Positions 1 through 64,000 of a stretch of 64,000 nucleotides of DNA are shown here, in pieces. The stretch lies in the NCBI RefSeq assembly GCF_000189535.1, contig NC_015146.1:1-64000 (forward strand). Direction: 5' to 3'. Source of the stretch: Pseudarthrobacter phenanthrenivorans Sphe3. GTDB taxonomy: Bacteria; Actinomycetota; Actinomycetes; Actinomycetales; Micrococcaceae. The notes under the pieces were generated by a model. That model did not search any database, was not told the DNA's origin, and was given only the letters and a program-made list of their open reading frames with translations. The translations under genes and the position numbers were made by a program. The first letter of the stretch is position 1; each line of letters starts with the position of its first letter.

Positions 1-310
1 CGCCGGTGAGTTCAATCTCGCCGACGATCGGGTTGCGCATGGTCTTGCGGGCGGTCCGGTGAAAGCGGACGTTGTGGCGTGCCCACCGGGTGGAGAATTC
101 GGCGCTGCCCGCGGCCAGGTCGCCGATGAGGCTATTGAGCGCACGGTCACGCGGATTACTGCCGGATTCTGTGCGCATGGCTGCGGCGAAGTCATCGGCG
201 GCGAGGGTGTCCCAGTCCATCCCGAAGACCTGGGCATAAAAGCGCTCGGCCCTGGCGAGATCGGTGACGAAGAGTCCTGCATGGTTCAGCCAGACGGGTG
301 AGACTGGCAT
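1..310 (-). CDS. Chimeric ORF: VOC-like N-terminus joined to MmyB-type ligand-binding domain (3' end outside window)
   Basis: The frame is open from an ATG at 310, with AGAAGGA about 14 bases upstream, to the window edge. The first ~25 residues (LNHAGLFVTDLARAERFY) read like the start of a glyoxalase/VOC protein. From DWDTLAADDFAAAMRTESG onward it matches the C-terminal domain of actinobacterial MmyB-type helix-turn-helix regulators (LIGDLAAGSAEF, RWARHNVRFHRTARKT, NPIVGEIELTG). The HTH part expected before an MmyB domain is absent. A recombination joint between two unrelated genes is the simplest explanation, so the product is probably not a working regulator. The domain calls are by eye. 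Confidence 0.55.
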   Translation of the reverse strand, partial: MPVSPVWLNHAGLFVTDLARAERFYAQVFGMDWDTLAADDFAAAMRTESGSNPRDRALNSLIGDLAAGSAEFSTRWARHNVRFHRTARKTMRNPIVGEIELTG

Positions 311-352
311 TGGAGTAAATTCCTTCTCGGTACGGAAGCCGCCCCCGTGGTC

Positions 353-384
353 CGGGAGCCGGCCTATCAGCCGGCCGGCTCCCG
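353..384. terminator. GC-rich hairpin, possible terminator
   Basis: An 11-bp perfect inverted repeat, CGGGAGCCGGC / GCCGGCTCCCG, with a 10-base loop lies just beyond the stop of the reductase gene at 423. A run of six A follows it on the plus strand, so the U-tract is on the wrong side for the minus-strand gene. It may end transcription without a U-tract or simply stabilise the 3' end. Confidence 0.4.
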
Positions 385-422
385 AAAAAATAAGAAGCTG
401 CGGAGTCGGGTTGACTGCCTGT

Positions 423-998
423 TTAGGCCTTGACGGCGAAGCCGCCGGTCCAGGCGATCTTTTCACCGGCGGCGAGGGCGATCTGCAGGAATCCCGTTGC
501 CTCCAGCTCACGTGCCCGGCGCAGTGATCCAGCGTCGATGGCGCGCAGGCCGGCGGCGGAGATGAGCCCGGCGAGCCGGGTCTTCGCGTCCGCGTCGTCC
601 CCGGCGATCAGCACTGTGGTGGGCTGCCCGGCAATCTCGCCCGCGGCCAGGGTGGCCGCGAAGGTGGTGTTGAATGCCTTCACTACGCTGGAGTTAGGAA
701 GCGCGGCCTGGATCTCGGCGGCGGCTGAGGAATCGGCCGGCACGGTCAGGGAGTCGAAGGTTTCGAAGTTCAGCGGATTGGTGATGTCAACGATGATCTT
801 GCCGGCGAGCTGCTCAGCACGCTGGGCCAGGATCTCCTGCACGGCAGGGTACGGAACAGCCAGAACAACGATCTCTCCGGTAATGGTCTTGTCGATGTCG
901 CCACTGCCGAGGACCTGCACGGTATTGCCGCCCTTTTCAGCGATGCCGGCGATAACCGAGCCCATGTTGCCTTGTCCGAGGATGCTTACTGCAGTCAT
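423..998 (-). CDS. F420-dependent-type NADP oxidoreductase (NADPH-binding, Rossmann)
   Basis: This 191-residue protein begins with a Rossmann motif (SILGQGNMGSVIAG). It continues with LAVPYPAVQEIL, DITNPLNF and VKAFNTTFAATL, typical of the F420-dependent NADP reductase-like family (often annotated NAD(P)-binding domain protein). The family moves hydride between NADPH and a deazaflavin or unknown partner; the substrate here cannot be told. ATG at 998 is chosen over an upstream in-frame start because AAGGAGACC lies just before it. It is divergent from a MarR gene across a ~100-base gap with a palindromic operator, so MarR control is likely. Confidence 0.75.
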   Translation of the reverse strand: MTAVSILGQGNMGSVIAGIAEKGGNTVQVLGSGDIDKTITGEIVVLAVPYPAVQEILAQRAEQLAGKIIVDITNPLNFETFDSLTVPADSSAAAEIQAALPNSSVVKAFNTTFAATLAAGEIAGQPTTVLIAGDDADAKTRLAGLISAAGLRAIDAGSLRRARELEATGFLQIALAAGEKIAWTGGFAVKA

Positions 999-1060
999 AA
1001 CGGTCTCCTTTGTGTGTAGCCGCATTGGTTGAGGCTTCAACTAAACAGTAGCGACTGAAG

Positions 1061-1080
1061 TTGGTTGTTGCAACAACTAA
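1061..1080. promoter_or_regulatory. Palindromic MarR-type operator between divergent genes
   Basis: TTGGTTGTTGCAACAACTAA is a near-perfect inverted repeat around a 14-base perfect core (GTTGTTG/CAACAAC). It sits in the intergenic region between the NADP oxidoreductase and the MarR gene. This is the usual arrangement for an autoregulating MarR protein that also represses its divergent target. Binding is inferred. Confidence 0.6.
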
Positions 1081-1099
1081 TTTGCGGACGAATGAAAAC

Positions 1100-1642
1100 A
1101 TGGAGACGCAATGGCTTACAAGAGATGAATTGGCTGCCTGGGTACGGCTGTATACGGTGGTCGAACTGCTACCGAACGCGCTTGACTCCCAGCTCCGCCG
1201 CGATGCAGACCTGACGAACTTTGAGTACTACGTGCTCGCCATGCTTTCGGAAGCTCCCCGTCAGACGCTGAGGATGACGGATCTGGCAGCCCAGACGAGC
1301 GCCACGCTGGCGCGCCTGTCCCACGTTGTAAAGCGTCTTGAAGCGCGCGGAATGGTGGAGCGCTTTCCGTGCCCCGAGGATCGACGTGCAACCAACGCCC
1401 GGCTCACCGACGAGGGACAGCGCAAAATTGTCGAAACCGCACCCGGGCACGTGGAAAACGTCCGGCGGAACGTGATCGACGCACTAACTTCCGAACAGCT
1501 CGATCAGTTGCGGGGGATTGCCGATGCACTGTTGGAGAAGCTCGACCCTGACGCGGCGATGGCCCCTCTGTACCGGGCACGACGGACTCGAGTGAATTTT
1601 GCCATAGGAGGTGCGGCGCCAAAGTGCGCCCCACGAAATTAG
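1100..1642 (+). CDS. MarR family transcriptional regulator
   Basis: A 180-residue protein with the MarR winged helix at roughly residues 50-115: RMTDLAAQTSATLARLSHVV is the recognition helix region and FPCPEDRRATNARLTDEG the wing. Helices for dimerisation flank it (WVRLYTVVELLPNALD and HVENVRRNVIDALTSEQL). The ATG at 1100 is preferred to an upstream TTG at 1061 because the TTG lies inside the operator palindrome. It probably senses a phenolic or oxidative ligand and represses itself, the divergent reductase and perhaps the downstream DoxX gene, but the ligand is unknown. Confidence 0.85.
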   Translation: METQWLTRDELAAWVRLYTVVELLPNALDSQLRRDADLTNFEYYVLAMLSEAPRQTLRMTDLAAQTSATLARLSHVVKRLEARGMVERFPCPEDRRATNARLTDEGQRKIVETAPGHVENVRRNVIDALTSEQLDQLRGIADALLEKLDPDAAMAPLYRARRTRVNFAIGGAAPKCAPRN

Positions 1643-1671
1643 TTGACACGACAAGTAATTGGTCCTAGGCT
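1643..1671 (+). promoter_or_regulatory. Sigma70-type promoter for doxX
   Basis: TTGACA at 1643-1648 is separated by exactly 17 bases from TAGGCT at 1666-1671. The -35 starts at the marR stop codon and the start of the DoxX gene lies 76 bases downstream. The spacer and flanks carry AAGTAAT/ATTACTT arms that could bind a regulator. Confidence 0.6.
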
Positions 1672-1746
1672 ATTACTTGAAACGTCAACTTTCTCCTTTT
1701 GAGGACCGCTACTGCCGGCTTCAGAAGGCAAGCAAAGGACCGCACC

Positions 1747-2199
1747 ATGACTTCTACGATCCAGCCCGCTGGCACCCAGTCCAATATCGCCCGTGCAGTC
1801 CTGCGCCTCGTTGTGGGCGTTATCTTCTTCGCCCATGGCTGGCAGAAGATCTTCGACTACACCATCCCCGGCACCCAGGCATCCTTCGCGCAGATGGGGG
1901 TACCGGCCGCGCAAATGGTTGCTCCGGTGATCGGCTTCCTGGAACTCCTTGGGGGCGCCGCCATAATTGTCGGCGTGCTGGTTCGTCCCGTGGCCATACT
2001 CCTGGCACTGGACATGCTTGGCGCCCTCTTCCTGGTACACGCCCCGGCCGGAATCTTCGCTGATAAAGGTGGTTACGAACTCGTGCTCGTCCTCGCAGCC
2101 GGCTCCGCAGCCCTCGCCATCGTCGGGGCAGGCCGCTTCTCCATCGACGCTTTGGTCTTTGGCCGTAGCGACAACCGCACCCTCGCAGCATTGGCCTAA
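1747..2199 (+). CDS. DoxX family membrane protein
   Basis: A 150-residue protein with four hydrophobic segments and the DoxX signature near the N-terminus (LRLVVGVIFFAHGWQKIFDY) followed by GVPAAQMVAPVIGFLELLGG. DoxX proteins are small inner-membrane proteins tied to redox balance in several bacteria; the exact reaction is unsettled. ATG at 1747 follows AAAGGACC at good spacing. It has its own promoter and ends at a strong terminator shared with the convergent catabolic operon. Confidence 0.85.
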   Translation: MTSTIQPAGTQSNIARAVLRLVVGVIFFAHGWQKIFDYTIPGTQASFAQMGVPAAQMVAPVIGFLELLGGAAIIVGVLVRPVAILLALDMLGALFLVHAPAGIFADKGGYELVLVLAAGSAALAIVGAGRFSIDALVFGRSDNRTLAALA

Positions 2200-2222
2200 G
2201 CAGCAGGCAGCCTCAAAAACAC

Positions 2223-2266
2223 GAACGGCGCCCGGAAACCGCACACGCGGGTACCGGGCGCCGTTC
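2223..2266. terminator. Bidirectional intrinsic-type terminator
   Basis: A 13-bp perfect stem, GAACGGCGCCCGG / CCGGGCGCCGTTC, with an 18-base loop lies between the convergent doxX (+) and adk (-) genes. It is flanked by CAAAAAC on the left and TTGTTAG on the right, so it can serve both transcripts. Confidence 0.8.
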
Positions 2267-2328
2267 TTGTTAGTGAATCGATTAGATAGCCACGTGAAGC
2301 AGCGACACTAAGGCCTGGAGGGGCCTGG

Positions 2329-2907
2329 CTAGGCTGCCTGTGCGGTCTTGATGGCTTGCATAACGCGATCGGTGACTTCGTCGACGGTCCCGATGCCGTC
2401 GACTTTGGTGAGGATGCCGCGCCCGGCGTATTTCGCCACCACGGCCTCGGTCTGCTCGTGGTACAGGTCCAGGCGGTGGCGGATGACGGTTTCGTTGTCA
2501 TCACTCCGGCCCGTTTCCTTAGCCCTGCCCAGGAGCCTGTGCACCAGCTCCTCATCATCGGCGGTCAGCTGCAGGACCACATCAAGCTTCTCGTCACCGG
2601 CGGAGAGAATCCCGTCCAGGTAGTCCACCTGCGCGGTGGTGCGCGGGTAGCCGTCCAGCAGGAAGCCATTTTCGACGTCGGACTCGCCCAGGCGGTCCCG
2701 GACCATTTTGTTGGTCACGCTGTCCGGGACAAAGTCACCGTTCTCCATGTACTTCCTGGCCTCGACGCCGAGCGGGGTTTCCCCCTTCACGTTGGCCCTG
2801 AAGATGTCGCCGGTGGAGATGGCCACAACGCCCAGACGTTCTGAGATCCGCTCCGCCTGCGTTCCTTTTCCGGAACCGGGAGGTCCAATAATCAGCATTC
2901 TCGTCAT
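2329..2907 (-). CDS. adk: Adenylate kinase encoded at the end of the salicylate operon
   Basis: A 192-residue short-LID adenylate kinase (AMP + ATP to 2 ADP, cytosolic). Visible motifs are the P-loop GPPGSGKGTQ, AISTGDIFR and GYPRTTAQ in the AMP-binding region, and LLGRAKETGRSDDNETVIRHR around the lid. ATG at 2907 is chosen because the P-loop begins six residues later and longer starts add an alanine/proline-rich leader of no family resemblance. It starts 16 bases after the maleylpyruvate isomerase gene ends and is the last gene of the operon. The usual adk sits in the ribosomal-protein cluster, so this is likely an extra copy that recycles AMP released by the AMP-forming ligase upstream. That role is inferred. 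Confidence 0.9.
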   Translation of the reverse strand: MTRMLIIGPPGSGKGTQAERISERLGVVAISTGDIFRANVKGETPLGVEARKYMENGDFVPDSVTNKMVRDRLGESDVENGFLLDGYPRTTAQVDYLDGILSAGDEKLDVVLQLTADDEELVHRLLGRAKETGRSDDNETVIRHRLDLYHEQTEAVVAKYAGRGILTKVDGIGTVDEVTDRVMQAIKTAQAA

Positions 2908-2923
2908 CGCCAAAGCCCCTCGC

Positions 2924-3673
2924 CTAGATCCACTTTGGTGCGGTGGGCGTGCTTTCCGCAGTGCCCGGCCCGGTTGCGGCGATTCCGTGGGAACCGCGCC
3001 CGGCGGCCCATTGGACGACGGCGGGCAGGGGACCGGTGATGGTCGCCGGGTTGGTGGCACCGGTGTCGCCGAACGCCAAGTCCGTGCCGTCCACTGTCAC
3101 CAGGAGCCCGCTGTCGGTCCCGCGGGTGTGCCAGGCGCCGGTGATGTCCTTGAGGAGCCGTTCCAGCACGGGTGCCGGGATGTCCTTGAAGGTGGCCCCG
3201 TTGTCCAGGTCCACGGCGTGGAGCCAGACTTCGCGGGTGCGCATCCACACGGTCTCTTCTGCTGGGACAGTCCTGCCCTGGGCGGTTTTGACCTTGTGGT
3301 GCCAGGCGTCGGCGGGCAGGTCGCGCCATTCCACGTTCAGGTGCACGGCGGAGTGGTCGAAGAGGTTCCTCAGGGCGATCGGGGACAGCGTCGCGCCGAA
3401 GTCGATCTCGTGGTTGCGTGCCTCGGGAGAGGAGTACATGGGTGTTTCCACCCCGGTGGCTGCCCATTCGACGAGCCGGGCGATAGCACGGGCGTTGTAA
3501 CCCACGTGGGCTACAACGTGGCGGCGGGTCCAGCCCGGCAGCAGAGAGTCCCCGTCCAGTTCCGCGTCGGTGAGCTCGTTGAGCTTGCGGGCGAAGAACG
3601 CGGTTCCACGCCTGGCCTGCAGCAGCCCTTCGAGCAGGACCGGATCGGTGGCCTGGTCGTGCCGGGCAACCAT
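2924..3673 (-). CDS. Mycothiol-dependent maleylpyruvate isomerase
   Basis: A 249-residue DinB-like protein of the mycothiol-dependent maleylpyruvate isomerase family, which isomerises maleylpyruvate to fumarylpyruvate in the gentisate pathway. The metal-ligand pattern of the family is visible: H52 in PGWTRRHVVAH, then E148 and H152 in RTREVWLHAVDLD. Its start codon overlaps the stop of the fumarylpyruvate hydrolase gene (TGATG), indicating translational coupling. Mycothiol dependence points to an actinobacterial host. The gene lies directly downstream of gentisate dioxygenase and hydrolase genes, which supports the assignment strongly. Confidence 0.9.
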   Translation of the reverse strand: MVARHDQATDPVLLEGLLQARRGTAFFARKLNELTDAELDGDSLLPGWTRRHVVAHVGYNARAIARLVEWAATGVETPMYSSPEARNHEIDFGATLSPIALRNLFDHSAVHLNVEWRDLPADAWHHKVKTAQGRTVPAEETVWMRTREVWLHAVDLDNGATFKDIPAPVLERLLKDITGAWHTRGTDSGLLVTVDGTDLAFGDTGATNPATITGPLPAVVQWAAGRGSHGIAATGPGTAESTPTAPKWI

Positions 3674-4497
3674 CAGGCTTCCTTTACCACGCGGTTGGTC
3701 AGCTGGCCCAGGCTTTCGATGGTGGTGACCAGGACCTGGCCCTCCTGCAGGTAGCGCTTGGGGTCCTGTGCGTGGCCAACACCGCCGGGGGTGCCGGTGG
3801 CGATCACGTCGCCCGGGTTCAGCGTGATGATCGTGGAGATGTAGGAGACCAGGAACTCTGGGCTGAATACCAGGTCGGAGGTGGGGGTGCTCTGCTGGAC
3901 CTCGCCGTCAACGGCCGAGGTCATCAGCGGCCCGGGGGTGAATTCGTCCTCGGTGACGAGGGCTGGACCGAACGGGGTGGACTTCTCCCAGGTCTTGCCC
4001 TGCAGCCACTGGATGGTGCGGAACTGGTAGTCGCGCATCGAGATGTCGTTCAGCACAGAGTACCCGGCGATGTGGTCGCCGGCCTCTGCCTCCGGGATGC
4101 GGCGGCCTGCCTTGCCGATCACGACGGCCAGCTCTGCTTCCCAGTCCACCGCGTCCGATTCCTGCGGCAGGGCCAGGTCATCATTGGGCCCGATCAGGGA
4201 TTCGGCGTACTTGGCAAACAGGGTTGGATACTCCGGGACCTCGCGACCCATCTCCTTGATGTGGTTGCGGTAGTTGTGCCCCACGCAGATGATCTTCCCC
4301 GGGGAAGGCACGACGGCGGCGAGGTCAGCGCCGTCGAGCGCGTGCGTTGCACCGTTGGCTTCCTTGGCAGTGGTTTCCCAGTTGGGATCCTTCAGCAGTG
4401 CCCCGACGTCGGCGAAGCCCGGGATCTCGGTGAGGGTGTCGCCGTCCTGGCGGACCGCCTTCGTTCCTTCAGCGGTGCGGAGGGTGAGGAGTTTCAT
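3673..4497 (-). CDS. Fumarylpyruvate hydrolase (FAH family)
   Basis: A 274-residue fumarylacetoacetate-hydrolase family protein. The catalytic core is visible: ICVGHNYRNHIKEMG, YPTLFAKYAESLIGP, DWEAELAVVIGK with its metal-binding Asp/Glu residues, GYSVLNDISMRDYQ and GDVIATGTPGGVG. In this context it cleaves fumarylpyruvate to fumarate and pyruvate, the last step of the gentisate pathway. The start overlaps the dioxygenase stop by one base (TAATG) and the stop overlaps the isomerase start, so the three genes are translationally coupled. A truncated paralogue lies at 23753-23953. Confidence 0.9.
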   Translation of the reverse strand: MKLLTLRTAEGTKAVRQDGDTLTEIPGFADVGALLKDPNWETTAKEANGATHALDGADLAAVVPSPGKIICVGHNYRNHIKEMGREVPEYPTLFAKYAESLIGPNDDLALPQESDAVDWEAELAVVIGKAGRRIPEAEAGDHIAGYSVLNDISMRDYQFRTIQWLQGKTWEKSTPFGPALVTEDEFTPGPLMTSAVDGEVQQSTPTSDLVFSPEFLVSYISTIITLNPGDVIATGTPGGVGHAQDPKRYLQEGQVLVTTIESLGQLTNRVVKEA

Positions 4498-5618
4498 TAC
4501 TTGGTGCGTCCTTCGATGTAGGTGCGGTTGAAGTTCAGGCGCTCGAAAATGGGGGCGTCGCTGAAGCGGAACAGGTCGAATTCAGTTTCGGCCTGCAGGG
4601 ACCAGGCGGCCCAGGACGGGACCACGAACAGGTCGCCCTTGGCCAGCTGCCTGGTTTCGCCGTTCAGGGTCACGGTGCCGGTGCCTTCGAAGACCTGCCC
4701 CACGCTGGAACCGACCTCGCGGACCGTCTCGGTGGTGGCGCCGGCGCGCAGCCGGTGGAACTCGGCCCGGATGGTGGGCATGACGTCCCCGCCCGTGGTG
4801 GGGTTGGTATACCGGACGGCGGCATGTCCCTGGGACACCGTAGCCGGGTGGCCCTCATCCTCGAGAAGCAGCTGTTCACGCAGCGCTGCGTCGGTGTACT
4901 TCCACCGGTACGCCGCGATGGGGGAGTTGGTGGTGTCATCGAGCCCGGAGAGCGGACGGAGTCCGGGATGGGCCCAAAGCCGCTCCGAACGGGAGATATC
5001 AGGGGTGGCTTCGTCGGTGACGCGCTCCGTGCCGAACTCGAAGAACCCGGCGTCGGCGTAGTGCACGAACGGGATGTCCAGGCCGTCGATCCAGGCCATG
5101 GGCTCATCGGTGTCGTTGTGGTGGCCGTGGAAGTTCCAGCCCGGAGTGAGCAGGAAGTCACCACGGGACATCCGGACGGGATCGCCGTTGACCACGGTCC
5201 ACACGCCCTCACCCTCGACGACGAACCGGAACGCGTTCTGCGAGTGCCGGTGCTCGGGGGCTGTTTCCCGGCCGCCCAGGTACTGGATGGCGGCCCACAG
5301 TGTGGGGGTCGCGTACGGGGTGCCGGCCAGGCCGGGGTTGGCCAGGGCAATGGCGCGGCGTTCGCCGCCGCGGCCCACCGGAACCAGGTCGCCGGCACGG
5401 GCAGCCAGCGGGTAAAGGTCATTCCAGCGCCAGACGTGCGGCACGGCCTTGGGGGAGGGGACCATCGGCATCAGGTCACCGATCTCGGTCCACAGCGGGA
5501 TCAGGTTCTCTTTGTCGAAGTCCCGGTACAGCTGCTCCAGCTGGGCAGCCTCCTCCGCCGTGGGCTCCGGCAGCGTGTGGCTGGCAGCCACTGACTCATG
5601 GGTGATGTTCTCAGTCAT
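4497..5618 (-). CDS. Gentisate 1,2-dioxygenase
   Basis: A 373-residue bicupin dioxygenase that opens the ring of gentisate to maleylpyruvate using Fe(II). The first cupin carries APEHRHSQNAFRFVVEGEG (the HxH iron ligands) and NFHGHHNDTDEPMAWIDGLD. The N-terminal part PHVWRWNDLYPLAARAG and GGERRAIALANPGL is typical of gentisate dioxygenases rather than 1-hydroxy-2-naphthoate dioxygenases. It starts 9 bases after the salicylyl-AMP ligase gene ends and overlaps the hydrolase gene, placing it in the centre of the salicylate-to-gentisate operon. A ~40-codon remnant of a paralogue survives at 20139-20258. Confidence 0.92.
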   Translation of the reverse strand: MTENITHESVAASHTLPEPTAEEAAQLEQLYRDFDKENLIPLWTEIGDLMPMVPSPKAVPHVWRWNDLYPLAARAGDLVPVGRGGERRAIALANPGLAGTPYATPTLWAAIQYLGGRETAPEHRHSQNAFRFVVEGEGVWTVVNGDPVRMSRGDFLLTPGWNFHGHHNDTDEPMAWIDGLDIPFVHYADAGFFEFGTERVTDEATPDISRSERLWAHPGLRPLSGLDDTTNSPIAAYRWKYTDAALREQLLLEDEGHPATVSQGHAAVRYTNPTTGGDVMPTIRAEFHRLRAGATTETVREVGSSVGQVFEGTGTVTLNGETRQLAKGDLFVVPSWAAWSLQAETEFDLFRFSDAPIFERLNFNRTYIEGRTK

Positions 5619-5627
5619 GGCAATCCT

Positions 5628-7301
5628 CTACTTAGAGTGGGCGCTGGCGGTGGCCAGCCGTTCTGCGATATCGGCACGGAGCTCTTTTTTGTTGATCTTG
5701 CCGACTTTTGTGGCAGGGAGTTCATCGACGACCACCAGGCGTTCGGGAATTTTGAACGCAGCCACACCGGTGTCGCGGAGCATCTTTTGAATCTGTTCAA
5801 GAGTTACCTCCGTGCCCGGTTTCACGGTGATGTAGAGGCAGAGTTTTTCACCGAGCACCGGATCCGGCATGGCGATGGCGGCCGCCATGGTGATGTCCTC
5901 GATGCGGTAGACCAGGCTTTCGATTTCCTCGGCCGATATTTTTTCTCCGCCGCGGTTGATCATGTCCTTGTCGCGTCCCTGGACAATGAGATTTCCGTCC
6001 GGGCGGCGCTCCACGATGTCCCCGCTGGCGTACCAGCCATCAGGGGTGAACGCCCGGGCGTTGGCCTCCGGCGCGCGGTAGTAGCCGCGAGGTGTGTAGG
6101 GGCCGCGCGTGAGGATGGCTCCAGCAGTCCCGTCGGGTAAGTCATTGCCTGCCTCATCCACAATCCGAATTTCGTCAGCCTCGGATACGGGACGGCCCTG
6201 GGTCGTGCAGATAACGTCCTCGGGGTCATCCAGCCGCGTGGTGTTGATGAGACCCTCGGCCATGCCAAAGACCTGCTGCAAGGTTGCACCCAACACGGGC
6301 TTGACCTTGTAGGCGATCTCATCCGGGAGCCTGGAACCGCCAACCTGGATGACCTGCAGGCTCGCCAGCTGGTTGCCGCCCACTTCCTCCTGGTGTTCAA
6401 TCCAGCGCTGCGCCACCGCGGGGACCGCGGTGGAGAGTGTGACGCCTTCGCGTTCAATGGCAGCAAAGGCTTTGCGTGGCTCGGGGCTGGGCAGCATGAT
6501 CACTCGGCCGCCGGCGAACAGTATGCCCAAGATCCCCGGGCAGGCGAGGGGAAAGTTATGGCTCGCCGGCAGAGTACCGAGGTAAACGGTGTCCTCAGCA
6601 ACGGCCGTTGGCAGAGACGTCGCCTTGATGTTGTACGCGTAGTCATTGTGAGTGCGGGTGATGAGCTTGGGCAGCCCGGTAGTGCCCCCTGAGAGCAGGA
6701 ACAGAGCAGGCGCATCCGGAGATGGCGCCGATGCATCCAGCCTGGCCCGGGCCCCGGCAGCGTCCGTCCCGGGGGCAAGGATGTCGTTCAGGCGAATGTT
6801 GAGGGGGTTAGCGGCGCCGGAAACGAGGATCAGATCAAGGGACGGAATGGACTCAGCGAGTTCCTCGGCCATGGCCTGGTGATCGAAATCCTTGATTGCG
6901 TCCGGGACGGCGATGGCGCGGGACTCGGAGAGTTCTGTCAGGAAGGACAGCTCGTATTTCCTGTGCGCAGGCAACGCCATGACAGGGACGATGCCGGCAC
7001 GGAAACACGCCAGCGTGAGTATGGTGAACTGCCATCCGTTCGGCAGCTGGAGCATGATGCGGTCATCTGCTTTGAGTCCAAGCTGGAGAAGGCGTTCGGC
7101 TGCGGCGTCCATGCGGTTGGCCAGCTCGGCATAGGTGATGCGGACATCGCCCTCTACTAACGCCACCTTGTCGGGAAAGCGGTCGGCGGTGTCCAGGACG
7201 TAGCTGCCCAGGGCCCGGTCCTCCCAGTAGCCCTTCCGGCGGAATTCTGCAGCAAGTTCTGCTGGCCAGGGGACAGTGCCTTCACTGGTGTGGCTGGTCA
7301 T
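5628..7301 (-). CDS. sdgA: Salicylate-AMP ligase (DhbE-like adenylating enzyme)
   Basis: A 557-residue ANL-family adenylating enzyme of the DhbE/salicylate-AMP ligase type. Motifs in order: P-loop LSGGTTGLPKLI, LPASHNFPLACPG (the aryl-acid pocket region of DhbE-type enzymes), QVFGMAEGLINTTRLDD, WYASGDIV, and the C-terminal lysine motif KVGKINKKELR. It should form salicylyl-AMP from salicylate and ATP, the first step of the salicylyl-CoA/gentisate pathway described in Streptomyces WA46 (sdg genes). Its ATG overlaps the preceding gene's stop by 4 bases (ATGA). Siderophore use is the alternative, but the degradative neighbours argue against it. Confidence 0.85.
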   Translation of the reverse strand: MTSHTSEGTVPWPAELAAEFRRKGYWEDRALGSYVLDTADRFPDKVALVEGDVRITYAELANRMDAAAERLLQLGLKADDRIMLQLPNGWQFTILTLACFRAGIVPVMALPAHRKYELSFLTELSESRAIAVPDAIKDFDHQAMAEELAESIPSLDLILVSGAANPLNIRLNDILAPGTDAAGARARLDASAPSPDAPALFLLSGGTTGLPKLITRTHNDYAYNIKATSLPTAVAEDTVYLGTLPASHNFPLACPGILGILFAGGRVIMLPSPEPRKAFAAIEREGVTLSTAVPAVAQRWIEHQEEVGGNQLASLQVIQVGGSRLPDEIAYKVKPVLGATLQQVFGMAEGLINTTRLDDPEDVICTTQGRPVSEADEIRIVDEAGNDLPDGTAGAILTRGPYTPRGYYRAPEANARAFTPDGWYASGDIVERRPDGNLIVQGRDKDMINRGGEKISAEEIESLVYRIEDITMAAAIAMPDPVLGEKLCLYITVKPGTEVTLEQIQKMLRDTGVAAFKIPERLVVVDELPATKVGKINKKELRADIAERLATASAHSK

Positions 7302-9331
7302 TGAATGTCCTCCTCGACATTGATAACTACGGCATCCAGCGCCACGAGTCCTTCGTGTGTCAGGCGCAAGGGATTGATTTCGATTTCGGCGATAGCTTCA
7401 TTGGCCACAAGTGCGTCTCCAAGTTTGACCAACACGGCAGACAGTTCAGTTGCATCCAGCAGTGGCCCGGAGCGGAAGCCGTGCAGGAGCTCGCGAGCCA
7501 ACAACTCGTTGGGCATGCTGTCCGCTGCGAGATCTGACAGGGGAGCGGAGCGGATGGAAACATCGGCATAAACCTCGGCCGCGGTGCCGCCCAGGCCAAG
7601 AACCACAATCGGTCCAAAGACAGGATCCCGACGGACCCCTACCACCAGGTCAATTCCGGAGGGGGCCATCGCTTCAACCAGGAATTCACGTGCGCCAGCG
7701 GCTTCCAGGGCGTCCAAAGCCCGGTCCATGTCTTCGGTGGACTTAACGCCCAAGTGGACACCACCAATCTCGGTCTTGTGCAGGACCGCCGCGTCGAGCA
7801 GCTTGACCGCCACGGGCCCTCCGAGCTCCAGCAAGGCTTCGTGCGCGGCGGTGCGGTTGGTGCAGCTTCGCCGTGACGGTGTGGTGATACCCAGGGCGCC
7901 GAGGAGTTCCTTGGCACGGTTTTCGTCCCAGGGTCCTTCGAGGTCAGGCCAGATGAAGTTCCGCTCTTGAGTGACGGAGCGGAACTGCCCCCGTGCATCG
8001 TTCACCAAAGCGATGAGGCCCTGGGACAGGGACGTTGGTCCGGAGATCAGCGGCAGATCATGTTGCTGGGCCGACTTCCGAGCGCGTTCCAGGTCGCCTT
8101 CGGGCCCGTCCACGCCGATCACGAAAGACATTGTCTCTGCGGCGCCCGACTCGACGACGGAAAGTGGCAGGTCCGTCACAGGTTCGGTCAGCCCGTAGAC
8201 TGCTACGACGTCGATGGCCGGGTCAGCAGCGACTGCCGCAACGATCTTCTCGTATCCGGGCCCGGGCCGGCCCGTATCCACGGGGTTGGCTTGGAAGGTT
8301 AAGGGCGGTAGAAGCGTGCCGATGAGGTCCTGGGTGGCTTGGGCAAGTCGTGGGACAGCCACCCCAGCGCCGTGGAGGGCATCGGCAATCAACAGGCCGG
8401 GACCCGCTTGGCCGGTGATGAGTCCGACGCCAGGATCGGCAGCCGGAGCAAGCCGACGCCCTGCAAGGGCAGTGACTGCGGCTACCAACTGGTTCTCGTC
8501 GTCGACAATCACGGCGCCTGCCTGCTTGAGGACAGAACGGGTGGTCCGCCAGGACGTGGCCAAAGCACCGGTGTGCGACTGGGCGAATTCGGACACGTCA
8601 TTACGGCCCACGACCAGCGCAACAACGGGCTTGACTGCACTAAGGCGGGAAACGGCGTCAATAAGGGCAGGACCATCCGAAACGGTTTCCAGGTGGAGGG
8701 CAACAGCCTTGGTTTGCTGATCGGTGATCAGGTAGTCCAATACGTCGGGTGCGGTGATGTCCGTGCCTGCTCCGATACCGACAGCGAGACTGACGCCTGC
8801 ACCGGAACGTTGCAGGTGGAAGGCCAGGACGTGGTTTACACCGCCGCTGGCGGCCACAACGGCCACCGAGCCCGGCTCCAGCTCAGCGACACCGGGGACG
8901 AAACTTGCCCGCAAGTTCCGGCCCGGGACGAAGAAGCCCGAGGTGTTCGGGCCGAGCAGGCGGATGCCAGTGTCACGAACGGCATCCTTTACCTGTGCGG
9001 AGTATTCGATGCCGGGTCCGCCCGCTTCTTCAAAACCCCCTGCGCAAACCAAAGCTGCTTTGGCGCCGTGCGCTGCGCTGTCACGCAATGCTTGGGCAGT
9101 TGCGGCTGCAGGGACGCAGAGCACGGCCAGGTCAGGGCCGCCGGGAATTGCGGCAGCAGCCTCTGGGATGCTGGTGTGCATTCCGTTCTCGCCCCGGTTG
9201 TTCACCAGCTCGACAGGTGCGCCATAGCTCGAGAGGGATTGCGCCATGACTGCACCGAGCTTTTCGGGGCTGGACGATGCACCTACGACGACGATGCCAC
9301 GGGGGGCAAAGAGGGGGGACAAGCTATGCAT
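7298..9331 (-). CDS. ADP-forming acyl-CoA ligase, fused subunits; probable salicylyl-CoA synthase component
   Basis: A 677-residue protein with the fused architecture of NDP-forming acetyl/acyl-CoA synthetases: CoA-binding Rossmann domain (RGIVVVGASSSPEKLGAVM) at 1-130, succinyl-CoA-ligase-like domains to ~430, and a C-terminal ATP-grasp domain (GGPVAVKLLDAAVLHKTEIGG in part). The SHTGALA motif holds the conserved phospho-histidine. Within the operon it most likely completes or drives CoA-thioester formation from salicylate. ATG at 9331 follows GGAGG and lies inside the end of the hydroxylase gene (ATGCATAG), an 8-base overlap. Why the operon needs this and an AMP-forming ligase is unclear. 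Confidence 0.75.
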   Translation of the reverse strand: MHSLSPLFAPRGIVVVGASSSPEKLGAVMAQSLSSYGAPVELVNNRGENGMHTSIPEAAAAIPGGPDLAVLCVPAAATAQALRDSAAHGAKAALVCAGGFEEAGGPGIEYSAQVKDAVRDTGIRLLGPNTSGFFVPGRNLRASFVPGVAELEPGSVAVVAASGGVNHVLAFHLQRSGAGVSLAVGIGAGTDITAPDVLDYLITDQQTKAVALHLETVSDGPALIDAVSRLSAVKPVVALVVGRNDVSEFAQSHTGALATSWRTTRSVLKQAGAVIVDDENQLVAAVTALAGRRLAPAADPGVGLITGQAGPGLLIADALHGAGVAVPRLAQATQDLIGTLLPPLTFQANPVDTGRPGPGYEKIVAAVAADPAIDVVAVYGLTEPVTDLPLSVVESGAAETMSFVIGVDGPEGDLERARKSAQQHDLPLISGPTSLSQGLIALVNDARGQFRSVTQERNFIWPDLEGPWDENRAKELLGALGITTPSRRSCTNRTAAHEALLELGGPVAVKLLDAAVLHKTEIGGVHLGVKSTEDMDRALDALEAAGAREFLVEAMAPSGIDLVVGVRRDPVFGPIVVLGLGGTAAEVYADVSIRSAPLSDLAADSMPNELLARELLHGFRSGPLLDATELSAVLVKLGDALVANEAIAEIEINPLRLTHEGLVALDAVVINVEEDIQ

Positions 9332-10898
9332 TGGAAACCTCCACACTTGCCGGCACGACAGCGTCTGCACGGCCGGAGAGCACCAAAGTCAGGTTTGACG
9401 CCGGTCCTCGATCATCGACGATGACACTTGTCAGACCGCGCCCGAGACGGGCTTCCTCCGAAAGGAGTATCCGGGTGAATGCGTTGCCGCCCCGGATCAC
9501 AACAGCGCCAGCCTCGGCAGGCAGTTGCGCAAAAGCGGCCGCCAGACCCGCTTCCGTATCCGGTGCTGTGAGTAGCAGCCCGTTACTGATATTGGCTTCA
9601 GCTGGATCAGTGACCAGAGCAAGGCTGCCGCCTGCACCGGTCAAGGACGCACCTGCGCCCTCGGGCGAGATCGCCAGCACGCGCCCGCTGAACTCGGCCG
9701 TCCCCGCAGTCAGGGGCGTTCCAAGCGGAGCGTTCCCGTGCCTGTCCAGCCAGTCCTGTTCCGTGGAAGCGACCAACTCCGGGTCACGCAGGCGGATCTT
9801 GTCTATGTCGATGCTGCGGGAGAAGAAATGGAATGTGAACTGTGTAGGGTCGAACGCGTCGTAATATCTGCCGAAGTGCTCCCACCAGCTAAGGCCGCCG
9901 CGTGCCTGGTTCTGAATTTTGGCCACTTGTGGCTGGCGTTCGGCCTCGTAGTTTGTGAAAGCTTGTTCGAGGTCATCCTGGTGGGCAGCTACTTCACGGA
10001 CAAGTGTGATGGCATCTTCCATGGCCATCTTGGTGCCCGAGCCTACGGAGAAGTGGGCTGTGTGCACGGCGTCCCCGAGCAACACGACTTTTCCTTTGTG
10101 CCATGTGCGCGTACGGCGGGTGCGGAAGTTAGCCCAACGGGAGCTATTAGCCACTAGCGGCTCCCCGTTGATGTCCTCGGCGAAGAGTTTTTCGAGGAAT
10201 CGCTGGGTCTTCAGGTCCGAAGGACCAGGCGGCTGGCTGACATCGAATTCGTCGAGTCCGGCCTTGCGCCAGGTCTCCTCGTCGGTCTCGACGATGAAGG
10301 TGCTCAGATTGTCGCTGATCGGGTAGCCATGCACGGCGAAGTTGCCGAACTCGCTCTTGCGGTGGATAAATGTCATGCCCTTGAATATGTGGCTCGTGCC
10401 GAACCAGATGAACTTGGCGCTTGCCGTTTCTGCGGTGTGGCCCAGGCTTTCGCCGAGCTGTTCGCGGGTCGATGAATTGGCGCCGTCCGCGCCGACGATC
10501 AGGTCGAAGTCTTTGAGCTGCGACAAATCAGGTACGTACTGCCCAAAGCGCATCTCGACGCCGGCTTCTGCTGCCCGTTCCTGCATCAACTGCAGGAGGG
10601 TCTTACGGTAGATGGCTGCCATGCCGTTGCCAGTGAAGGCTTTCTGTTCACCTTTGAGCCAGACTTCGATGTCGTCCCAGTGCGTGCCGTGGTCGCGGAG
10701 GCCGTCCCGGACCACGGGGTCAGCGTCATTGATGCGGTTCAGTGTCGCATCGGAAAAGACCACACCGAAGCCGAAAGCATCGGTGGCCTGGTTGCGTTCA
10801 AATAGCACGACCTCGGCGTCGGGAACGGTCTGCTTGAACAGGGTTGAGAAGAACAGTCCGCCAGGACCGCCGCCAATGCAGGCTACGCGAAGTGCCAT
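9324..10898 (-). CDS. sdgC: Salicylyl-CoA 5-hydroxylase (FAD monooxygenase)
   Basis: A 524-residue group A flavin monooxygenase. FAD motifs: GGGPGGLFFSTLF near the N-terminus, the DG motif VGADGANSSTRE, and GDAVHTAHFSVGSGTKMAM. It resembles the N-terminal half of 2-aminobenzoyl-CoA monooxygenase and SdgC, which hydroxylates salicylyl-CoA to gentisyl-CoA. A C-terminal ~140-residue domain ends TRILLSEEARLGRGLTSVIV and recurs as a free-standing protein at 23958-24470. ATG at 10898 is chosen over a GTG at 10907 because GAAGGTGG lies at proper distance. It is the first gene of the seven-gene operon, behind a PaaX-type operator. No separate gentisyl-CoA thioesterase gene is seen in the operon. Confidence 0.85.
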   Translation of the reverse strand: MALRVACIGGGPGGLFFSTLFKQTVPDAEVVLFERNQATDAFGFGVVFSDATLNRINDADPVVRDGLRDHGTHWDDIEVWLKGEQKAFTGNGMAAIYRKTLLQLMQERAAEAGVEMRFGQYVPDLSQLKDFDLIVGADGANSSTREQLGESLGHTAETASAKFIWFGTSHIFKGMTFIHRKSEFGNFAVHGYPISDNLSTFIVETDEETWRKAGLDEFDVSQPPGPSDLKTQRFLEKLFAEDINGEPLVANSSRWANFRTRRTRTWHKGKVVLLGDAVHTAHFSVGSGTKMAMEDAITLVREVAAHQDDLEQAFTNYEAERQPQVAKIQNQARGGLSWWEHFGRYYDAFDPTQFTFHFFSRSIDIDKIRLRDPELVASTEQDWLDRHGNAPLGTPLTAGTAEFSGRVLAISPEGAGASLTGAGGSLALVTDPAEANISNGLLLTAPDTEAGLAAAFAQLPAEAGAVVIRGGNAFTRILLSEEARLGRGLTSVIVDDRGPASNLTLVLSGRADAVVPASVEVSNA

Positions 10899-10950
10899 CG
10901 ATGCCACCTTCTAAGTTGGGAAATCAGTGAGAGAGGTCTCACCAAGAATT

Positions 10951-10990
10951 ATGTAACTAATTCAAGTGTCCCGTCAAGAATTTGTTACAT
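10951..10990 (-). promoter_or_regulatory. Salicylate operon promoter with PaaX-type inverted repeat
   Basis: Two 13-base arms (10951-10963 and 10978-10990) form an inverted repeat matching at 12 of 13 positions (ATGTAACAAATTC / GAATTAGTTACAT on the minus strand). Between the arms on the minus strand lies TTGACG, followed 17 bases later by ACATAA, a plausible -35/-10 pair. The repeat therefore overlaps the promoter core of the hydroxylase-first operon, as expected for a repressor. Confidence 0.65.
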
Positions 10991-10995
10991 CAACC

Positions 10996-11850
10996 TCACG
11001 CGTGGGTGCGTGCAAGCTCAGTCGTAACCTCAAGCCCCGGTCCAACCGGTTCTCCGACAACTCCCGATACGAACCCCGTCGCGGCCGGTCCGAGCTGCCG
11101 GTGAACCGCGCCAAATAGGCGATAGGCATCATCGCTTGGCCAGCCGCCCGGCTGCAGCTCCCGCGGCAGGTAGGGGTCTCGAAACAAGAAGCGGCGAAAG
11201 TCGCCGATAAGGTGCATTCGCTCGATGAGCGCGGTACGCCCCTCCTTGTCCGCATTCAAGACTTCGTTGTCCGACGTCGCGTACGCCCGGATGAACTCGT
11301 GGTAATCCTCGCCAAGCTGCTCCAGGTCCCAGCAGCGCGCTGCAAGGTCGCGGTCCTCCTGCATATTGCCTGTCCCGCACCAGAGGGCGTCTACTTTCGC
11401 GGACGGATATTCGGCGCCAATCTCCCGGACTTCAGCCATCAGGTCATGTGGACTCAACCAGGTTGAGGGCGACAATTGCCCGAAACCATGCCACGCAAGT
11501 TGCTTGCGGAGCTGTTCGCGGACGGCGCGGTCAGCCTCGGGCACCTGGTAAATAGCCATCGTCCAGCGCCCTCCCCACTCCTCGCTGCGGCGGTGGAAGA
11601 TCCGTTCGCGCCCCTCATTCAAGATCTCCAGCAGATGGGGGGTAAGGGAATACACCGTTTCCCGACCCACTCGCCGTGTGGTGAACCAGCCCTCTTTGCG
11701 CAGCCGGGACAAGTTGACCCGTACGGTAGCGGGTTCTATATCAAAGACGGCAAGGAGCTCGGTTATGTCAGCCAGCCGGACCTCACTGCCGGCGTATCGG
11801 AGGTAATCCCCGAACAGGTCGAGGATCAACGCTCTTGGTTTCCACTGCAT
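10996..11850 (-). CDS. PaaX family transcriptional regulator
   Basis: A 284-residue PaaX-type GntR-like repressor. The N-terminal winged helix (LILDLFGDYLRY, AVFDIEPATVRVNLSRLRKEGWF) is followed by the PaaX body (WTMAIYQVPEADRAVREQLRKQL, STWLSPHDLM) and the C-terminal LIGDFRRFLFRDPYLP motif. PaaX proteins repress aromatic degradation operons and are released by an aryl-CoA thioester; salicylyl-CoA or gentisyl-CoA would fit here. ATG at 11850 follows AAGGAGC. Operator-like repeats lie upstream of both the catabolic operon and this gene, so it probably represses both and the divergent transporter. Confidence 0.85.
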   Translation of the reverse strand: MQWKPRALILDLFGDYLRYAGSEVRLADITELLAVFDIEPATVRVNLSRLRKEGWFTTRRVGRETVYSLTPHLLEILNEGRERIFHRRSEEWGGRWTMAIYQVPEADRAVREQLRKQLAWHGFGQLSPSTWLSPHDLMAEVREIGAEYPSAKVDALWCGTGNMQEDRDLAARCWDLEQLGEDYHEFIRAYATSDNEVLNADKEGRTALIERMHLIGDFRRFLFRDPYLPRELQPGGWPSDDAYRLFGAVHRQLGPAATGFVSGVVGEPVGPGLEVTTELARTHA

Positions 11851-11899
11851 AATGCTCCTTCGGTACTGCCCTGCGACCCAGCGACGTGCAACAGATCTC

Positions 11900-11928
11900 T
11901 TGACGCCTAACATATTTATGTTACATTC
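11900..11928. promoter_or_regulatory. Divergent promoter region with palindrome TAACATA-TT-TATGTTA
   Basis: A perfect palindrome of 7-base arms at 11908-11923, followed by CATTC, shares the TGTTACAT core with the repeat upstream of the catabolic operon. It lies between paaX and the transporter gene. A TTGACG at 11900-11905 can serve as -35 for the transporter. PaaX binding is inferred. Confidence 0.6.
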
Positions 11929-12006
11929 GAACGTGGGTCAGATCACAGACGATCCATCCTGAATCTCAGGCACATCACAGTGTTGTGTATACCACCTGGA
12001 GTCCCA

Positions 12007-13353
12007 ATGGCTTTCCCCCACACTTCTTCGCCCAAGCGGGCCGGCAAATCTCCCGCAGTTGTCATCTTCCTCTGTTTCCTGGCGATCGTCTTCGACGGGT
12101 ACGACTTGGTCGTTTACGGCGCGATCGTTCCCAAGTTGTTGGCCTACGAGCCTTGGGGCTTGACTCCCGTAGAGACTGGCGCCATCGGCAGCTACGCTTT
12201 GGCTGGCATGTTCATCGGTGCAATTTTGATCGGGTACCTGACCGACGTCGTGGGTCGCCGGAAGGTCATGATGGTCTCCATTGCGTCCTTCTCGCTCCTG
12301 ATGCTGCTGACGGCCTGGGCGCCGACCCCAGAGCTCTTTGGACTGTTCCGTTTCCTCGCCGGGCTGGGGCTCGGTGGGGTCATCCCCACAGCAATCGCAC
12401 TGACCGTGGAGTTCTCGCAGTCGAACAAACGCAACTTCAACAACGCGCTGATGTTTTCCGGTTACGCCGTCGGAGGCATACTGGCCGCGCTCCTTGCACT
12501 CGCGTTCCTGCCAACTCTTGGATTCCGGGGAATGCTCGCGCTCGGGGGCATTCCTCTTGTGATCGTGGTTCCGTTGCTGTTCAAGTACCTCCCCGAGTCT
12601 CCGGCATTCCTGGTTGCAAAAGGTAACCGCGCCGAAGCAGAGCGAGTCGTTGCGGAGTACGGACTGGAACTGCTGCCCCCAGCCAAGGTCCAAGGAGATG
12701 CTCCGGAGAAGGGCCGTTTCCGCACCCTGCTGACCGGGCGACTGCTGGGCGCCATGGTCCTGTTCTGCCTCGCCGGCATTTGTGGCCAAACGCTCGTATA
12801 TGGGCTTAATACCTGGTTGCCACAGCTGATGATCATCGCCAAGTACTCCTTGGCTTCGTCTCTGACTTTCCTCCTTACCGTCAACATCGGGGCTGTTGTT
12901 GGTGTCCTGGTGTCCTCACGGCTGGCGGACCGTTTCGGGCCGCGACGGGTCACAGCAGTCTCCTTTGCCAGCTCCGGAATGGCGCTTGTCCTCATGGGAA
13001 CAGGCATCATGCCGCTCGTGGCCATGTACGCCCTGGTCGCAGTGGTCGGATTTGGGTCAGTGGGAGCCCAGATTCTCGTCAACGGTTTTGTTGCCACCTA
13101 CTTCTCCGGTGCAACACGAGCCACGGCCTTGGGAATCACCTTGGGCATCGGGCGTATTGGGGCCGTTCTGGCCATTTCTGGTGGAGGTGTCCTTGTTGCC
13201 GCGGCGCTTGGCAACTTCATCAACTTCTCCGTCTGGGCTATCGCTGCAGCAATTGGGGCGATAGCGGTCCTGACCGTGCCCCGCCCTCGCGACACCGAGA
13301 CCAAGGGCGGCGCTGCAGGGGCTCCTGCAACCAGCAACACCATCCACCACTAG
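12007..13353 (+). CDS. Aromatic acid:H+ symporter (AAHS family MFS)
   Basis: A 448-residue, 12-segment major facilitator. The AAHS hallmark DGYDLVVYG is in TM1, and the loop motif GYLTDVVGRRKV follows TM2. The second half repeats the pattern (SRLADRFGPRRVT). Family members import benzoate, 4-hydroxybenzoate, gentisate or salicylate; position beside PaaX and the salicylate operon favours salicylate or gentisate. ATG at 12007 follows TGGAG. It leads a plus-strand operon with an aldehyde and an alcohol dehydrogenase. A decayed homologue precedes the second aldehyde dehydrogenase at 29.6-30.2 kb. Confidence 0.85.
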   Translation: MAFPHTSSPKRAGKSPAVVIFLCFLAIVFDGYDLVVYGAIVPKLLAYEPWGLTPVETGAIGSYALAGMFIGAILIGYLTDVVGRRKVMMVSIASFSLLMLLTAWAPTPELFGLFRFLAGLGLGGVIPTAIALTVEFSQSNKRNFNNALMFSGYAVGGILAALLALAFLPTLGFRGMLALGGIPLVIVVPLLFKYLPESPAFLVAKGNRAEAERVVAEYGLELLPPAKVQGDAPEKGRFRTLLTGRLLGAMVLFCLAGICGQTLVYGLNTWLPQLMIIAKYSLASSLTFLLTVNIGAVVGVLVSSRLADRFGPRRVTAVSFASSGMALVLMGTGIMPLVAMYALVAVVGFGSVGAQILVNGFVATYFSGATRATALGITLGIGRIGAVLAISGGGVLVAAALGNFINFSVWAIAAAIGAIAVLTVPRPRDTETKGGAAGAPATSNTIHH

Positions 13354-13410
13354 AAACAAGAACCCGGCCGCACCGTACGGGCGGGTAAGAGCATCCACGA
13401 AGGAGTCATC

Positions 13411-14862
13411 TTGCAAACGCAACTCATCATTGACAACCAGGCCCGGAACGGCCGCGAAGGTAAAACGTTCGAACGCCGTCACCCGGTGACAGGTGCTTTA
13501 GTGACCGAAAGCGCAGCAGCCGATGTAAACGACGCACTTGACGCAGTTGAGTCTGCTGCGAAGGCGTTCACCACGTGGTCCATCTCAGGGCCCAGCGAAC
13601 GACGTGCCGTGATGCTCAAGGCCGCCGAAATCATGGAGCGTCGCGGCCCGGAATTCATCGAAACGATGATGTCGGAAGTTGGTGCGGCTCAGCTCTGGGC
13701 CGGCTTCAACGTCTTCCTCACGGCCCAATTGTTCCGGGAAGCTGCTGGTCTGGCTACCCAAATCCAGGGCGAGACGCTCCCCACTGACAAGCCGGGCACA
13801 CTTTCGATGACTGTTCGGCAGCCCGCAGGTGTAGTTCTCAGCATGGCCCCTTGGAACGGAGCAGGAGTCCTCGCTGCCCGGGCCATTGCCTACCCAATTG
13901 TCTGCGGCAACACGGTGGTATTCCGCGCCTCGGAAACCAGTCCACGGACACACGCCATCATCGCCGAGGTTCTGCACGAGGCCGGCGTGCCCGCAGGTGT
14001 CCTCAACTTCATTACGAGCACCGCGGAAGACTCGGACCAGGTGGTCGAAGCCATCATCGCCCATCCTGCCGTCCGCCGGATCAACTTCACCGGATCGACA
14101 GCGGTAGGCCGCATCATTGCGGAGAAGGCCGCGCGGCACTTGAAGCCAGCACTGCTGGAGTTGGGCGGCAAGGCACCCCTTGTGGTTCTTGACGACGCTG
14201 ACATCGATGGCGCCGTCAACGCAGCCGTCTTTGGCTCTTTCCTTTACCAAGGCCAAATCTGTATGTCGACCGAGCGCTTCGTGGTTGATGAGAAGGTTGC
14301 GGACGAGTTCGTAGCAAAGTTCGCAGCACGTGCAGCGCAGTTGAGCGCGGGGGACCCTCTGACGGACGAAGCCTGCATCGTTGGTCCGATGATCCGGAAA
14401 GAGTCCGGCACGAGGATCAACGGCCTCATTGAGGATGCTCTTGCCAAGGGGGCTGAACTCGTGGTCGGTGACCGTGCAAACGGCGCCTCCATGCCTGCCA
14501 CCATAGTGGACAAAGTAAGCCCGGAAATGTCCATTTACGACCAGGAAACGTTCGGCCCGATCACTACTGTGGTCCGCGTCTCCGGCGTGGAAGAGGCAGT
14601 TCAGGTAGCCAACGACACCGAGTATGGCCTGGCGGCCGCAGTTTTTGGCGCCGATAGCACCCGGGCCCTGCAGGTGGCCATGCGGATCCAAGCCGGCCAC
14701 GTCCACGTCAACGGGGCGACGGTCCAAAATGAAGCCCAGGCTCCTTATGGGGGCATGAAGAACAGCGGCTACGGCCGGTTTGATGGGCGGGCAGTAATCA
14801 ACGAATTTACAGAGCTCAAGTGGATCACCGTTGAGCAGTCTGACCAGCAGTACCCGTTCTAA
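13411..14862 (+). CDS. Aryl-aldehyde (probably salicylaldehyde) dehydrogenase
   Basis: A 483-residue NAD(P)-dependent aldehyde dehydrogenase. LELGGKAPLVVLDDAD carries the general-base glutamate, and GQICMSTERFVV the nucleophilic cysteine. It resembles NahF/DoxF salicylaldehyde and vanillin dehydrogenases. The start is TTG at 13411, preceded by GAAGGAG at the right distance; no ATG is available before the family's usual N-terminus. Product salicylate would feed the divergent operon. It is very similar to the enzyme at 30246-31697 (same AQAPYGG, GYGRFDGRAVINEFTELKW and QQYPF end), so the two are recent paralogues. Confidence 0.88.
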   Translation: MQTQLIIDNQARNGREGKTFERRHPVTGALVTESAAADVNDALDAVESAAKAFTTWSISGPSERRAVMLKAAEIMERRGPEFIETMMSEVGAAQLWAGFNVFLTAQLFREAAGLATQIQGETLPTDKPGTLSMTVRQPAGVVLSMAPWNGAGVLAARAIAYPIVCGNTVVFRASETSPRTHAIIAEVLHEAGVPAGVLNFITSTAEDSDQVVEAIIAHPAVRRINFTGSTAVGRIIAEKAARHLKPALLELGGKAPLVVLDDADIDGAVNAAVFGSFLYQGQICMSTERFVVDEKVADEFVAKFAARAAQLSAGDPLTDEACIVGPMIRKESGTRINGLIEDALAKGAELVVGDRANGASMPATIVDKVSPEMSIYDQETFGPITTVVRVSGVEEAVQVANDTEYGLAAAVFGADSTRALQVAMRIQAGHVHVNGATVQNEAQAPYGGMKNSGYGRFDGRAVINEFTELKWITVEQSDQQYPF

Positions 14863-14910
14863 ATCAAGACATCCAGCAGCAAACAACCACGAAGAATCTC
14901 CGAGGAAGAC

Positions 14911-15708
14911 ATGACCATGCAGGTAACCGCAGCAGTGGCCCGCACGCCGAATCAGCCGCTCAGGATTGAAGAACTTCAGCTGGACGAACTTCGTCCGAAC
15001 GAAGTACTCGTAAAGATGGTGGCTACCGGTGTGTGCCACACGGATGCGATTGTCCGGGACCAGGTGTATCCGACGCCCTTGCCCGCCGTTCTTGGACATG
15101 AAGGTGCCGGAGTTGTAGAGAAAGTTGGGGCCTCGGTCACAACTGTGCAGCCGGGCGACCATGTCTTGCTTGCTGCCGCTTACTGCGGAAAGTGTGACCG
15201 TTGCCGGTCCGGAGAGATGGCGTACTGCGAGAACCTCTTCGCAGCAGACTTCGGGGGCAGAAGGACCGACGGAACCACTGCCTTGAGCAAAGACGGGGAA
15301 GTCATTTCCTCCCATTTCTTCGGCCAGTCTTCCTTCGCTACCTACGCCAACGTTGTAGAGGAAAGCGTCGTCCGGATTGGATCCGACGTTCCGTTGGAGA
15401 TCGTTGCCCCGTTGGGCTGCGGCATCCAAACCGGGGCCGGGGCAGTGCTTAACGAACTCAAGCCCTCGCTGAACAGCACTCTTGTGGTCATCGGTACGGG
15501 CGCGGTGGGATCAGGTGCAATCATGGCCGGAGCGGTAGCGGGGTGCTCCCGCATCATTGCGGTGGACATCCACACCTCCCGGCTCGATCTCGCCAAGGAA
15601 CTGGGAGCTACGGACGTCATCAACACCAAAGAAGTTGATCTCACGGAAGAGATCCTTCGTCTGACGGACGGCGGGACTGCTGAATGTTTAGTTGACAGCT
15701 GGGGTTGA
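14911..15708 (+). pseudogene. Zinc-dependent aryl-alcohol dehydrogenase, truncated by an IS3 element
   Basis: The surviving 265 codons encode the N-terminal two thirds of a medium-chain alcohol dehydrogenase. It has the catalytic zinc motif GVCHTD, GHEGAGVVEKVG, structural zinc cysteines CGKCDRCRSGEMAYC, and the Rossmann motif GTGAVGSGAIMAG. About 100 residues are missing, replaced by the end of an IS3-family element near 15705. Before the insertion the gene would have oxidised an aryl alcohol (for example salicyl or benzyl alcohol) to the aldehyde used by the gene before it. Loss of the C-terminus very likely kills activity. Confidence 0.8.
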
Positions 15709-15715
15709 TATTTTC

Positions 15716-16010
15716 TTACGCGGCTAAGGCCGCGTTTTTTATTGTCTCAAACTCGATGGGTGTCAGCCGTCCGAGGGCGCGTTGACGGCGTTTTCGGTGG
15801 TAGCTGTGCTCGATCCAGGTCGTGATGGCCAGCCGGAGCTCGGCCCGGGTTTCCCATCGTTTCCGGTTCAGGACGTTCTTCTGAAGCAGGGAGAAGAACG
15901 ATTCCATCGCAGCATTGTCACCGCAGGCCCCTACCCGGCCCATCGATCCGTGCAGGCCGTAGGTGTTCAGCGCCAAGACGAACTTTCTGGATCTGAACTG
16001 GGACCCTCTG
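15716..16010 (-). pseudogene. IS3-B transposase OrfB, C-terminal part
   Basis: Encodes the end of an IS3-family OrfB integrase core: GSQFRSRKF at the junction, then LNTYGLHGSMG, GDNAAMESFFSLLQKN with the catalytic glutamate, and the usual HSYHRKRRQRALG tail. It is the continuation of the N-terminal part at 17426-18012, separated from it by the IS110 element at 16011-17425. Confidence 0.8.
15719..15740 (+). terminator. Intrinsic terminator inside the IS3-B transposase end
   Basis: CGCGGC-TAAG-GCCGCG followed by TTTTTT is a textbook plus-strand terminator. On the minus strand the same bases encode the last residues and stop of the IS3-B transposase. It would stop read-through from the interrupted dehydrogenase operon into the element. 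Confidence 0.75.
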
Positions 16011-16025
16011 ATGCTCTCCTAAGTG

Positions 16026-17135
16026 TCAAGCGGCGTTTCGGTGTTGCCTGGTGTTCGGGACGATGTGCTGGTGGCCGGGGTTGAGGATGAAGTAGACCTC
16101 TCGGGCGAGGTATCGCTTCAGGCAGCGGATGATCTCCATCTTGGAGTGCCCCTCGGCGGTCTTTTTCGCGACGTACGTCTGCGTTCTCGGGTCGAGCCTG
16201 ATCCGGCTGATGACGGCGAGGTGCAGGGCGCGGTTGGCTTGGCGGTCGCCGCCGCGGTTGAGTCGGTGCCGTTGTGTCATTCCGGAGGACGCGGGTAGGG
16301 GTGAAGCGCCGCAGAGCATCGCGAATGCGGCTTCGGATTTCATCCGCTCGGGGTTGTCACCGGCCGTTACGAGGAACTGTCCAGCGACTTCGATGCCGAT
16401 TCCGACGCGTTCGAGGAGTTGGGGTGCGAGGGCTTGGACGATGGGGTTGATGAGCTCGTCCAGGTCGGTTATCTCGTCGGTGAGTTCCAGGTAGCGGCGG
16501 GCCAGGGACTTCATCGAGACCCGGTAGGCGGTGATGGGGTCGGTCGCGTTTGATACGTCCGGCCGCCATGCAGCGAGGGTGCGGATGAGCTGCATCCGGG
16601 TCAGGTGGCGGACTTGGTCGCGAAGCACCTCCGGCGCGGAGACGATCGACATCCGAAGGAGTTGCAGGGCGCTGCGGCGCTCCCGGACCGCGTGCGCGCG
16701 GGTGATGCGCAGCACGCGCAGAGCTTCGACGGCGCCGTCCTTGCTTTTTGGGATGCTGGTGCGTCGGCCATGCAGTGCGGCGCGGGCTGCATTGATTGCG
16801 TCCAGATCGTCGTCCTTGCCTTTACGGCGGCGGTCAGACCGGTCGGGCCGGTCGACCTCAAGGATCATGACACCGGCTTTGGCAAGGTGTCGGGTCAGGC
16901 CGGCACCATAGGATCCGGTGCCCTCGACACCGATCCGGGCCAAGTCACCGAAATCGCCGATCCAGGCGAGCATTGCCCGGTAGCCGGTGCGTGTTGTCGG
17001 GAAGCTCTTAGTGCCCAGCACTGTCTCGCCGGCATCGATGACGGCGGCGACGTGGAGTTCTTTGTGCGTGTCGACGCCGGCGAAGACGGGCGTCGGTGCC
17101 TGGTCCGGCTCGCTGGTTTCGGGCGTTCTGGTCAT
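16026..17135 (-). CDS. IS110 family transposase (DEDD/serine)
   Basis: A 369-residue intact IS110 transposase. RuvC-like residues are in VFAGVDTHKELHVAA, GVEGTGSYGAGL and KGKDDDLDAINA; the C-terminal transposase domain carries GASPLPASSGMTQRHRLNRG with the catalytic serine. ATG at 17135 is chosen because GGAGGAAAACGAC precedes it. This family uses a bridge RNA from the element's non-coding end to choose target and donor sites. It looks functional. Confidence 0.88.
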   Translation of the reverse strand: MTRTPETSEPDQAPTPVFAGVDTHKELHVAAVIDAGETVLGTKSFPTTRTGYRAMLAWIGDFGDLARIGVEGTGSYGAGLTRHLAKAGVMILEVDRPDRSDRRRKGKDDDLDAINAARAALHGRRTSIPKSKDGAVEALRVLRITRAHAVRERRSALQLLRMSIVSAPEVLRDQVRHLTRMQLIRTLAAWRPDVSNATDPITAYRVSMKSLARRYLELTDEITDLDELINPIVQALAPQLLERVGIGIEVAGQFLVTAGDNPERMKSEAAFAMLCGASPLPASSGMTQRHRLNRGGDRQANRALHLAVISRIRLDPRTQTYVAKKTAEGHSKMEIIRCLKRYLAREVYFILNPGHQHIVPNTRQHRNAA

Positions 17136-17425
17136 GTCGTTTTCCTCCGGTCCATCCGATGTGCAAGGGGCACGGCCCCGGGCATCGACCACCGGCGGAC
17201 AAGACAGTGATGAGCACACTTGGCGCAGGCTCTCCTTAGGTCACTCCGGCGGCGAGGCCTAGCGCCTCACTGGGTACGCCTGGGGACTGACAGATCCGGG
17301 GAAAGACACAGCTGTCGATCGGAGTGAGGGTCAAGAACCCTGGGCGCACCCGGCACCAGCATCCTGTCGCATCCATCACCCTGCGAGTCAAGGATCCTCA
17401 GGGAATACCGGTTCCGACAGTCTCA
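17136..17425 (-). ncRNA. Candidate bridge-RNA region of IS110 element 1
   Basis: This 290-base stretch between the transposase start and the element edge has no convincing gene. It contains several short inverted repeats (for example GACAGTGAGACTGTC near 17416-17430). Its position matches the bridge-RNA-coding end of IS110-group elements. The assignment rests on position alone; no fold was computed. Confidence 0.4.
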
Positions 17426-18012
17426 CTGTCCGAGTGGACTACCGTGCCGGCCGGTTTCCTCAGGGCCACAGCGTGGTCCAGGGCGGCGACGGCCAGGGAC
17501 GCTTTCATCCTCCCGTCCATCGAGTACCCGACGATCCGGTTCGAATGCAGGTCCTTGATCGCGCACAGGTACAGCTTGCCCTCCGCGGTGTGGTGCTCGG
17601 TGATGTCCGTGAGCCATTTCCGGTTCGGTGCCGTGGCACTGAAGTCCCGTTCGATGAGGTCATCGTGGACCGGAGGGCCGGCCTTGAGCCCTGACCGGCG
17701 CCGGCGGTGGATCACCGAGAGGATGCCGTTCTGGGAGCACAGCCGCCAGATCCGGCATTCGCTGGCCACGGGATGGGGTCCGGCGTTGATCTCATCGGCG
17801 ATGAACCGGTAGCCGAAGGCAGGATCGTCGCGGTGGTGGTCGTGGGCGGCGTTGATCAGGTGGGCTTCCTCCCAGTCCCGGGTGGGGACGGGGTTGGCGG
17901 CCCACTGGTAGTAGGCCTGTCTGGAGAAATTCAGTACCCGGCAGGACACTGCCACGGGGACCCTGATCGGGGCGTCCCTGGCAGCCAGTTCGCGGACCAG
18001 CGGGTACATCAT
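17426..18012 (-). pseudogene. IS3-B transposase OrfB, N-terminal part
   Basis: Encodes the first ~195 residues of an IS3-family OrfB: HTH_21-like region FSRQAYYQWAANP, FGYRFIADEINAG, and the first catalytic aspartate in RKWLTDITEHHTAEGKLYL. It is cut at VVHSD, exactly before the conserved second catalytic region, by IS110 element 1. Together with 15716-16010 and 18009-18198 it forms one broken IS3 element. Confidence 0.8.
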
Positions 18013-18198
18013 TTTTTTGGATTGATGTCCCGGGACAGGTAGGCCACGGCACGGCGCATGACTTCGGCTTCCTGTTCCAGGAGCCGGATGCGTTTGTTGG
18101 CCTCCCGCAACTTCGCGGCGTCATCGGACACGGCCCCGGACTTCACCCCATCTTCTCTGTCGGCGATCTTCATCCAGCGGTGCAGTGCAGCGGGCGAG
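18009..18198 (-). pseudogene. IS3-B OrfA, C-terminal part
   Basis: Encodes the end of an IS3 OrfA protein, LHRWMKIADREDGVKSGA and the leucine-zipper-like segment LREANKRIRLLEQEAEVM ending RDINPKK. Its last codons overlap the OrfB start by 4 bases. The N-terminus is lost at 18199, where the end of a different IS3 element (IS3-A) abuts. Confidence 0.75.
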
Positions 18199-18300
18199 TG
18201 AGGTGTGTCAAGGATGTGAGACAGTCGCGTAGTTTCTTTTCGGTCAGGCAGCAGCGGGAAGCTGTTGGTTTCTGGTTGTGAAGTTGGCCATAGCCGTCGC
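18199..18300 (-). repeat. Terminal remnant of the IS3-A element (102 bp)
   Basis: Nearly identical to the end of the complete IS3-A copy at 21827-21929: the terminal repeat TGAGGTGTGTCAAGG-ATGTGAGACAG followed by the last codons of its OrfB (QQLPAAA). The rest of the element is missing. Confidence 0.85.
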
Positions 18301-18876
18301 GAACACGACAGACCCGCAGTCGCGGATGATGCCCACACGGCTGGGGTTCGTCCAGGGGTACAACGCGCAGGTCGCCGTCACGGGTGACCATCTCATCGCC
18401 GCCGTCGATGTGAACCAGCAGCCCAACGACATGCCCTCGTTCGTTCCCATGATGACCGCGGCCACCGACGCCGCATCGGGCCTGCATGCGAGAACTGGCT
18501 CGCCCGAGCACCGTATTGGGGTCGTGCTGGCCGATGCCGGCTACTGCAGCAACAAGAACCTGGAGGCACCGGGCCCCGACAGGATCATCGCCCTGGGCAA
18601 GGGCCGCGAACAGCACGCCGAGGCAGTGTGCGATCATCGGCATCGGGCCCGCCGCCGGCCGGGGCGAACGTCCGGGAAGCGATGGCCCATCGCCTCCGAA
18701 CCCCTGAAGGATCAGCCGCATACAAGCGCCGGGGCGCAACCGTCGAACCCAGCATCGGCACCCTCAAGACGATCCTGAGCAGATTCTCCCGCAGAGGCCT
18801 CGACGCAGCCCGAAGCGAGCTGAACCTCGCGGCCGCCGCCTACAACATTCGGAAGATTCACACGGCAACGGCCTGA
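18298..18876 (+). pseudogene. IS1182-like transposase, C-terminal part, frameshifted
   Basis: Frame one carries MMPTRLGFVQGYNAQVAV, DVNQQPNDMPSFVPM and VVLADAGYCSNKNLEA, the DDE core of an IS1182/IS4-superfamily transposase. Around 18630-18650 the reading moves to another frame (LRTPEGSAAYKRRGATVEPS, ARSELNLAAAAYNIRK). The N-terminal half is missing at the joint with the IS3-A remnant. It is not functional. Confidence 0.7.
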
Positions 18877-18971
18877 GGCCCCGACGGTGCCCGGCCAAGC
18901 CCGCCGCCGCTTACCCCGACCGATAGGCCCCTCGTCACCGCCCGGGCTGGGACACGCCATTCTGCGACAGG

Positions 18972-20017
18972 CTCCATAATCCAGGAACGGGATGAACTCT
19001 TCCCACGCGTTCTCCCATAGCCGCACGATCGCGCCATACTTCTTGCCCCAACGCTCCGTGAGCTCCTCGAATGCTGCCATGGCCGCTGCCGCCTTTACGG
19101 CGGTGTAGATCGGTTTGACGTCCCGTTTGAGCGCGTCCCAGTCCTTTTTCGAGGCCAGCCGGAAGGTGTTGCGGATCAGGTGGATGATGCACGTCTGCAC
19201 CGTCGTCAGCGGCCAGACATTGCCCACTACTTCCGGCAGGCCCTTGAGTCCGTCGCAGACCAGGAAGAAGCTGTCTTTCACACCACGGTTCTTGATGTCG
19301 GTGAGAACGCTCATCCAGAACTTCGCACCTTCGCCGCCGGCCCCGGCCCACAGGCCCAGGATGTCCTTCTCTCCGTCCAGGATGACGCCAATGGCGGCGT
19401 AGATCGGCCGGTTGGCCACCTGACCATCCCGAATCTTGACCGCAATGGCGTCGATGAAGATCGCCGCGTAGACCTGGCATCAAGCGGCCGGTTCTGCCAC
19501 TCATTCATCTCCTCGATGACCCTGTCCGTGATCCGCGAGATGGTTTCCTTGGAAACGGAAGCCCCTAGATCTCGACGAAATGTGCGCTGATTTCCCCTGT
19601 TGTCAGGCCTTTGGCGTAGAGCGAGAGGACCATCTCGTCCACCCCATTCAAGCGGCGCTGGCGCTTCCGGACAATGACCGGCTCGAACGTGCCCGCCCGG
19701 TCGCGCGGAACGTCGATGCCCACCGGCCCGGTGGTCCCCGTCAGCACAGTCTTGGACCGGGTCCCGTTGCGGACGTTGCCGGTCTCTTTCCCGGCTGCGT
19801 CGTGTTTCTCATAGCCGAGGTGCTCTGTGAGCTCCTCATCCAACGCGGTCTCTATGACCGTCTTGGTCAGCTGCTTGAGCAGCCCGTCAGGACCAGTCAG
19901 AGACAGTCCCTGTTCCCGGGCCATCCTCACCAGCTCACGGGCGGCCTCAGCCTCCGTAATTTCCTTTGGTTTCGCAGTGGTGTCCGCAGTCTTCACGGCG
20001 TCCAGTGTCACCGGCAT
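18972..20017 (-). pseudogene. IS256-family (mutator) transposase with two frameshifts, C-terminus lost
   Basis: The N-terminal frame (20017 to 19565) has EELTEHLGYEKHDAAGKETG, RNGTRSKTV and LYAKGLTTGEISAHF. One base is missing at 19570 (TAC to TAG before GGG) and another near 19483, after which VANRPIYAAIGVILDGEKDI, SVLTDIKNRGVKDSFF and FIPFLDY continue the IS256 fold. Homology stops at ~18972, where it joins the IS1182 fragment. The gene is dead. Confidence 0.8.
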
Positions 20018-20116
20018 ATCCAGCTCATTCCTGCCAAGCAGACCGCCTGGCGTGTCGAGCCGGATCCACCGTTAATTCCACAGTCCCGCCACGCCGAAAG
20101 ATTAACACAAATAAGA

Positions 20117-20133
20117 CTAAGTAAACGGCATTG
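20117..20133. repeat. IS4-type terminal sequence, 17 bp
   Basis: CTAAGTAAACGGCATTG is identical to the outer end of the IS4-family fragment at 63305-63321. Here it stands alone between the IS256 remnant and the gentisate dioxygenase remnant, marking an old insertion boundary. Confidence 0.7.
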
Positions 20134-20138
20134 CACCT

Positions 20139-20258
20139 AAGGCAGTTCCTTTTGTCTGGGAATGGAGCAGCCTCATTGGCTTGGCGGAACGCGCCGGCGA
20201 GCTCGTGCCGGTCGGCATGGGCGGCGAAAGGCGGGCCATCGGGCTGGTCAATCCCCGT
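20139..20258 (+). pseudogene. Remnant of a second gentisate 1,2-dioxygenase gene
   Basis: Forty codons read KAVPFVWEWSSLIG then LAERAGELVPVG and GGERRAIGLVNP. This aligns without gaps to residues ~57-95 of the dioxygenase at 4497-5618 (KAVPHVWRWNDLYP, LAARAGDLVPVG, GGERRAIALANP). No start, stop or other part of the gene remains. It begins immediately after an IS4 end and shows that a paralogous gentisate cluster once lay here, next to the GntR gene. Confidence 0.8.
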
Positions 20259-20309
20259 CATGATTCACGGGGTGGCCTCTGGCTCTTGGGGGCAAGAAAT
20301 GGCCCTTCT

Positions 20310-20325
20310 GAAATGTTAGAATTTC
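20310..20325 (+). promoter_or_regulatory. Operator-like repeat before the gntR gene
   Basis: GAAATGTTAGAATTTC has GAAAT/ATTTC arms and contains a TTAG half-site. A related sequence (ATTCTAA...CATTTCA) occurs at the promoters at 44.68 kb and 48.18 kb. It lies 5 bases before the GntR start codon, where binding would block expression. Autoregulation is inferred. Confidence 0.4.
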
Positions 20326-20329
20326 CTTC

Positions 20330-21043
20330 ATGGATGCCATGAAGGATCGGTGGAACGGCGACGATCTCCTTAGCGCCGAGAGCCAGTCCCGGTCGCGAAA
20401 GAGGGACTTCGTATATGACGCGATTAAGCGCTCGCTCATCATGGGGGAGTACTCGCTGGGCGAGGAGCTAGTTGCCCTCAAAATCGCCACCACATTCGGA
20501 ACGAGCCGGCAGCCAGTGATGGATGCCCTCAGGAAACTCCAACTCGATGGCTTCGTGGAAGTTGTGCCACAGGTCGGCGTCCGGGTTGTGCGCCCCTCGC
20601 CGGCCGGGACAGTGGACTACTACCGCATTTTCGGGGCACTCGAAGGCATCGCTGCAGAAATGGCAGCCGAGCGCCGAACGGCTTCGGGGCTGGTAATCCT
20701 GCGCAACGCGGTCGAACTTTCTTCTCGCATGGTTGAAGAGGACCCTGATCTTCCCATGGAGGAGTACCTGAGCCTCAATCGCCGCGTTCACCGGGCTATA
20801 CATTTCCTTGCCCAGCCGGGCGACACCCTGAACATCGCCAGGACCTACTGGGACCGCAGTGACTTCCTGATGGCCATCACCAGCAAATTAGGGCCGAAGC
20901 AGTGGTTTTTGTCCGCAGACCACGAACATCATGCAATCCTCGATGCCATCGCCAACGGGGACGGCTCCAGTGCCCGGGAACTTGCGACTCAGCATCTCGT
21001 TTCCATCGGTGGTTTTGTTGCCGAGAAGCTGACCGAGCTGTAG
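20330..21043 (+). CDS. GntR family regulator, FCD (FadR-like) type
   Basis: A 237-residue regulator. The GntR winged helix spans ~25-95 (VYDAIKRSLIMGEYSLGEEL, SRQPVMDALRKLQLDGFVEV, GVRVV). The C-terminal all-helical FCD domain has YYRIFGALEGIAAEMAA, YLSLNRRVHRAIHFLA and DHEHHAILDAIANGD with metal/ligand-binding histidines. FCD regulators respond to carboxylates. It lies beside a gentisate dioxygenase remnant and 4 kb before the Rieske dioxygenase operon. Start is ATG 20330 or 20339; neither has a strong ribosome site. Confidence 0.85.
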   Translation: MDAMKDRWNGDDLLSAESQSRSRKRDFVYDAIKRSLIMGEYSLGEELVALKIATTFGTSRQPVMDALRKLQLDGFVEVVPQVGVRVVRPSPAGTVDYYRIFGALEGIAAEMAAERRTASGLVILRNAVELSSRMVEEDPDLPMEEYLSLNRRVHRAIHFLAQPGDTLNIARTYWDRSDFLMAITSKLGPKQWFLSADHEHHAILDAIANGDGSSARELATQHLVSIGGFVAEKLTEL

Positions 21044-21064
21044 ACGAAGCTATTAAGCGTCGGC

Positions 21065-21195
21065 ACAGCGGGGTACCGCCGGATGGCCACCGCGACGGTG
21101 GACCGGCTGCTGCACCAAGCCCACGTCTGCCAAACCACCGGCGACTCCGTCGCCTCACCCAGGTACTGGACGGAAAGGGAGTCATGCCACTGACC
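21065..21195 (+). pseudogene. IS21 IstB C-terminal remnant
   Basis: About 40 codons match the end of IstB helper ATPases: MATATVDRLLHQAHVCQTTG DSV in two runs, almost the same as in the IstB fragment at 39685-40200 (IATATVARLLHHAHVCQTSG). It begins just after the gntR stop codon; nothing else of the element is nearby. Confidence 0.65.
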
Positions 21196-21493
21196 TAAAC
21201 ACCCCGGTGGCCAGCAACCCAACCTGCCCGGGCGAGTTCTAGTGATCGTTGCAACGCCCCCGAATAATCGGGAGTCGCAACACCATGGAATCAACATCGA
21301 AAAATAGTCTCTACCTTAAGGAAAAAATCTCCTTCAACGGAAGAATCGGCGTCGAGCACCGGGGCGCTCGGGAAGCGTTCCCAGCAGTCCCACACCCGTG
21401 CCCAAAGACAGGATGTCCTGGCCGCCGTGGCGCGCCTGAGAACTGTCGCCGAGGGCTCAGGTGTGTCAAGCCCCGGGTTTTGTGGAGGCGTTT
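21196..21493. other. No gene seen; IS edge debris
   Basis: These ~300 bases carry no credible coding frame. GATCGTTGCAAC near 21243 and the GTGTGTCAAG near 21465 resemble IS termini, the latter probably the outer end of the IS3-F fragment that follows. The rest is unassigned. Confidence 0.4.
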
Positions 21494-21806
21494 TTAGTTG
21501 GAAATTGAGAGCAGTTCCGGGGCCGGGTGGACTGCGTGGAGCTGCTCGTATTCGACTGGCGGGACATGGCCGATCTCGCCGTGGAGACGCCGGTGGTTGA
21601 ACCAATCTACGTACTCAGCCACGGCGACCTCGAGATGGTTGATGTCCCGCCATGGGCCCTTGTTGCGGACAAGTTCGGCCTTGAACAGTGAGTTGAACGC
21701 CTCGGCGAGGGCATTGTCATAGCTATCGCCCTTGGACCCAACGGAGGCCACAGCGTCTGCTTCGTCCAGTCGCTGGGTGTAGCGGATCGCACGGTACTGG
21801 GCAGGT
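21494..21806 (-). pseudogene. IS3-F transposase OrfB, C-terminal part
   Basis: Encodes QYRAIRYTQRLDEADAVASV, GDSYDNALAEAFNSLFKAEL with the catalytic glutamate, and DWFNHRRLHGEIGHVPP, the end of an actinobacterial IS3 OrfB distinct from IS3-A and IS3-B. It is cut before the codon CAG of the conserved G-(S/T)-Q-Y motif by an IS30-type terminal sequence at 21807-21826. Confidence 0.75.
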
Positions 21807-21826
21807 TCATCTGGTCGTTGCAACAC
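21807..21826. repeat. IS30-type terminal sequence
   Basis: GTTCATCTGGTCGTTGCAAC resembles the 28-bp inverted repeat of the IS30 element at 36434-39339 (GGATTCAACCGGTCGTCGC and on). It directly abuts IS3-F at the CAG codon on one side and IS3-A at 21827 on the other, so only this end of the IS30-like element survives. Confidence 0.55.
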
Positions 21827-21871
21827 TGAGGTGTGTCAAGGATGTGAGACAGTCGCGTAGTTTCTTTTCGG

Positions 21872-22756
21872 TCAGGCAGCAGCGGGAAGCTGTTGGTTTC
21901 TGGTTGTGAAGTTGGCCATAGCCGTCGCCGGCCGCAGGCCTTCGTTGTTGGTGTGAGGCCGCCAGCGGTTGTAGAACACTTCGATGTAGCGCATAGTGGC
22001 CAGTCTGGCGTCCTGGCGGGTGGTGAAGCTGTGGTGATGGTAAAACTCGTTTTTCAGCGATGAGAACAGCGATTCCGCCACGGCATTATCCCAGCACACC
22101 CCGGTGGCGCCCATGGATTGGCGGATGTTATTCCCGGCGCACCAGGCGCCCATTTCGCGTGACGTGTACTGCGTTCCATGATCACTGTGGAAAATCGCGT
22201 TGGGACTCAAATGGCCGCGGTCTCTGGCCATCGTCAGGGCCCCGGTGACCAGCGAAGCGCGCATGTGTTCAGCCATAGCCCAGCCGACGACCATGCGGGT
22301 GCACAGGTCGATGACGGTGGCCAGGTAGAGCCATCCCTCGTCAGTGCGCAGGTAGGTGATGTCTCCGACCAGGCGCGTTCCGGGTGCTTCTGCTGTGAAG
22401 TCCCGGCCGATAAGGTCCGCGAAGACCTTGTCCGGATCTGAGGGGATGGTGGTGCGCTTGAAGGCGCGCATCCGCTTGGCGACCCACCCGTTCTCGGCCA
22501 TAATCCCGGCCACGGTACCCACTGAAACCTCGATGCCGGCGGCGGCCAATTTGGTGTGGACCATACGGTGGCCGAAGATCCCGTCGGAGGAATCGAAGAC
22601 GGTCTTCACCTGATCGGTCAGCTCCCGGCGACGGAGCGCGGTCGGGGTTTCTGCGGCGTCCAGCCACCGGTAATACGTGGCCCGTGGGAGACCAAGCTGA
22701 CGGCACATCCAGGCCACCGGGAAGTCGGCGTTCTTCTCCTGAACAACTCGGTACAA
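21872..22756 (-). CDS. IS3-A OrfB transposase (integrase core)
   Basis: A 294-residue IS3 OrfB. Catalytic DDE residues lie in RLVGDITYLRTDEGWLYLA, NAIFHSDHGTQYTSRE and WDNAVAESLFSSLKNEFYHH. The listed TTG start is only a bookmark: normally the protein is made as an OrfAB fusion by -1 frameshifting at A6G (22794-22800) in orfA, and orfB lies in the -1 frame relative to orfA. Confidence 0.9.
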   Translation of the reverse strand: MYRVVQEKNADFPVAWMCRQLGLPRATYYRWLDAAETPTALRRRELTDQVKTVFDSSDGIFGHRMVHTKLAAAGIEVSVGTVAGIMAENGWVAKRMRAFKRTTIPSDPDKVFADLIGRDFTAEAPGTRLVGDITYLRTDEGWLYLATVIDLCTRMVVGWAMAEHMRASLVTGALTMARDRGHLSPNAIFHSDHGTQYTSREMGAWCAGNNIRQSMGATGVCWDNAVAESLFSSLKNEFYHHHSFTTRQDARLATMRYIEVFYNRWRPHTNNEGLRPATAMANFTTRNQQLPAAA

Positions 22757-22761
22757 GTCCT

Positions 22762-23058
22762 CTACCGTTGTTCTTTGGCGAAGAACGCCGAAACTTTTTT
22801 CAGGAAATCGTTCTCCCTCTCCAGCTCGCGCAGCCGTGCCTCCAAAGCCTTGTATTTCGCAGGATCCACCGGATCATCCGGTTTGCCGCCGCCCTCCGTT
22901 TGCCCTTCACGGGACAGTCGCACCCAGCGTTTCAACGCGGTAACGGAAATGCCGAGCTCCGGAGCGACAGAGGCGGGTGAACGCCCAGATGAAACCACGA
23001 GCTCAACGGCATCAGCCTTGAACTCATCGGAATAGGTAAGTCGAGCAGACATGAGCAC
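22762..23058 (-). CDS. IS3-A OrfA (DNA-binding)
   Basis: A 98-residue protein with an HTH (YSDEFKADAVELVVSSGRSP, LGISVTALKRWVRLS) and a leucine-zipper-like coiled coil (LEARLRELERENDFLKKV). The AAAAAAG run encoding KKV is a typical -1 slippage site that makes the OrfAB transposase. Confidence 0.9.
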   Translation of the reverse strand: MLMSARLTYSDEFKADAVELVVSSGRSPASVAPELGISVTALKRWVRLSREGQTEGGGKPDDPVDPAKYKALEARLRELERENDFLKKVSAFFAKEQR

Positions 23059-23098
23059 AATCCTTTCAAACTGTGTCTCACATCAGTAGTACACCTCA

Positions 23099-23212
23099 GC
23101 TCCCTATCCGGCGGAACGCGCCGGTCCTGGTCGCAGGGTCTTTCCTTGCATCCATGGCCATCCGCGTTGCGCGCTCAAACAGCTCGTTTGGGTACTTCCG
23201 TTGTGCTGGCAT
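23099..23212 (-). pseudogene. Fragment of another IS3 OrfA (N-terminus)
   Basis: From ATG at 23212 the minus strand reads MPAQRKYPNELFERATRMAM then DARKDPATRTGAFRRIG. This is the characteristic start of a widespread actinobacterial IS3 OrfA. It stops at the edge of IS3-A at 23099. The rest of that OrfA is missing. Confidence 0.65.
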
Positions 23213-23252
23213 GGGAATCATCCTTCCGGGTAATCGATGTCTCCATCAAACC

Positions 23253-23680
23253 CGGTGCGATTCACCCGCACCGCGCTGGTGGTCATCCCGCGGCGGTCGT
23301 TCAAAGCGTCGGACGTGGTTGCGGTGCTGGAGAACATCATCGTCGAAACCGGGACCACACCGACCTACGTCAGGTGTGACAACGGCCCGGAATTCACCGC
23401 CGCGGCACTGATCGAGTGGTGCAACACCGCCGGTGTGGACACGGCGTTCATCGACCCGGGATCACCGTGGCAGAACGGCTTCATCGAATCCTTCAACGCC
23501 CAATTCAGAAGGGAACAACTCTCCGGAGAAATCATGGACACCATGGCCGAAGCGAAGTACTTGGCCGAGGAATGGAAAGCTATCTACAATCATGAACGGC
23601 CCCACGGATCCCTGGACGGCATGACGCCGAACCGCTACTGGGAAACCTGGACGCAAGAAAACCAATTAGCTATCGCATAG
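23253..23680 (+). pseudogene. IS3-family integrase, C-terminal part
   Basis: Encodes the last ~140 residues of an IS3 OrfB: VRCDNGPEFTAAALIEWC, AFIDPGSPWQNGFIESFNAQ with the catalytic glutamate, and YNHERPHGSLDGMTPNRYW. The first catalytic aspartate region is gone, so it is inactive. Confidence 0.75.
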
Positions 23681-23752
23681 ACGCTGGACTGCTAATGGGG
23701 GCCCAACCAGATCTGCTGGCCGCCTAGGGGCAATTCCTAATGACCGTTGACA

Positions 23753-23953
23753 GCCGGGAACAGGAATAACTGGCGCGAGGTCGGCTTCCGAAAGGCTGTG
23801 ACGATCCCCGTCGGCAGCGTCAGCTATGGAGCGCCAGTCAGGGTTGCGCAGCAGCATGCCGACGTCGTTAAACCCATCCACTTTTATGAGTACATCGTCA
23901 ACCTGGCGGACTGCCCGTGTACCGTTCGGAGTGCGAATCGTGAGCAACTTCAC
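23753..23953 (-). pseudogene. N-terminal remnant of a second fumarylpyruvate hydrolase
   Basis: From GTG at 23953 the frame reads KLLTIRTPNGTRAVRQ, DGFNDVGMLLRNPDW and LAPVIPVPG. This matches the first ~67 residues of the hydrolase at 3673-4497. After PVPG homology ends and unrelated residues run to a stop at 23666. The start lies just after the stop of the hydroxylase-domain gene upstream, so the two were probably one operon. Confidence 0.8.
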
Positions 23954-23957
23954 GTGC

Positions 23958-24470
23958 TCATCTCTCACTTTCGGTTGGATGCGGGACGTCTTGCTCCCAC
24001 GCCTGGGTTCTTGCGACGGCGTCCGCCTGTCCGGAACGTATCAGATTCACGGCGTACTCAGTGCTGCCGTCGTCGACTATGACACTGGTCAGGCCCTTGC
24101 TCAGCCGAGCTTCCTGTGATAACAGGACGCGGGTGAGCTCAGTGCCGCCCTCGATGACAATCAGGGCGGGCTGATCGGGTAGTTGCGCCACTGCGGACGC
24201 GAGATCCCCACCGGCCCCGGGTGCTGTTACAAGAAGGCCGAAGGCCCCATCAGGATGGTCAGCCCCTGGTCTCGCCAGCACTGCTTCCTGGCCGCTGAAG
24301 TCCATCAAAACAGCTGAGTCCTCGTAGAATCTGAAACCAAGCAGCCGGCCGTCAAACGTCGTTCCGTTCACATGGAGAGGAGCTTTCAGTACGGATTCGC
24401 CGTGCTGGTCCTGCCAGCGGTATCGGTCAGGGTCCGTCCCATCCCTCGTCGGCGTCTGTTCGTGGTCCAT
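23958..24470 (-). CDS. Free-standing homologue of the salicylyl-CoA 5-hydroxylase C-terminal domain
   Basis: A 170-residue protein with no FAD-binding motifs. Its body aligns with the last ~140 residues of the hydroxylase at 9324-10898: DQHGESVLKAPLHVNGTTFD against DRHGNAPLGTPLTAGTAEFS, then LTRVLLSQEARLSKGLTSVI against FTRILLSEEARLGRGLTSVI, then SGQADAV against SGRADAV. It starts with ATG behind AGTAGGACG and has its own charged N-terminus, so it may be a real separate protein rather than a truncation. It sits between an SCP2-domain gene and a hydrolase remnant. Function unknown; a regulatory or docking role for the monooxygenase is a guess. Confidence 0.7.
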   Translation of the reverse strand: MDHEQTPTRDGTDPDRYRWQDQHGESVLKAPLHVNGTTFDGRLLGFRFYEDSAVLMDFSGQEAVLARPGADHPDGAFGLLVTAPGAGGDLASAVAQLPDQPALIVIEGGTELTRVLLSQEARLSKGLTSVIVDDGSTEYAVNLIRSGQADAVARTQAWEQDVPHPTESER

Positions 24471-24586
24471 CGTCCTACTTAAATCACTGGTTAATTCACT
24501 GGGAAACCGGTCGGGGGTGGATCATCCAGGAAGCCCGGCGCCGCGGCCGGACACACCAAGTGGCGCCCGGCCGCGGTTACCGCCGG

Positions 24587-24982
24587 TCAGACGGCCCAGT
24601 CCGTGTCTTCGATCTGGCCGAACATGCACATGGCTTCTTCCAGGGACGGAAGGTGGGCCAAGGCGACGGCCGTCGGACCGCGGAACTTAACTTTCCGCGT
24701 GACCATTGCGTTCGATACCGACAATTCACTTCGCCCCAACCGCTGCCAAGTGTCGACCTTCGCCGTCAGCAGATAATCAGGCTTGATGCCGGCCGCCGGC
24801 GCCCCCGCCCGAACGACTTCGCCTTCGCGGACCTCGACTTGACCGGCCCGACTCTCGTCCTCCGCCAGGCGGTACTCAATGACCATGCTGAGTTTTTTCA
24901 TACCTTCACGCGTGAGCTCGGTCTTGTTCCAAAGATCGGCGTAACTCTGCATCCATTCCGGTGACAAAACAGGTGTTGCCAT
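24587..24982 (-). CDS. SCP2 sterol-binding-domain-like protein
   Basis: A 131-residue protein with the layout of an SCP2-type lipid-binding domain: EWMQSYADLWNKTELTREGM, MVIEYRLAEDESRAGQVEVR, KPDYLLTAKVDTWQRLGR, FRGPTAVALAHLPSLEEAM. Such domains bind hydrophobic ligands; in a PAH cluster it might carry or buffer an aromatic substrate, which is inference. ATG at 24982 follows AAAGGAGAGG. It is divergent from the Rieske dioxygenase operon and shares its regulatory gap. Confidence 0.65.
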   Translation of the reverse strand: MATPVLSPEWMQSYADLWNKTELTREGMKKLSMVIEYRLAEDESRAGQVEVREGEVVRAGAPAAGIKPDYLLTAKVDTWQRLGRSELSVSNAMVTRKVKFRGPTAVALAHLPSLEEAMCMFGQIEDTDWAV

Positions 24983-25017
24983 GTGCCCTCTCCTTTGAGT
25001 GACTGGTGCCAGGCCTG

Positions 25018-25060
25018 TTGACCTATCCACGACAGCATACTAACATGCTAGGAAGTTAGT
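25018..25060 (+). promoter_or_regulatory. Promoter and operator of the Rieske dioxygenase operon
   Basis: TTGACC (25018-25023), a 17-base spacer and TAACAT (25041-25046) form a promoter. ACTAACATGCTAGGAAGTTAGT (25039-25060, written here as ACTAACATGCT + AGGAAGTTAGT) overlaps the -10. It contains CTAA-N4-CTAG and CTAG-N4-TTAG, related to the CTAA-N4-TTAG repeats at 44.67 and 48.18 kb. Confidence 0.55.
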
Positions 25061-25176
25061 CTGCGAGGGGCGGGCAGAAGATTGGACGTCCCGACCAAGG
25101 CAGCTAACCGGCAATTCAGTTAGCGATAACAGGTGCACACATTTTTGATGCACACAATGCCAAATTGGAGACAACG

Positions 25177-26625
25177 ATGTCTGTTACTGAAGAACACCAG
25201 TCACAGTTGAGCGATAAGCTACGACATAACCTGGAAAAAGGGCTGCACGATGTGCAGGCCAAATGGACCGTCCCGACAGCGTTCCTCAATGACCCCGAGG
25301 TACATGACGTCGAACGAGAGCGTGTGTTTGGCCGCTCATGGGTTTACCTGGCCCATGAGAGTGAGATCGCCAAGCCCGGTGACTACGTAGTCCGCTACAT
25401 CGCGGAGGATCAGTTCATCGTCACTAGGGGCGAAGACGGAAACGTGCGTGCCCACCTTAACAGCTGTCGGCACCGTGGCATGCAAATTTGCCGCGCGGAA
25501 ATGGGTAACGCCTCCCACTTCCGCTGCCCCTACCACGGCTGGACGTACAACAACGGAGGAAAGCTCGTAGGTGTCCCCGCCGGCAAAGAAGGGTACGATA
25601 ACAAACTCGAAAAAGCGGACTGGAACCTGCGCTCCATCCCCCAACTCGACACCTACAAAGGCATGATTTTCGGTTGCCTTGACCCCCACGCCGAATCGCT
25701 TTCCGACTACCTAGGTGACTTCAAGTTCTACCTGGACATCGTGATGGACCGCAGCGACGCCGGCATGGAAGTGGTCGGGGCCCCGCAACGCTGGATCGTT
25801 GATGCCAACTGGAAGCTCGGATCCGACAACTTCGTCGGCGACGCATACCACACCATGATGACTCACCGCTCTATGGTGGAACTCGGGATGGCTCCACCGG
25901 ACCCCATGTTCGCGCTGTACGGCGAACATGTGCACACCGAGCACGGTCATGGCATCGGAATTATCGGCCCGCCGCCGGGAATCCCCCTACCCGAGTTCAT
26001 GGGAATGCCGGACAACATCATCGACGAGATGAAAGCGCGGCTCAAGCCGGAACAGGTCGAGATATTCCGGCCGAACAACTTCATCCACGGAAACGTTTTC
26101 CCCAACCTGTCCATCGGAAACTTCATGATATCGAAAGACCACGTTTCCGCTCCAATAGCATTCCTCACGCTGCGTCTGTGGCACCCCCTCGGCCCTGGAA
26201 AAATGGAGGTCTACTCCTTCTTCCTGGTCGAAAAGGACGCACCCGACTGGTTCAAGGAAGAAGGCTACAAGACGTATCTTCACACCTTCGGAATTTCGGG
26301 CGCCTTCGAACAGGACGACGCAGAAAACTGGCGGAGCATCACCCGCGTCCTGGCTGGTCAATTTGCCCGCAAGGGTGACCTGAACTACCAGATGGGCCGT
26401 GGCGCACTCACACCGGATCCGGACTGGCCCGGCCCCGGTGTGGCCTATCCGATGGACTACGCGGAAGCCAACCAGCGAAACTTCCTCGAATACTGGATGG
26501 AACTCATGCTTGAGGACAGGCCAGTTTCGGACAAGCCTTCGGAAGCCCACCGCAGCCCAAACGGGGCTCAGGGGAAGGGCAAGGTCGAGGCACTGGCTGG
26601 CACCAAAGAGACTGTGGAGGCCTAA
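25177..26625 (+). CDS. narAa: Rieske ring-hydroxylating dioxygenase, alpha subunit (NarAa/PhdA-like)
   Basis: A 482-residue terminal oxygenase alpha subunit. The Rieske [2Fe-2S] motif is C97-x-H99 ... C117-x2-H120 (SCRHRGMQICRAEMG, FRCPYHGW). The mononuclear iron site is D222-x2-H225-x4-H230 (DNFVGDAYHTMMTH). The sequence pattern (DVERERVFGRSWVYLAHESE, PPPGIPLPEFMGMPDNI) is that of actinobacterial naphthalene/phenanthrene dioxygenases. It would add O2 to naphthalene or phenanthrene to give the cis-dihydrodiol, fed by a ferredoxin and reductase not in this operon (candidates at 63.3-64 kb). ATG at 25177 follows GGAG. Confidence 0.88.
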   Translation: MSVTEEHQSQLSDKLRHNLEKGLHDVQAKWTVPTAFLNDPEVHDVERERVFGRSWVYLAHESEIAKPGDYVVRYIAEDQFIVTRGEDGNVRAHLNSCRHRGMQICRAEMGNASHFRCPYHGWTYNNGGKLVGVPAGKEGYDNKLEKADWNLRSIPQLDTYKGMIFGCLDPHAESLSDYLGDFKFYLDIVMDRSDAGMEVVGAPQRWIVDANWKLGSDNFVGDAYHTMMTHRSMVELGMAPPDPMFALYGEHVHTEHGHGIGIIGPPPGIPLPEFMGMPDNIIDEMKARLKPEQVEIFRPNNFIHGNVFPNLSIGNFMISKDHVSAPIAFLTLRLWHPLGPGKMEVYSFFLVEKDAPDWFKEEGYKTYLHTFGISGAFEQDDAENWRSITRVLAGQFARKGDLNYQMGRGALTPDPDWPGPGVAYPMDYAEANQRNFLEYWMELMLEDRPVSDKPSEAHRSPNGAQGKGKVEALAGTKETVEA

Positions 26626-26627
26626 AC

Positions 26628-27161
26628 ATGACAATCGAAGCACAGACACCCCAAACACAGGTAGTAGACACGGCCGTCCGGGAAATTACCGAATGGCTCT
26701 TTGCGGAAGCCGCATTGCTGGATGCAGGTAAGTACCGCGAATGGCTTGACCTCATGGCGCAGGACCTGCACTACGTTGTGCCCCTTCGGGTCACCCGGGA
26801 GCGGGAGGCCGAAACGGACATCATCGAAGGCATGACCCTGATGGACGACGACTGGGACGCCATGGAGATGCGGGTACTCAGGCTGGAGACCGAATATGCC
26901 TGGGCTGAAGATCCGCCCTCACGATCCCGCCACTTCGTCACGAACGTGCGGGTGGTCGGAGGCGACAAGGACGACGAGTTCAAGGTCACGTCGAATCTGC
27001 TCCTGTACCGGACGCGGGGGGACGTGCCCACGTATGACATCCTCTCGGGCGAGCGTCACGACGTTCTTCGCCGGGTGGACGACGGCTTCCACATGGTCCA
27101 GCGTGTGGTCGTTCTGGATCAGACCACCATCATGACCCATAACTTCGCATTGATCATGTGA
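26628..27161 (+). CDS. narAb: Ring-hydroxylating dioxygenase, beta subunit
   Basis: A 177-residue beta subunit of the cone-like fold, with EITEWLFAEAALLDAGKYRE, WLDLMAQDLHYVVPLRVT, EDPPSRSRHFVTNVRV and LLYRTRGDVPTYDILSGER. It has a structural role in the alpha3beta3 hexamer. ATG lies two bases after the alpha stop, and the ribosome site GGAGG is in the last alpha codons, indicating coupled translation. Confidence 0.9.
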   Translation: MTIEAQTPQTQVVDTAVREITEWLFAEAALLDAGKYREWLDLMAQDLHYVVPLRVTREREAETDIIEGMTLMDDDWDAMEMRVLRLETEYAWAEDPPSRSRHFVTNVRVVGGDKDDEFKVTSNLLLYRTRGDVPTYDILSGERHDVLRRVDDGFHMVQRVVVLDQTTIMTHNFALIM

Positions 27162-27174
27162 CGAAGGAGTAACC

Positions 27175-27447
27175 ATGGGCATCATTTACAAGGCCGGCGA
27201 AGATCCGGTCATTCAGATTGCCAACGAATTCACCGTGGTCCAACTGGCATACATCCGGACCGGCAACGGTGAACGACTTGTCGTCACATCACCCAAGTTG
27301 GGCTTCGAGACCCAGCTGGATCCGCTGCAGCTTGAATGCCTGACCTGGCAGCCTTCTGCCACCTTTTCAAGGTTGCTGGAGACGCCGTACGGGCCGGGTT
27401 CCGAGATGCGTGCAAAACCCCTATCGACGTTGATGAGAAAGGAATAA
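27175..27447 (+). CDS. Small conserved protein of the PAH dioxygenase operon
   Basis: A 90-residue protein I do not recognise by function. It is rich in beta-strand-like segments (EDPVIQIANEFTVVQLAYIR, GERLVVTSPKLGFETQLDPL) and ends SRLLETPYGPGSEM. GAAGGAG precedes its ATG, it starts 13 bases after the beta-subunit stop and its stop is 3 bases before the dehydrogenase ATG. This is a well-placed real gene. Small proteins of this kind accompany some actinobacterial dioxygenase operons; a role in assembly or dihydrodiol processing is only a guess. Confidence 0.75.
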   Translation: MGIIYKAGEDPVIQIANEFTVVQLAYIRTGNGERLVVTSPKLGFETQLDPLQLECLTWQPSATFSRLLETPYGPGSEMRAKPLSTLMRKE

Positions 27448-27450
27448 ATT

Positions 27451-28266
27451 ATGGGATTTTTGGATGGAAAGGTCGCGCTCGTCACGGGCGGCGGCTCAGG
27501 CATCGGCCGAGGGGTAGTTGAACTCTTTGTGCAGGAGGGTGCCAAGGTCGGCATCCTGGAGATTTCACGCGATAAAACTGCAGATCTGCGCAAGAACTTC
27601 TCGTCAGATTCTGTTGTCGTTATCGAGGGCGATGCGACGTCCATGGATGACAACGACAAGGCGGTTGCCGAAACTGTCTCGGCCTTTGGTCCGCTCACCA
27701 CTCTGGTCTGTGTAGTGGGTGTTTTCGACTACTTCACGGAGATTCCCCAGCTGCCCAAGGAGAAGATCAGTGATGCCTTTGACCAGCTGTTTGCGGTTAA
27801 TGTCAAGAGCAACATCATGACGGTCAAGGCAGCCCTGGACCAGCTCATCGCGAATCGCGGCGACGTCGTGATGACCGTATCGAACGCCGGGTTCTACGCC
27901 GGCGGGGGCGGGCCGCTGTATATGGCCTCGAAATTCGCTGTCCGCGGGCTCATCACGGAACTGGCGTACGAGCTCTCGCCGAACGTTCGGGTCAACGGCG
28001 TGGCGCCCGGCGGGACGGTCACGGATCTTCGGGGTGTCCCGGCGCTGGCCAACGAGGGTCTGCGACTCAAGGATGTACCGGACATCGAGGGTCTCATTGG
28101 GGGGAACAACCCACTTGGGATTGTCGCACAGCCCTCCGATCACGCGTGGGCATTTGCGTACCTGGCCTCCCGTGAGCGCAGTGCGGCAGTGACGGGCACC
28201 ATCATCAACAGCGACGGCGGCCTGGGAGTTCGTGGAATGACCCGCATGGCGGGCCTCCAAAACTAG
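27451..28266 (+). CDS. cis-Dihydrodiol dehydrogenase (SDR)
   Basis: A 271-residue short-chain dehydrogenase: TGGGSGIGRG (NAD-binding), TVSNAGFYAGGGGPLYMASK containing the S...YxxxK catalytic residues, and VRVNGVAPGGTVTDLRG. It matches cis-dihydrodiol dehydrogenases of biphenyl/naphthalene/phenanthrene pathways (BphB/NarB/PhdE type) and should oxidise the dihydrodiol to the catechol-like diol. AAAGGA precedes the ATG. It lies directly behind the dioxygenase genes. Confidence 0.87.
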   Translation: MGFLDGKVALVTGGGSGIGRGVVELFVQEGAKVGILEISRDKTADLRKNFSSDSVVVIEGDATSMDDNDKAVAETVSAFGPLTTLVCVVGVFDYFTEIPQLPKEKISDAFDQLFAVNVKSNIMTVKAALDQLIANRGDVVMTVSNAGFYAGGGGPLYMASKFAVRGLITELAYELSPNVRVNGVAPGGTVTDLRGVPALANEGLRLKDVPDIEGLIGGNNPLGIVAQPSDHAWAFAYLASRERSAAVTGTIINSDGGLGVRGMTRMAGLQN

Positions 28267-28285
28267 GCGAAGTTTCATTGGTTGG

Positions 28286-28313
28286 CGTCGGCTGCAAGAA
28301 GTCGGCGCCGACG
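28286..28313 (+). other. Hairpin between dehydrogenase and aldolase genes
   Basis: CGTCGGC (28286-28292) and GCCGACG (28307-28313) can pair across a 14-base loop in the 133-base gap of the operon. No U-tract follows. It may be a partial terminator or an RNA-stability element. Confidence 0.35.
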
Positions 28314-28399
28314 AATAATCCCATTGACTGGTCGGCATCAGTCAAAGTCTTTGATTCCTTGCGTGCGGCAGGGCCGTGACAATTTTAGGAGGTGCCAAC

Positions 28400-29404
28400 A
28401 TGCAGAAGTTCGGAGTGGAGGACTTACAAGGCGTAATCGCAGTAACTCCCACCCCATCTGTTGTGGGAGCGGGTGATGTCGCGTCCCGCGACACGGTTGA
28501 TCTGGCGGAAACCGACTGGATGATTCGCCAGCTCGTGTCCGACGGCGTTGATGGAATCATGACAAACGGAACCCTTGGCGAAATGGCAACTTTGACTTTG
28601 CCGGAGTGGCAGTCATTTGCGCGGCAGGTTGCGGAAACGGCGGCGGAGGTAGCGCCGGATCTGCCGCTTTTCATCGGTGCTACTACCCTCAACACGCGCG
28701 ACACCATTGATCGGATCCGCTTCCTCCAGGACCTTGGCGTCCGGGGAACTTTCCTGGGCCGCCCGATGTGGGGCGGGCTCAGCGCCGAAACGATGGTTTC
28801 CTACTACAAGGAAATTGTCGATGCCTTTCCCGACATGGCCTTGATGCTTTATGACAACACAGAGGCGTTTAAGGGACCCATTCCGACGGCGGTCTATGCT
28901 GAACTGGCAAAGCTTCCTCAGGTGGTCGGGGCCAAATACATAGCCCTGACACCCAAGTATGGCCTCGACGTTGCGGCTGTCGAAGGGAAGATGCGCCTGC
29001 TCACCTTGGAGACGGACTGGTTCCTGGCCAAGACCATGTATCCGGAGGAGGCCGTCGGGTGCTGGAGCAGCAGCGCCCTCTGCGGACCGGAACCGGTTAT
29101 TGCCCTCCGCGAGGCCCTGGTCGCCAACAACATCGAGACAGCGCGGCACCTGACCAAACGGATCGAATGGACGTATGAGACTTTCCTAGCGCGGGCAAAT
29201 TTCCCGGAATTTTCCAAGTACAACATCGCCCTGGAGAAGCTTCGGTTCGATGAGGCCGGATACATCAAGGCCGGATCGCCCCGCTCACCCTTCCAGACCA
29301 CCCCGGTCGAATACTTGGAAGGTGCGCGGGAGACCGGCCGTCGGTGGCGCCAGCTCGTAGAGGAACTGAAAGCCGACGTCGCCAAGCCAGAAGCCAAGCC
29401 ATGA
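28400..29404 (+). CDS. Hydratase-aldolase (NahE/NarC/PhdG-like, DapA superfamily)
   Basis: A 334-residue DHDPS-superfamily lyase. GVDGIMTNGTLGEMATLT is the pyruvate-binding region, and the Schiff-base lysine is in VVGAKYIAL. Family members hydrate and cleave trans-o-hydroxybenzylidenepyruvate (to salicylaldehyde) or its phenanthrene analogue (to 1-hydroxy-2-naphthaldehyde), releasing pyruvate. ATG at 28400 follows TAGGAGGTG. It is a paralogue of PhdJ at 42330-43373 (NGTFGEVATLT, VAAKHLGV). The extradiol dioxygenase that should make its substrate is not in the window. Confidence 0.85.
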   Translation: MQKFGVEDLQGVIAVTPTPSVVGAGDVASRDTVDLAETDWMIRQLVSDGVDGIMTNGTLGEMATLTLPEWQSFARQVAETAAEVAPDLPLFIGATTLNTRDTIDRIRFLQDLGVRGTFLGRPMWGGLSAETMVSYYKEIVDAFPDMALMLYDNTEAFKGPIPTAVYAELAKLPQVVGAKYIALTPKYGLDVAAVEGKMRLLTLETDWFLAKTMYPEEAVGCWSSSALCGPEPVIALREALVANNIETARHLTKRIEWTYETFLARANFPEFSKYNIALEKLRFDEAGYIKAGSPRSPFQTTPVEYLEGARETGRRWRQLVEELKADVAKPEAKP

Positions 29405-29451
29405 ACCAGGTCTCGGGCCAAAGCCCCGACGACGCCGTCCCCGGTTTCAGA

Positions 29452-29489
29452 AACCCCCGCAGGCAGCCCAACCCCCCGCAGGCAGCCCA
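29452..29489. repeat. 19-bp direct tandem repeat (two units)
   Basis: Two units of (A/C)-rich sequence ending CCCCCGCAGGCAGCCCA lie back to back just after the aldolase gene. They probably arose by slippage. A GGAGGCTG ... CAGCCTCC pair immediately downstream could form a weak terminator. Confidence 0.5.
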
Positions 29490-29565
29490 TGGAGGCTGAC
29501 TCCTATGATTTATTTTCTTCCAGCCTCCTAACCTGACTGGTTTCCAGCCAATATCGACCACTCCT

Positions 29566-30210
29566 GTTCGTCTTACGCCGGAGTCTCCGGCGTACCTGGC
29601 CTCCAGGGGGCACACTGCAGAGGCGGAGGCGATTGTCCGGACGTACGGGCTGGAGCCCTTGCACCGCCCTGTTCAGGAGTCAGCTGACGGGGCAACGGTC
29701 CCTACAGGAAAGGCCAAAGGGCATTTCCGCGGCTTTCTGACCGGGCGTCTCCTACCCTCGATGATCCTGGTTTGCATCGGGTTCAGCGTACTGACCTGCT
29801 GGCTGTGAACATTGGCGCGATCGTCGGAGCGCTGGTGGCCTCCAGACTGGCCGACAGGTTCGGCCCGCGTCCCCTGACCGCGGTGTCCTTTGAATCCTCA
29901 GGCGTGGCACTGGTTCCTCATGGGCACGGGGATTGCGTCGCTTCCTGTGATGTACCTGCTGGTCGCCGTCGTTGGATTTGGTTCGGTGGGAGCGCAAATC
30001 CGGGCCGTCCTGGCAATCTTTGGCGGAGGTGGCGTGGTGTCAGCGGGACTGGGCAACTTCGTCAACTTCGCCGTCTGGGGCATTGCTGCGGCGGTGGGTC
30101 TGGCGGCAGTACTGCTGGTTCCGCGCCGTCGGGACGACGCGTTGGAACCGGCCCCGCTTGTAAGCCCCGGAGCCACAACGGCTCCCGGTATTCAGTCACT
30201 ATCGTTTAAT
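29566..30210 (+). pseudogene. AAHS-type aromatic acid transporter, decayed
   Basis: Pieces of the second half of an AAHS transporter survive in different frames: LTPESPAYLASRGHTAEAEA, RGFLTGRLLPSMILVCIGFS, then SRLADRFGPRPLTAVSFESS, MGTGIASLPVMYLLVAVVGF and RAVLAIFGGGGVVSAGLGNF. They match successive parts of the transporter at 12007-13353, with internal deletions and frameshifts between them. The first six membrane segments are absent. Confidence 0.8.
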
Positions 30211-30245
30211 TGTCATCAGCACCAGAACAGTAGGAGAAAAAGCTC

Positions 30246-31697
30246 GTGGAAACATCACTCGTTATTGACAACAAGGACCGCAAGGCACTCGACGAAAAAA
30301 CCTTTGATCGCATTCATCCGATCAGCGGGGACGTTGTCACAACGGCCGCTGCCGCCGCACAGGAAGACGCCATCGAAGCGGTCGATTCGGCTCAGGCAGC
30401 CTTTCTGACCTGGTCCAAGACGGGTCCGTCCGAGCGGCGTGCGATCATGCTGAAGGCGGCGGACTCCCTGGAAGCCAAGATGCCGGATTTCATCTCCGCC
30501 ATGGCCCAGGAAGTTGGTGCGTCCGAACTCTGGGCCGCCTTCAACGTCGTCGCGGCCGCGAACCTCTTCCGGGAGGCTGCAGGTCTGGCCACCCAGATTC
30601 AGGGCGAGACCATCCCGACGGACAAGCCGGGAACCCTCTCCATGACTGTTCGCCAGCCGGTCGGCGTGATTCTGAGCATCGCTCCCTGGAACGGACCTGT
30701 GGCTCTGGGCGCCCGGGCCATCGCCTACCCGCTGGTATGCGGTAACACTGTAGTGTTCCGGGCTTCCGAATCGAGCCCGAAAACCCACCTGCTCATTGCC
30801 GAGGCGCTGCGGGACGCCGGACTGCCCGACGGCGTGCTCAATGTCATCACCAACGCTGCGGAGGACTCCCCGCAGATCATAGACACCCTGATCTCGCACA
30901 AGTCCGTTCGCCGCATCAACTTCACGGGATCAAGCCGTGTGGGTCGCATCATCGCCGAAAAGGCTGCACGGGAACTCAAGCCGGTTTTGCTCGAACTCGG
31001 CGGAAAGTCGCCCTTAGTCGTTCTGGATGACGCCAACATCGACGACGCCGTGCGCGCCGCTGTGTTCGGTTCATTCCTCTACCAGGGCCAGATCTGCATG
31101 TCCACGGAGCGGATCGTTGTCGATGATTCAGTCGCCGACGAATTCGTGCAGAAGTTCGCGGCACGGGCGGCCGAGCTGGGAACGGGAGACCCTGTCACTG
31201 ACGGTTCCTGCATCGTGGGCCCGATGCTGAACGCCAAGAACGGTCCGCGCCTCAACGGCATGATGGAGGACGCACTCTCCAAGGGAGCTAGGGTAGTTGC
31301 CGGCGGCATCGCGGACGGCGCGGTCATGCCCGCCACAATCATTGACCACGTCACGCCGGAAATGCAGATCTACGACGAGGAGACCTTCGGTCCGATCACC
31401 ACGGTGGTTCGCGCCAAGGGCTACGACGACGCCATCGGCATCGCCAACGACACGGCGTACGGCCTCTCGGCCGCTGTTTTCGGCCAGGACATCAACCGCA
31501 CCCTCGACGCCGCCATGCGGATCGAATCGGGTGCCTGCCACATCAACGGACCCACGGTCCAGAACGAGGCACAGGCACCCTACGGTGGAGTCAAGGACAG
31601 CGGCTACGGACGGTTTGACGGCCGCGCGGTGATCAACGAGTTCACCGAACTGAAGTGGATCACCGTCGGTCGTTCGGACCAGCAGTACCCGTTCTAG
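30246..31697 (+). CDS. Aryl-aldehyde dehydrogenase (salicylaldehyde / 1-hydroxy-2-naphthaldehyde)
   Basis: A 483-residue aldehyde dehydrogenase with LELGGKSPLVVLDDANI (glutamate) and GQICMSTERIVV (cysteine). GTG at 30246 is the start, behind AGTAGGAG. It is a close paralogue of the gene at 13411-14862, with the same length and the same DQQYPF end. As the last intact gene of the Rieske operon it should oxidise the aldehyde released by the hydratase-aldolase, giving salicylate from naphthalene or 1-hydroxy-2-naphthoate from phenanthrene. The product then enters the salicylate operon or phdI. Confidence 0.88.
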   Translation: METSLVIDNKDRKALDEKTFDRIHPISGDVVTTAAAAAQEDAIEAVDSAQAAFLTWSKTGPSERRAIMLKAADSLEAKMPDFISAMAQEVGASELWAAFNVVAAANLFREAAGLATQIQGETIPTDKPGTLSMTVRQPVGVILSIAPWNGPVALGARAIAYPLVCGNTVVFRASESSPKTHLLIAEALRDAGLPDGVLNVITNAAEDSPQIIDTLISHKSVRRINFTGSSRVGRIIAEKAARELKPVLLELGGKSPLVVLDDANIDDAVRAAVFGSFLYQGQICMSTERIVVDDSVADEFVQKFAARAAELGTGDPVTDGSCIVGPMLNAKNGPRLNGMMEDALSKGARVVAGGIADGAVMPATIIDHVTPEMQIYDEETFGPITTVVRAKGYDDAIGIANDTAYGLSAAVFGQDINRTLDAAMRIESGACHINGPTVQNEAQAPYGGVKDSGYGRFDGRAVINEFTELKWITVGRSDQQYPF

Positions 31698-31998
31698 AAA
31701 CACACCATCCCGAATGTCCGTAACCTGGCGGTAACGCCGACGTCATCGTCAGGTTCCGGACCTAGGTGTAATTCCCACGGACGTTGTGAACAGCGTGGCG
31801 TGATGTAAAAGGCGAGGGCCTCCGGTATCGATTCGGGTTACCACACTCATCTCGACGCTAGGAGGACCTTCGTGTCCTACGTTACCCATACCAACGCCGA
31901 CTGGCGCTGGCTGGTCCCTCGGTCGGGATGACCTGGAAGATCGCGCGCGGTCCGGCCGTCCTGGCTGACGAGGGCGGGCAGGGCTGCGGTGACGTTTT
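31698..31998. other. Intergenic stretch with IS-like edge and decayed MMPL tail
   Basis: No intact gene. From ~31930 to 31998 the minus strand still encodes MMPL-like residues in other frames (ELRDVKNVTAALPALVSQDG), so the efflux gene once continued here. Around 31860-31900 AGGAGGACC followed by GTGTCC looks like a ribosome site and start for a short frame (SYVTHTNADWRW), perhaps the beginning of an IS481-like transposase. The rest is unassigned. Confidence 0.4.
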
Positions 31999-33672
31999 TT
32001 ACGTCCCGGAGCTCTGGTCAGCGACGTCGTACTGCAGTTTTTCTGATTCGGCGTCGCTGAGCCCTGCCGGGAGTTTGCCGACGGCGATGATGGGGCCGTT
32101 GACGCCTTCACCAAAGGACTCACCGAGGGTGGTGTAGGCCTTGTAGGCGTCGGAGTTCACCGGCTCGGTGCCTCCGTCTGGCAGGGCTACCCGGAGCTGG
32201 GCTGCCGGAAGTGCGGTGATGGCCAGGGCCAGGACCGTAACGCTCAGAACGATGATGGGGTGGCGGGTTACGAACGCGCCCCAGCCGTGGCGGCTGTGTT
32301 CCTGGTCGGCGGCTTCTTCCAGGGCTTCGGCCGATGTCCCGGCCCGGGCCGCTTTCTCGGCGGCGGCGGCGTTGGCGGTGCGTGCCTTGTCCCAGGCGCC
32401 TTTGGATACCATGCGGGTTCCGATGAATCCGAGCATTGCGGGGGTCAGGGTCAGGGCGACGAGCACTGCCAGGGCGACGGTGCCGGCACCTGCCAGGCCC
32501 ATGATGGTCAGGAATGGAAGGCCGGGTACGGCCAGGGCGGCCAGGGCGATGACGACGGTCAACCCGGCGAACAGCACCGAATTTCCTGACGTGCCGGTGG
32601 CCCGGGCCACGGATTCCTCCATGGCCATGCCGTGCAGCAGTTGGGTCCGGTGCCTGTTGACGATAAAGAGTGAGTAGTCGATGCCGACAGCGAGTCCGAG
32701 CATCAGGGCCAGGAATACTGACACGGATGCCATTTCGATCACACCGGAGAGTGCAAAGGTCCCGCCGACACCGACGGCCACGCCGATGATGGCCATCAGC
32801 AGCGGCAGACCGGCAGCGATCAGGGTTCCGAGCATGACGATCAGGACCAGGGCCGCGACGCCGACACCGATGATTTCCGCGGTGCCGAGGACTTCGGAGA
32901 CATCCTGGGTGATGCTCTGGCTCAGATACACCTCCACCCCGGAGCCGGAGGCCTCCGTGATGATCGCCTTCACCTCTTCGCGGACTTCGGGCTTGACTTC
33001 ATAGATCGATCCGGCGAACTGTATCTGCGTGACGGCCGACCTTCCGTCCACGGAGACGGTCCGCATCCCGGCGGCGGCGTCCAACTTGCGCTGGCCCAGT
33101 GCCAGAGTTTCCTCGTTGGCGGCGATTTCCTTCGCGCCGGCGTCCAGCTCTTCACGGGCTGTCTGCAGCTGGGCGAGGGCCTGGTCCATGCCGGGGGCCC
33201 CTGCGGCTGCAGCGGCGTCCAGCTGGGCCTGCTGTGCATCCAGCTGCTGGCGGCCTTCAGTGATCTGCGTTTTGGCCGCCTCCAGTTGGGTCTTGCCCTC
33301 GGCCAGCTGTGCTGCCCCGGCGTCGATCTGGTTCTGCAGTTCGAAGGGGTTGGCCGCTGACTGGATTTCCGGAATGTCCCTCAGCCGGGCCAGGGCGTCT
33401 CCGATGGCCTGTTCCTGGTCAGGTGTGAAACTGCCGGAGGGGGCATGGAAGACCACGGCGCCGCTGCCGCCGGCTGCTTCGGGCAGTTCCTCTTTGAGCT
33501 GGTCCAGGACGCGTTGGCTTTCGGTGCCGGGAATGCTGAACTTGTTGCTCATGGTGCCGTGGAACGCGACCGCAGCGCCGCCGGTGCCTAGCACCACGGC
33601 GGTCCAGAGAGCAAGGACCCACCAGCGGCGCTTGTAGGCTAGCCGACCCAAGTTGTAAAGCAGGGATGCCAT
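31999..33672 (-). pseudogene. MMPL/RND-type membrane transporter, C-terminally truncated
   Basis: The 557 codons encode the first ~two thirds of an MMPL-family exporter. There is an N-terminal membrane anchor (ALWTAVVLGTGGAAVAFHG), a periplasmic segment with a coiled coil (LEAAKTQITEGRQQLDAQQA), and a block of membrane helices with LMLGLAVGIDYSLFIVNRHR. MMPL proteins are usually 700 residues or more. A frameshift near 32010 (GAGCTC reading) and loss of the rest past 31930 end the protein early. It follows a TetR gene and a DHA2 transporter fragment on the same strand. Confidence 0.8.
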
Positions 33673-33703
33673 AAATTTCAGCCGTTCTGATAAAAGATGT
33701 GGA

Positions 33704-34333
33704 TTATCGGGTGAAGCCGTGGCGCAGGTATCCGATCACGTCGACCAGGAGCTGGCGCAGGAGCGTCAGGGACTGCTCCGTAACGTCACCGCCGGTGCGG
33801 CGGTACCACTGGGCCAGGGCGGCTTTCCCGGAGGAGAGCACGGAACCGACCAGGGCGCTGGCATACAGGGGATCGTGGTCCGCTCCCGGGCGTTGACTGA
33901 TAGCGGTGACCAACCTGTCGGCGCAGTTCTGCCATCCTTGGAGCTGGAACCGGTTCATCTGCGCGTCAGTCCCGGCCAGACCGTACACCTCGGCCATCGC
34001 GGCCAGGTGGATCGGATCCGCCAGGGCGATCAGCACCTCGTACATGGATTCGACCAGCGGCTCTTCCGCGGGGCGGGCCAGGAACTGGTCAGCCGCATGG
34101 TCCAGGAAGTCCTCGATGCTGACCACCAGGGCTGCCTCACGGCTGGGGAAGTAATTGAAAAAAGTCCGCCGTGACACCCCGGCGCCGGCGGCGATGTCGT
34201 CCACGGTAAACCGGCCCGGGCCCTTCACCCGGACCAGATTCATCGCCGTCTCCACAATTGCGTTGCGGGTCGCGGCTTTGTTCGCTTCCCAGCCGGGCTG
34301 GACGGAGCGGACCGTGTCCGGAGAACCACTCAT
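33704..34333 (-). CDS. TetR family regulator
   Basis: A 209-residue TetR protein. HTH: RNAIVETAMNLVRVKGPGRF, TVDDIAAGAGVSRRTFFNYF. Residues 70-200 form the ligand domain. ATG at 34333 matches the family N-terminus; a longer frame upstream is arginine-rich and unlikely. It lies between a DHA2 transporter fragment and the MMPL gene on the same strand, so it probably controlled this efflux group. Confidence 0.85.
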   Translation of the reverse strand: MSGSPDTVRSVQPGWEANKAATRNAIVETAMNLVRVKGPGRFTVDDIAAGAGVSRRTFFNYFPSREAALVVSIEDFLDHAADQFLARPAEEPLVESMYEVLIALADPIHLAAMAEVYGLAGTDAQMNRFQLQGWQNCADRLVTAISQRPGADHDPLYASALVGSVLSSGKAALAQWYRRTGGDVTEQSLTLLRQLLVDVIGYLRHGFTR

Positions 34334-34398
34334 GGAAAAAAGCCTAACCGCAGGTTTGCATGGAGTGTAAACCTGCGGGCAGGGTCCGGCAGCGGGAT

Positions 34399-35426
34399 TT
34401 ACCGGGCGGAGCTGGCCTGGGCAGGGGCGTCGTCTTCGGCGTCGTCGGCGGTGATCAGGATGTTGCCCTCGGAAATCGATTCTGAGAGCACATCGTGTTC
34501 GATGGCGGTGGCCAGCGGCTTTTCCTTGACAAAGCACAGCAGCACGGTCGCGATCAGCGCCAGGGGAACCATCCAGACGAAGATGGGTGTCAGGGCGTCG
34601 TTGTAGGAGGAGATGATCGCCTCCTTGACCGGTGCCGGCAGGGCGTTCACCACTGCCGGCGTCAACGAGTTGGACCCGCCGGGCGCCCCGCCCTCCGCGG
34701 CCGCGGCCGGGAGCCGTTCAATGAGCAGATCGTGCAGGCGGTTCGCGAAGAGACTTCCCACGACAGCCGATCCCAAGGTGGCGCCGATCTGGCGGAAGAA
34801 GTTGTTTGATGCGGTGGCCGTGCCGACCTCGCGCAGCGGGAAGGAGTTCTGGACGATCAAGACCAGGATCTGCATGTTCAGGCCCAGGCCCAGGCCCATG
34901 ACGGCCAGGTAGGCGCAGATCTCCCACAGCGGCTGCTCCGGTTTAAGGGTGGAGAGCAGCACCAAGGCCACAGCCACGAGGACACCGCTGGCGATCGGCA
35001 TCCATTTGTACCGGCCTGTCCTGCTGACCAGCTGCCCGGAGACCACCGAAGCCACCAGGAGGGCTCCCATCATCGGGATCATCAGCAGCCCCGACCCGGT
35101 GGCGTTGACGCTGAAGGCCATCTGAAGATAGGTCGGAAGGTAGCCGATGGCGCCGAACATCGCCACGCCGATCAGCAGGCCGGCTATGGTGGTGAGGTTG
35201 AAGTTGCGGTCCTTGAACAGGTGCAGGGGAATGATCGGCTCAGCCGTGCGCCGCTCCACGAGGACGAAAGCCACGGCGGCCAAGACGGTGCCGGCAATCA
35301 GAGCCAGGATGATGGGATCGTTCCACTCGTACTTGCTCCCGCCCCAGGTGGCAAACAGCACCAGGCAGGTGGTCGCAATGGCCATCAGCACCATCCCGCC
35401 CAGATCCAGACGCTCGGGACGTAACC
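34399..35426 (-). pseudogene. DHA2 (EmrB/QacA-type) drug transporter, N-terminus lost
   Basis: About 340 codons encode the later membrane helices of a 14-segment MFS exporter (LDLGGMVLMAIATTCLVLF, GYLPTYLQMAFSVNATGSG, SFPLREVGTATASNNFFRQI, IVQNSFPL). The gene should be ~500 codons; the first third is replaced at 35427 by IS3-A copy C. The open frame now runs into IS antisense sequence, which is not part of the protein. Confidence 0.8.
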
Positions 35427-36321
35427 CCCGGTGGCCTGGATGTGCCGTCAGCTTGGTCTCCCACGGGCCACGTATTACCGGTGGCTGGACGCCGCAGAAA
35501 CCCCGACCGCGCTCCGTCGCCGGGAGCTGACCGATCAGGTGAAGACCGTCTTCGATTCCTCCGACGGGATCTTCGGCCACCGCATGGTCCACACCAAATT
35601 GGCCGCCGCCGGCATCGAGGTTTCAGTGGGTACCGTGGCCGGGATTATGGCCGAGAACGGGTGGGTCGCCAAGCGGATGCGCGCCTTCAAGCGCACCACC
35701 ATCCCCTCAGATCCGGACAAGGTCTTCGCGGACCTCATCGGCCGGGACTTCACAGCAGAAGCACCCGGAACGCGCCTGGTCGGAGACATCACCTACCTGC
35801 GCACTGACGAGGGATGGCTCTACCTGGCCACCGTCATCGACCTGTGCACCCGCATGGTCGTCGGCTGGGCTATGGCTGAACACATGCGCGCTTCGCTGGT
35901 CACCGGGGCCCTGACGATGGCCAGAGACCGCGGCCATTTGAGTCCCAACGCGATTTTCCACAGTGATCATGGAACGCAGTACACGTCACGCGAAATGGGC
36001 GCCTGGTGCGCCGGGAATAACATCCGCCAATCCATGGGCGCCACCGGGGTGTGCTGGGATAATGCCGTGGCGGAATCGCTGTTCTCATCGCTGAAAAACG
36101 AGTTTTACCATCACCACAGCTTCACCACCCGCCAGGACGCCAGACTGGCCACTATGCGCTACATCGAAGTGTTCTACAACCGCTGGCGGCCTCACACCAA
36201 CAACGAAGGCCTGCGGCCGGCGACGGCTATGGCCAACTTCACAACCAGAAACCAACAGCTTCCCGCTGCTGCCTGACCGAAAAGAAACTACGCGACTGTC
36301 TCACATCCTTGACACACCTCA
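35427..36321 (+). mobile_element. IS3-A copy C, left end missing
   Basis: Nearly identical to the last ~900 bp of IS3-A: orfB from VAWMCRQLG onward and the right terminal repeat ending at 36321. orfA, the frameshift site and the left end are gone, lost together with the start of the neighbouring DHA2 transporter, so a deletion ran through both. Confidence 0.85.
35431..36276 (+). pseudogene. IS3-A copy C OrfB, first ~15 residues missing
   Basis: Encodes all three catalytic regions (VGDITYLRTDEGW, FHSDHGTQYTSRE, WDNAVAESLFSS) in an unbroken frame of 281 codons. It lacks OrfA and therefore the N-terminal part of the OrfAB transposase. Confidence 0.8.
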
Positions 36322-36433
36322 GGCTATGGCTGAACACATGCGCGCCTCGTTGGTTACCGGGGCCCTGACGATGGCCAGGGACCGCGGCCATCTGAGTCCC
36401 AACGCCATTTTCCACAGTGATCATGGAACGCAG
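36322..36433 (+). repeat. IS3-D (diverged IS3-A relative), left piece
   Basis: Reads MAEHMRASLVTGALTMARDR then GHLSPNAIFHSDHGTQ, with several silent differences from IS3-A. It ends at CAG (36431-36433), the target duplication of the IS30 element. It begins directly at the right end of IS3-A copy C. Its continuation is at 39340. Confidence 0.8.
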
Positions 36434-36440
36434 GACGGAT

Positions 36441-36968
36441 TCAACCGGTCGTCGCAACACCGGGTTGTTGAACTGATCGTAGCTGTTCGTCCAGTGCTTC
36501 GGCGGGAGTCTTCCAGCCGAGCGTTTTGTGTGGCCTGGTGTTGAGAGTGTGCGCGATGGCTGCGAGATCATCGCTGGTCCATCGGGACAGGTCGGTGCCC
36601 GTGGGGAAGTATTGGCGCAACAGACCGTTCGTGTTCTCGTTCGTGCCGCGCTGCCATGGGCTCTTCGGGTCGGCGAAGTAGACCCTTACTCCGGTGTCGA
36701 CGGTGAATCTGGCGTGGTCGGAGAGTTCTTTGCCGCGATCCCAAGTCACCGATTGTCGCAGTTGCTGTGGCAGTGTCGTGATCGTTTTGGCGAGGGCGTC
36801 TGCCATCGTCACCGCACCGTAGCCAGCCAGCGCGGGTCCGTTCTTCGTCCGTGGGATTACGCCGTAGCCTTCTCCGCGGGGTAGGTGGATCAGCATCGCG
36901 AACCGTGTCGTCCGCTCGACCAGCGTGCCGATCGCCGATCGTTGCAGGCCAATCACCAAGTCACCTTC
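36441..36968 (-). pseudogene. IS30 transposase, C-terminal part
   Basis: Encodes GDLVIGLQRSAIGTLVERTT, VTWDRGKELSDHARFTVDTG, PKSPWQRGTNENTNGLLRQY and LNTRPHKTLGWKTPAEAL, the DDE core of IS30 transposases. It is separated from its N-terminal part between E and G of the HWE-GD motif by IS110 element 2. Confidence 0.85.
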
Positions 36969-37205
36969 CTTACGATTTTGTTGTGGGTGATTTCGGAGCT
37001 GTCGTAGTGTTTCGATCACCCTCGGGTGGCGGGTATGGCCTAGGTCGCCCTGCCGCTTGGATGGCTCACTGGGAATGGCCGCCCGCTGCCCGCCGATGAC
37101 TCGACCGCTGATTGAGAATTACGACATTGATCGTTGGGTAAGGACGTGCCGGCGTAGTTATCGACAGGGCCAACCGAAATTGGAGCTGATCGAAGGAGAC
37201 TGAAC
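36969..37205 (+). ncRNA. Candidate bridge-RNA region of IS110 element 2
   Basis: A 237-base stretch between the element edge and the transposase ATG without a credible gene, in the position where IS110-group elements encode their bridge RNA. No structure was computed. Confidence 0.4.
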
Positions 37206-38408
37206 ATGCCGGCATTCTGGGTAGGAATCGACTCAGGCAAAAGAGCACATCATTGCGTCGTGATCGATCAGACGGGGACCGTGCTGCTCTCGAAACGGGT
37301 CGAGAACGACGAAAACGCAGTGCTCGAACTCATAGCCACGATCGCGGAGATCGCGGCCGGGGGCGAAGTCTGCTGGGCCACGGATCTGAATTCCGGCGGA
37401 GCGGCCCTGTTGATCGAGTTGTTGGCCGCGCACGCCCAGCAACTGCTCTATATACCTGGACGGATCGTGCATCACGCTGCGGAGACCTACCGCGGAGATG
37501 GCAAGACCGACGCGAAAGATGCCAGGATCATCGCTGACCAGGCACGGATGCGCACGGACCTCCAACCAGTCCGCCGCACGGACCAGATCAGCGTTGACCT
37601 GCGGCTCCTCACCGCCCGCCGTACGGATCTGATCTGCGACCGTGTCCGGGCGATCAACAGGCTCCGCGCCACCTTGCTGGAATATTTCCCGGCTCTCGAG
37701 CGTGCGTTCGACTACTCCAAACAGGCGCCCCTGGTCCTCCTGGGCGGCTACCAGACACCCGAGGGCATCCGGCGGATCGGACTAGCTCGGCTCACCGGTT
37801 GGCTGAGGAAACGCGGCTGCCGCAATAGTGCCAAGATGGCAGAGAAGGCACTGATAGCCGCAAACTCCCAGCACACCGTACTGCCAACTCAGACCACAGG
37901 CTCTGCCCTGGTCGTCCGGCTGGCCGGGCAAATCAGCACTCTCGATGCGGAGATCGCCGGCATCGATGCCCAGATCACGGACCTGTTCGGGAAGCACGAC
38001 AGCGCCGATGTTTTGCTCACCATGCCGGGCTTCGGCCCCGTACTCGCAGCTACTTTTCTCGCGAACATCGGCGGCAACCTGGACGCGTTTGACTCAGTCG
38101 ACCGGCTCGCCAGCGTCGCGGGGCTGGCTCCCGTCCCGCGCGATTCCGGACGAATCAGCGGGAACCTGCACCGACCACGTCGCTTTAACCGCAGGCTCCT
38201 GCGGACCTGTTACCTCGCCGCCCTCTCCAGCTTGAAGAACAGCGCGGCCTCAAGAACCTATTACGACCGGAAGCGCGGAGAAGGAAAGTCGCATAAACAG
38301 GCCCTCATCGCCCTCGCCAGACGTCGCATCAACGTCCTCTGGGCGATGCTCCGTGACCACACCATCTACCAGGAACCAATGCCACGCATCACCGCTCAGG
38401 CGGCTTGA
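37206..38408 (+). CDS. IS110 family transposase (second type)
   Basis: A 400-residue transposase with WVGIDSGKRAHHCVVID (first Asp), GDGKTDAKDARIIADQ (the DAKD motif), LTMPGFGPVLAATFLANIGG and the C-terminal SVAGLAPVPRDSGRISGN with the catalytic serine. GAAGGAG precedes the ATG. It differs clearly from IS110 elements 1 and 3 and appears intact. Confidence 0.88.
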   Translation: MPAFWVGIDSGKRAHHCVVIDQTGTVLLSKRVENDENAVLELIATIAEIAAGGEVCWATDLNSGGAALLIELLAAHAQQLLYIPGRIVHHAAETYRGDGKTDAKDARIIADQARMRTDLQPVRRTDQISVDLRLLTARRTDLICDRVRAINRLRATLLEYFPALERAFDYSKQAPLVLLGGYQTPEGIRRIGLARLTGWLRKRGCRNSAKMAEKALIAANSQHTVLPTQTTGSALVVRLAGQISTLDAEIAGIDAQITDLFGKHDSADVLLTMPGFGPVLAATFLANIGGNLDAFDSVDRLASVAGLAPVPRDSGRISGNLHRPRRFNRRLLRTCYLAALSSLKNSAASRTYYDRKRGEGKSHKQALIALARRRINVLWAMLRDHTIYQEPMPRITAQAA

Positions 38409-38422
38409 CAGAAACATTGAGA

Positions 38423-39293
38423 TTCCCAGTGCCCGGGAACGGCGCGATCGGCGACTTCGGGAGGGCGCTTGCTGATGAGCGTCTCCTCAGTGACATGAGC
38501 CCAGGACTGCCGCTTCGACCGAGCTCTTGGTACGCGCAGTGCACGCCCCGTGCGCAGGTGCAGAACGAGTTCGCGTTTGAGCGCTCCGCGGCCCTGAACG
38601 TAAAGCGCCTGGTAGATCGCCTCATGGGAGATACGCATGGATTCATCATCCGGGAAATCAGCCTTGAGCCGGTTCGAAATCGGCTCCACTCCACGCCGTC
38701 ACCCACTCGCGGTCACCCCGGTGCGGCTTGTTCCTGCCCTTCCACTCCGGCGCACCAGGGCCGGCGACGATACGACCGTCAGGTGCCCGGACGACACCGG
38801 CGAGCTTGTCCTGCACGTACTGATGCAGCCGTTCATTCGTTACAAGCTTGACGGTCTTCGGCCGCTGAGCGAACCGTTCTGCCTTCCATTGCGCAACAGA
38901 CGCACGGTAATCGAGCTTCCCAGCGCGAGTAGCTGCGTTCCGGCGCAGCTCCCTGGAAATCGTTGACGGGCTCCGTTTCAATTCCTGGGCAATTTGCCTC
39001 ACACCGGTGCCCTGCGCGTTCAACAGCGCGATCTCCTCACGTTCTTCGAACGAAAGGTACCGGCCTTTGAGCGGGGCAAGCATGAACGTCGGCATGCCGC
39101 CACGATCCCGGAACCAGCGCGTTCCGGCCGCTTGCGACACGCCAGCCAATGTCGCTGCCCGCTCGCTCGTACACCCCGTCGCGATCTCACGCCAGAACGC
39201 CCGCTCGGTGTCCCGCCTTAACGACGGCTTCCCGGGCGATTTCATGACAGGCCTGCCCGTCGCCACTTTCATCCAGCCTGCTGGCCTGCCCAT
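38423..39293 (-). pseudogene. IS30 transposase, N-terminal part with a frameshift
   Basis: From ATG 39293: RAFWREIATGCTSERAATLA, then LSFEEREEIALLNAQGTGVR and IAQELKRSPSTISRELRRNA, the IS30 HTH region. Near 38700 the frame changes and continues as ISNRLKADFPDDESMRISHE, AIYQALYVQG and PPEVADRAVPGHWE, ending at the IS110 edge. Between the frameshift and the IS110 insertion the gene is doubly disabled. Confidence 0.8.
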
Positions 39294-39339
39294 CGCTACC
39301 TCCAGAATCGAGGTGTTGCGACGACCGGTTGAATCCGTC

Positions 39340-39684
39340 CAGTACACATCCCGCGAAATGGGCACCTGGTGCGCCGGGAACAAGATCCGGCAGTCGATGG
39401 GCGCCACCGGGGTGTGCTGGGATAATGCCGTGGCGGAATCGCTGTTCTCATCGCTGAAAAACGAGTTTTACCCTCATCACAGCTTCACCACGCGGCAAGA
39501 CGCCAGACTGGCCACTATGCGCTACATCGAAGTGTTCTACAACCGCTGGCGGCCCCACAGCAACAACCAGGGCCTGCCACCGGCCACAGCAATGGCCAAG
39601 TTCACAATCAAGAACCAGCAGCTTCCCGCTGCCGCCTAGCCGAAAAGAAACCAGCCGACTGTCTCACATCCTTGACACACCTCA
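39340..39684 (+). repeat. IS3-D, right piece
   Basis: Resumes at QYTSREMGTWCAGNKIRQSM and runs through WDNAVAESLFSSLKNEFYPH to QQLPAAA and the terminal repeat ending GACACACCTCA. It is the continuation of the piece at 36322-36433 and is visibly diverged from IS3-A (for example TWCAGNK for AWCAGNN, HSNNQGL for HTNNEGL). Confidence 0.82.
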
Positions 39685-40200
39685 CCACCGGCAAGACTTT
39701 CGACGTTTGGGACGAAGCGCTGTCCTCGGTGCCGGCGGCAACGACGCAGTTCCTGCGCACCCTCGAATGGGTCAGGCGGAAGGAGAACCTGATTGCCTGC
39801 GGGCCTTCCGGCACCGGCAAAACACTGCTGCTCGAAGCACTGGGGCAACAAGCGATCGACGAAGGCATGACCGTGTCCTGGCTGACTCTGGAACACCTCG
39901 GCGCACTCGTGCGCCGGCACCGCATCGATGACAGCGTGAACAAAGTCATCGACCGGGCCACCAACGCCGATCTGATCTGCATCGATGACATCGGCCTGTT
40001 GTCGGTAACCGCCGACGCTGCAGAAGGGTTCTACCGCGTCGTCCATGCAGCCTACGAGAAGCGGTCCCTGGCCATCAGCTCCAACATCGACCCCGCCGGG
40101 TTCGACGAGCTCATGCCCAAGACCATCGCCACGGCCACCGTCGCCCGGCTGCTCCACCACGCCCACGTCTGCCAAACCAGCGGAGAATCCGTCAGGCTGC
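39685..40200 (+). pseudogene. istB: IS21 IstB helper ATPase, both ends lost
   Basis: Walker A GPSGTGKTLLLEALGQQ, Walker B ADLICIDDIGLL and IATATVARLLHHAHVCQTSG are present. The N-terminal ~80 residues are replaced by the end of IS3-D. The C-terminus after GESVRLL is replaced by unrelated codons that run towards the phdK stop. The partner IstA is absent here. Confidence 0.8.
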
Positions 40201-40263
40201 TGCAGCGAAAGCTGCGGAACTCACGTGATGCGCGGTTGAGCTCGTTCAAAGAGATGGCCGACG

Positions 40264-41718
40264 TCAGTCCAGAACCACCGTGGTCGTCCTCACCTCGGTA
40301 TACGACAAGAGTTCATCGATCGATTCTTCACGGCCGACACCCGACGCTTTTGTTCCACCGAATGGTAGGCCCCAGTAGTGTCTGCTACCGCCATTGACGA
40401 TCACATAGCCGGCGTCGACCTGTCGAGCCACCGTAAGCGCTCGCGTGGTGTTCGAACTCCAGACTGTCGCAGTAAGTCCGTACTCGACACCGTTCGCGAT
40501 GCGCAATGCCTCGTCATCAGTCTCGAACGTCACGATCGATAGCACAGGACCGAAGATCTCGGTTTGCTCGACGAACGATCCGGGCGCGACGTCAGCTAAC
40601 ACCGTGGGGGAGAGGAACCATCCTTCCTCTCCCAAGCCCTCGGGCCTCGCACCTCCGGTGACAATCCTGGCGCCGTCGCTCACCGCAGTGCTGATCGCGT
40701 CGACAGACTTCTGATACTGCGCCTCGGAGACGAGTGGACCCATCTGAGTCGACTCGTCGAGAGGGAGTCCGACTCGAATCGCGCGGACCAGTTCAGCGAC
40801 GCGTTCCGTCAGCTGCGCAGCGACGGAACTGTGAACGAGAAGGCGGCTGGTGGACCCGCAGCTTTGACCTGCCGTCCAGGTGAAGTTCATGCCGTTGACC
40901 GCACCGTGAGCCGCCTTCTCGAGGTCGGCGTCGGCGAAGACGATCTGTGCATTCTTGCCCCCCAGCTCGAGCGAGATGTGCTTCACCCCCACCTCCGACG
41001 CGTCGCGTTGTATGGAGCGCCCTGTGGCGGTGGAGCCGATGAAGCCGATTCTCCTAATATCGGGGTGCCGAACGATCGCGCGCCCAGAGATCGAACCTCG
41101 GCCACTGATCGTGATGAGTAGGTTGGTCGGCAGTACTCCAATTGCGAGTTCCGCGAGTCGCAGCGACGAGAGGGGAGTCTGATCGGGAGCTTTCAGAAGA
41201 ACCGAGTTGCCGGCGACCAGAGGCGCTGCGATCTTGGAGAGAGCAAAAAAGATCGGGTGATTGAACGCCCCGATGCGAGCAACCACGCCGAAGGGTTCGT
41301 TCGTCGTGAAATGGAGATTTTCGCTGACCGGCACGGTTCGCCCACCAAGGTCGAGGGCCATGTCTGCGAAAATGTCGATCAGTTCGAGTCCGGCTTCGAC
41401 GTCTCGCCGCATCATAGCGAGAGAGAATCCGCCGTCGACTGCGTCGAGCATGGCCAGTTCCTCTGCGTGTGACTTGACGACCTCGGCGAATGTGCGGAGC
41501 TGTGCTGCTCGTTGCCGCGGTGGGAGAGCCGCCCACAACTTCTGCGCAGCCTTCGACGCAGCTACAGCACGGTCGACGTCGGCCACCGAACAGTCGGGAA
41601 CCAAGGCGAGCGGCCTGCCGGTTGCTGGATTCTCGATTTCGTAGCGATCAGTGACGTCGATCGGCTCATTGTCGACAATCACGTTCCACTTCTTTTGTCC
41701 GATCTGCTGCTGGTTCAT
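40264..41718 (-). CDS. phdK: 2-Carboxybenzaldehyde dehydrogenase (PhdK-like)
   Basis: A 484-residue aldehyde dehydrogenase. [19 protein letters not shown] holds the glutamate and [16 protein letters not shown] the catalytic cysteine; [20 protein letters not shown] starts the NAD domain. Its length and its position behind phdI and phdJ match the phenanthrene cluster of Nocardioides KP7, where PhdK oxidises 2-carboxybenzaldehyde to o-phthalate. It is not close to the two salicylaldehyde-type enzymes of this window. CAGGAGACAGC lies before the ATG. Base use looks less GC-rich than in the salicylate operon. Confidence 0.82.
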
Positions 41719-41731
41719 GCTGTCTCCTGAA

Positions 41732-42321
41732 TCACGGGATCGAAAGTCCCTTGTGTTCGAGTGCGGCGAGATGGAACCGCCACACGGTGTCGTCGTCGAA
41801 GCCGGACCCTAGATCGGGAAGGTCTTCGCGATTGCCGCCATCGATGTCGGTCGGCACCGCGCCCGCCCTTATCACGGCTAGGTGCATCTTGGCGAGAGCA
41901 TCGACATTAAGAGCCTGGATAACAGCTCGTTAAACCGTTGTTCCCGCAGACGTGAGCCCATAGCCAGCCTGTAGCACCACCGTGGCTTCGCCCCTTTGAG
42001 CCAACCATGGCGGCACCGCATTCGGGGGGGGTGCGAATAAGTGCAGAACTCTCATACACGGGGATTCCTACGGTGGCGAGATGCATTGCCAGAATATTGA
42101 ATGCCCCGATGATGGGCCGATGCGCTGGCCGACGAGAGTCATTGCCACGACGGCGGGAGGGTGCGCATGCACAACAGCACGCATCTCCTGCCGACTGCGA
42201 AGCACCGCAAGGTGTAGCCGGAGCTCGTTGGGCACACTCCAGCCAGGCGGTAGCGAGTTGCTATCACGTTCCCGTGAACTGCGCACACCAAAGCAGGAGC
42301 GATGTCGGCGCCCGTGCTCAC
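41732..42321 (-). pseudogene. Class II aldolase-family decarboxylase (3,4-dihydroxyphthalate decarboxylase-like), decayed
   Basis: Read across frames the minus strand gives STGADIAPALVCAVHGNVIA, VPNELRLHLAVLRSR, MRAVVHAHPPAVVAMTLVG, then IGAFNILAMHLATVGIPVYE, EATVVLQAGYGLTSAGTTV, a TAA stop, and QALNVDALAKMHLAVIRAGA to [19 protein letters not shown]. This is the class II aldolase/adducin fold of phthalate-pathway decarboxylases (PhtC type). There are at least two frameshifts, an internal deletion near the start and a nonsense codon. It fills the gap between phdJ and phdK, where its product would have acted on a later phthalate intermediate. Family is clear; substrate is inferred. Confidence 0.7.
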
Positions 42322-42329
42322 AGCACCTG

Positions 42330-43373
42330 CTACACACTGTCGCTGAAGTCGACGACCGAGGTTGCGTACCCGGCACCAACGTGCTTAGGCTCCTTCGCGT
42401 ACCGCGCTCTTAGTTCAGCCCACCGCCTTCCTACTTCTCTACCGCCCTCGAGATATGCTGATGGAGCGGTCCCATACGGGTGGCGGGCCGGACCTGGCGT
42501 GATGTATCCGGCAGACTCGAACTCAGCTCGATCAATCTGGATGCTATATGGCATGAACTTGGTGATGTCGCCATCGGGAAAGAGCGGGTCGGTAGCCCAA
42601 ACGATGCCATCGTGGGCGACTTGAGCGTCATCCCAAGCGCCCGCCGCTATGGCATCCCGAAGGGCCAGCACGGGCTCCGGACCGCAGGCAACGTCACCGC
42701 TCCATGCCGCTGGTACCTCGCCCGGGAACGCGTTGAGCGACGTCAGCCAGTTGTCCGCGGTCGGTAACAACGGAAAGCTGCCATGCACTGCTTCGAGATC
42801 ATTCTTGTATGCGTCGTTTCCCGGAAGCACACCCAGGTGTTTCGCAGCGACGATCTGCGGGAGCTTTGCCAGCTGTCCGTAAGCTTCAGACGAAATTTTT
42901 CCCTTGAACACGCCCGTATTGTCGTAGACCACGAACGCCGCATCGGGCATCGCTTCGACGAGTGCAGAGTAGTACGCAACGACTTGCTCGTCATCAAGGG
43001 GAAGCCACATCGGTCGACCTGCGAAGAGACCGTCAGCTCCGAGACTCATCAGCTTCTTGCCGCGAGAAATTGTGTCGCGGGTGTTCAACGTTGAGGCCCC
43101 GCAGAAAACCGGTATGCGATGCGCGACGGTGCTGATGACGGCATCATTGAAGGCAAGCAGCTCGTCGTAGGTGAGTGTCGCCACCTCGCCGAAGGTGCCG
43201 TTCGTCAATAAAACATCGACTCCAGAATCGACAATCAGATCCACCATGCGAACGGTCTCGTCGAGATTGATCGTGTCGACAGCTTGAGCGGAGTCTGAGC
43301 CTTGCCTCGACGGCGTCGGAACGATGCCGACAATACCGGTGATATCGGCTGCGGTGATGCCTCGAGCCGTCAT
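42330..43373 (-). CDS. phdJ: trans-2'-Carboxybenzalpyruvate hydratase-aldolase (PhdJ-like)
   Basis: A 347-residue DapA-superfamily lyase with VDVLLTNGTFGEVATLTYDE, FCGASTLNTRDTISRGKKLM and the Schiff-base lysine in IVAAKHLGVLPG. In the phenanthrene pathway it splits trans-2'-carboxybenzalpyruvate to 2-carboxybenzaldehyde and pyruvate. Its ATG overlaps the phdI stop (ATGA), so translation is coupled to the enzyme that makes its substrate. It is a paralogue of the hydratase-aldolase at 28400-29404. Confidence 0.85.
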   Translation of the reverse strand: MTARGITAADITGIVGIVPTPSRQGSDSAQAVDTINLDETVRMVDLIVDSGVDVLLTNGTFGEVATLTYDELLAFNDAVISTVAHRIPVFCGASTLNTRDTISRGKKLMSLGADGLFAGRPMWLPLDDEQVVAYYSALVEAMPDAAFVVYDNTGVFKGKISSEAYGQLAKLPQIVAAKHLGVLPGNDAYKNDLEAVHGSFPLLPTADNWLTSLNAFPGEVPAAWSGDVACGPEPVLALRDAIAAGAWDDAQVAHDGIVWATDPLFPDGDITKFMPYSIQIDRAEFESAGYITPGPARHPYGTAPSAYLEGGREVGRRWAELRARYAKEPKHVGAGYATSVVDFSDSV

Positions 43374-44533
43374 AGTTCATCCTGATCGTAGAAGGCGCCA
43401 GCCCGGTAGATTGGCTTGAGTGGCGGAGTAGGGTTCACGGGCGCGGGTGTCGCGTTGAGAATCGATTCCGGTTCTTCGTAGAGCAGGCCAAAAGCCTGCA
43501 GTGCAGGAATGTCGTGCATCGAGAAGAGCTGTACCGACTCAGTCGGGGAGGCATTCACCCATCGAAAGTTAGTCCAGTTCGGAAGCGCGATGACGTCGCC
43601 GGGCACGAAGCTGATCGTCTCGTCATCGGTGACGAACGAGCCGGAGCCAGAGATAACGTAAGTGACCGCGCTGGATGAACGGCGGTGGGCCTTGCCATCG
43701 AACCCTGGGGCGAGGCGTTGCACCCAGCAGTCCATGGTGGCCATCGTCGGGCCACCAGTCACCGGATTGGCGTATCGCAGCGCCAGCCCGTCGTAAGGGT
43801 TGCCCGCGTCGAGGTCGTAGAGATTGAGGCGCGCTTTGACTTCGCTCCAGGGATAGCGCACGGGCAGTCTGCTCTCGCGACCGCGTTCCCACGTTGGACG
43901 CAGCCAGTGGCTGCGGGTTCCGATGCCTTCGCTGCTCGAAGGGCGCACGTTCTGGCTGTCGTCGCCGTAGGGCTCGTAGTAGACTGCACCGAGGGCGAAG
44001 AGAAGGCCTATGTCGAGGCCGTCGAGCCAGACAACGTCGGAGTCGCTCGGGTTGTGGTGGTCGTGCCACGAGAATCGCGGGGTGATCAGAAGATCGAAAT
44101 CTTCCATGGGCAGACGCTCGCCGTCGACGGTCGTGAAAGCCTCCGGATCTCCCTTCGTGATGAATCGCACAGCGCCCATGGTGTGTCGATGCGACCAGCA
44201 TACTTCGCCCGGCTTCACGAGCTGGAAGCCGGCAGAGATGGTGTGCGTGGTGGCGCTTCCGCGATCGAGGAGACCAGGGTTGACGAAGGTGAGGTGCCGC
44301 CTCGCCGTGTCGACGGGCCCGAGTGCAATGGTCGCCTCAGCGAGGGCCTTCTCGACATCGTCCCATGCCCACCGGTAAGGGATGCCTGCGGGGCGAGGCC
44401 CGCCAATGGCCCGCATCAGGTGCTCCTCCGCAATCCACTGACCGCGCAAGTACTGCCCTGCTGCCTGCTGATCGAATGCTGCGAGCGCTTCGGCCTGAGT
44501 GGCTGCGGGGGTCTCGATATTGACTGAATCCAT
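43370..44533 (-). CDS. phdI: 1-Hydroxy-2-naphthoate dioxygenase (PhdI-like)
   Basis: A 387-residue bicupin ring-cleavage dioxygenase related to gentisate dioxygenase. The first cupin has CWSHRHTMGAVRFITKGDPE and FSWHDHHNPSDSDVVWLDGL; the second HRRSSSAVTYVISGSGSF. The N-terminus (GGPRPAGIPYRWAWDDVEKA) and 387-residue length fit PhdI rather than gentisate dioxygenase. It opens the ring of 1-hydroxy-2-naphthoate to trans-2'-carboxybenzalpyruvate. CGAAGGAGAC precedes the ATG. It is first in an operon with phdJ, a decayed decarboxylase and phdK, behind the promoter at 44.65-44.71 kb. Confidence 0.87.
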   Translation of the reverse strand: MDSVNIETPAATQAEALAAFDQQAAGQYLRGQWIAEEHLMRAIGGPRPAGIPYRWAWDDVEKALAEATIALGPVDTARRHLTFVNPGLLDRGSATTHTISAGFQLVKPGEVCWSHRHTMGAVRFITKGDPEAFTTVDGERLPMEDFDLLITPRFSWHDHHNPSDSDVVWLDGLDIGLLFALGAVYYEPYGDDSQNVRPSSSEGIGTRSHWLRPTWERGRESRLPVRYPWSEVKARLNLYDLDAGNPYDGLALRYANPVTGGPTMATMDCWVQRLAPGFDGKAHRRSSSAVTYVISGSGSFVTDDETISFVPGDVIALPNWTNFRWVNASPTESVQLFSMHDIPALQAFGLLYEEPESILNATPAPVNPTPPLKPIYRAGAFYDQDEL

Positions 44534-44649
44534 AGCTTGTCTCCTTCGGCGAATCTAAGTTAATACACTCTGTCCTCGACAATACGATTCTGCGTGCGAG
44601 AAGGCAAGAGTTCGCGATGCACCCGGACTTTAGTGCCACGCATCTAATA

Positions 44650-44710
44650 TTTCTCCTTTGAAATGCTAAAATCTTAGAATTACTATAGAGGCTGCCGTTG
44701 CCGTGCGCAA
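44650..44710 (-). promoter_or_regulatory. phd operon promoter with CTAA-N4-TTAG operator and a leader start
   Basis: On the minus strand TTGCGC (44705-44710), 17 bases, TATAGT (44682-44687), then CTAAGATTTTAG (44666-44677) at the expected transcription start, followed by AAAGGAG and an ATG opening a 27-codon leader frame (MRGTKVRVHRELLPSRTQNR...). The same arrangement recurs at 48144-48200. A repressor on the inverted repeat would block initiation. Confidence 0.65.
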
Positions 44711-44746
44711 GGGTCTTCTGGATCAAGTTCCAGAGCCGGAAGCGGC

Positions 44747-45108
44747 CTATAAGAGGACCCCGTTCTTACCTTCCGCCTTGATGGCCGCGTGGACCTCCTG
44801 AATCGGGTAGCGACCCGCGATGCGCTGGCGAACGAATCCTCCATCCGCGAGGCGGACGAGCCGGCTCAAGAGTTCGGATGACGGAGCAGTCATCTGAGAC
44901 GCGGCCTCCACGCCCGCAGCTTGAACCCGCTCCGGGTCGTGTTGGGTAGCCACGGAGACCATGAGTAGGGCTCGGGCCCAACCCCTGTTGTGGCGTCCAC
45001 GATGGCGTCAATCTGTGAGAGGCCGTCCAGCCAGGGCTGGCCCCGGAAGTCGAATGCGAAATCTGCATGTGCCCGAATGCCGGCGGCATACTCGCCATCA
45101 TCTAACAC
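44747..45108 (-). pseudogene. Zinc-type NADPH:quinone/alcohol oxidoreductase, C-terminal fragment, frameshifted
   Basis: One frame reads FRGQPWLDGLSQIDAIVDAT TGVG (two runs), and after a shift near 44960 another reads MVSVATQHDPERVQAAGVEA, ELLSRLVRLADGGFVRQRI and GRYPIQEVHAAIKAEGKNG, the end of an MDR oxidoreductase. The N-terminal half is absent. Confidence 0.7.
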
Positions 45109-45178
45109 CTCTGTTCACGCAGCCATTCGGCAATCGCGGTGATTGCCTCGCGGTCCTCATCAGTGAGGGTTCCCAAGG

Positions 45179-45688
45179 TTATGGTGCTGACGCCGAAGGC
45201 TTCATCAAGGTGCTGACGCCGAAGGCTTCATCAAGGTGCTGACCGAGGTGCCGGTTCAGGACCGCGACTGATTCGGCTGCTGTCAGGTCAATCCACCGAA
45301 CCGGTTCATTGATCCGCAGCGTGTACGTCAGGCGCCCATCCCGCCATGCCGTTGTGTGGGCGGCAGCTTCGGCACGCTCTGCAGCGTCCTTGGCCTCTTC
45401 GTACGCGGAAGCTGCGCGCATACTGCGGTCAGCGCGGGCGATAGCAGCACGGTGGCGGCCTTCGGAGTGGTGCCCGATCGTGATCGGCTCGCCGCCTTCG
45501 GGCAGGCGTGCGATGTCACGGCGCTGCCGCTCCCAGACTGCATCCTCCTTCGCGGAGCGGCCGGCAGCCTTGGCGTTCCGCGCCTCCACCCGATCCTCCT
45601 GGCGGGCAGCTTTGTTGGCTTCAACTTCGGCCGTGGTCCGAATGTCGGTACTGAGATCGGTGTTCACTTCAAATCCTGCTTCGCGCAA
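45179..45688 (-). CDS. DUF3560 domain protein, C-terminus altered by a tandem duplication
   Basis: A 169-residue protein with the DUF3560 pattern: a charged helical region (AAGRSAKEDAVWERQRRDIA), PITIGHHSEGRHRAAIARAD and DAAERAEAAAHTTAW. The family is common on actinobacterial plasmids and phages; its function is unknown. A 26-bp tandem duplication (45183-45208 and 45209-45234) shifts the frame near the end, so the last ~15 residues (VSTLMKPSASAP) are not native. Confidence 0.6.
   Translation of the reverse strand: MREAGFEVNTDLSTDIRTTAEVEANKAARQEDRVEARNAKAAGRSAKEDAVWERQRRDIARLPEGGEPITIGHHSEGRHRAAIARADRSMRAASAYEEAKDAAERAEAAAHTTAWRDGRLTYTLRINEPVRWIDLTAAESVAVLNRHLGQHLDEAFGVSTLMKPSASAP
45183..45234. 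repeat. 26-bp perfect tandem duplication
   Basis: The unit GTGCTGACGCCGAAGG + CTTCATCAAG occurs twice without a gap. Twenty-six is not a multiple of three, so it frameshifts the DUF3560 gene that spans it. Confidence 0.85.
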
Positions 45689-45692
45689 GGCG

Positions 45693-46336
45693 GTCAGTAC
45701 GCCGCAACCGTAGAGCGCGCTACGTCAATCAACGCCCGTGCCACCAAGCGCGGCTTTACCGGCCGCATCGAGGTCACTGGCAGCACGCGTGAAGTCACCG
45801 AGACTGACCAGGCCCGGCTCAAGCGGACACACCTCGTCGTGGACACGGAAATCACCGGAGAGGCCCCCTGCTACAACGGCTGGACGTTCCTGGCAGCCGT
45901 AGACACCGTAGAGACGGCAGACGGGGCGGACTTCGTCATCCGCTCAGCGCCCGGTGTCGAAGAGTCAGTGGTGGACCGCTCCGCCTTGGAAGCTGGCCGG
46001 TACCAGCACTGCTAGTCCATCCGCAACAACCGCAAGTACACGTACCTGGTGCGCAAGGTCGAAAACGGCGAGACGGTGCAGGTCGGCTCCAGCTGCATCA
46101 AGGACTTCACAGGCTGGGCTGCCAAACCCGTCTTCATCAGTGTTGTTAACCTCACCGAAGACCTCGGCGGCTTCATCGGCGGCTTCGCCTCAGCCCCCGA
46201 AGACACCCCGGAAACCGTGGTTGCCCTGGCATGGGCAACCAGCCGGATCTACGGCTTGGCGGCGGCTCCGCCGCATCCAACGCCAACCGCACAATCAGTC
46301 GCCCAACTCCATGACGGCGGGCCAGCGCACGAATAG
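45693..46336 (+). pseudogene. Actinobacterial plasmid-type hypothetical protein with a nonsense codon
   Basis: One frame reads through RGFTGRIEVTGSTREV, TAPCYNGW-like EAPCYNGWTFLAAVDTVE, SALEAGRYQHC, then TAG at 46013, and continues in the same frame as RNNRKYTYLVRKVENGETVQ, VGSSCIKDFTGW. The Cys-rich RYQHC/RNNRK/CIKDFTGW pattern is familiar from uncharacterised proteins on actinobacterial plasmids and phages. The stop replaces a residue in the conserved core, so the full protein is not made. The 3' end after 46200 looks degraded. Confidence 0.6.
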
Positions 46337-46500
46337 ACGGCCCCTCCACCCGTGCGTCCCGGCGAATTCTGGCGAACAGCTCCACTTTTGACCCCATCCC
46401 ATGCCCTCCACCCTTGGAAACCAGATGAGAACAACGCTGGGATGGGTCCAAATTAAACCGTCACAAGCCACCCGGCGAGTCGGCAGGTGGGCTCAAATCA
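46245..46500 (-). pseudogene. IS21 left end and IstA N-terminal fragment
   Basis: Minus strand reads KVELFARIRRDARVEGPSIR then ALARRHGVG, the start of IstA. Upstream (46430-46500) GGATGGGTCCAAATTAAAC and GGGCTCAAATCAAACCAGG are the paired repeats typical of IS21 ends. The rest of IstA is missing. Confidence 0.65.
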
Positions 46501-46564
46501 AACCAGGCGGATTCTAACCATCGACCCTTCTATGAAGCGTCGATCGCTAGAACTCAAGGAACGG

Positions 46565-47612
46565 TCAACCAGTTTTGCCGTCTCCGGTCAGTTTAAAGTT
46601 GCCGCTTACAGGGGGCGTTCGGCATACCCCAGCATGACATTCGCCCGGTGTACACGAGCTCGCTTTCATCCAGCCCGGGGTCCAGCCGGAAGGATCCACC
46701 GGGCACGGCCACGCCAATGGCGTGCGGATACTCTTCGGCCAGGTCGGGGGAAGGTACGCCATGCGGGCCGTGGCCTCAGTCTGGCAGTACATGACAAACA
46801 GGTCCCAGCCCTGCCGCCAGCCCAGTTCCGCACAGGAACGCACCCGGTCCGGATCGAGCCGGCCGCCGGCCGGCGTGATGTAGCGCAGGCTGGGTAGCTC
46901 CATGTGCTCAAATCCCACTCGGTCGAGCATCTCAAAGGTGTAGGGTACGGCGGCAAAAGATGTGACTTTTTCGGCGCGGACCATTTCCCAGAAACACGGG
47001 TCCACTACGGATAAATCCGTCAGGACCAGTGACGCTCCCACCAGCAGGTGGCTGTTAACCACACTCATCCCATAGCAGTAGGAGAGGGGAAGGGTGGCCA
47101 CTGCCCTATCGCCGGAGTGCAGTTGCAGGTACTGGGCGATGGCTGAGGCATTGGCCTGCACGGAATCCCCGGACAGTCGAACGAGTTTGGGTGAACCGGT
47201 TGATCCGGAGGTGCTCAGCAGCAGCGCCAGCTCCGGGTGCAGTTCGTGCCGGGTTTCCTCCCGCCGCACGTCCAAAACCGCCTCACCGTCCGACGCGCGG
47301 ACCACGAGGTCCGGATCGTAGGCGTCCAGGAGGGTGTTCGCCGCTGAACCGCCGCCTGCAGGAAGGATCAGGAGCGGATTCCCGGATGAAAGGGCGGCGA
47401 GGTAGGCCACGATGGACTCGAGGGTGTTCTCCGCCTCAAGGCCAATGAGCCGCCGGGCGGATCCTAAGGTTCGGGCCATTTTCTCAACGCGGTCCGCCAG
47501 CTCGCTGTAGCTCACTGATTGGTCTTTGGTCCTGATGGCGATGCGGTCTCCGAAGCCAGCCAGCCAGCCTGGCGGCGAACGGGACCCGGGCCAGCTCCGG
47601 TTGTATAGTCAC
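46565..47612 (-). pseudogene. AMP-binding (adenylate-forming) enzyme, N-terminal two thirds, two frameshifts
   Basis: Core motifs of an acyl/aryl adenylating enzyme: LLLSTSGSTGSPKLVRLSG (P-loop), LPLSYCYGMSVVNSHL, YITPAGGRLDPDRV, MYCQTEATARMAYLPP. The probable GTG start at 47612 (TIQPELARVPFAARLAG) is out of frame with the body because of a GGCT repeat expansion near 47562. A base missing in a C-run near 46750 shifts the C-terminus (EEYPHAIGVAVPGGSFRLDP in the other frame). The lysine-bearing C-terminal domain is absent. Not part of the PAH pathway as far as can be seen. Confidence 0.7.
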
Positions 47613-47723
47613 GCCCTGCACAATAAAGGCACCTTACCTAACTCAAATGGATGTACACCTTGCACCGAAATGGAGCCCAGACGCATGTCTATGCCGGTTC
47701 CGCGGTTCCCTATCGAGGGCCAC

Positions 47724-48175
47724 TCAGGCATCGACCCAGCGACGCAGCGTGCTATTGAAGAGGCCGATGAGCACTGCGGTCCACCAGCAGGTCTGGGAAA
47801 CAATGAGTGCAATCAGGAGCCTAAGACGCAGTTTGCAAAGGCTAGACCGCCCCAGATCAAAGGTTTGGCAGCGGCCTCAAGCTTGCCGGACGCGTGCATC
47901 TCCACTTTGCCCAGCAGCCACAATAAGCCCAGCCAGTCGACCACGAGGATTGTGCCAAAGGACAGCACAAGAGCCAGGATGTGAACGGCAAGCCCGATCC
48001 GGTGGACTTCGGGCCCGCAGTCCACATAGTGCCCGACCAGCACCGAAGCCAGCCATCCGGCCGCACACAGCATCCCGAGCAGGACCAGCCGTCGCCTCTG
48101 GCGTCGCGTCAGCGAGGCAGGCGTGGTCGCTCTCTCTGCCCCCTTGCGCCCGGCAACCCGATTCTCTATAGTCAT
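47724..48175 (-). pseudogene. Small integral membrane protein, frameshifted
   Basis: The first 120 codons encode membrane segments (RRLVLLGMLCAAGWLASVLV, RIGLAVHILALVLSFGTILV, DWLGLLWLLGKVE). After GGLAF the frame is lost and continues in another as LRLLIALIVSQTCWWTAVLI, GLFNSTLRRWVDA. I recognise it only as an uncharacterised actinobacterial membrane protein. Confidence 0.55.
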
Positions 48176-48200
48176 TCTAAGATGTTAGTATTTCAAAGGA
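48144..48200 (+). promoter_or_regulatory. Orphan copy of the phd-type promoter/operator
   Basis: TTGCGC (48144-48149), 17 bases, TATAGT (48167-48172), CTAAGATGTTAG (48177-48188), then AAAGGAGGAG. It aligns closely over ~55 bases with the minus-strand promoter before phdI. The frame that follows is only 23 codons long, from a TTG near 48212 (CEINEDVAAVGKSLPMTPRG). The gene it once drove has been deleted. Confidence 0.65.
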
Positions 48201-48432
48201 GGAGTATTCAATTGTGTGAGATCAATGAAGATGTCGCCGCTGTCGGGAAGTCTTTGCCTATGACCCCACGAGGGTCGGCCTGAAGCACAAAGTCGTCTCT
48301 CCTGACTCTTCCGTGGATCAATGGCGGCCAAGCGGTTCGACGGCCTGCCGACAGTTGACCTTTCAACGATTTCGGCGCACAAGTGACAACATAGCTATGA
48401 ACATTCGGTTCGACATGAGTTAGGAGCGCGTG

Positions 48433-48843
48433 ATGGACATTCTGGTACTCGTCGGGCGGTTGCTGTTCGCCTCGATTTTCCTCGCTTCCGCCGTCGGCCA
48501 CTTCGCCCAACGGGAGATGATGTCCGGGTATGCGACCAGCAAGGGAGTGCCGGCTTTCCTCGTGCCCGTCACGGGAATCCAATTGGGCGTCGGGGCGCTC
48601 ATGGTAGCTTTCGGCATCTGGCCGGACCTGGGGGCACTCCTGTTGTTCCTCTTCCTGGTTCCCACGGCCTTCCTGATGCACGCGTTCTGGAAGGAAACGG
48701 ACCCGGCCGCCAAGTCCATGGAGCAGATCCAGTTCCTCAAGGAACTCGCACTCGCCGGGGCCGCACTTGCACTGTTTGCCTTTTTCGCCCGCTATGGCAA
48801 CGAGTTGGGCTTCGTCCTTGTCGGCCCCGTGCTTCGGCTGTGA
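48433..48843 (+). CDS. DoxX family membrane protein (second)
   Basis: A 136-residue DoxX-like protein with four hydrophobic segments: VLVGRLLFASIFLASAVGHF, PAFLVPVTGIQLGVGALMVA, LGALLLFLFLVPTAFLMHAF (FWKETDPAAKSMEQIQFLK between) and ELALAGAALALFAFFARYG. AGGAG precedes the ATG at 48433. It is only loosely similar to the DoxX at 1747. Function unknown; its stop overlaps the next gene. Confidence 0.82.
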   Translation: MDILVLVGRLLFASIFLASAVGHFAQREMMSGYATSKGVPAFLVPVTGIQLGVGALMVAFGIWPDLGALLLFLFLVPTAFLMHAFWKETDPAAKSMEQIQFLKELALAGAALALFAFFARYGNELGFVLVGPVLRL

Positions 48844-49325
48844 CGGACATGGAACCTGCGGCCTTGCCACGCCGGGAGGGTCCCGGACCAGCCACTACCC
48901 CCACCAATCCGCACGTGCAGCTGGACCAGCAGCCCGCAGACGGCGGACCGCGTCGGCGGCTCCGCGAACTGCTGGCTGAACTGCCTGTTGCCTGGCGGGA
49001 GTCGATGATCTCCGTGCCGGGCGCCGAAGCGCTGACTCTCCGGGTGGAGAAGGCCAAGGGGCCGCAGGAGGCCTTCATGATCGGCACGGAGTTTGCGCAC
49101 CTGCACCCGGATCCTGACCATTCCCTGCACATGGTTTTGCCGGACGCCGCCGCGAGGACCGCCATCGATGCCGGCTGGGCGGAACAGCATCCAGTAGCCC
49201 GACGCGGGCTGATTCCCGCGGGGTCGGTTATGGTCTATGCACCGCGTAATGACGACGAGGCTGAGGTTGTGGCCTCCTTGGTGCGAGCATCCTATGAGTA
49301 CGCCTGTGGGGACGTTCAGCACTGA
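48840..49325 (+). CDS. DUF5519/luciferase-like family protein
   Basis: A 161-residue protein starting at GTG, overlapping the DoxX stop (GTGA). The C-terminal 90 residues (MIGTEFAHLHPDPDHSLHMV, LPDAAARTAIDAGWAEQHPV, MVYAPRNDDEAEVVASLVRA) fit the DUF5519 family, annotated luciferase-like but of unknown function. The N-terminal 30 residues are proline-rich and disordered-looking. Co-translated with DoxX. Confidence 0.65.
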   Translation: MTDMEPAALPRREGPGPATTPTNPHVQLDQQPADGGPRRRLRELLAELPVAWRESMISVPGAEALTLRVEKAKGPQEAFMIGTEFAHLHPDPDHSLHMVLPDAAARTAIDAGWAEQHPVARRGLIPAGSVMVYAPRNDDEAEVVASLVRASYEYACGDVQH

Positions 49326-49369
49326 AATCTGCCGGCAGCGTAATTTTCCCCCGCGGGTAGAGCCGTGAC

Positions 49370-49735
49370 ATGACCGCGCATGGCATCACTGCTGGCACGC
49401 TGCACGTGGCCGTCCTGGACGGCAGCTACTTCACCCCGCCCAAACCCACCATGCTGCTTGATGCTGCAGTGCGGGAACTCGGCCGATGCCGGATGGTGAG
49501 CGTGCAGGAAATCAGCGTGCCCGAACTTGGTCCGGGCTTCACCGGGGCGCGTGCGCGGGACGAACTGTCCGCAGAAGCGCTGGCGGCGGTGGAACACATC
49601 GAACGCGCCGACGTCGTACTTGCCGGCAGCACCTGTCTGCAGGGGTCCTATACCGGCCTGTTCAAGCACTTCCTGGATTTCGAGGACGCCGGAGCGCTGG
49701 TGGGAACCCCGGTGCTGTTGGTGGCGGGGGTTGAG
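49370..49735 (+). pseudogene. NADPH-dependent FMN reductase, C-terminally truncated
   Basis: Flavodoxin-fold reductase with ARARDELSAEALAAVEHIER, ADVVLAGSTCLQGSYTGLFK, HFLDFEDAGALVGTPVLLVA, where SYTGLFKHFLD is the family signature. After VLLVAG at ~49735 homology stops and an IS21-like end (TGTTCATTGTCC near 49767) begins; about 50 residues are lost. Such reductases supply FMNH2 to two-component luciferase-like monooxygenases, pieces of which lie at 50.4-51.06 kb. Confidence 0.7.
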
Positions 49736-49934
49736 CTGCAATGGAACGGTTAGTCACGTTTAGAGTGTTCATTGTCCGTTTTGGCGTGACTGACCGGTCT
49801 GATGCGCGGGTCGGGCTGAGATGAAGCCGACGAGACATGACCAGCATCGAGGCTCTCGATCTGTTCATCAAACGATCGTCTCCCGAACACCGCCACACCC
49901 TGGCCCGCAAGGGGTCAAGTCCATTTGCGTGGTG
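49736..49934. other. IS-edge sequence, no gene recognised
   Basis: Contains TGTTCATTGTCCGTTTTGGC, similar to IS21-type ends, and a short plus-strand frame (TSIEALDLFIKRSSPEHRHT) that I cannot assign. Confidence 0.35.
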
Positions 49935-50386
49935 TAGCGCTGGCGGCTGGAGCCGTTCAAAGCGGTGATCGATGCCATGTTGGTCGAGGACACGACAGCG
50001 CCGCGGAAGCAGCGCGATACTGCCCGCAGGATCCTGGCCCGGCTCATCGAAGAATACGGAGCGAGGGAATTGTCGTATTCGACCGTGCGTGACTACGTGC
50101 GGCTCCGCCGGGCCCAGATCGCTCTTGAAGCCGGCGCGGAGTGGAGGTATTCGTCCCGCAGGAACACGCCCCGGGCGCTGAGGCCGAGGTGGATTTCGGC
50201 GAATTCTGGGTGGTGCTGAACGGGGTCAAGACGAAGTACCACCTGTTCGTCTTCCGGCTCTCTCGCTCGGGTAAGGCCATTCATAGAATTTACCCGACCA
50301 GGCCCAGGAAGCTTTCCTGGAAGGCCACATCGAAGCGGTCCAGGTCCTCGGCGGCATCCCGGCCAAGCAGCGAACCGGGCCGGGGT
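49935..50386 (+). pseudogene. IS21 IstA, middle part, frameshifted
   Basis: RLEPFKAVIDAMLVEDTTAP, RILARLIEEYGARELSYSTV and RDYVRLRRAQIALEAGA are in one frame; VFVPQEHAPGAEAEVDFGEF, WVVLNGVKTKYHLFVFRLSR in a second; AQEAFLEGHIEAVQVLGGIP in a third. This order follows IstA through the first catalytic aspartate. Both ends are missing. Confidence 0.75.
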
Positions 50387-50772
50387 GCCGCCGATGATGC
50401 CGTAGGAGACGGGTAGGCCCAGCTTTCCGGCACGGGCAGAGGAGGGGGCGCTGCCACCGGTGCCGAGCCAGATCGGGAGCTGTCCGCGGACCGGGCGGGG
50501 AACCACCGCGAGGGGGTCATCGGTGCTGAGGACATTCACGGAACTTCCGAGCCGTATCTGCCTGGTTGTCCCGGCGGCGGCGGCAATCACCGCCCCGGGG
50601 ATGAGGCGGGCATGTCTGTCGTGTGGTGTTCGCCCACGCCGAAGTAGTCCAGCCCGGTCCGGTCTGCCAAGACAATCGCCTCGAAGAGGTCGCCGATCGC
50701 CTCCGGGGTCGAGCGAAAACTCCCGTCGGGATTGCGCTGTGTATCGCCGAAGCTGTAGACACCAAGTTCCAT
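50387..50772 (-). pseudogene. Luciferase-like (LLM) flavin monooxygenase, internally deleted
   Basis: Starts MELGVYSFGDTQRNPDGSFR, DYFGVGEHHTTDMPASSPG, shifts frame near 50590, then AAAAGTTRQIRLGSSVNVLS TDDP and, after an in-frame deletion, PVRGQLPIWLGTGGSAPSSA, ARAGKLGLPVSYGIIGG. It is cut at ~50387 by IS21 sequence. An LLM-class enzyme uses reduced flavin to oxygenate an organic substrate; the substrate is unknown. Confidence 0.7.
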
Positions 50773-50799
50773 GATTGCCTTAGTTCTTTGATTCCGGGG

Positions 50800-51057
50800 C
50801 TACTTGCCGGCTAGGAGGCGTTCGACGCGGGGCTTGACCTCGGTGGCCAGCAGGATCAGGGATTCCAGGAAGTGCTCCTGGGGCAGGCCACCGATGTCCA
50901 TCTGCAGGAAGTGGCGCATGTGCCCCATGTGGCCGTGCAGGTCCACGATGCGCTGGGCGATTTCGTCGGGGTCTCCGACGTAGTACGCGCCGGGGAACTC
51001 CGCCTGGGCCAGGAACCGGCGCTTGTCAGGGGCGGGCCAGCCGCGGAGTTTGCCCAT
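50800..51057 (-). pseudogene. C-terminal fragment of another luciferase-like monooxygenase
   Basis: Encodes RFLAQAEFPGAYYVGDPDEI, AQRIVDLHGHMGHMRHFLQM, DIGGLPQEHFLESLILLATE and VKPRVERLLAGK, the end of an LLM oxidoreductase. The 5' part is missing, ending near the IS110 element 3 remnant at 51088. It precedes the LLM start at 50772 by 27 bases, so two LLM genes stood in tandem. Confidence 0.7.
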
Positions 51058-51087
51058 TACGATGTTGAGGACGCTTCTATGAAGCTT

Positions 51088-52184
51088 CTATATCTCGTCA
51101 ACCCCCAATTCGCTGCTGGCGGCGGTGTTGAGGTGACGGTAGAGGCGTCGGGCGAGGTAGCGCTTGATGCAGCGGCGGATCTCGCGGTCGGTCTTGCCTT
51201 CTGCGCGGCGCCTGTCGGCGTAAGCGTGGGTTTGGGGGTGGTGGACCATCCTGACCATGGCGATGACGTTCAGGGCACGGTTGAGGCGCCTGTCGCCGCC
51301 GCGGTTGAGCCGGTGCCGGGTGGTGTTGCCTGAGGATGCGGGGATGGGGTTCACCCCGGCGAGAGCGGCGAACGCGGCCTCGCCCCTGACCCGGCCGGGG
51401 TGGGACTAGGCGACCAGGACGGTGGCGGCGGTGACCGGCCCGATCCCGGTCTCCTCGACCAGGGCCGCGGCGGGGCTGGCCTCGACGAGCTCGCCGATCC
51501 GGTTCGTGTTGTCCGTGATCTCGGCGTCGAGGGCGAGGATCCTCTTGGCGAGCCGGACGGCCTCGGTGCGGGCGGTCGCGGCGGCGAGGTCCTCCTCTCG
51601 CGGACGCCAGCGGGAGATCTCCCCGATTTTCCTGGCGCCGAGGGGACCCCGGGCGTCCATGCCGAGGCCGGCGATACGCACGAGGGCGGTCAGGGCGTTC
51701 ACGGCCCTGGTCCGCTCGCCAGTGAGCTCATCCCGGGCGGTGAGGAGAATCTGGGCTGCCGCGCGGATCCCTTCGTCCATCCGTGGGGTGCGCAGCTGCT
51801 CATCCTCGAGGGGGAGCACGGCGGCGGCGATGCGCTGGGCGTCGATCGGGTCGGACTTGCCGATCCCGCGGCGCCCGGCACGGCCCATCCGGGCCGCTTC
51901 GACCGCCCGGTAGCCAGCCCCGCCTGACGGGCGAGCTGGGCCCCGTAGCTGCCGATGCCCTCGATGACCCACAGTGCGCCGAGGTCTCCACCGGTGCGGC
52001 GTGCCGCCCAGGCGATCGCGCGGGCCCTGCCGGTATGGGTGTTGGGGAAGGCCTCGGTTCCCAGGTGCTCGCCGTTGGAGGTCAGCACCGCGTAGGTGTG
52101 GGTCCTGGCGTGGGTGTCCACGCCGATGATGAACGAATGCGTGTGGGCGACAGTGGTGCTCACGCGATCACGGTTCCTTTCCAT
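51088..52184 (-). pseudogene. IS110-family transposase (third type), nonsense and frameshift mutations
   Basis: HSFIIGVDTHARTHTYAVLT and LWVIEGIGSYGAQLARQAG open the gene. A frameshift near 51920 moves to GIGKSDPIDAQRIAAAVLPL and VEETGIGPVTAATVLVA. A TAG at ~51405 stands where tryptophan is expected (VLVA-stop-SHPGRVRGEAAFAALAGVN), and NPIPASSGNTTRHRLNRGGD carries the serine region. Distinct from elements 1 and 2; inactive. Confidence 0.8.
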
Positions 52185-52319
52185 GAGACAGTGTTCCCGG
52201 TCGCTGCGGACCGGCGCCGTGCCCGGGAGAGGTCACTTCGAGGCAGAACTGTGATGAGGGGCAGCGGCTGAGCAGCCGGACGAGGTGTTCCTGGAGTGCT
52301 TTGAGGACCTCGTACAGGC

Positions 52320-53417
52320 TCAGGCTGCCCCTTCCGCTTTTGGGGTGGCGAGGCGTTTTCGGGTGATGAAGAGGTGGGCGGCCGAGACCAGGGTGGCATG
52401 GTGGTGGAAGCCGGTGAAGGATCGTCCTTCGAAGTGGGAGAGTCCGAGACCGGTCTTCAGTTCGCGGTAGTCGTGCTCGATGCGCCAGCGGATCTTGGCG
52501 AGCCTGACCAGTGTTTTCAGCGGGGTGTCGGCGGGCAGGTCGGAGAGCCAGTAGTCAGTGGGTTCGGGCTCGTGGGGCGGCCATTCGACGACCAGCCAGG
52601 CCATGGGCAGGGAACCGTCCTCGGCGCGGGGAATATGCCGGTTGGCGGGCCGGACCCTGAGCGCCAGGAAGCGGGACTTCATAGCCGCTGTCCTGTTGCC
52701 GCCGGCCGTTTTGGTGCCGTGGCGCCAGGTGACCTGGTGCAGTTGGCGGCGTCCAGCGGCCAGCGCCATATCACGGAGCGTCTCGGCGTCCTGCCGGTAG
52801 CGCGGCACGCTTGGGCGACCCCGTCCGCCACCGGATGCAAGGCGCTCGGGGACGGCATCGGCCGGATAGGCGGTGTTGCCTGCCTTGACCGCCATCACCC
52901 ACGGGATCGAGCGGGCGGTCAGGCCGGCCCGGAAGTACGTGTTGTCGCCGTAGCCGGCATCGGCTACCGCGACCGGGCAGGTGCGCCCCCAGAGGACAAG
53001 CTCGTCGATCATCTCCAGCGCGAGCTCCCACTTCGGCCTGTTCCGGACATTCTCCGGGATCCGCCTTGGTCCGGCGGGCCTCGATGGCCGCGACTTCCTC
53101 GTTGGTCTCGGCGCGGGTATCGTCCCAGGACTCCGGCACGAACAGGCGCCAGTTCACCGGACATGACGCCGCATCGGTGGCCATGTGCACGGTCGTGGCG
53201 ACCTGGCAGTTGCCGACCTTGCCCAGCGTGCCCGAGTACTGCCGGGCCACGCAGGCAGAGGCGGTTCCGTCCTTCTTGAACCCGGTATCGTCGATCACCC
53301 ACGCCTCAGGCCCGACGGCCTCCTCGGCCAAGGCGGACAGACGGCGGCGGACCGGCTCGACCGCCCACGGGGACGAGGAAACGAACTGCTGCAGCTGCTC
53401 GGCCCTGCTAGCTCGTT
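52320..53417 (-). pseudogene. IS701-family transposase, N-terminus lost, frameshifted
   Basis: EQLQQFVSSSPWAVEPVRRR, AWVIDDTGFKKDGTASACVA, RQYSGTLGKVGNCQVATTVH start in one frame. Near 53050 the gene shifts to another, giving LWGRTCPVAVADAGYGDNTY, GLTARSIPWVMAVKAG and AKIRWRIEHDYRELKTGLGL with the catalytic glutamate. The first ~60-70 residues are gone at the joint with the hypothetical gene at 53427. Confidence 0.8.
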
Positions 53418-53426
53418 CGAGCGAGA

Positions 53427-53965
53427 TGCGCAAGGTCAAGGTTGAGGATAGCCGTCGTTGGCTTTTGGATCGGCGCGCGGTCTATGCGAAATATCTGGCG
53501 TTAGCCGAAGTCATGCTTCGCGAGATTGATGGAGTAGCTGCTTTCTTGTCGTATGACGGAGAGTCAGAGATTTCCGATAAAGACGACGACATCATCTCTG
53601 AAGGGCTCACGGAATACTTCACAACGTGGAACGACTCACTTCAGCCACTGCTCGGCGAGATTCAGTTGCTGGCAACCAATCATGTTGCTGATCTCGCAGA
53701 CCGGGTATCGGGCGCCCTGATGGAGATAACCTGGCGAGTCGAGAAGCGGCATGCGTTCACTTCCTACTATCCAGCCTGGTTCCAAGCCCAAGATCTGCTT
53801 CACGTTCTTCGTGATGCCATGCGTGCAGAACTTGGCCTCCCGGTCCTAAGCTCCCTCACAGCAGGTCCTAGGGAAGACGACTGGCCCTGGCTGGACTCTC
53901 GCCCGTCTTATGAGTCGTACATCCAGCAGCACCTACACCGCAGTACTCATCCTTCTGCCGAATAG
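53427..53965 (+). CDS. Hypothetical protein, phage/plasmid type
   Basis: A 179-residue, mostly helical acidic protein I cannot assign: SRRWLLDRRAVYAKYLALAE, VMLREIDGVAAFLSYDGESE, HVADLADRVSGALMEITWRV. Its base use is less GC-rich than the surroundings. The ATG at 53427 lies at the edge of the IS701 remnant without a clear ribosome site, so the true start may have been lost. Confidence 0.5.
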
Positions 53966-54102
53966 ATTCGCGCTCTAATTGAAACGAGCATAAACCGCAG
54001 CACGACCAGCGCCGGCTTCGACAGTGGGGCAAAGTCGGAAGCCTTGACGCACGTTCGCTTGGCCCTAACACTCAATGTCACGCATGAGAGTGGGAGGCAG
54101 CC

Positions 54103-54705
54103 ATGGTGGGTCAGCGTATTGGGTACGTACGCGTGAGCACGCTGGACCAGAACGAGAAACGCCAGCTCGAGGGCCAGGTTCTGGACCGGGTCTTCACGGA
54201 CAAGGCTTCGGGCCGTGACACTGCCCGGCCGGAGCTCACGGAAATGCTGCGGTTCGCCCGTGACGGGGACACCGTGGTGGTGCACAGCATGGACCGGCTG
54301 GCCCGCAACCTCGATGACCTGCGGGCCCTCGTCCAAGGCCTAACCCGCAAAGGCGTGCGGGTGGAATTCACCAAAGAGAGCCTGGTCTTCAGCGGTGAAG
54401 ACTCCCCCATGGCCAACCTCATGCTGTCCGTCATGGGTGCGTTCGCCGAATTCGAACGCTCCCTCATCAGGGAACGCCAGCGGGAAGGCATCGCTTTGGC
54501 CAAGCAGCGCGGCGCCTACAAAGGACGGAAGAAGACCCTCACACCGGAGCGGGCAGCCGAACTTGTCCAACGCGCCGGCACCGGTGTTCCGAAAGCACTT
54601 CTTGCCCGTGACTACGGGATCAGCAGGGAGACCGTCTACCAGTACCTCCGCAACGCCAAGCCATCGGGAACCCTCTCCCCAGCCGCGCCACCTCTCTTGC
54701 CGTAG
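54103..54705 (+). CDS. Serine resolvase/invertase (Tn3 resolvase-like)
   Basis: A 200-residue recombinase: IGYVRVSTLDQNEKRQLEGQ with the catalytic serine, FTDKASGRDTARPELTEML, VVVHSMDRLARNLDDLRALV, FAEFERSLIRERQREGIALA and a C-terminal HTH (GVPKALLARDYGISRETVYQ). It resembles resolvases of Tn3-family transposons and multimer resolution systems. GGGAGGC precedes the ATG. No TnpA is seen; a res site would lie in 53966-54102. Confidence 0.85.
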   Translation: MVGQRIGYVRVSTLDQNEKRQLEGQVLDRVFTDKASGRDTARPELTEMLRFARDGDTVVVHSMDRLARNLDDLRALVQGLTRKGVRVEFTKESLVFSGEDSPMANLMLSVMGAFAEFERSLIRERQREGIALAKQRGAYKGRKKTLTPERAAELVQRAGTGVPKALLARDYGISRETVYQYLRNAKPSGTLSPAAPPLLP

Positions 54706-55090
54706 CTTTACGGAATCTTCATTATCGGCGTTCGAAAATGGGTGGGGGAGTGGCCGAAAAGGGGCTGCTCCTACCTAGCCCCATGACCGGGTCGTTTCTT
54801 CGCCCCAAATGACAGGATCAGAACTGGTCAGCCAGGGTCATGAGCGCGAAGAGTTGAAGTTCCTAGCAAGCCCCGTTTGGTGCCTTCGTAGAGGGCGCGG
54901 TCGTCCCCTTTGGTGCGTAAGTGGTCGCGGAGCAGAACGTAGTCGTCAATGGCGGGATCGCCTCCCTACCTCCACTGCAGTTCATCAGCTCCAGTTTCTA
55001 GTTTCTGCCCTTCCCGCCATGAAGGCTCGGCGATGGCTGCACTGTTCCACAGGCGAGGGGCGTAGCGGATTTTTGGACAGGTGCCAATGC
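54706..55090. other. Mostly unassigned; GrpB-like remnant on the minus strand
   Basis: No intact gene. From 54962 to ~54862 the minus strand reads GDPAIDDYVLLRDHLRTKGD DRALYEGTKRGLL (two runs), similar to the end of GrpB-family proteins, preceded by an in-frame stop. The flanks are unassigned. Confidence 0.4.
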
Positions 55091-55350
55091 TCAAAAGGTG
55101 AGTGCGTCGTCCCGCCTGACCTGCTTTACGTAACGATAGACAGTTGGTTCTGATACGTGCAGGTCTTCGGCGACTTGCGCTACCGCCCCCTTGAGCAGGA
55201 AAACACCGGCACGCTCCAGTTCGCGCACTGCTGCGATCTTCTCATCTGGTGTCATGCGCTGGGCTTCGACGCCTTGGGCCGCGATGATGCGTGACACGCC
55301 GTCGCGTGCAAGTTCGTCAGCATTGCGGCTAAGCCTTTCCGCGACGGTGT
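55091..55350 (-). pseudogene. C-terminal HTH of a YheO/DauR-like regulator
   Basis: Reads SDTVAERLSRNADELARDGV, MTPDEKIAAVRELERAGVFL, LKGAVAQVAEDLHVSEPTVY and RYVKQVR, the C-terminal helix-turn-helix of YheO/DauR-type regulators. The PAS-like N-terminal part is replaced at ~55376 by a maleylacetate reductase fragment. Confidence 0.6.
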
Positions 55351-55375
55351 CTGACGTGGCAGCGGATCCTGTCCG

Positions 55376-55662
55376 GCCTTGGCAGGGAGTAGGTTAGTTC
55401 GGCGTCATAGATGATGGTTTCAGGGAGTACAACGTCGTCAACTCCGGTCCTCTTACGGGACGCTTCCGTCATGCCCCAAACATTCGTGGCTTCAGATCCG
55501 GCGTAGGTGGTTGGAACAGCGATGATAGGCAGGCCGCTGGTCAGGGCGATGGCCTTGGCCAACCCTGTGGTCGATCCGCCGCCAACACACACCAGCAAGT
55601 CATTACCTGCTTCGGCGGCGGCGGCCCGCGCCTTCTCCGCCTTTTCCGCTGGCGTAGGCCTC
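55376..55662 (-). pseudogene. Duplicate internal fragment of the maleylacetate reductase gene
   Basis: A ~287-bp segment nearly identical to 60392-60678 (LLVCVGGGSTTGLAKAIALT, SGLPIIAVPTTYAGSEATNV, TGVDDVVLPETIIYDAELTY), with a handful of base changes. Neither end of the gene is present. It arose by duplication of the gene at 59.8-60.9 kb. Confidence 0.85.
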
Positions 55663-55943
55663 CCGCGGACGGAGGCCGAGCCTAATATCCATTTTCCATA
55701 ACCGCCAGCTGCCGACCTGCGCAGGATCGTGAAGCGAACCTGCCGCGCAAACGACGGCTACACTTCACTCCTGGAGCCGACACAGCCCTTTACGCCAGCA
55801 ATTGGAGGCAACGGAGCCTCTCTTTGGACTGGTCTGACCGATCAGTCGCCGAATCACGAGAAAGACGTCTCCCCTCAGTCTGGGGAAGGGCGAATGGCGG
55901 GAGCGAAGTTCCCACCGCCGCTTGCCCGCCTGTTTCCCGGTGC

Positions 55944-56561
55944 TCAGGGCTGGTGTTCAACCTTTCTGATCGTCAATGTTCCTGCAAGATCCAGATCATT
56001 GCCGTTTCCTGTGACGCCTGCTTGCGAAAGGAGCGTGGCACCAAACGCTGCGCTCCAGAACGTCCTCGCCTCAACGGGCAAGGGGCGCTCGAGCTCCCAG
56101 TTGCGTAGCTTCAGCAGGCGGGTCAGGTATCGCTCTGACTGTCGGAAGAGCAGGTTCAAATGCTGATCGACCACGGCCGAGAGGTCCGGACGCGATGTTC
56201 CCACCGCCAAGGCGCGGACCATGAGCGGCATAGAGGGCAAAATCAGCACGGTCCTCGCCATAGCGCTACGGAACGATGCTGGGCTTTCCACCGATAGTCC
56301 TACCCTCTCAACGCGTTCAGCATCGTGCAGCAGGGCCAGGAAGGCGGCGTGAATAAACAGCGAGTCCTTCGAACCGAAGTAGTAGGTCACCTGGTTAGGG
56401 AAAGCCCCGGCCTCGGCCGCAATGGCCGCAACGCTGACTTCACTGGCTCCTTTGGAGAGGTAGAGCTTTTCGGCGCTGTCCAAAATGCGTTGCCGGGTTG
56501 AATGCCCTCTGGCCTGCGACGGCCCCTCCGAGCGGCGTCGTCTCTTGCTTACGTCTTCCAC
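55944..56561 (-). CDS. TetR family regulator next to a ketoacyl synthase
   Basis: A 205-residue TetR protein: QRILDSAEKLYLSKGASEVS, VAAIAAEAGAFPNQVTYYFG is the HTH; the rest is a ligand domain (LPSMPLMVRALAVGTSRPDL, YLTRLLKLRNWELERPLP). The start is GTG at 56561, close to a palindrome; later starts are possible. It is divergent from the ketoacyl synthase gene with two TTGTA/TACAA palindromes between them, which it probably binds. Confidence 0.8.
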   Translation of the reverse strand: MEDVSKRRRRSEGPSQARGHSTRQRILDSAEKLYLSKGASEVSVAAIAAEAGAFPNQVTYYFGSKDSLFIHAAFLALLHDAERVERVGLSVESPASFRSAMARTVLILPSMPLMVRALAVGTSRPDLSAVVDQHLNLLFRQSERYLTRLLKLRNWELERPLPVEARTFWSAAFGATLLSQAGVTGNGNDLDLAGTLTIRKVEHQP

Positions 56562-56568
56562 TCAAAAA

Positions 56569-56611
56569 TTGTACTCGATACAACTAAGTGCTTATCTTGT
56601 ATGACATACAA
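56569..56611. promoter_or_regulatory. Two TetR-type operators
   Basis: TTGTACTCGATACAA (56569-56583) and TTGTATGACATACAA (56597-56611) are palindromes sharing TTGTA/TACAA arms, with centres 28 bases apart. They lie between the divergent TetR and ketoacyl synthase genes. Confidence 0.65.
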
Positions 56612-56633
56612 AATGATGAGCGGAGTGTTTGCT

Positions 56634-57863
56634 ATGCGTGCAACCGATATTGCAGTGACCGGGCTGGGGGCTTCTACTCCCTTAGGTGGGACCGTGAGAA
56701 CAACCTGGGAGTCTCTTCTCGCGGGAAACTCCGGCATCCGCGATGTGAGCACGGATTTCCTGCAAGAATCCGGTCTCTCGGTTACGATCGCCGCACCGAT
56801 GGCAACAGACCCGGCCAATTCACTGACGCCTGTGGCAGCTAAGCGGCTGGATCGCGTTCAGCAGGCTGCCATGGTTGCAGCGGCGGAAGCTTGGGCAGAT
56901 GCCGGCAGTCCCCGAGTGGACGGCACAAGACTTGCCGTGGTTATGGGGACTGGAGTCGGAGGCATAGGCACCCTCCTCCGAGAGGACGACGTTCTTGAAA
57001 GCCGTGGCCAGCGTCGCGTCTCACCACGAACAGTGCCAATGCTGATGCCCAACGGGCCCGCCGCGGCCTTGAGCATTCACTATGGGGCCATGGCAGGTTC
57101 TTACACCCCCGTCTCCGCATGTTCCTCCGGCGCCGAAGCGTTGGTGCAAGCCACCCGGCTGATTCGCTCCGGAGAAGCTGACGTGGTTATCGCGGGAGGA
57201 ACCGAGGCGGCCATCACCCCCATAACCGTCGCGGCCTTTCTTCAAACACAGGCGATATCAACGCGTACCGCCGACGCAGGCTCAGCTTCGCGTCCGTTCT
57301 CGGCGGACCGCGACGGTTTTGTTCTGGGGGAAGGAGCAGGCATTCTCGTCCTTGAGAGCGCTGAACACGCCCAAGCCCGGGGTGCTGTGGTCCACGCAGT
57401 CCTCCGAGGAGTTGGCATTGCCTCCGACGCATTCCACATGACAGCGCCCGCGAAAGACGGAGCTGGCCAAATCACCGCCATCCGTAAGGCCCTCAGAGAT
57501 GCAGACTTGAGCGCAGCAGACATTGGACACATCAATGCCCATGCCACCGGAACGCCGGTTGGTGATCTTGCAGAAGCAAAAGCCATCAGAACCGTCTTCG
57601 GTGATTCAGCCTGTGTGACGGCACCGAAAGCTTCCCTTGGCCACCTCTTTGGAGCTGCGGGAGCAGTTGAGGCAATCGTGACCGTCAAGAGCGTTGCGCA
57701 TGACATTATCCCGCCCACCCGCAATCTCCACCAAGGGAACGTTGACCCACAGATAGGGATGGACATTGTGGTTTCGCCGCGCTACGGCACGCAGAACGCG
57801 GCCATCTCCAACTCGTTCGGATTCGGCGGCCAAAACGTGTGTCTGGTCTTCAGCAAGAGCTGA
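56634..57863 (+). CDS. Beta-ketoacyl-ACP synthase II-like (FabF/KS)
   Basis: A 409-residue condensing enzyme. The nucleophile cysteine is in TPVSACSSGAEAL, the histidines in NAHATGTPVGD and KASLGHLFGAAGAVEA, and the ending is SNSFGFGGQNVCLVF. It would extend an acyl-ACP with malonyl-ACP. It stands alone under a TetR regulator instead of in the fab cluster, which suggests lipid remodelling or a special acyl product. ATG at 56634 follows GGAG; earlier in-frame ATGs fall in the operator. Confidence 0.85.
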   Translation: MRATDIAVTGLGASTPLGGTVRTTWESLLAGNSGIRDVSTDFLQESGLSVTIAAPMATDPANSLTPVAAKRLDRVQQAAMVAAAEAWADAGSPRVDGTRLAVVMGTGVGGIGTLLREDDVLESRGQRRVSPRTVPMLMPNGPAAALSIHYGAMAGSYTPVSACSSGAEALVQATRLIRSGEADVVIAGGTEAAITPITVAAFLQTQAISTRTADAGSASRPFSADRDGFVLGEGAGILVLESAEHAQARGAVVHAVLRGVGIASDAFHMTAPAKDGAGQITAIRKALRDADLSAADIGHINAHATGTPVGDLAEAKAIRTVFGDSACVTAPKASLGHLFGAAGAVEAIVTVKSVAHDIIPPTRNLHQGNVDPQIGMDIVVSPRYGTQNAAISNSFGFGGQNVCLVFSKS

Positions 57864-57921
57864 CCACAGAACGGCGCCTGGGACGCTCATTAAAGGGTTC
57901 GAGGCATGCAAGACGGGCACT

Positions 57922-58188
57922 TCATTGCGGGCCATGCCGTGAATTGTGTACAGCCCAAATTTTCGACCGTTCGTTTTCGGAAATGAGGACCCGGCTGTGG
58001 CCTCCGCCCAGCCATACCCAAAAGCACGACGCGTTCTCCGCCACGGCGTCGACAATGGCGCCAACGGCAGTTTCCCCGCGGCGTATGACACGAACTCTGG
58101 TCCCAACGTTGAGATAAACCCCAGTCGTTATACGCAATTTGACCGGAGATTTATCAGTCTCACGACTTGATGGTGACGGCGTGGTCAC
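57922..58188 (-). CDS. Possible small SH3-like protein
   Basis: An 88-codon frame with a plausible small beta-rich core (VGTRVRVIRRGETAVGAIVD, ASCFWVWLGGGHSRVLISEN). I know no function. There is no clear ribosome site and the start is uncertain; it may be chance. It lies in the 490-base gap between the synthase and the transporter, the rest of which (58189-58355) shows nothing. Confidence 0.35.
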   Translation of the reverse strand: MTTPSPSSRETDKSPVKLRITTGVYLNVGTRVRVIRRGETAVGAIVDAVAENASCFWVWLGGGHSRVLISENERSKIWAVHNSRHGPQ

Positions 58189-58355
58189 TCAACTTCTCAT
58201 TAGTGCTTGTTTGGGGTGCGGGAACTTGGGAAGGCCCGAAGGTGATTTGGCTGGGCCTAGCTTCCGGGTCGAAGACTTAGGTACCGCTGTAGTGCTTATA
58301 GTTCCGCCGGGGGTTGCTCCCAAATGGCCGTCTGGGTGTGGATCGATTTGCGGAG

Positions 58356-59597
58356 TTACTCGTGTTCTCCAGCGGCCCTGGCATTGCTGCTGCTCATTAC
58401 AGGGGCGAAGAGTATGACCAGAAGTCCCGAAACGGGGACCAGGAGCAAGCCGAACCGGAGAGACGTTGCATCGGCTACCCAGCCAACAATGGGCGGGGAC
58501 ACGAGGAAACCAAGCCGTAGCAACCAACTGACGATCGTCAGGCCTTCACCGGGCCGGAATCCAGGCAACCCGTCAGCCGCATGCACTGCAGCAGGGATGA
58601 GAGGCGCTGCGGCCAGGCCAGCGAGGCCAAACCCCACCACGCTGCCTACGAAGGAAGGGAATCCCAGAGCCAGGCTCATTCCCACCAGCACCACCAAACC
58701 TGCGGCGCGGGCGACGGTACGTTGACCGAAGCGGTCTACTAGTCGGTCACTGACCAACCGCCCCACCACTTGCATTCCCTGCAGTGCAATGAAACCTGCT
58801 CCAGCTACGAGTGCCGACCCTCCAAATGCTTCAGAGAGGTAGATCGCGGACCAGGAGTTGCCTGCGTCCTCTATCAAAGCTCCTGCCGAGCCAATGATCA
58901 CCAGAAGCAGGAGCGCCCCGTACTTATTGAGTGGCCATCCGCGGTTCCGGCCGGAGCTCTGCACGATTCCGGCACCCGAATCCAGGACACCAGCAGCAGG
59001 CAGTGGATCGGGCCCGGGAAGCAGGAACCTGTAGGACGCGACGGCCAGCAGCACACACATGAAGGCGATCAGGGCGAAGTGCAGGGTCCGGGATACGCCC
59101 AACCCAGCGGCGATGGCACCAGTTGCCCCTCCAGCGACTGCACCAATGCTCCACACGGCATGGAACGAGTTGAGGATCGACCTCCCGTAGAGCCGCTGGA
59201 CACGAAGACCGTGAAAGTTCTGTGCAACGTCAGCGATGGAGTCCATAGCTCCTGCAACCAAAAGGCCGCCGGCGAGGACAGCCCACGATGGTGCGATGCC
59301 GGCCACCGTGGTGGCAGTCGCGGCGAAAAGCGTGGCCACAACTGCCACCACGGATGATCGGAAGCGTTGGAGCAGCACGCCTGCGCTTAGGCCTGCCATC
59401 AACGCACCCAGCGGGAAAGCTGCAACGGCCACTCCCAAGGCCGCGTTGCCCAGGTCGAGGTCAATCTTGATGTCTGGGTACCTGGGCACCATGCTTGCGA
59501 AGATCGCGCCATTGGTGAAGAACACCATGCTGACTGCAGCACGAGCACGCCGAACTTGCGTCGGACTTCGGGAAGTCATGAGTGGCGAAAGAGTCAC
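58356..59597 (-). CDS. MFS transporter
   Basis: A 413-residue, 12-segment major facilitator. FTNGAIFASMVPRYPDIKID is TM1; ALGVAVAAFPLGALMAGLSA and VGRLVSDRLVDRFGQRTVAR hold loop motifs; the last segments are in LRFGLLLVPVSGLLVILFAP. It resembles the YbjJ-like sugar/drug group; the substrate is unknown. The start may be GTG 59597 or ATG 59579. It ends towards the ketoacyl synthase gene. Confidence 0.8.
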   Translation of the reverse strand: MTLSPLMTSRSPTQVRRARAAVSMVFFTNGAIFASMVPRYPDIKIDLDLGNAALGVAVAAFPLGALMAGLSAGVLLQRFRSSVVAVVATLFAATATTVAGIAPSWAVLAGGLLVAGAMDSIADVAQNFHGLRVQRLYGRSILNSFHAVWSIGAVAGGATGAIAAGLGVSRTLHFALIAFMCVLLAVASYRFLLPGPDPLPAAGVLDSGAGIVQSSGRNRGWPLNKYGALLLLVIIGSAGALIEDAGNSWSAIYLSEAFGGSALVAGAGFIALQGMQVVGRLVSDRLVDRFGQRTVARAAGLVVLVGMSLALGFPSFVGSVVGFGLAGLAAAPLIPAAVHAADGLPGFRPGEGLTIVSWLLRLGFLVSPPIVGWVADATSLRFGLLLVPVSGLLVILFAPVMSSSNARAAGEHE

Positions 59598-59805
59598 CGG
59601 GCCACCCTATAGATCGCCCCCAAGCGGACGAAAGTTCATGCTTCGAAGAAGTTGCAGAGCAAAACGATGGAGGAGCGTTCGGGCACCTGGACGATCCTTA
59701 CTCCTTGACGTTGGGGCTAACGAACGTTCGCCGTCCGAGCCGTGTCGTTGCGGCTACCGGGGTACCGCCCCCCCTTCTGTATGCCCTTAGGAACGTCAAC
59801 CTGTA
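59598..59805. other. Intergenic region, no gene seen
   Basis: Contains TTGACG (59706) and a CGAACGTTCG palindrome (59720-59729), which could belong to a promoter/operator. No coding frame is convincing. Confidence 0.35.
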
Positions 59806-60869
59806 CTAGTGGCCGGGCTCGGTTCCGGCCCAAGCGGCTTGGAGCAACTGCTGAAGATTATCCTGGGTCACGGTTCGCGGGTTCGTTGGCGGGATCACGG
59901 GCAGAATTAGCTGGACTGCTTCGGGTATGTTTGCCTCTGCCAGTCCATGGTCTCTGAGAGCTCGTGGTGCATCAATTGCCTCCTGCAGCGCGTTAAGGCC
60001 ATCGACGGCTGCCTCGGCACCAAACGCGGCAGCAATACGGGCGGCGGCCTCCGGTGCAGCCGGAGCGTTGAACGCGAGGACGTGAGGGAGGACAGCGGCA
60101 TGAGTTTCGGCGTGAGGAAGGTTGTACGCGCCGCCAAGAACGTGGCAGATTTTATGGTGCATACCGGAGCCGGCGGAAGCGAACGCGACTGCCGAGAGAT
60201 ACGCTCCGTAGAGAGCCTGCTCCCGTCCTTTCCGGTCGCACGGGTCAGCCTTGATACGCGGCAGGCCTTCTGACAGTGCCCGGATGCCCTCAGCGGCCAG
60301 GGCCTGGTTGATGGGGTCACTGCCTGGAGCCCACATGGAATCAATGCAGTGGGCCAAAGCATTCAATCCGGATGCTATGGAAAGCCCGACTGGCAGGGAG
60401 TAGGTTAGTTCGGCGTCATAGATGATGGTTTCAGGGAGTACAACGTCGTCAACCCCGGTCCTCTTACGGGACGCTTCCGTCATGCCCCAAACATTCGTGG
60501 CTTCAGATCCGGCGTACGTGGTTGGAACAGCGATGATAGGCAGGCCGCTGGTCAGGGCGATGGCCTTGGCCAACCCTGTGGTCGATCCGCCGCCAACACA
60601 CACCAGCAAGTCAATACCTGCTTCGGCAGCAGCCGCCCGGGCCTTCTCCGCCTTTTCGACTGGTACATGCGGGGCGACATCCTCATAGGTCAGGGCTACC
60701 TCGATGGCAGAACTAACGCCTAGCGCAATCTCGATCTCGGTCTTTGAAGCGATCAGCATGATGCTGTGTGCCCTTCGATGGGAGACTTCCGCCTCTAGCT
60801 TCTCCGCGGCTTTGCCGGGGCGAAGAGCACGCGCTGTCCGAGAGTGTTATGTCCAAATTCGAGGTCCAT
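59806..60869 (-). pseudogene. Maleylacetate reductase, frameshifted near the N-terminus
   Basis: An iron-type alcohol dehydrogenase family enzyme that reduces maleylacetate to 3-oxoadipate. The core is intact from 60759: VCVGGGSTTGLAKAIALT, VPTTYAGSEATNVWGMTE, SIASGLNALAHCIDSMWAPG and GSGMHHKICHVLGGAYNLPH with metal-binding histidines. The true start appears to be ATG 60869 (MDLEFGHNTLGQRVLFAP) behind AAGGA, but one base is missing in the run at 60817-60820 and the frame is lost before KAAEKLEAEVSHRRAHSIML. Internal initiation at 60759 would give a 317-residue protein lacking part of the N-terminal domain. A sequencing error is possible. Confidence 0.75.
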
Positions 60870-61081
60870 AAAGGGTCCTTAGCTTGTGATTTGCCGTTTC
60901 GGGAGATATGTTGCGCAAGGCTCAGGGACGTGACTCCGGCTGCTCGAACCACGCACAGCCGTCAACGGCGGCACATTGTCCTGGTGGCGTTGGTAGCTAA
61001 TGCAGCCTGTTTCCGGCATTTGGCCTTACCGCGGTTCTTTCTACTTGGAGAGCAATCTCCTCATCGCGCCGTCACACAAAC

Positions 61082-61423
61082 TTAGGCGTTGGTTGCTATA
61101 AACGCGGCGTCGATGTTAATCGTGACTTTGTCTCCGACCAGGACGCCCCCTGCTTCAAGAGCGGCGTTCCACGTTAGGCCAAACTCTTTGCGGCTGATCA
61201 CCGTTGTGGCAGAGAACCCCGCCCGAGTTGCACCAAACGGATCGACAGTCACGCCGTTGAATTCGGTGACCAGGGTTACGGGCCTAGTGATGCCGCGGAT
61301 TGTCAGGTTCCCCTCCAGGTTGTATGTGTCGCCATTGCTGCTGCATCCGGTGGACTGGAAGGTAACGGTGGGAAACTGCTCGACGTCGAAAAAGTCCGCG
61401 CCGCGAACATGGGCATCGCGGTC
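61082..61423 (-). pseudogene. YceI-family protein, C-terminal part, cut by IS3-A copy B
   Basis: The minus strand reads DRDAHVRGADFFDVEQFPTV, TFQSTGC, YNLEGNLTIRGITRPVTLVT, SATTVISRKEFGLTWNAALE and GDKVTINIDAAFIATNA before the stop. This is the C-terminal ~113 residues of a YceI lipocalin-like protein (binds isoprenoids or similar hydrophobic compounds). The N-terminal part is removed by the IS edge at 61424. Confidence 0.8.
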
Positions 61424-61463
61424 TGAGGTGTACTACTGATGTGAGACACAGTTTGAAAGGATT

Positions 61464-61760
61464 GTGCTCATGTCTGCTCGACTTACCTATTCCGATGAGT
61501 TCAAGGCTGATGCCGTTGAGCTCGTGGTTTCATCTGGGCGTTCACCCGCCTCTGTCGCTCCGGAGCTCGGCATTTCCGTTACCGCGTTGAAACGCTGGGT
61601 GCGACTGTCCCGTGAAGGGCAAACGGAGGGCGGCGGCAAACCGGATGATCCGGTGGATCCTGCGAAATACAAGGCTTTGGAGGCACGGCTGCGCGAGCTG
61701 GAGAGGGAGAACGATTTCCTGAAAAAAGTTTCGGCGTTCTTCGCCAAAGAACAACGGTAG
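61464..61760 (+). CDS. IS3-A copy B OrfA
   Basis: Identical in translation to the OrfA at 22762-23058, including the A6G slippage run (61722-61728). Confidence 0.88.
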   Translation: MLMSARLTYSDEFKADAVELVVSSGRSPASVAPELGISVTALKRWVRLSREGQTEGGGKPDDPVDPAKYKALEARLRELERENDFLKKVSAFFAKEQR

Positions 61761-61765
61761 AGGAC

Positions 61766-62636
61766 TTGTACCGAGTTGTTCAGGAGAAGAACGCCGACTT
61801 CCCGGTGGCCTGGATGTGCCGTCAGCTTGATCTCCCACGGGCCACGTATTACCGGTGGCTGGACGCCGCAGAAACCCCGACCGCGCTCCGTCGCCGGGAG
61901 CTGACCGATCAGGTGAAGACCGTCTTCGATTCCTCCGACGGGATCTTCGGCCACCGCATGGTCCACACCAAATTGGCCGCCGCCGGCATCGAGGTTTCAG
62001 TGGGTACCGTGGCCGGGATTATGGCCGAGAACGGGTGGGTCGCCAAGCGGATGCGCGCCTTCAAGCGCACCACCATCCCCTCAGATCCGGACAAGGTCTT
62101 CGCGGACCTCATCGGCCGGGACTTCACAGCAGAAGCACCCGGAACGCGCCTGGTCGGAGACATCACCTACCTGCGCACTGACGAGGGATGGCTCTACCTG
62201 GCCACCGTCATCGACCTGTGCACCCGCATGGTCGTCGGCTGGGCTATGGCTGAACACATGCGCGCTTCGCTGGTCACCGGGGCCCTGACGATGGCCAGAG
62301 ACCGCGGCCATTTGAGTCCCAACGCGATTTTCCACAGTGATCATGGAACGCAGTACACGTCACGCGAAATGGGCGCCTGGTGCGCCGGGAATAACATCCG
62401 CCAATCCATGGGCGCCACCGGGGTGTGCTGGGATAATGCCGTGGCGGAATCGCTGTTCTCATCGCTGAAAAACGAGTTTTACCATCACCACCCGCCAGGA
62501 CGCCAGACTGGCCACTATGCGCTACATCGAAGTGTTCTACAACCGCTGGCGGCCTCACACCAACAACGAAGGCCTGCCGCCGGCGACGGCTATGGCCAAC
62601 TTCACAACCAGAAACCAACAGCTTCCCGCTGCTGCC
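61766..62636 (+). pseudogene. IS3-A copy B OrfB, frameshifted
   Basis: Matches OrfB of the complete copy to SSLKNEFYHH. There an 11-bp deletion shifts the frame (HPPGRQTGHYALHRSVLQPL), destroying the C-terminus just after the catalytic glutamate; the shifted frame runs on to 62698. Confidence 0.85.
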
Positions 62637-62684
62637 TGACCGAAAAGAAACTACGCGACTGTCTCACATCCTTGACACACCTCA

Positions 62685-63321
62685 ATGCGGGCCAATAATG
62701 TGCTGCCCGTACTCGAAGACCTGAAGGACGGATCCTTCCTCTCTGCGGTCTACTCCGGCCCCAAGGACCGGCGCAACAACAAGGACCCCATCACGGTCCG
62801 GGTGATCGAATACACGGTCACCACCGGCGAAGAGGTCAGCGAATTCCGCCTCATCACCACCCTTCTGGATCCGGACGCGGCACCGGCGCAGGAGCTCGCC
62901 GAGGCCTACGCCAGGCGTTGGGAAATAGAGTCCTGTTTCGACGAACTCAAAACCCACCAGCGCGGACCCGGAATCGTGCTGCGTTCCAAAACCCCCGACG
63001 GGGTCCTGCAGGAGATCTACGGACATTTGTGCGTGCACTACGCCATCCGATCCCTCATCGGCGGTATCGCCGACGATTTCGACGAGGATCCCCTGCGGTT
63101 CTCTTTCACATGGACCCTCCGGGCCGCACGGCGCTCTCTCGCCGCGCGCCCGGCTTTTTCCCCCTCAGCGCCTGGCCGAGACATTCACCATCTTCTGCCG
63201 GGAAATCCTTCATGAACTCCTGCCCCCACGCCGACAGCGCTCCAACCCCCGTGTCATCAAACGCAAGATGTCCAATTGGCCACTCAAACGAATACCAAAG
63301 ACACCTAAGTAAACGGCATTG
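62685..63321 (+). pseudogene. IS4-family transposase, C-terminal part, frameshifted
   Basis: VIEYTVTTGEEVSEFRLITT, LAEAYARRWEIESCFDELKT (the catalytic glutamate region), LCVHYAIRSLIGGIADDF. A shift at the T/C run near 63160 moves the end to LAETFTIFCREILHELLPP and MSNWPLKRIPKTPK. The outer end CTAAGTAAACGGCATTG closes at 63321. The N-terminal half is cut by IS3-A copy B. Confidence 0.8.
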
Positions 63322-63327
63322 GAACTA

Positions 63328-63347
63328 AGAGGACTGCTCAGTCCTCT
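63328..63347 (-). terminator. Hairpin at the ferredoxin stop
   Basis: AGAGGACT-GCTC-AGTCCTCT is an 8-bp perfect stem with a tetraloop that includes the ferredoxin stop codon. TTAG follows on the minus strand. A modest terminator. Confidence 0.5.
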
Positions 63348-63529
63348 TCAATGGTCAGCGCCCTGGAGGGGCACTCCCGTGCTCCCGCACGCGCGTCGGC
63401 TTGCAGCTCTGCAGGCGGTTCCGGAAGCAGAACCTTGACGACGGCACCATCAAGGTCGTAGACATTCGGCGCGACGGCCGCACAGTTTCCATACGCCATG
63501 CATTTTTTTGGATTTGAGGTGATTTTCAC
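63338..63529 (-). CDS. 3Fe-4S type ferredoxin
   Basis: A 63-residue ferredoxin with C10-x5-C16 (KKCMAYGNCAAVAPNVYDLD) and a third cysteine in ARECPSRALTIEED. The C-x5-C...CP spacing is typical of 3Fe-4S ferredoxins that serve actinobacterial P450s and the Phd-type phenanthrene dioxygenase. It lies 25 bases after a ferredoxin reductase gene. It could donate electrons to the Rieske oxygenase at 25.2 kb, which lacks its own; a P450 is the alternative. Confidence 0.82.
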   Translation of the reverse strand: MKITSNPKKCMAYGNCAAVAPNVYDLDGAVVKVLLPEPPAELQADARAGARECPSRALTIEED

Positions 63530-63554
63530 TTTTTCTCCTGCCTAGCCGACGCCC

Positions 63555-64000
63555 TCATGCAGCGGCCTGGTTATCTGAAATTTCCTTCTCAAGGTTTTCG
63601 ACAAATGCAAGATTCAACTCGGCCACGTCGGTGATACGGCGTCGGACTCCGAGCATCCATGACCGGGCATTGATGCCAACGAGGGCGCTGGGCGCTCCGT
63701 CGCGGAAGTACACGAACAGGCGCTTGTTGTCCTTTGCTTCTGAGCCAAGCAGCTCAACACGGTCGTCTCCGCGCGGGGAACCGATAATTTCAATCCTCGA
63801 ACCAAACTGATCGGACCATACGTAGGGGACGGAACGGAATGACCGGGCTTTTCGCCGCCCGGCAAGCAGATTCGCTGCCGCAACCTCTCCCAGCTGAACC
63901 GCGTTGGTCCAGTGCTCGATTCGCCGCTGAAAACCCTGCAGGGGATGGTTTATCCGGGCAACGTCGCCCGCAGTAACAATTGAGTCACTGACAAACAATT
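63555..64000 (-). CDS. Ferredoxin reductase (FAD), C-terminal part; 5' end outside window
   Basis: The C-terminal ~147 residues of a BphA4/rubredoxin-reductase-like FAD oxidoreductase: TAGDVARINHPLQGFQRRIE, HWTNAVQLGEVAAANLLAGR, VPYVWSDQFGSRIEIIG and NKRLFVYFRDGAPSALVGIN. TAGDVA is the end of the FAD-binding GD motif. It transfers electrons from NAD(P)H to the ferredoxin encoded just downstream. Confidence 0.82.
   Translation of the reverse strand, partial: LFVSDSIVTAGDVARINHPLQGFQRRIEHWTNAVQLGEVAAANLLAGRRKARSFRSVPYVWSDQFGSRIEIIGSPRGDDRVELLGSEAKDNKRLFVYFRDGAPSALVGINARSWMLGVRRRITDVAELNLAFVENLEKEISDNQAAA

Follow-up and report, generated by a model that had tools for sequence, protein, structure and literature searches.

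When an adenylating ligase activates a carboxylic acid and the product is transferred to CoA, one AMP and one PPi are released. The sdg pathway for salicylate in Streptomyces sp. WA46, from which the sdg gene names come, was reportedly described by Ishiyama et al. in 2004. In WA46, salicylate is converted through salicylyl-AMP, salicylyl-CoA and gentisyl-CoA to gentisate by the same types of enzymes as those encoded by the operon described here; the available part of that source names no adenylate kinase (PMC4600096), whereas the operon described here ends in adk. The anthranilate–CoA pathway encoded on plasmid pAL1 of Arthrobacter sp. Rue61a likewise involves an operon with an AMP-forming aryl-CoA ligase, and the term “adenylate” is absent from the available main text of that paper (PMC3534580). 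An adk is nonetheless present on pAL1 (63.5% identical, leader score 27 versus 23 in shuffles), but unlike the gene described here it is unannotated and lies about 4.3 kb from the ligase gene, apart from the ligase operon. In a published cell-extract system, AMP-linked acyl-CoA synthetase and adenylate kinase activity occur in the same extracts; that system, in contrast, runs toward ATP, and the accessible part of its description names no adk gene in a catabolic cluster.

The window (the whole 64,000-nt stretch analyzed) is the start of contig C2 (190,450 bp) of Pseudarthrobacter phenanthrenivorans Sphe3, whose 4.54-Mb genome comprises three contigs. Seven genes form one minus-strand run in the order sdgC–sdgB–sdgA–gdo–fah–mdmpi–adk, its junctions being either overlaps or gaps of no more than 16 nt. 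A sequence-only reading of this DNA had described adk as the seventh same-strand gene of the operon behind a 16-nt gap, and the adk ATG does lie 16 nt past the isomerase stop codon. The features are:

10996..11913, minus strand: PaaX-family regulator, upstream of the operon (TIGR02277, 195 bits, below the cut-off of 264.6; PF07848, PF20803, PF08223)
10948..10977, minus strand: promoter-like site of the sigma-70 type preceding sdgC (by consensus match alone; two sites in the region versus 1.4 expected)
9324..10907, minus strand: SdgC-like salicylyl-CoA 5-hydroxylase, FAD enzyme, start at 10907 or 10898 (NF006101, PF01494)
7298..9370, minus strand: SdgB-like salicylyl-CoA synthetase with ADP-forming acyl-CoA synthetase domains, start codon uncertain (PF13380, PF13607, PF13549)
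5628..7301, minus strand: SdgA-like salicylyl-AMP ligase, DHB-AMP-ligase-like, for the AMP-yielding adenylate-forming step (TIGR02275, 592.9 bits, below the cut-off of 723.6; PF00501, PF13193)
4497..5618, minus strand: gdo, gentisate 1,2-dioxygenase (TIGR02272, 270.7 bits, below the curated cut-off of 442.1)
3673..4497, minus strand: fah, fumarylacetoacetate-hydrolase-family enzyme, probable fumarylpyruvate hydrolase (PF01557)
2924..3673, minus strand: mdmpi, mycothiol-dependent maleylpyruvate isomerase (MDMPI; TIGR03083, 139 bits; PF11716, PF07398)
2908..2923, minus strand: 16-nt spacer with the purine-rich leader GCGAGGGGCTTTGGCG, degenerate remnant of a secY 3′ end (alignment score 25 versus a maximum of 22 in 60 shuffles)
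2329..2907, minus strand: adk, adenylate kinase in its operon copy, 192 aa, the final gene of the operon (NF001381, TIGR01351, PF00406)
2223..2266, minus strand: terminator-like hairpin and T-run behind adk (weaker sub-stems at 2242–2222 in the terminator scan)

The sdg-type gene set (adenylating ligase, CoA synthetase, salicylyl-CoA hydroxylase and gentisate dioxygenase) is complete in this one operon, and comparable gene sets are present in many actinomycetes. The operon is predicted to be of the sdg type, with salicylate as substrate and gentisate as product, several profile scores being below curated cut-offs; for example, the SdgC-like protein matches only the N-terminal part of NF006101, the model for a bifunctional salicylyl-CoA 5-hydroxylase/oxidoreductase, with 411.6 bits against a cut-off of 1078. 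The transcript could end right after adk because a strong hairpin with a T-run (2275..2200; RNAfold −43.7 kcal/mol) lies about 60 nt behind the gene. The terminator scan detected no site between the mdmpi stop and the adk start and is uninformative on its own, since shuffled sequences gave more sites (mean 7.2) than the region (6). A repeat search of the operon returned short matches in two or three copies, which are taken as chance matches. An aromatic-acid MFS transporter and an aldehyde dehydrogenase are encoded near the operon in the opposite direction.

The adk product exceeds the cut-offs of three adenylate kinase profiles (NF001381, 243.7/187 bits; TIGR01351, 202.2/168; PF00406, 165.9/26.8), and 3cm0, 1p4s and 2cdn are among its best-scoring solved chains. 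It retains the P-loop GPPGSGKGT as well as STGDIFR, GYPRT and an ETGRSDD-type motif, all four of which we take to be signatures of adenylate kinase of the short-LID type. That it is the only adk of this genome, which would have refuted the sequence-only reading, is ruled out: three copies are present, so the operon adk is an extra copy. The sequence-only reading had pointed to the secY region for a second adk, and one is found there (C1:2980219-2980794), directly behind secY, intact and with a reading frame that overlaps that of secY. A third (C1:3584639-3585199) is 55% identical and sits in another conserved locus. The operon gene belongs to the same family as the secY-linked housekeeping gene (92% identical in protein, 86.1% in DNA) but follows mdmpi instead of secY, with only a secY remnant in front, in a catabolic operon on a plasmid-like contig. 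The operon most probably sits on a plasmid, since two 20-kb stretches of C2, across T4SS, ParA and ParB genes, match Arthrobacter plasmids, many of them typed as conjugative. The operon adk is best explained as an additional, functional copy of the housekeeping gene for adenylate kinase, with a predicted activity of ATP + AMP = 2 ADP.

The placement of adk in the salicylate operon, proposed earlier from this one sequence, is a real feature and not chance, because 12 further genomes of the genus show this gene order. Among 206 genomes of the genus, SdgB (matches with E up to 1e-150) was found in 25. An adk lies directly behind mdmpi in 13 of these (G000, the genome of the window; G294, G255, G429, G329, G123, G244, G293, G309, G382, G305, G418 and G311); it is absent from nine, and three (G328, G389, G412) are unreadable because of contig ends. 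The operons of G255 and G293 were each read across two contigs, the G309 contig breaks off within adk, and G311 has a degenerate, duplicated isomerase region. No adk follows the operon in six readable mdmpi-bearing genomes (G273, G337, G336, G271, G365, G296); in G390, G289 and G364, adk is absent from the stretch examined together with gdo, fah and mdmpi. Several of the relatives’ copies are on multi-megabase contigs (e.g., G244, G329, G382, G305, G429). A GTDB scan with two SdgB peptide patterns returned 78 loci. Of its 16 Arthrobacter/Pseudarthrobacter loci, five have adk behind mdmpi, all of them already counted (G309, G123, G418, G311, G294), and one (L279) has an adk elsewhere in the locus. 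None of the 62 loci from other genera shows an adk, mdmpi being visible in 30 and the rest being shortened or having another gene set. Within the genus, adk thus accompanies part of the sdg-type operons, and it was seen in none of these loci from elsewhere.

The origin of the operon copy can be traced through the DNA in front of it. At the housekeeping locus, the last secY codons QLQQRHYEGLLR reach into the start codon of adk, for which they provide the leader GAAGGGCTTTTGCG. Parts of this secY end are recognizable as the spacers of several operon copies: L094 and L240 have 51 nt of it, L090 and L096 have a similar piece, the piece is shorter in L097, L077, L092, L241 and L086, and it is degenerate in the window, where the signal is modest (25 versus 22) and clear in relatives; L243 and L244 have an unrelated 13-nt leader. 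Overall, a secY tail precedes 39 of 91 non-housekeeping adk rows, of which one or two would pass by chance in a test with 60 single-base shuffles per row. By context, the tail is present in 9/12 salicylate operons, 3/3 of the anthranilate type, 11/13 copies behind aldehyde dehydrogenase, 4/7 prp, 3/5 polyol (mannitol-dehydrogenase family in four of the five rows) and 8/25 other contexts, as well as on pAL1. It is missing from all 12 rows of the distant third type of adk, used as a negative control, and from the flavin-reductase (3), pntAB-only (3), enoyl-CoA-hydratase (3), acs (2) and DAO (2) rows. Sequence downstream of the housekeeping adk is also retained, clearly in L095 and L099 and marginally in L107. 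Since the secY 3′ end still leads several copies, the best explanation is that the operon adk was copied out of an Arthrobacter-type secY–adk junction, with the secY 3′ piece as a putative ribosome-binding leader.

The operon copies could stem from a single capture, with later transfer and gene conversion, or from more than one capture. One capture is favored by the 48–51-nt tail with a similar boundary that is common to three operons (L090, L094, L096), and by the identity of the L240 and L094 tails. In a DNA comparison of operon and housekeeping adk from 12 genomes, a single clade of operon copies is ruled out (p-AU 3e-38, log-likelihood loss 310). The operon copies are intermixed with housekeeping copies, well-supported branches force at least six changes between the two labels, and the labels are barely more clustered than shuffled ones (seven changes; 124 of 500 shuffles as low); the adk protein tree has many weak branches. 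On average, operon copies are 90.2% identical in DNA to the housekeeping gene of their own genome, 85.5% to other housekeeping genes and 84.4% to one another. For eight of the 12, some housekeeping adk is a closer match than any other operon copy is; four are closest to each other (G294 with G329, G305 with G418). The own housekeeping gene is the best housekeeping match in five (G123, G244, G382, G293 and, tied, G255). The window copy is nearer to housekeeping genes of other lineages (89.8% in DNA to G382, 94% in protein to G408) than to its own, as one would expect of a gene brought in by a plasmid.

Gene conversion is visible in at least one relative. Between nt 240 and 529, the operon copy of G255 and the housekeeping gene of that genome differ at 2 of 290 positions, compared with 37 of 240 ahead of this stretch and 10 of 46 beyond it, which marks a 290-nt gene-conversion tract. 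Its direction is from the housekeeping to the operon copy, because the housekeeping gene matches those of sister genomes throughout (0–3 differences per 48 nt). Permutation across the 12 pairs gave 0/2000 for G255 and p = 0.0005, 0.006 and 0.02 for G305, G418 and G382, respectively; p exceeded 0.1 in the other eight pairs, among them the window copy, in which no tract was found.

The sequence-only reading had proposed that the operon adk recycles the AMP made during salicylate activation. A secY–adk piece would have been copied to the end of a plasmid-borne salicylate operon; salicylate, probably as its aryl-CoA and through the PaaX-type regulator, would induce the operon, and adk would be transcribed along with it. 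Adenylation by SdgA and transfer to CoA by SdgB would then yield one AMP per salicylate activated, which adenylate kinase would return to ADP. The operon enzyme would convert AMP and ATP to two ADP, and AMP-phosphorylating capacity would rise with catabolic flux, adk being encoded by the operon. We regard AMP recycling as the best explanation of the operon adk and the simplest reading of its anatomy and repeated retention, at a probability of about 0.6. The intact, selected copy, the separate housekeeping adk at secY and the recurrence in 13 of 25 genomes agree with the proposal and make the role plausible; extra adk copies behind operons with no obvious AMP-forming step, and the six mdmpi-bearing operons that lack adk, count against it.

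The main rival to AMP recycling, which we consider possible but not probable, is a general habit of dosage in this genus: many inducible carbon-source operons would have received an adk as their last gene, which boosts capacity under flux, and AMP release would be incidental. That adk is normally a single gene, as assumed earlier, does not hold in this genus: of 203 genomes with a match, 167 have at least two and 36 have one (counts made by eye, fragments of one gene being counted apart), whereas guanylate kinase at the same E-value limit gave exactly one in 203 of 203. In a family-wide sample, other genera had one adk match in 180 of 184 genomes with a match and two in four, and this genus had at least two in 8 of 12. 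Fragments occur as well, of the secY-linked adk in two genomes (L145, L170) and of extra copies elsewhere (L159, L176–L178).

The contexts of the extra copies speak partly for dosage. They were read for 116 adk matches in 24 genomes (108 stretches and three of G000), with gene families from our own clustering, one or two members of each being checked in Pfam; 87 adk are not behind secY. The context frequencies are not genus-wide because 23 of the genomes were chosen for having at least four matches (G000 being the other). Recurrent contexts are the salicylate operon; AMP-binding ligase/monooxygenase–reductase/pntAB/adk; aldehyde dehydrogenase/adk (4 of 13 have an adenylate-forming ligase within ~7 kb, and L150 has the order ALDH–acs–adk); prpD–prpB–prpC/adk, sometimes with panD; and enoyl-CoA hydratase with an AMP-forming ligase. 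Several copies lie near AMP-forming activation, which favors recycling: besides L150, the operons of L101, L102 and L105 combine adk with genes for an AMP-binding ligase and for an enzyme of the aminobenzoyl/salicylyl-CoA monooxygenase type. Plasmid copies of this kind include acs–adk on pADNL1 (L040), an adk near the anthranilate genes on pAL1 (L039), and copies behind prp genes in StoSoilB3 and TC1; prpE is in the neighborhood on two plasmids (L037, L038). In line with dosage, extra copies also follow mannitol dehydrogenase, flavin reductase, pntAB alone and transporter genes, many with no ligase within ~7 kb; secY-tailed copies stand behind a polyol operon too, and untailed ones behind transhydrogenase or flavin reductase genes. 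Sixty-five of the 87 extra copies are last in their same-strand run, 26 of them alone in it. Against dosage, no other placements are as regular as those of the salicylate and anthranilate types, and several of the rest have acs or prpE next to them.

A link to AMP-forming ligases in general depends on how it is counted. With gaps of at most 200 nt, an adenylate-forming ligase shares the same-strand run with 10 of 87 extra adk, seven of these being the salicylate operon itself, compared with 4 of 461 control genes; with gaps of 300 nt, the housekeeping adk has the larger share (7/25 versus 13/87). Within ~7 kb, a ligase is found for 25/87 extra copies and 3/32 control stretches, placed at round-number positions in nine of the same genomes (p 0.03). 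Without the salicylate operons, the link is not significant, whether for all remaining copies (18/79 versus 3/32, p 0.12) or for those with a secY tail (8/27, p 0.09), and these p-values are generous because the loci are related by descent. The housekeeping adk has a ligase nearby in 8 of 24 cases, always the same conserved gene. A general rule that an extra adk marks an AMP-forming pathway is therefore weakened.

It is unlikely that the operon adk is a hitchhiking duplicate, a secY–adk fragment that landed by chance and spread with the operon on plasmids without a specific role. Its patchy presence (13 with, 9 without, 3 unread) would fit such a history, gene conversion could preserve the sequence of a copy, and some copies elsewhere are fragmented. 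However, the window copy, which carries no conversion tract, has diverged far from its own housekeeping gene at silent sites (dS 0.637) while the protein is conserved (dN 0.046, dN/dS 0.073), with 80 differences along the whole gene, and of the signature motifs three are intact in 12 of 12 operon copies and the fourth in 11. Since dN/dS is 0.04–0.15 across 12 operon/housekeeping pairs, the operon adk protein is maintained by purifying selection. That the plasmid adk is a spare essential gene, backing up or replacing the chromosomal one and so aiding plasmid upkeep, is very improbable: the plasmid copy is an intact gene for an essential enzyme and the secY-linked adk is fragmented in two genomes, but that of the window genome is intact and several relatives’ copies are on multi-megabase contigs.

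With AMP recycling as the preferred reading of the salicylate operon, we think it likely for Arthrobacter (GTDB genus) as a whole that the essential secY–adk junction has been copied repeatedly into inducible catabolic operons, where the secY tail would serve as a ready translation leader and the pathway would have its own adenylate kinase. The copies could then be partly overwritten through conversion by the housekeeping gene, and several such operons would spend ATP to AMP for each substrate molecule. A literature search at title and abstract level, which covered few subscription papers, returned no adk in such a catabolic operon among the matches listed, and no paper that treats adk in Arthrobacter together with CoA ligase, secY duplication, gentisate or gene conversion. 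What is new here is that the operon of a known pathway has captured a housekeeping gene, whose origin is identifiable and for which we infer the function.

If recycling is true, catabolism through AMP-forming ligases would include nucleotide salvage at the level of the pathway itself, and growth by such routes could be limited by the capacity of adenylate kinase. The locus is also a clear natural case of an essential gene that was copied from an operon of ribosomal proteins into other operons, where its leader can still be recognized, with gene conversion from the original. Both points are directly testable in harmless soil strains and bear on the engineering of aromatic, acetate or propionate catabolism.

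The chromosomal contig C1 of Sphe3 carries a third adenylate kinase gene, which is only distantly related to the adk copy of the salicylate operon:

G000:C1:3584639-3585199 (L005, 8640-9200), third adk, 55% identical to the window copy

Its locus is kept in several genomes, with an epimerase-family gene downstream, and the four proteins encoded upstream of it in relatives have no Pfam match. This third, distant type is a second adk lineage. Seven further loci (L116, L118, L120, L126, L127, L128 and L133) have in common the leader GGGCCAGGACGAAGACGTCC... upstream of adk, which differs from the secY-tail leader. It recurs in loci whose neighbors partly differ, which suggests a second lineage of adk copies that moves. 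An unannotated adk was found on pAL1, the quinaldine/anthranilate plasmid of Arthrobacter sp. Rue61a:

NC_009453.1 (pAL1) 20080-20655, adk, unannotated, 63.5% identical to the window copy

Extra adk copies, those not behind secY, also adjoin other metabolic genes. In L101, L102 and L105, adk is separated from anthranilate-type genes by the transhydrogenase genes pntAB, which likewise accompany adk in L126, L128 and L134, but without a ligase nearby. In L095, L099, L107, L141 and L143 the adjoining gene is of the panD family (an assignment checked against Pfam in L107 only), and prp genes are also present in three of these five loci. PanD is aspartate decarboxylase, which catalyzes a step toward CoA; panD and the extra adk could possibly form an AMP-and-CoA support set. 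The secY-linked housekeeping adk appears as overlapping fragments with partial internal duplication in L145 (G309) and L170 (G217). Both genomes have other adk copies, and the fragments reflect either real loss or an assembly artefact between paralogs.

Within the operon, SdgB (window 7298-9370) has the SHTGAL histidine, H266, invariant in six aligned orthologs; this is the residue phosphorylated in ADP-forming acyl-CoA synthetases. Since this histidine is retained, the reaction of SdgB with salicylyl-AMP may involve more than simple acyl transfer. Gentisate-pathway genes were not found beside sdgC-sdgB-sdgA within the stretches analyzed from G390 (L246), G289 (L249) and G364 (L251), and ring cleavage in these genomes may therefore be encoded elsewhere. 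Two other features lie on the plasmid-like contig C2:

L261 12428-12510 (G000:C2), tRNA-Ser (cga) gene
window 14911-15708, ORF judged by eye to be zinc alcohol dehydrogenase-like, only 265 aa

The latter is possibly truncated or frameshifted. Its neighbors encode an MFS transporter and an aldehyde dehydrogenase, and together the set could supply the operon's pathway with salicyl alcohol or aldehyde.
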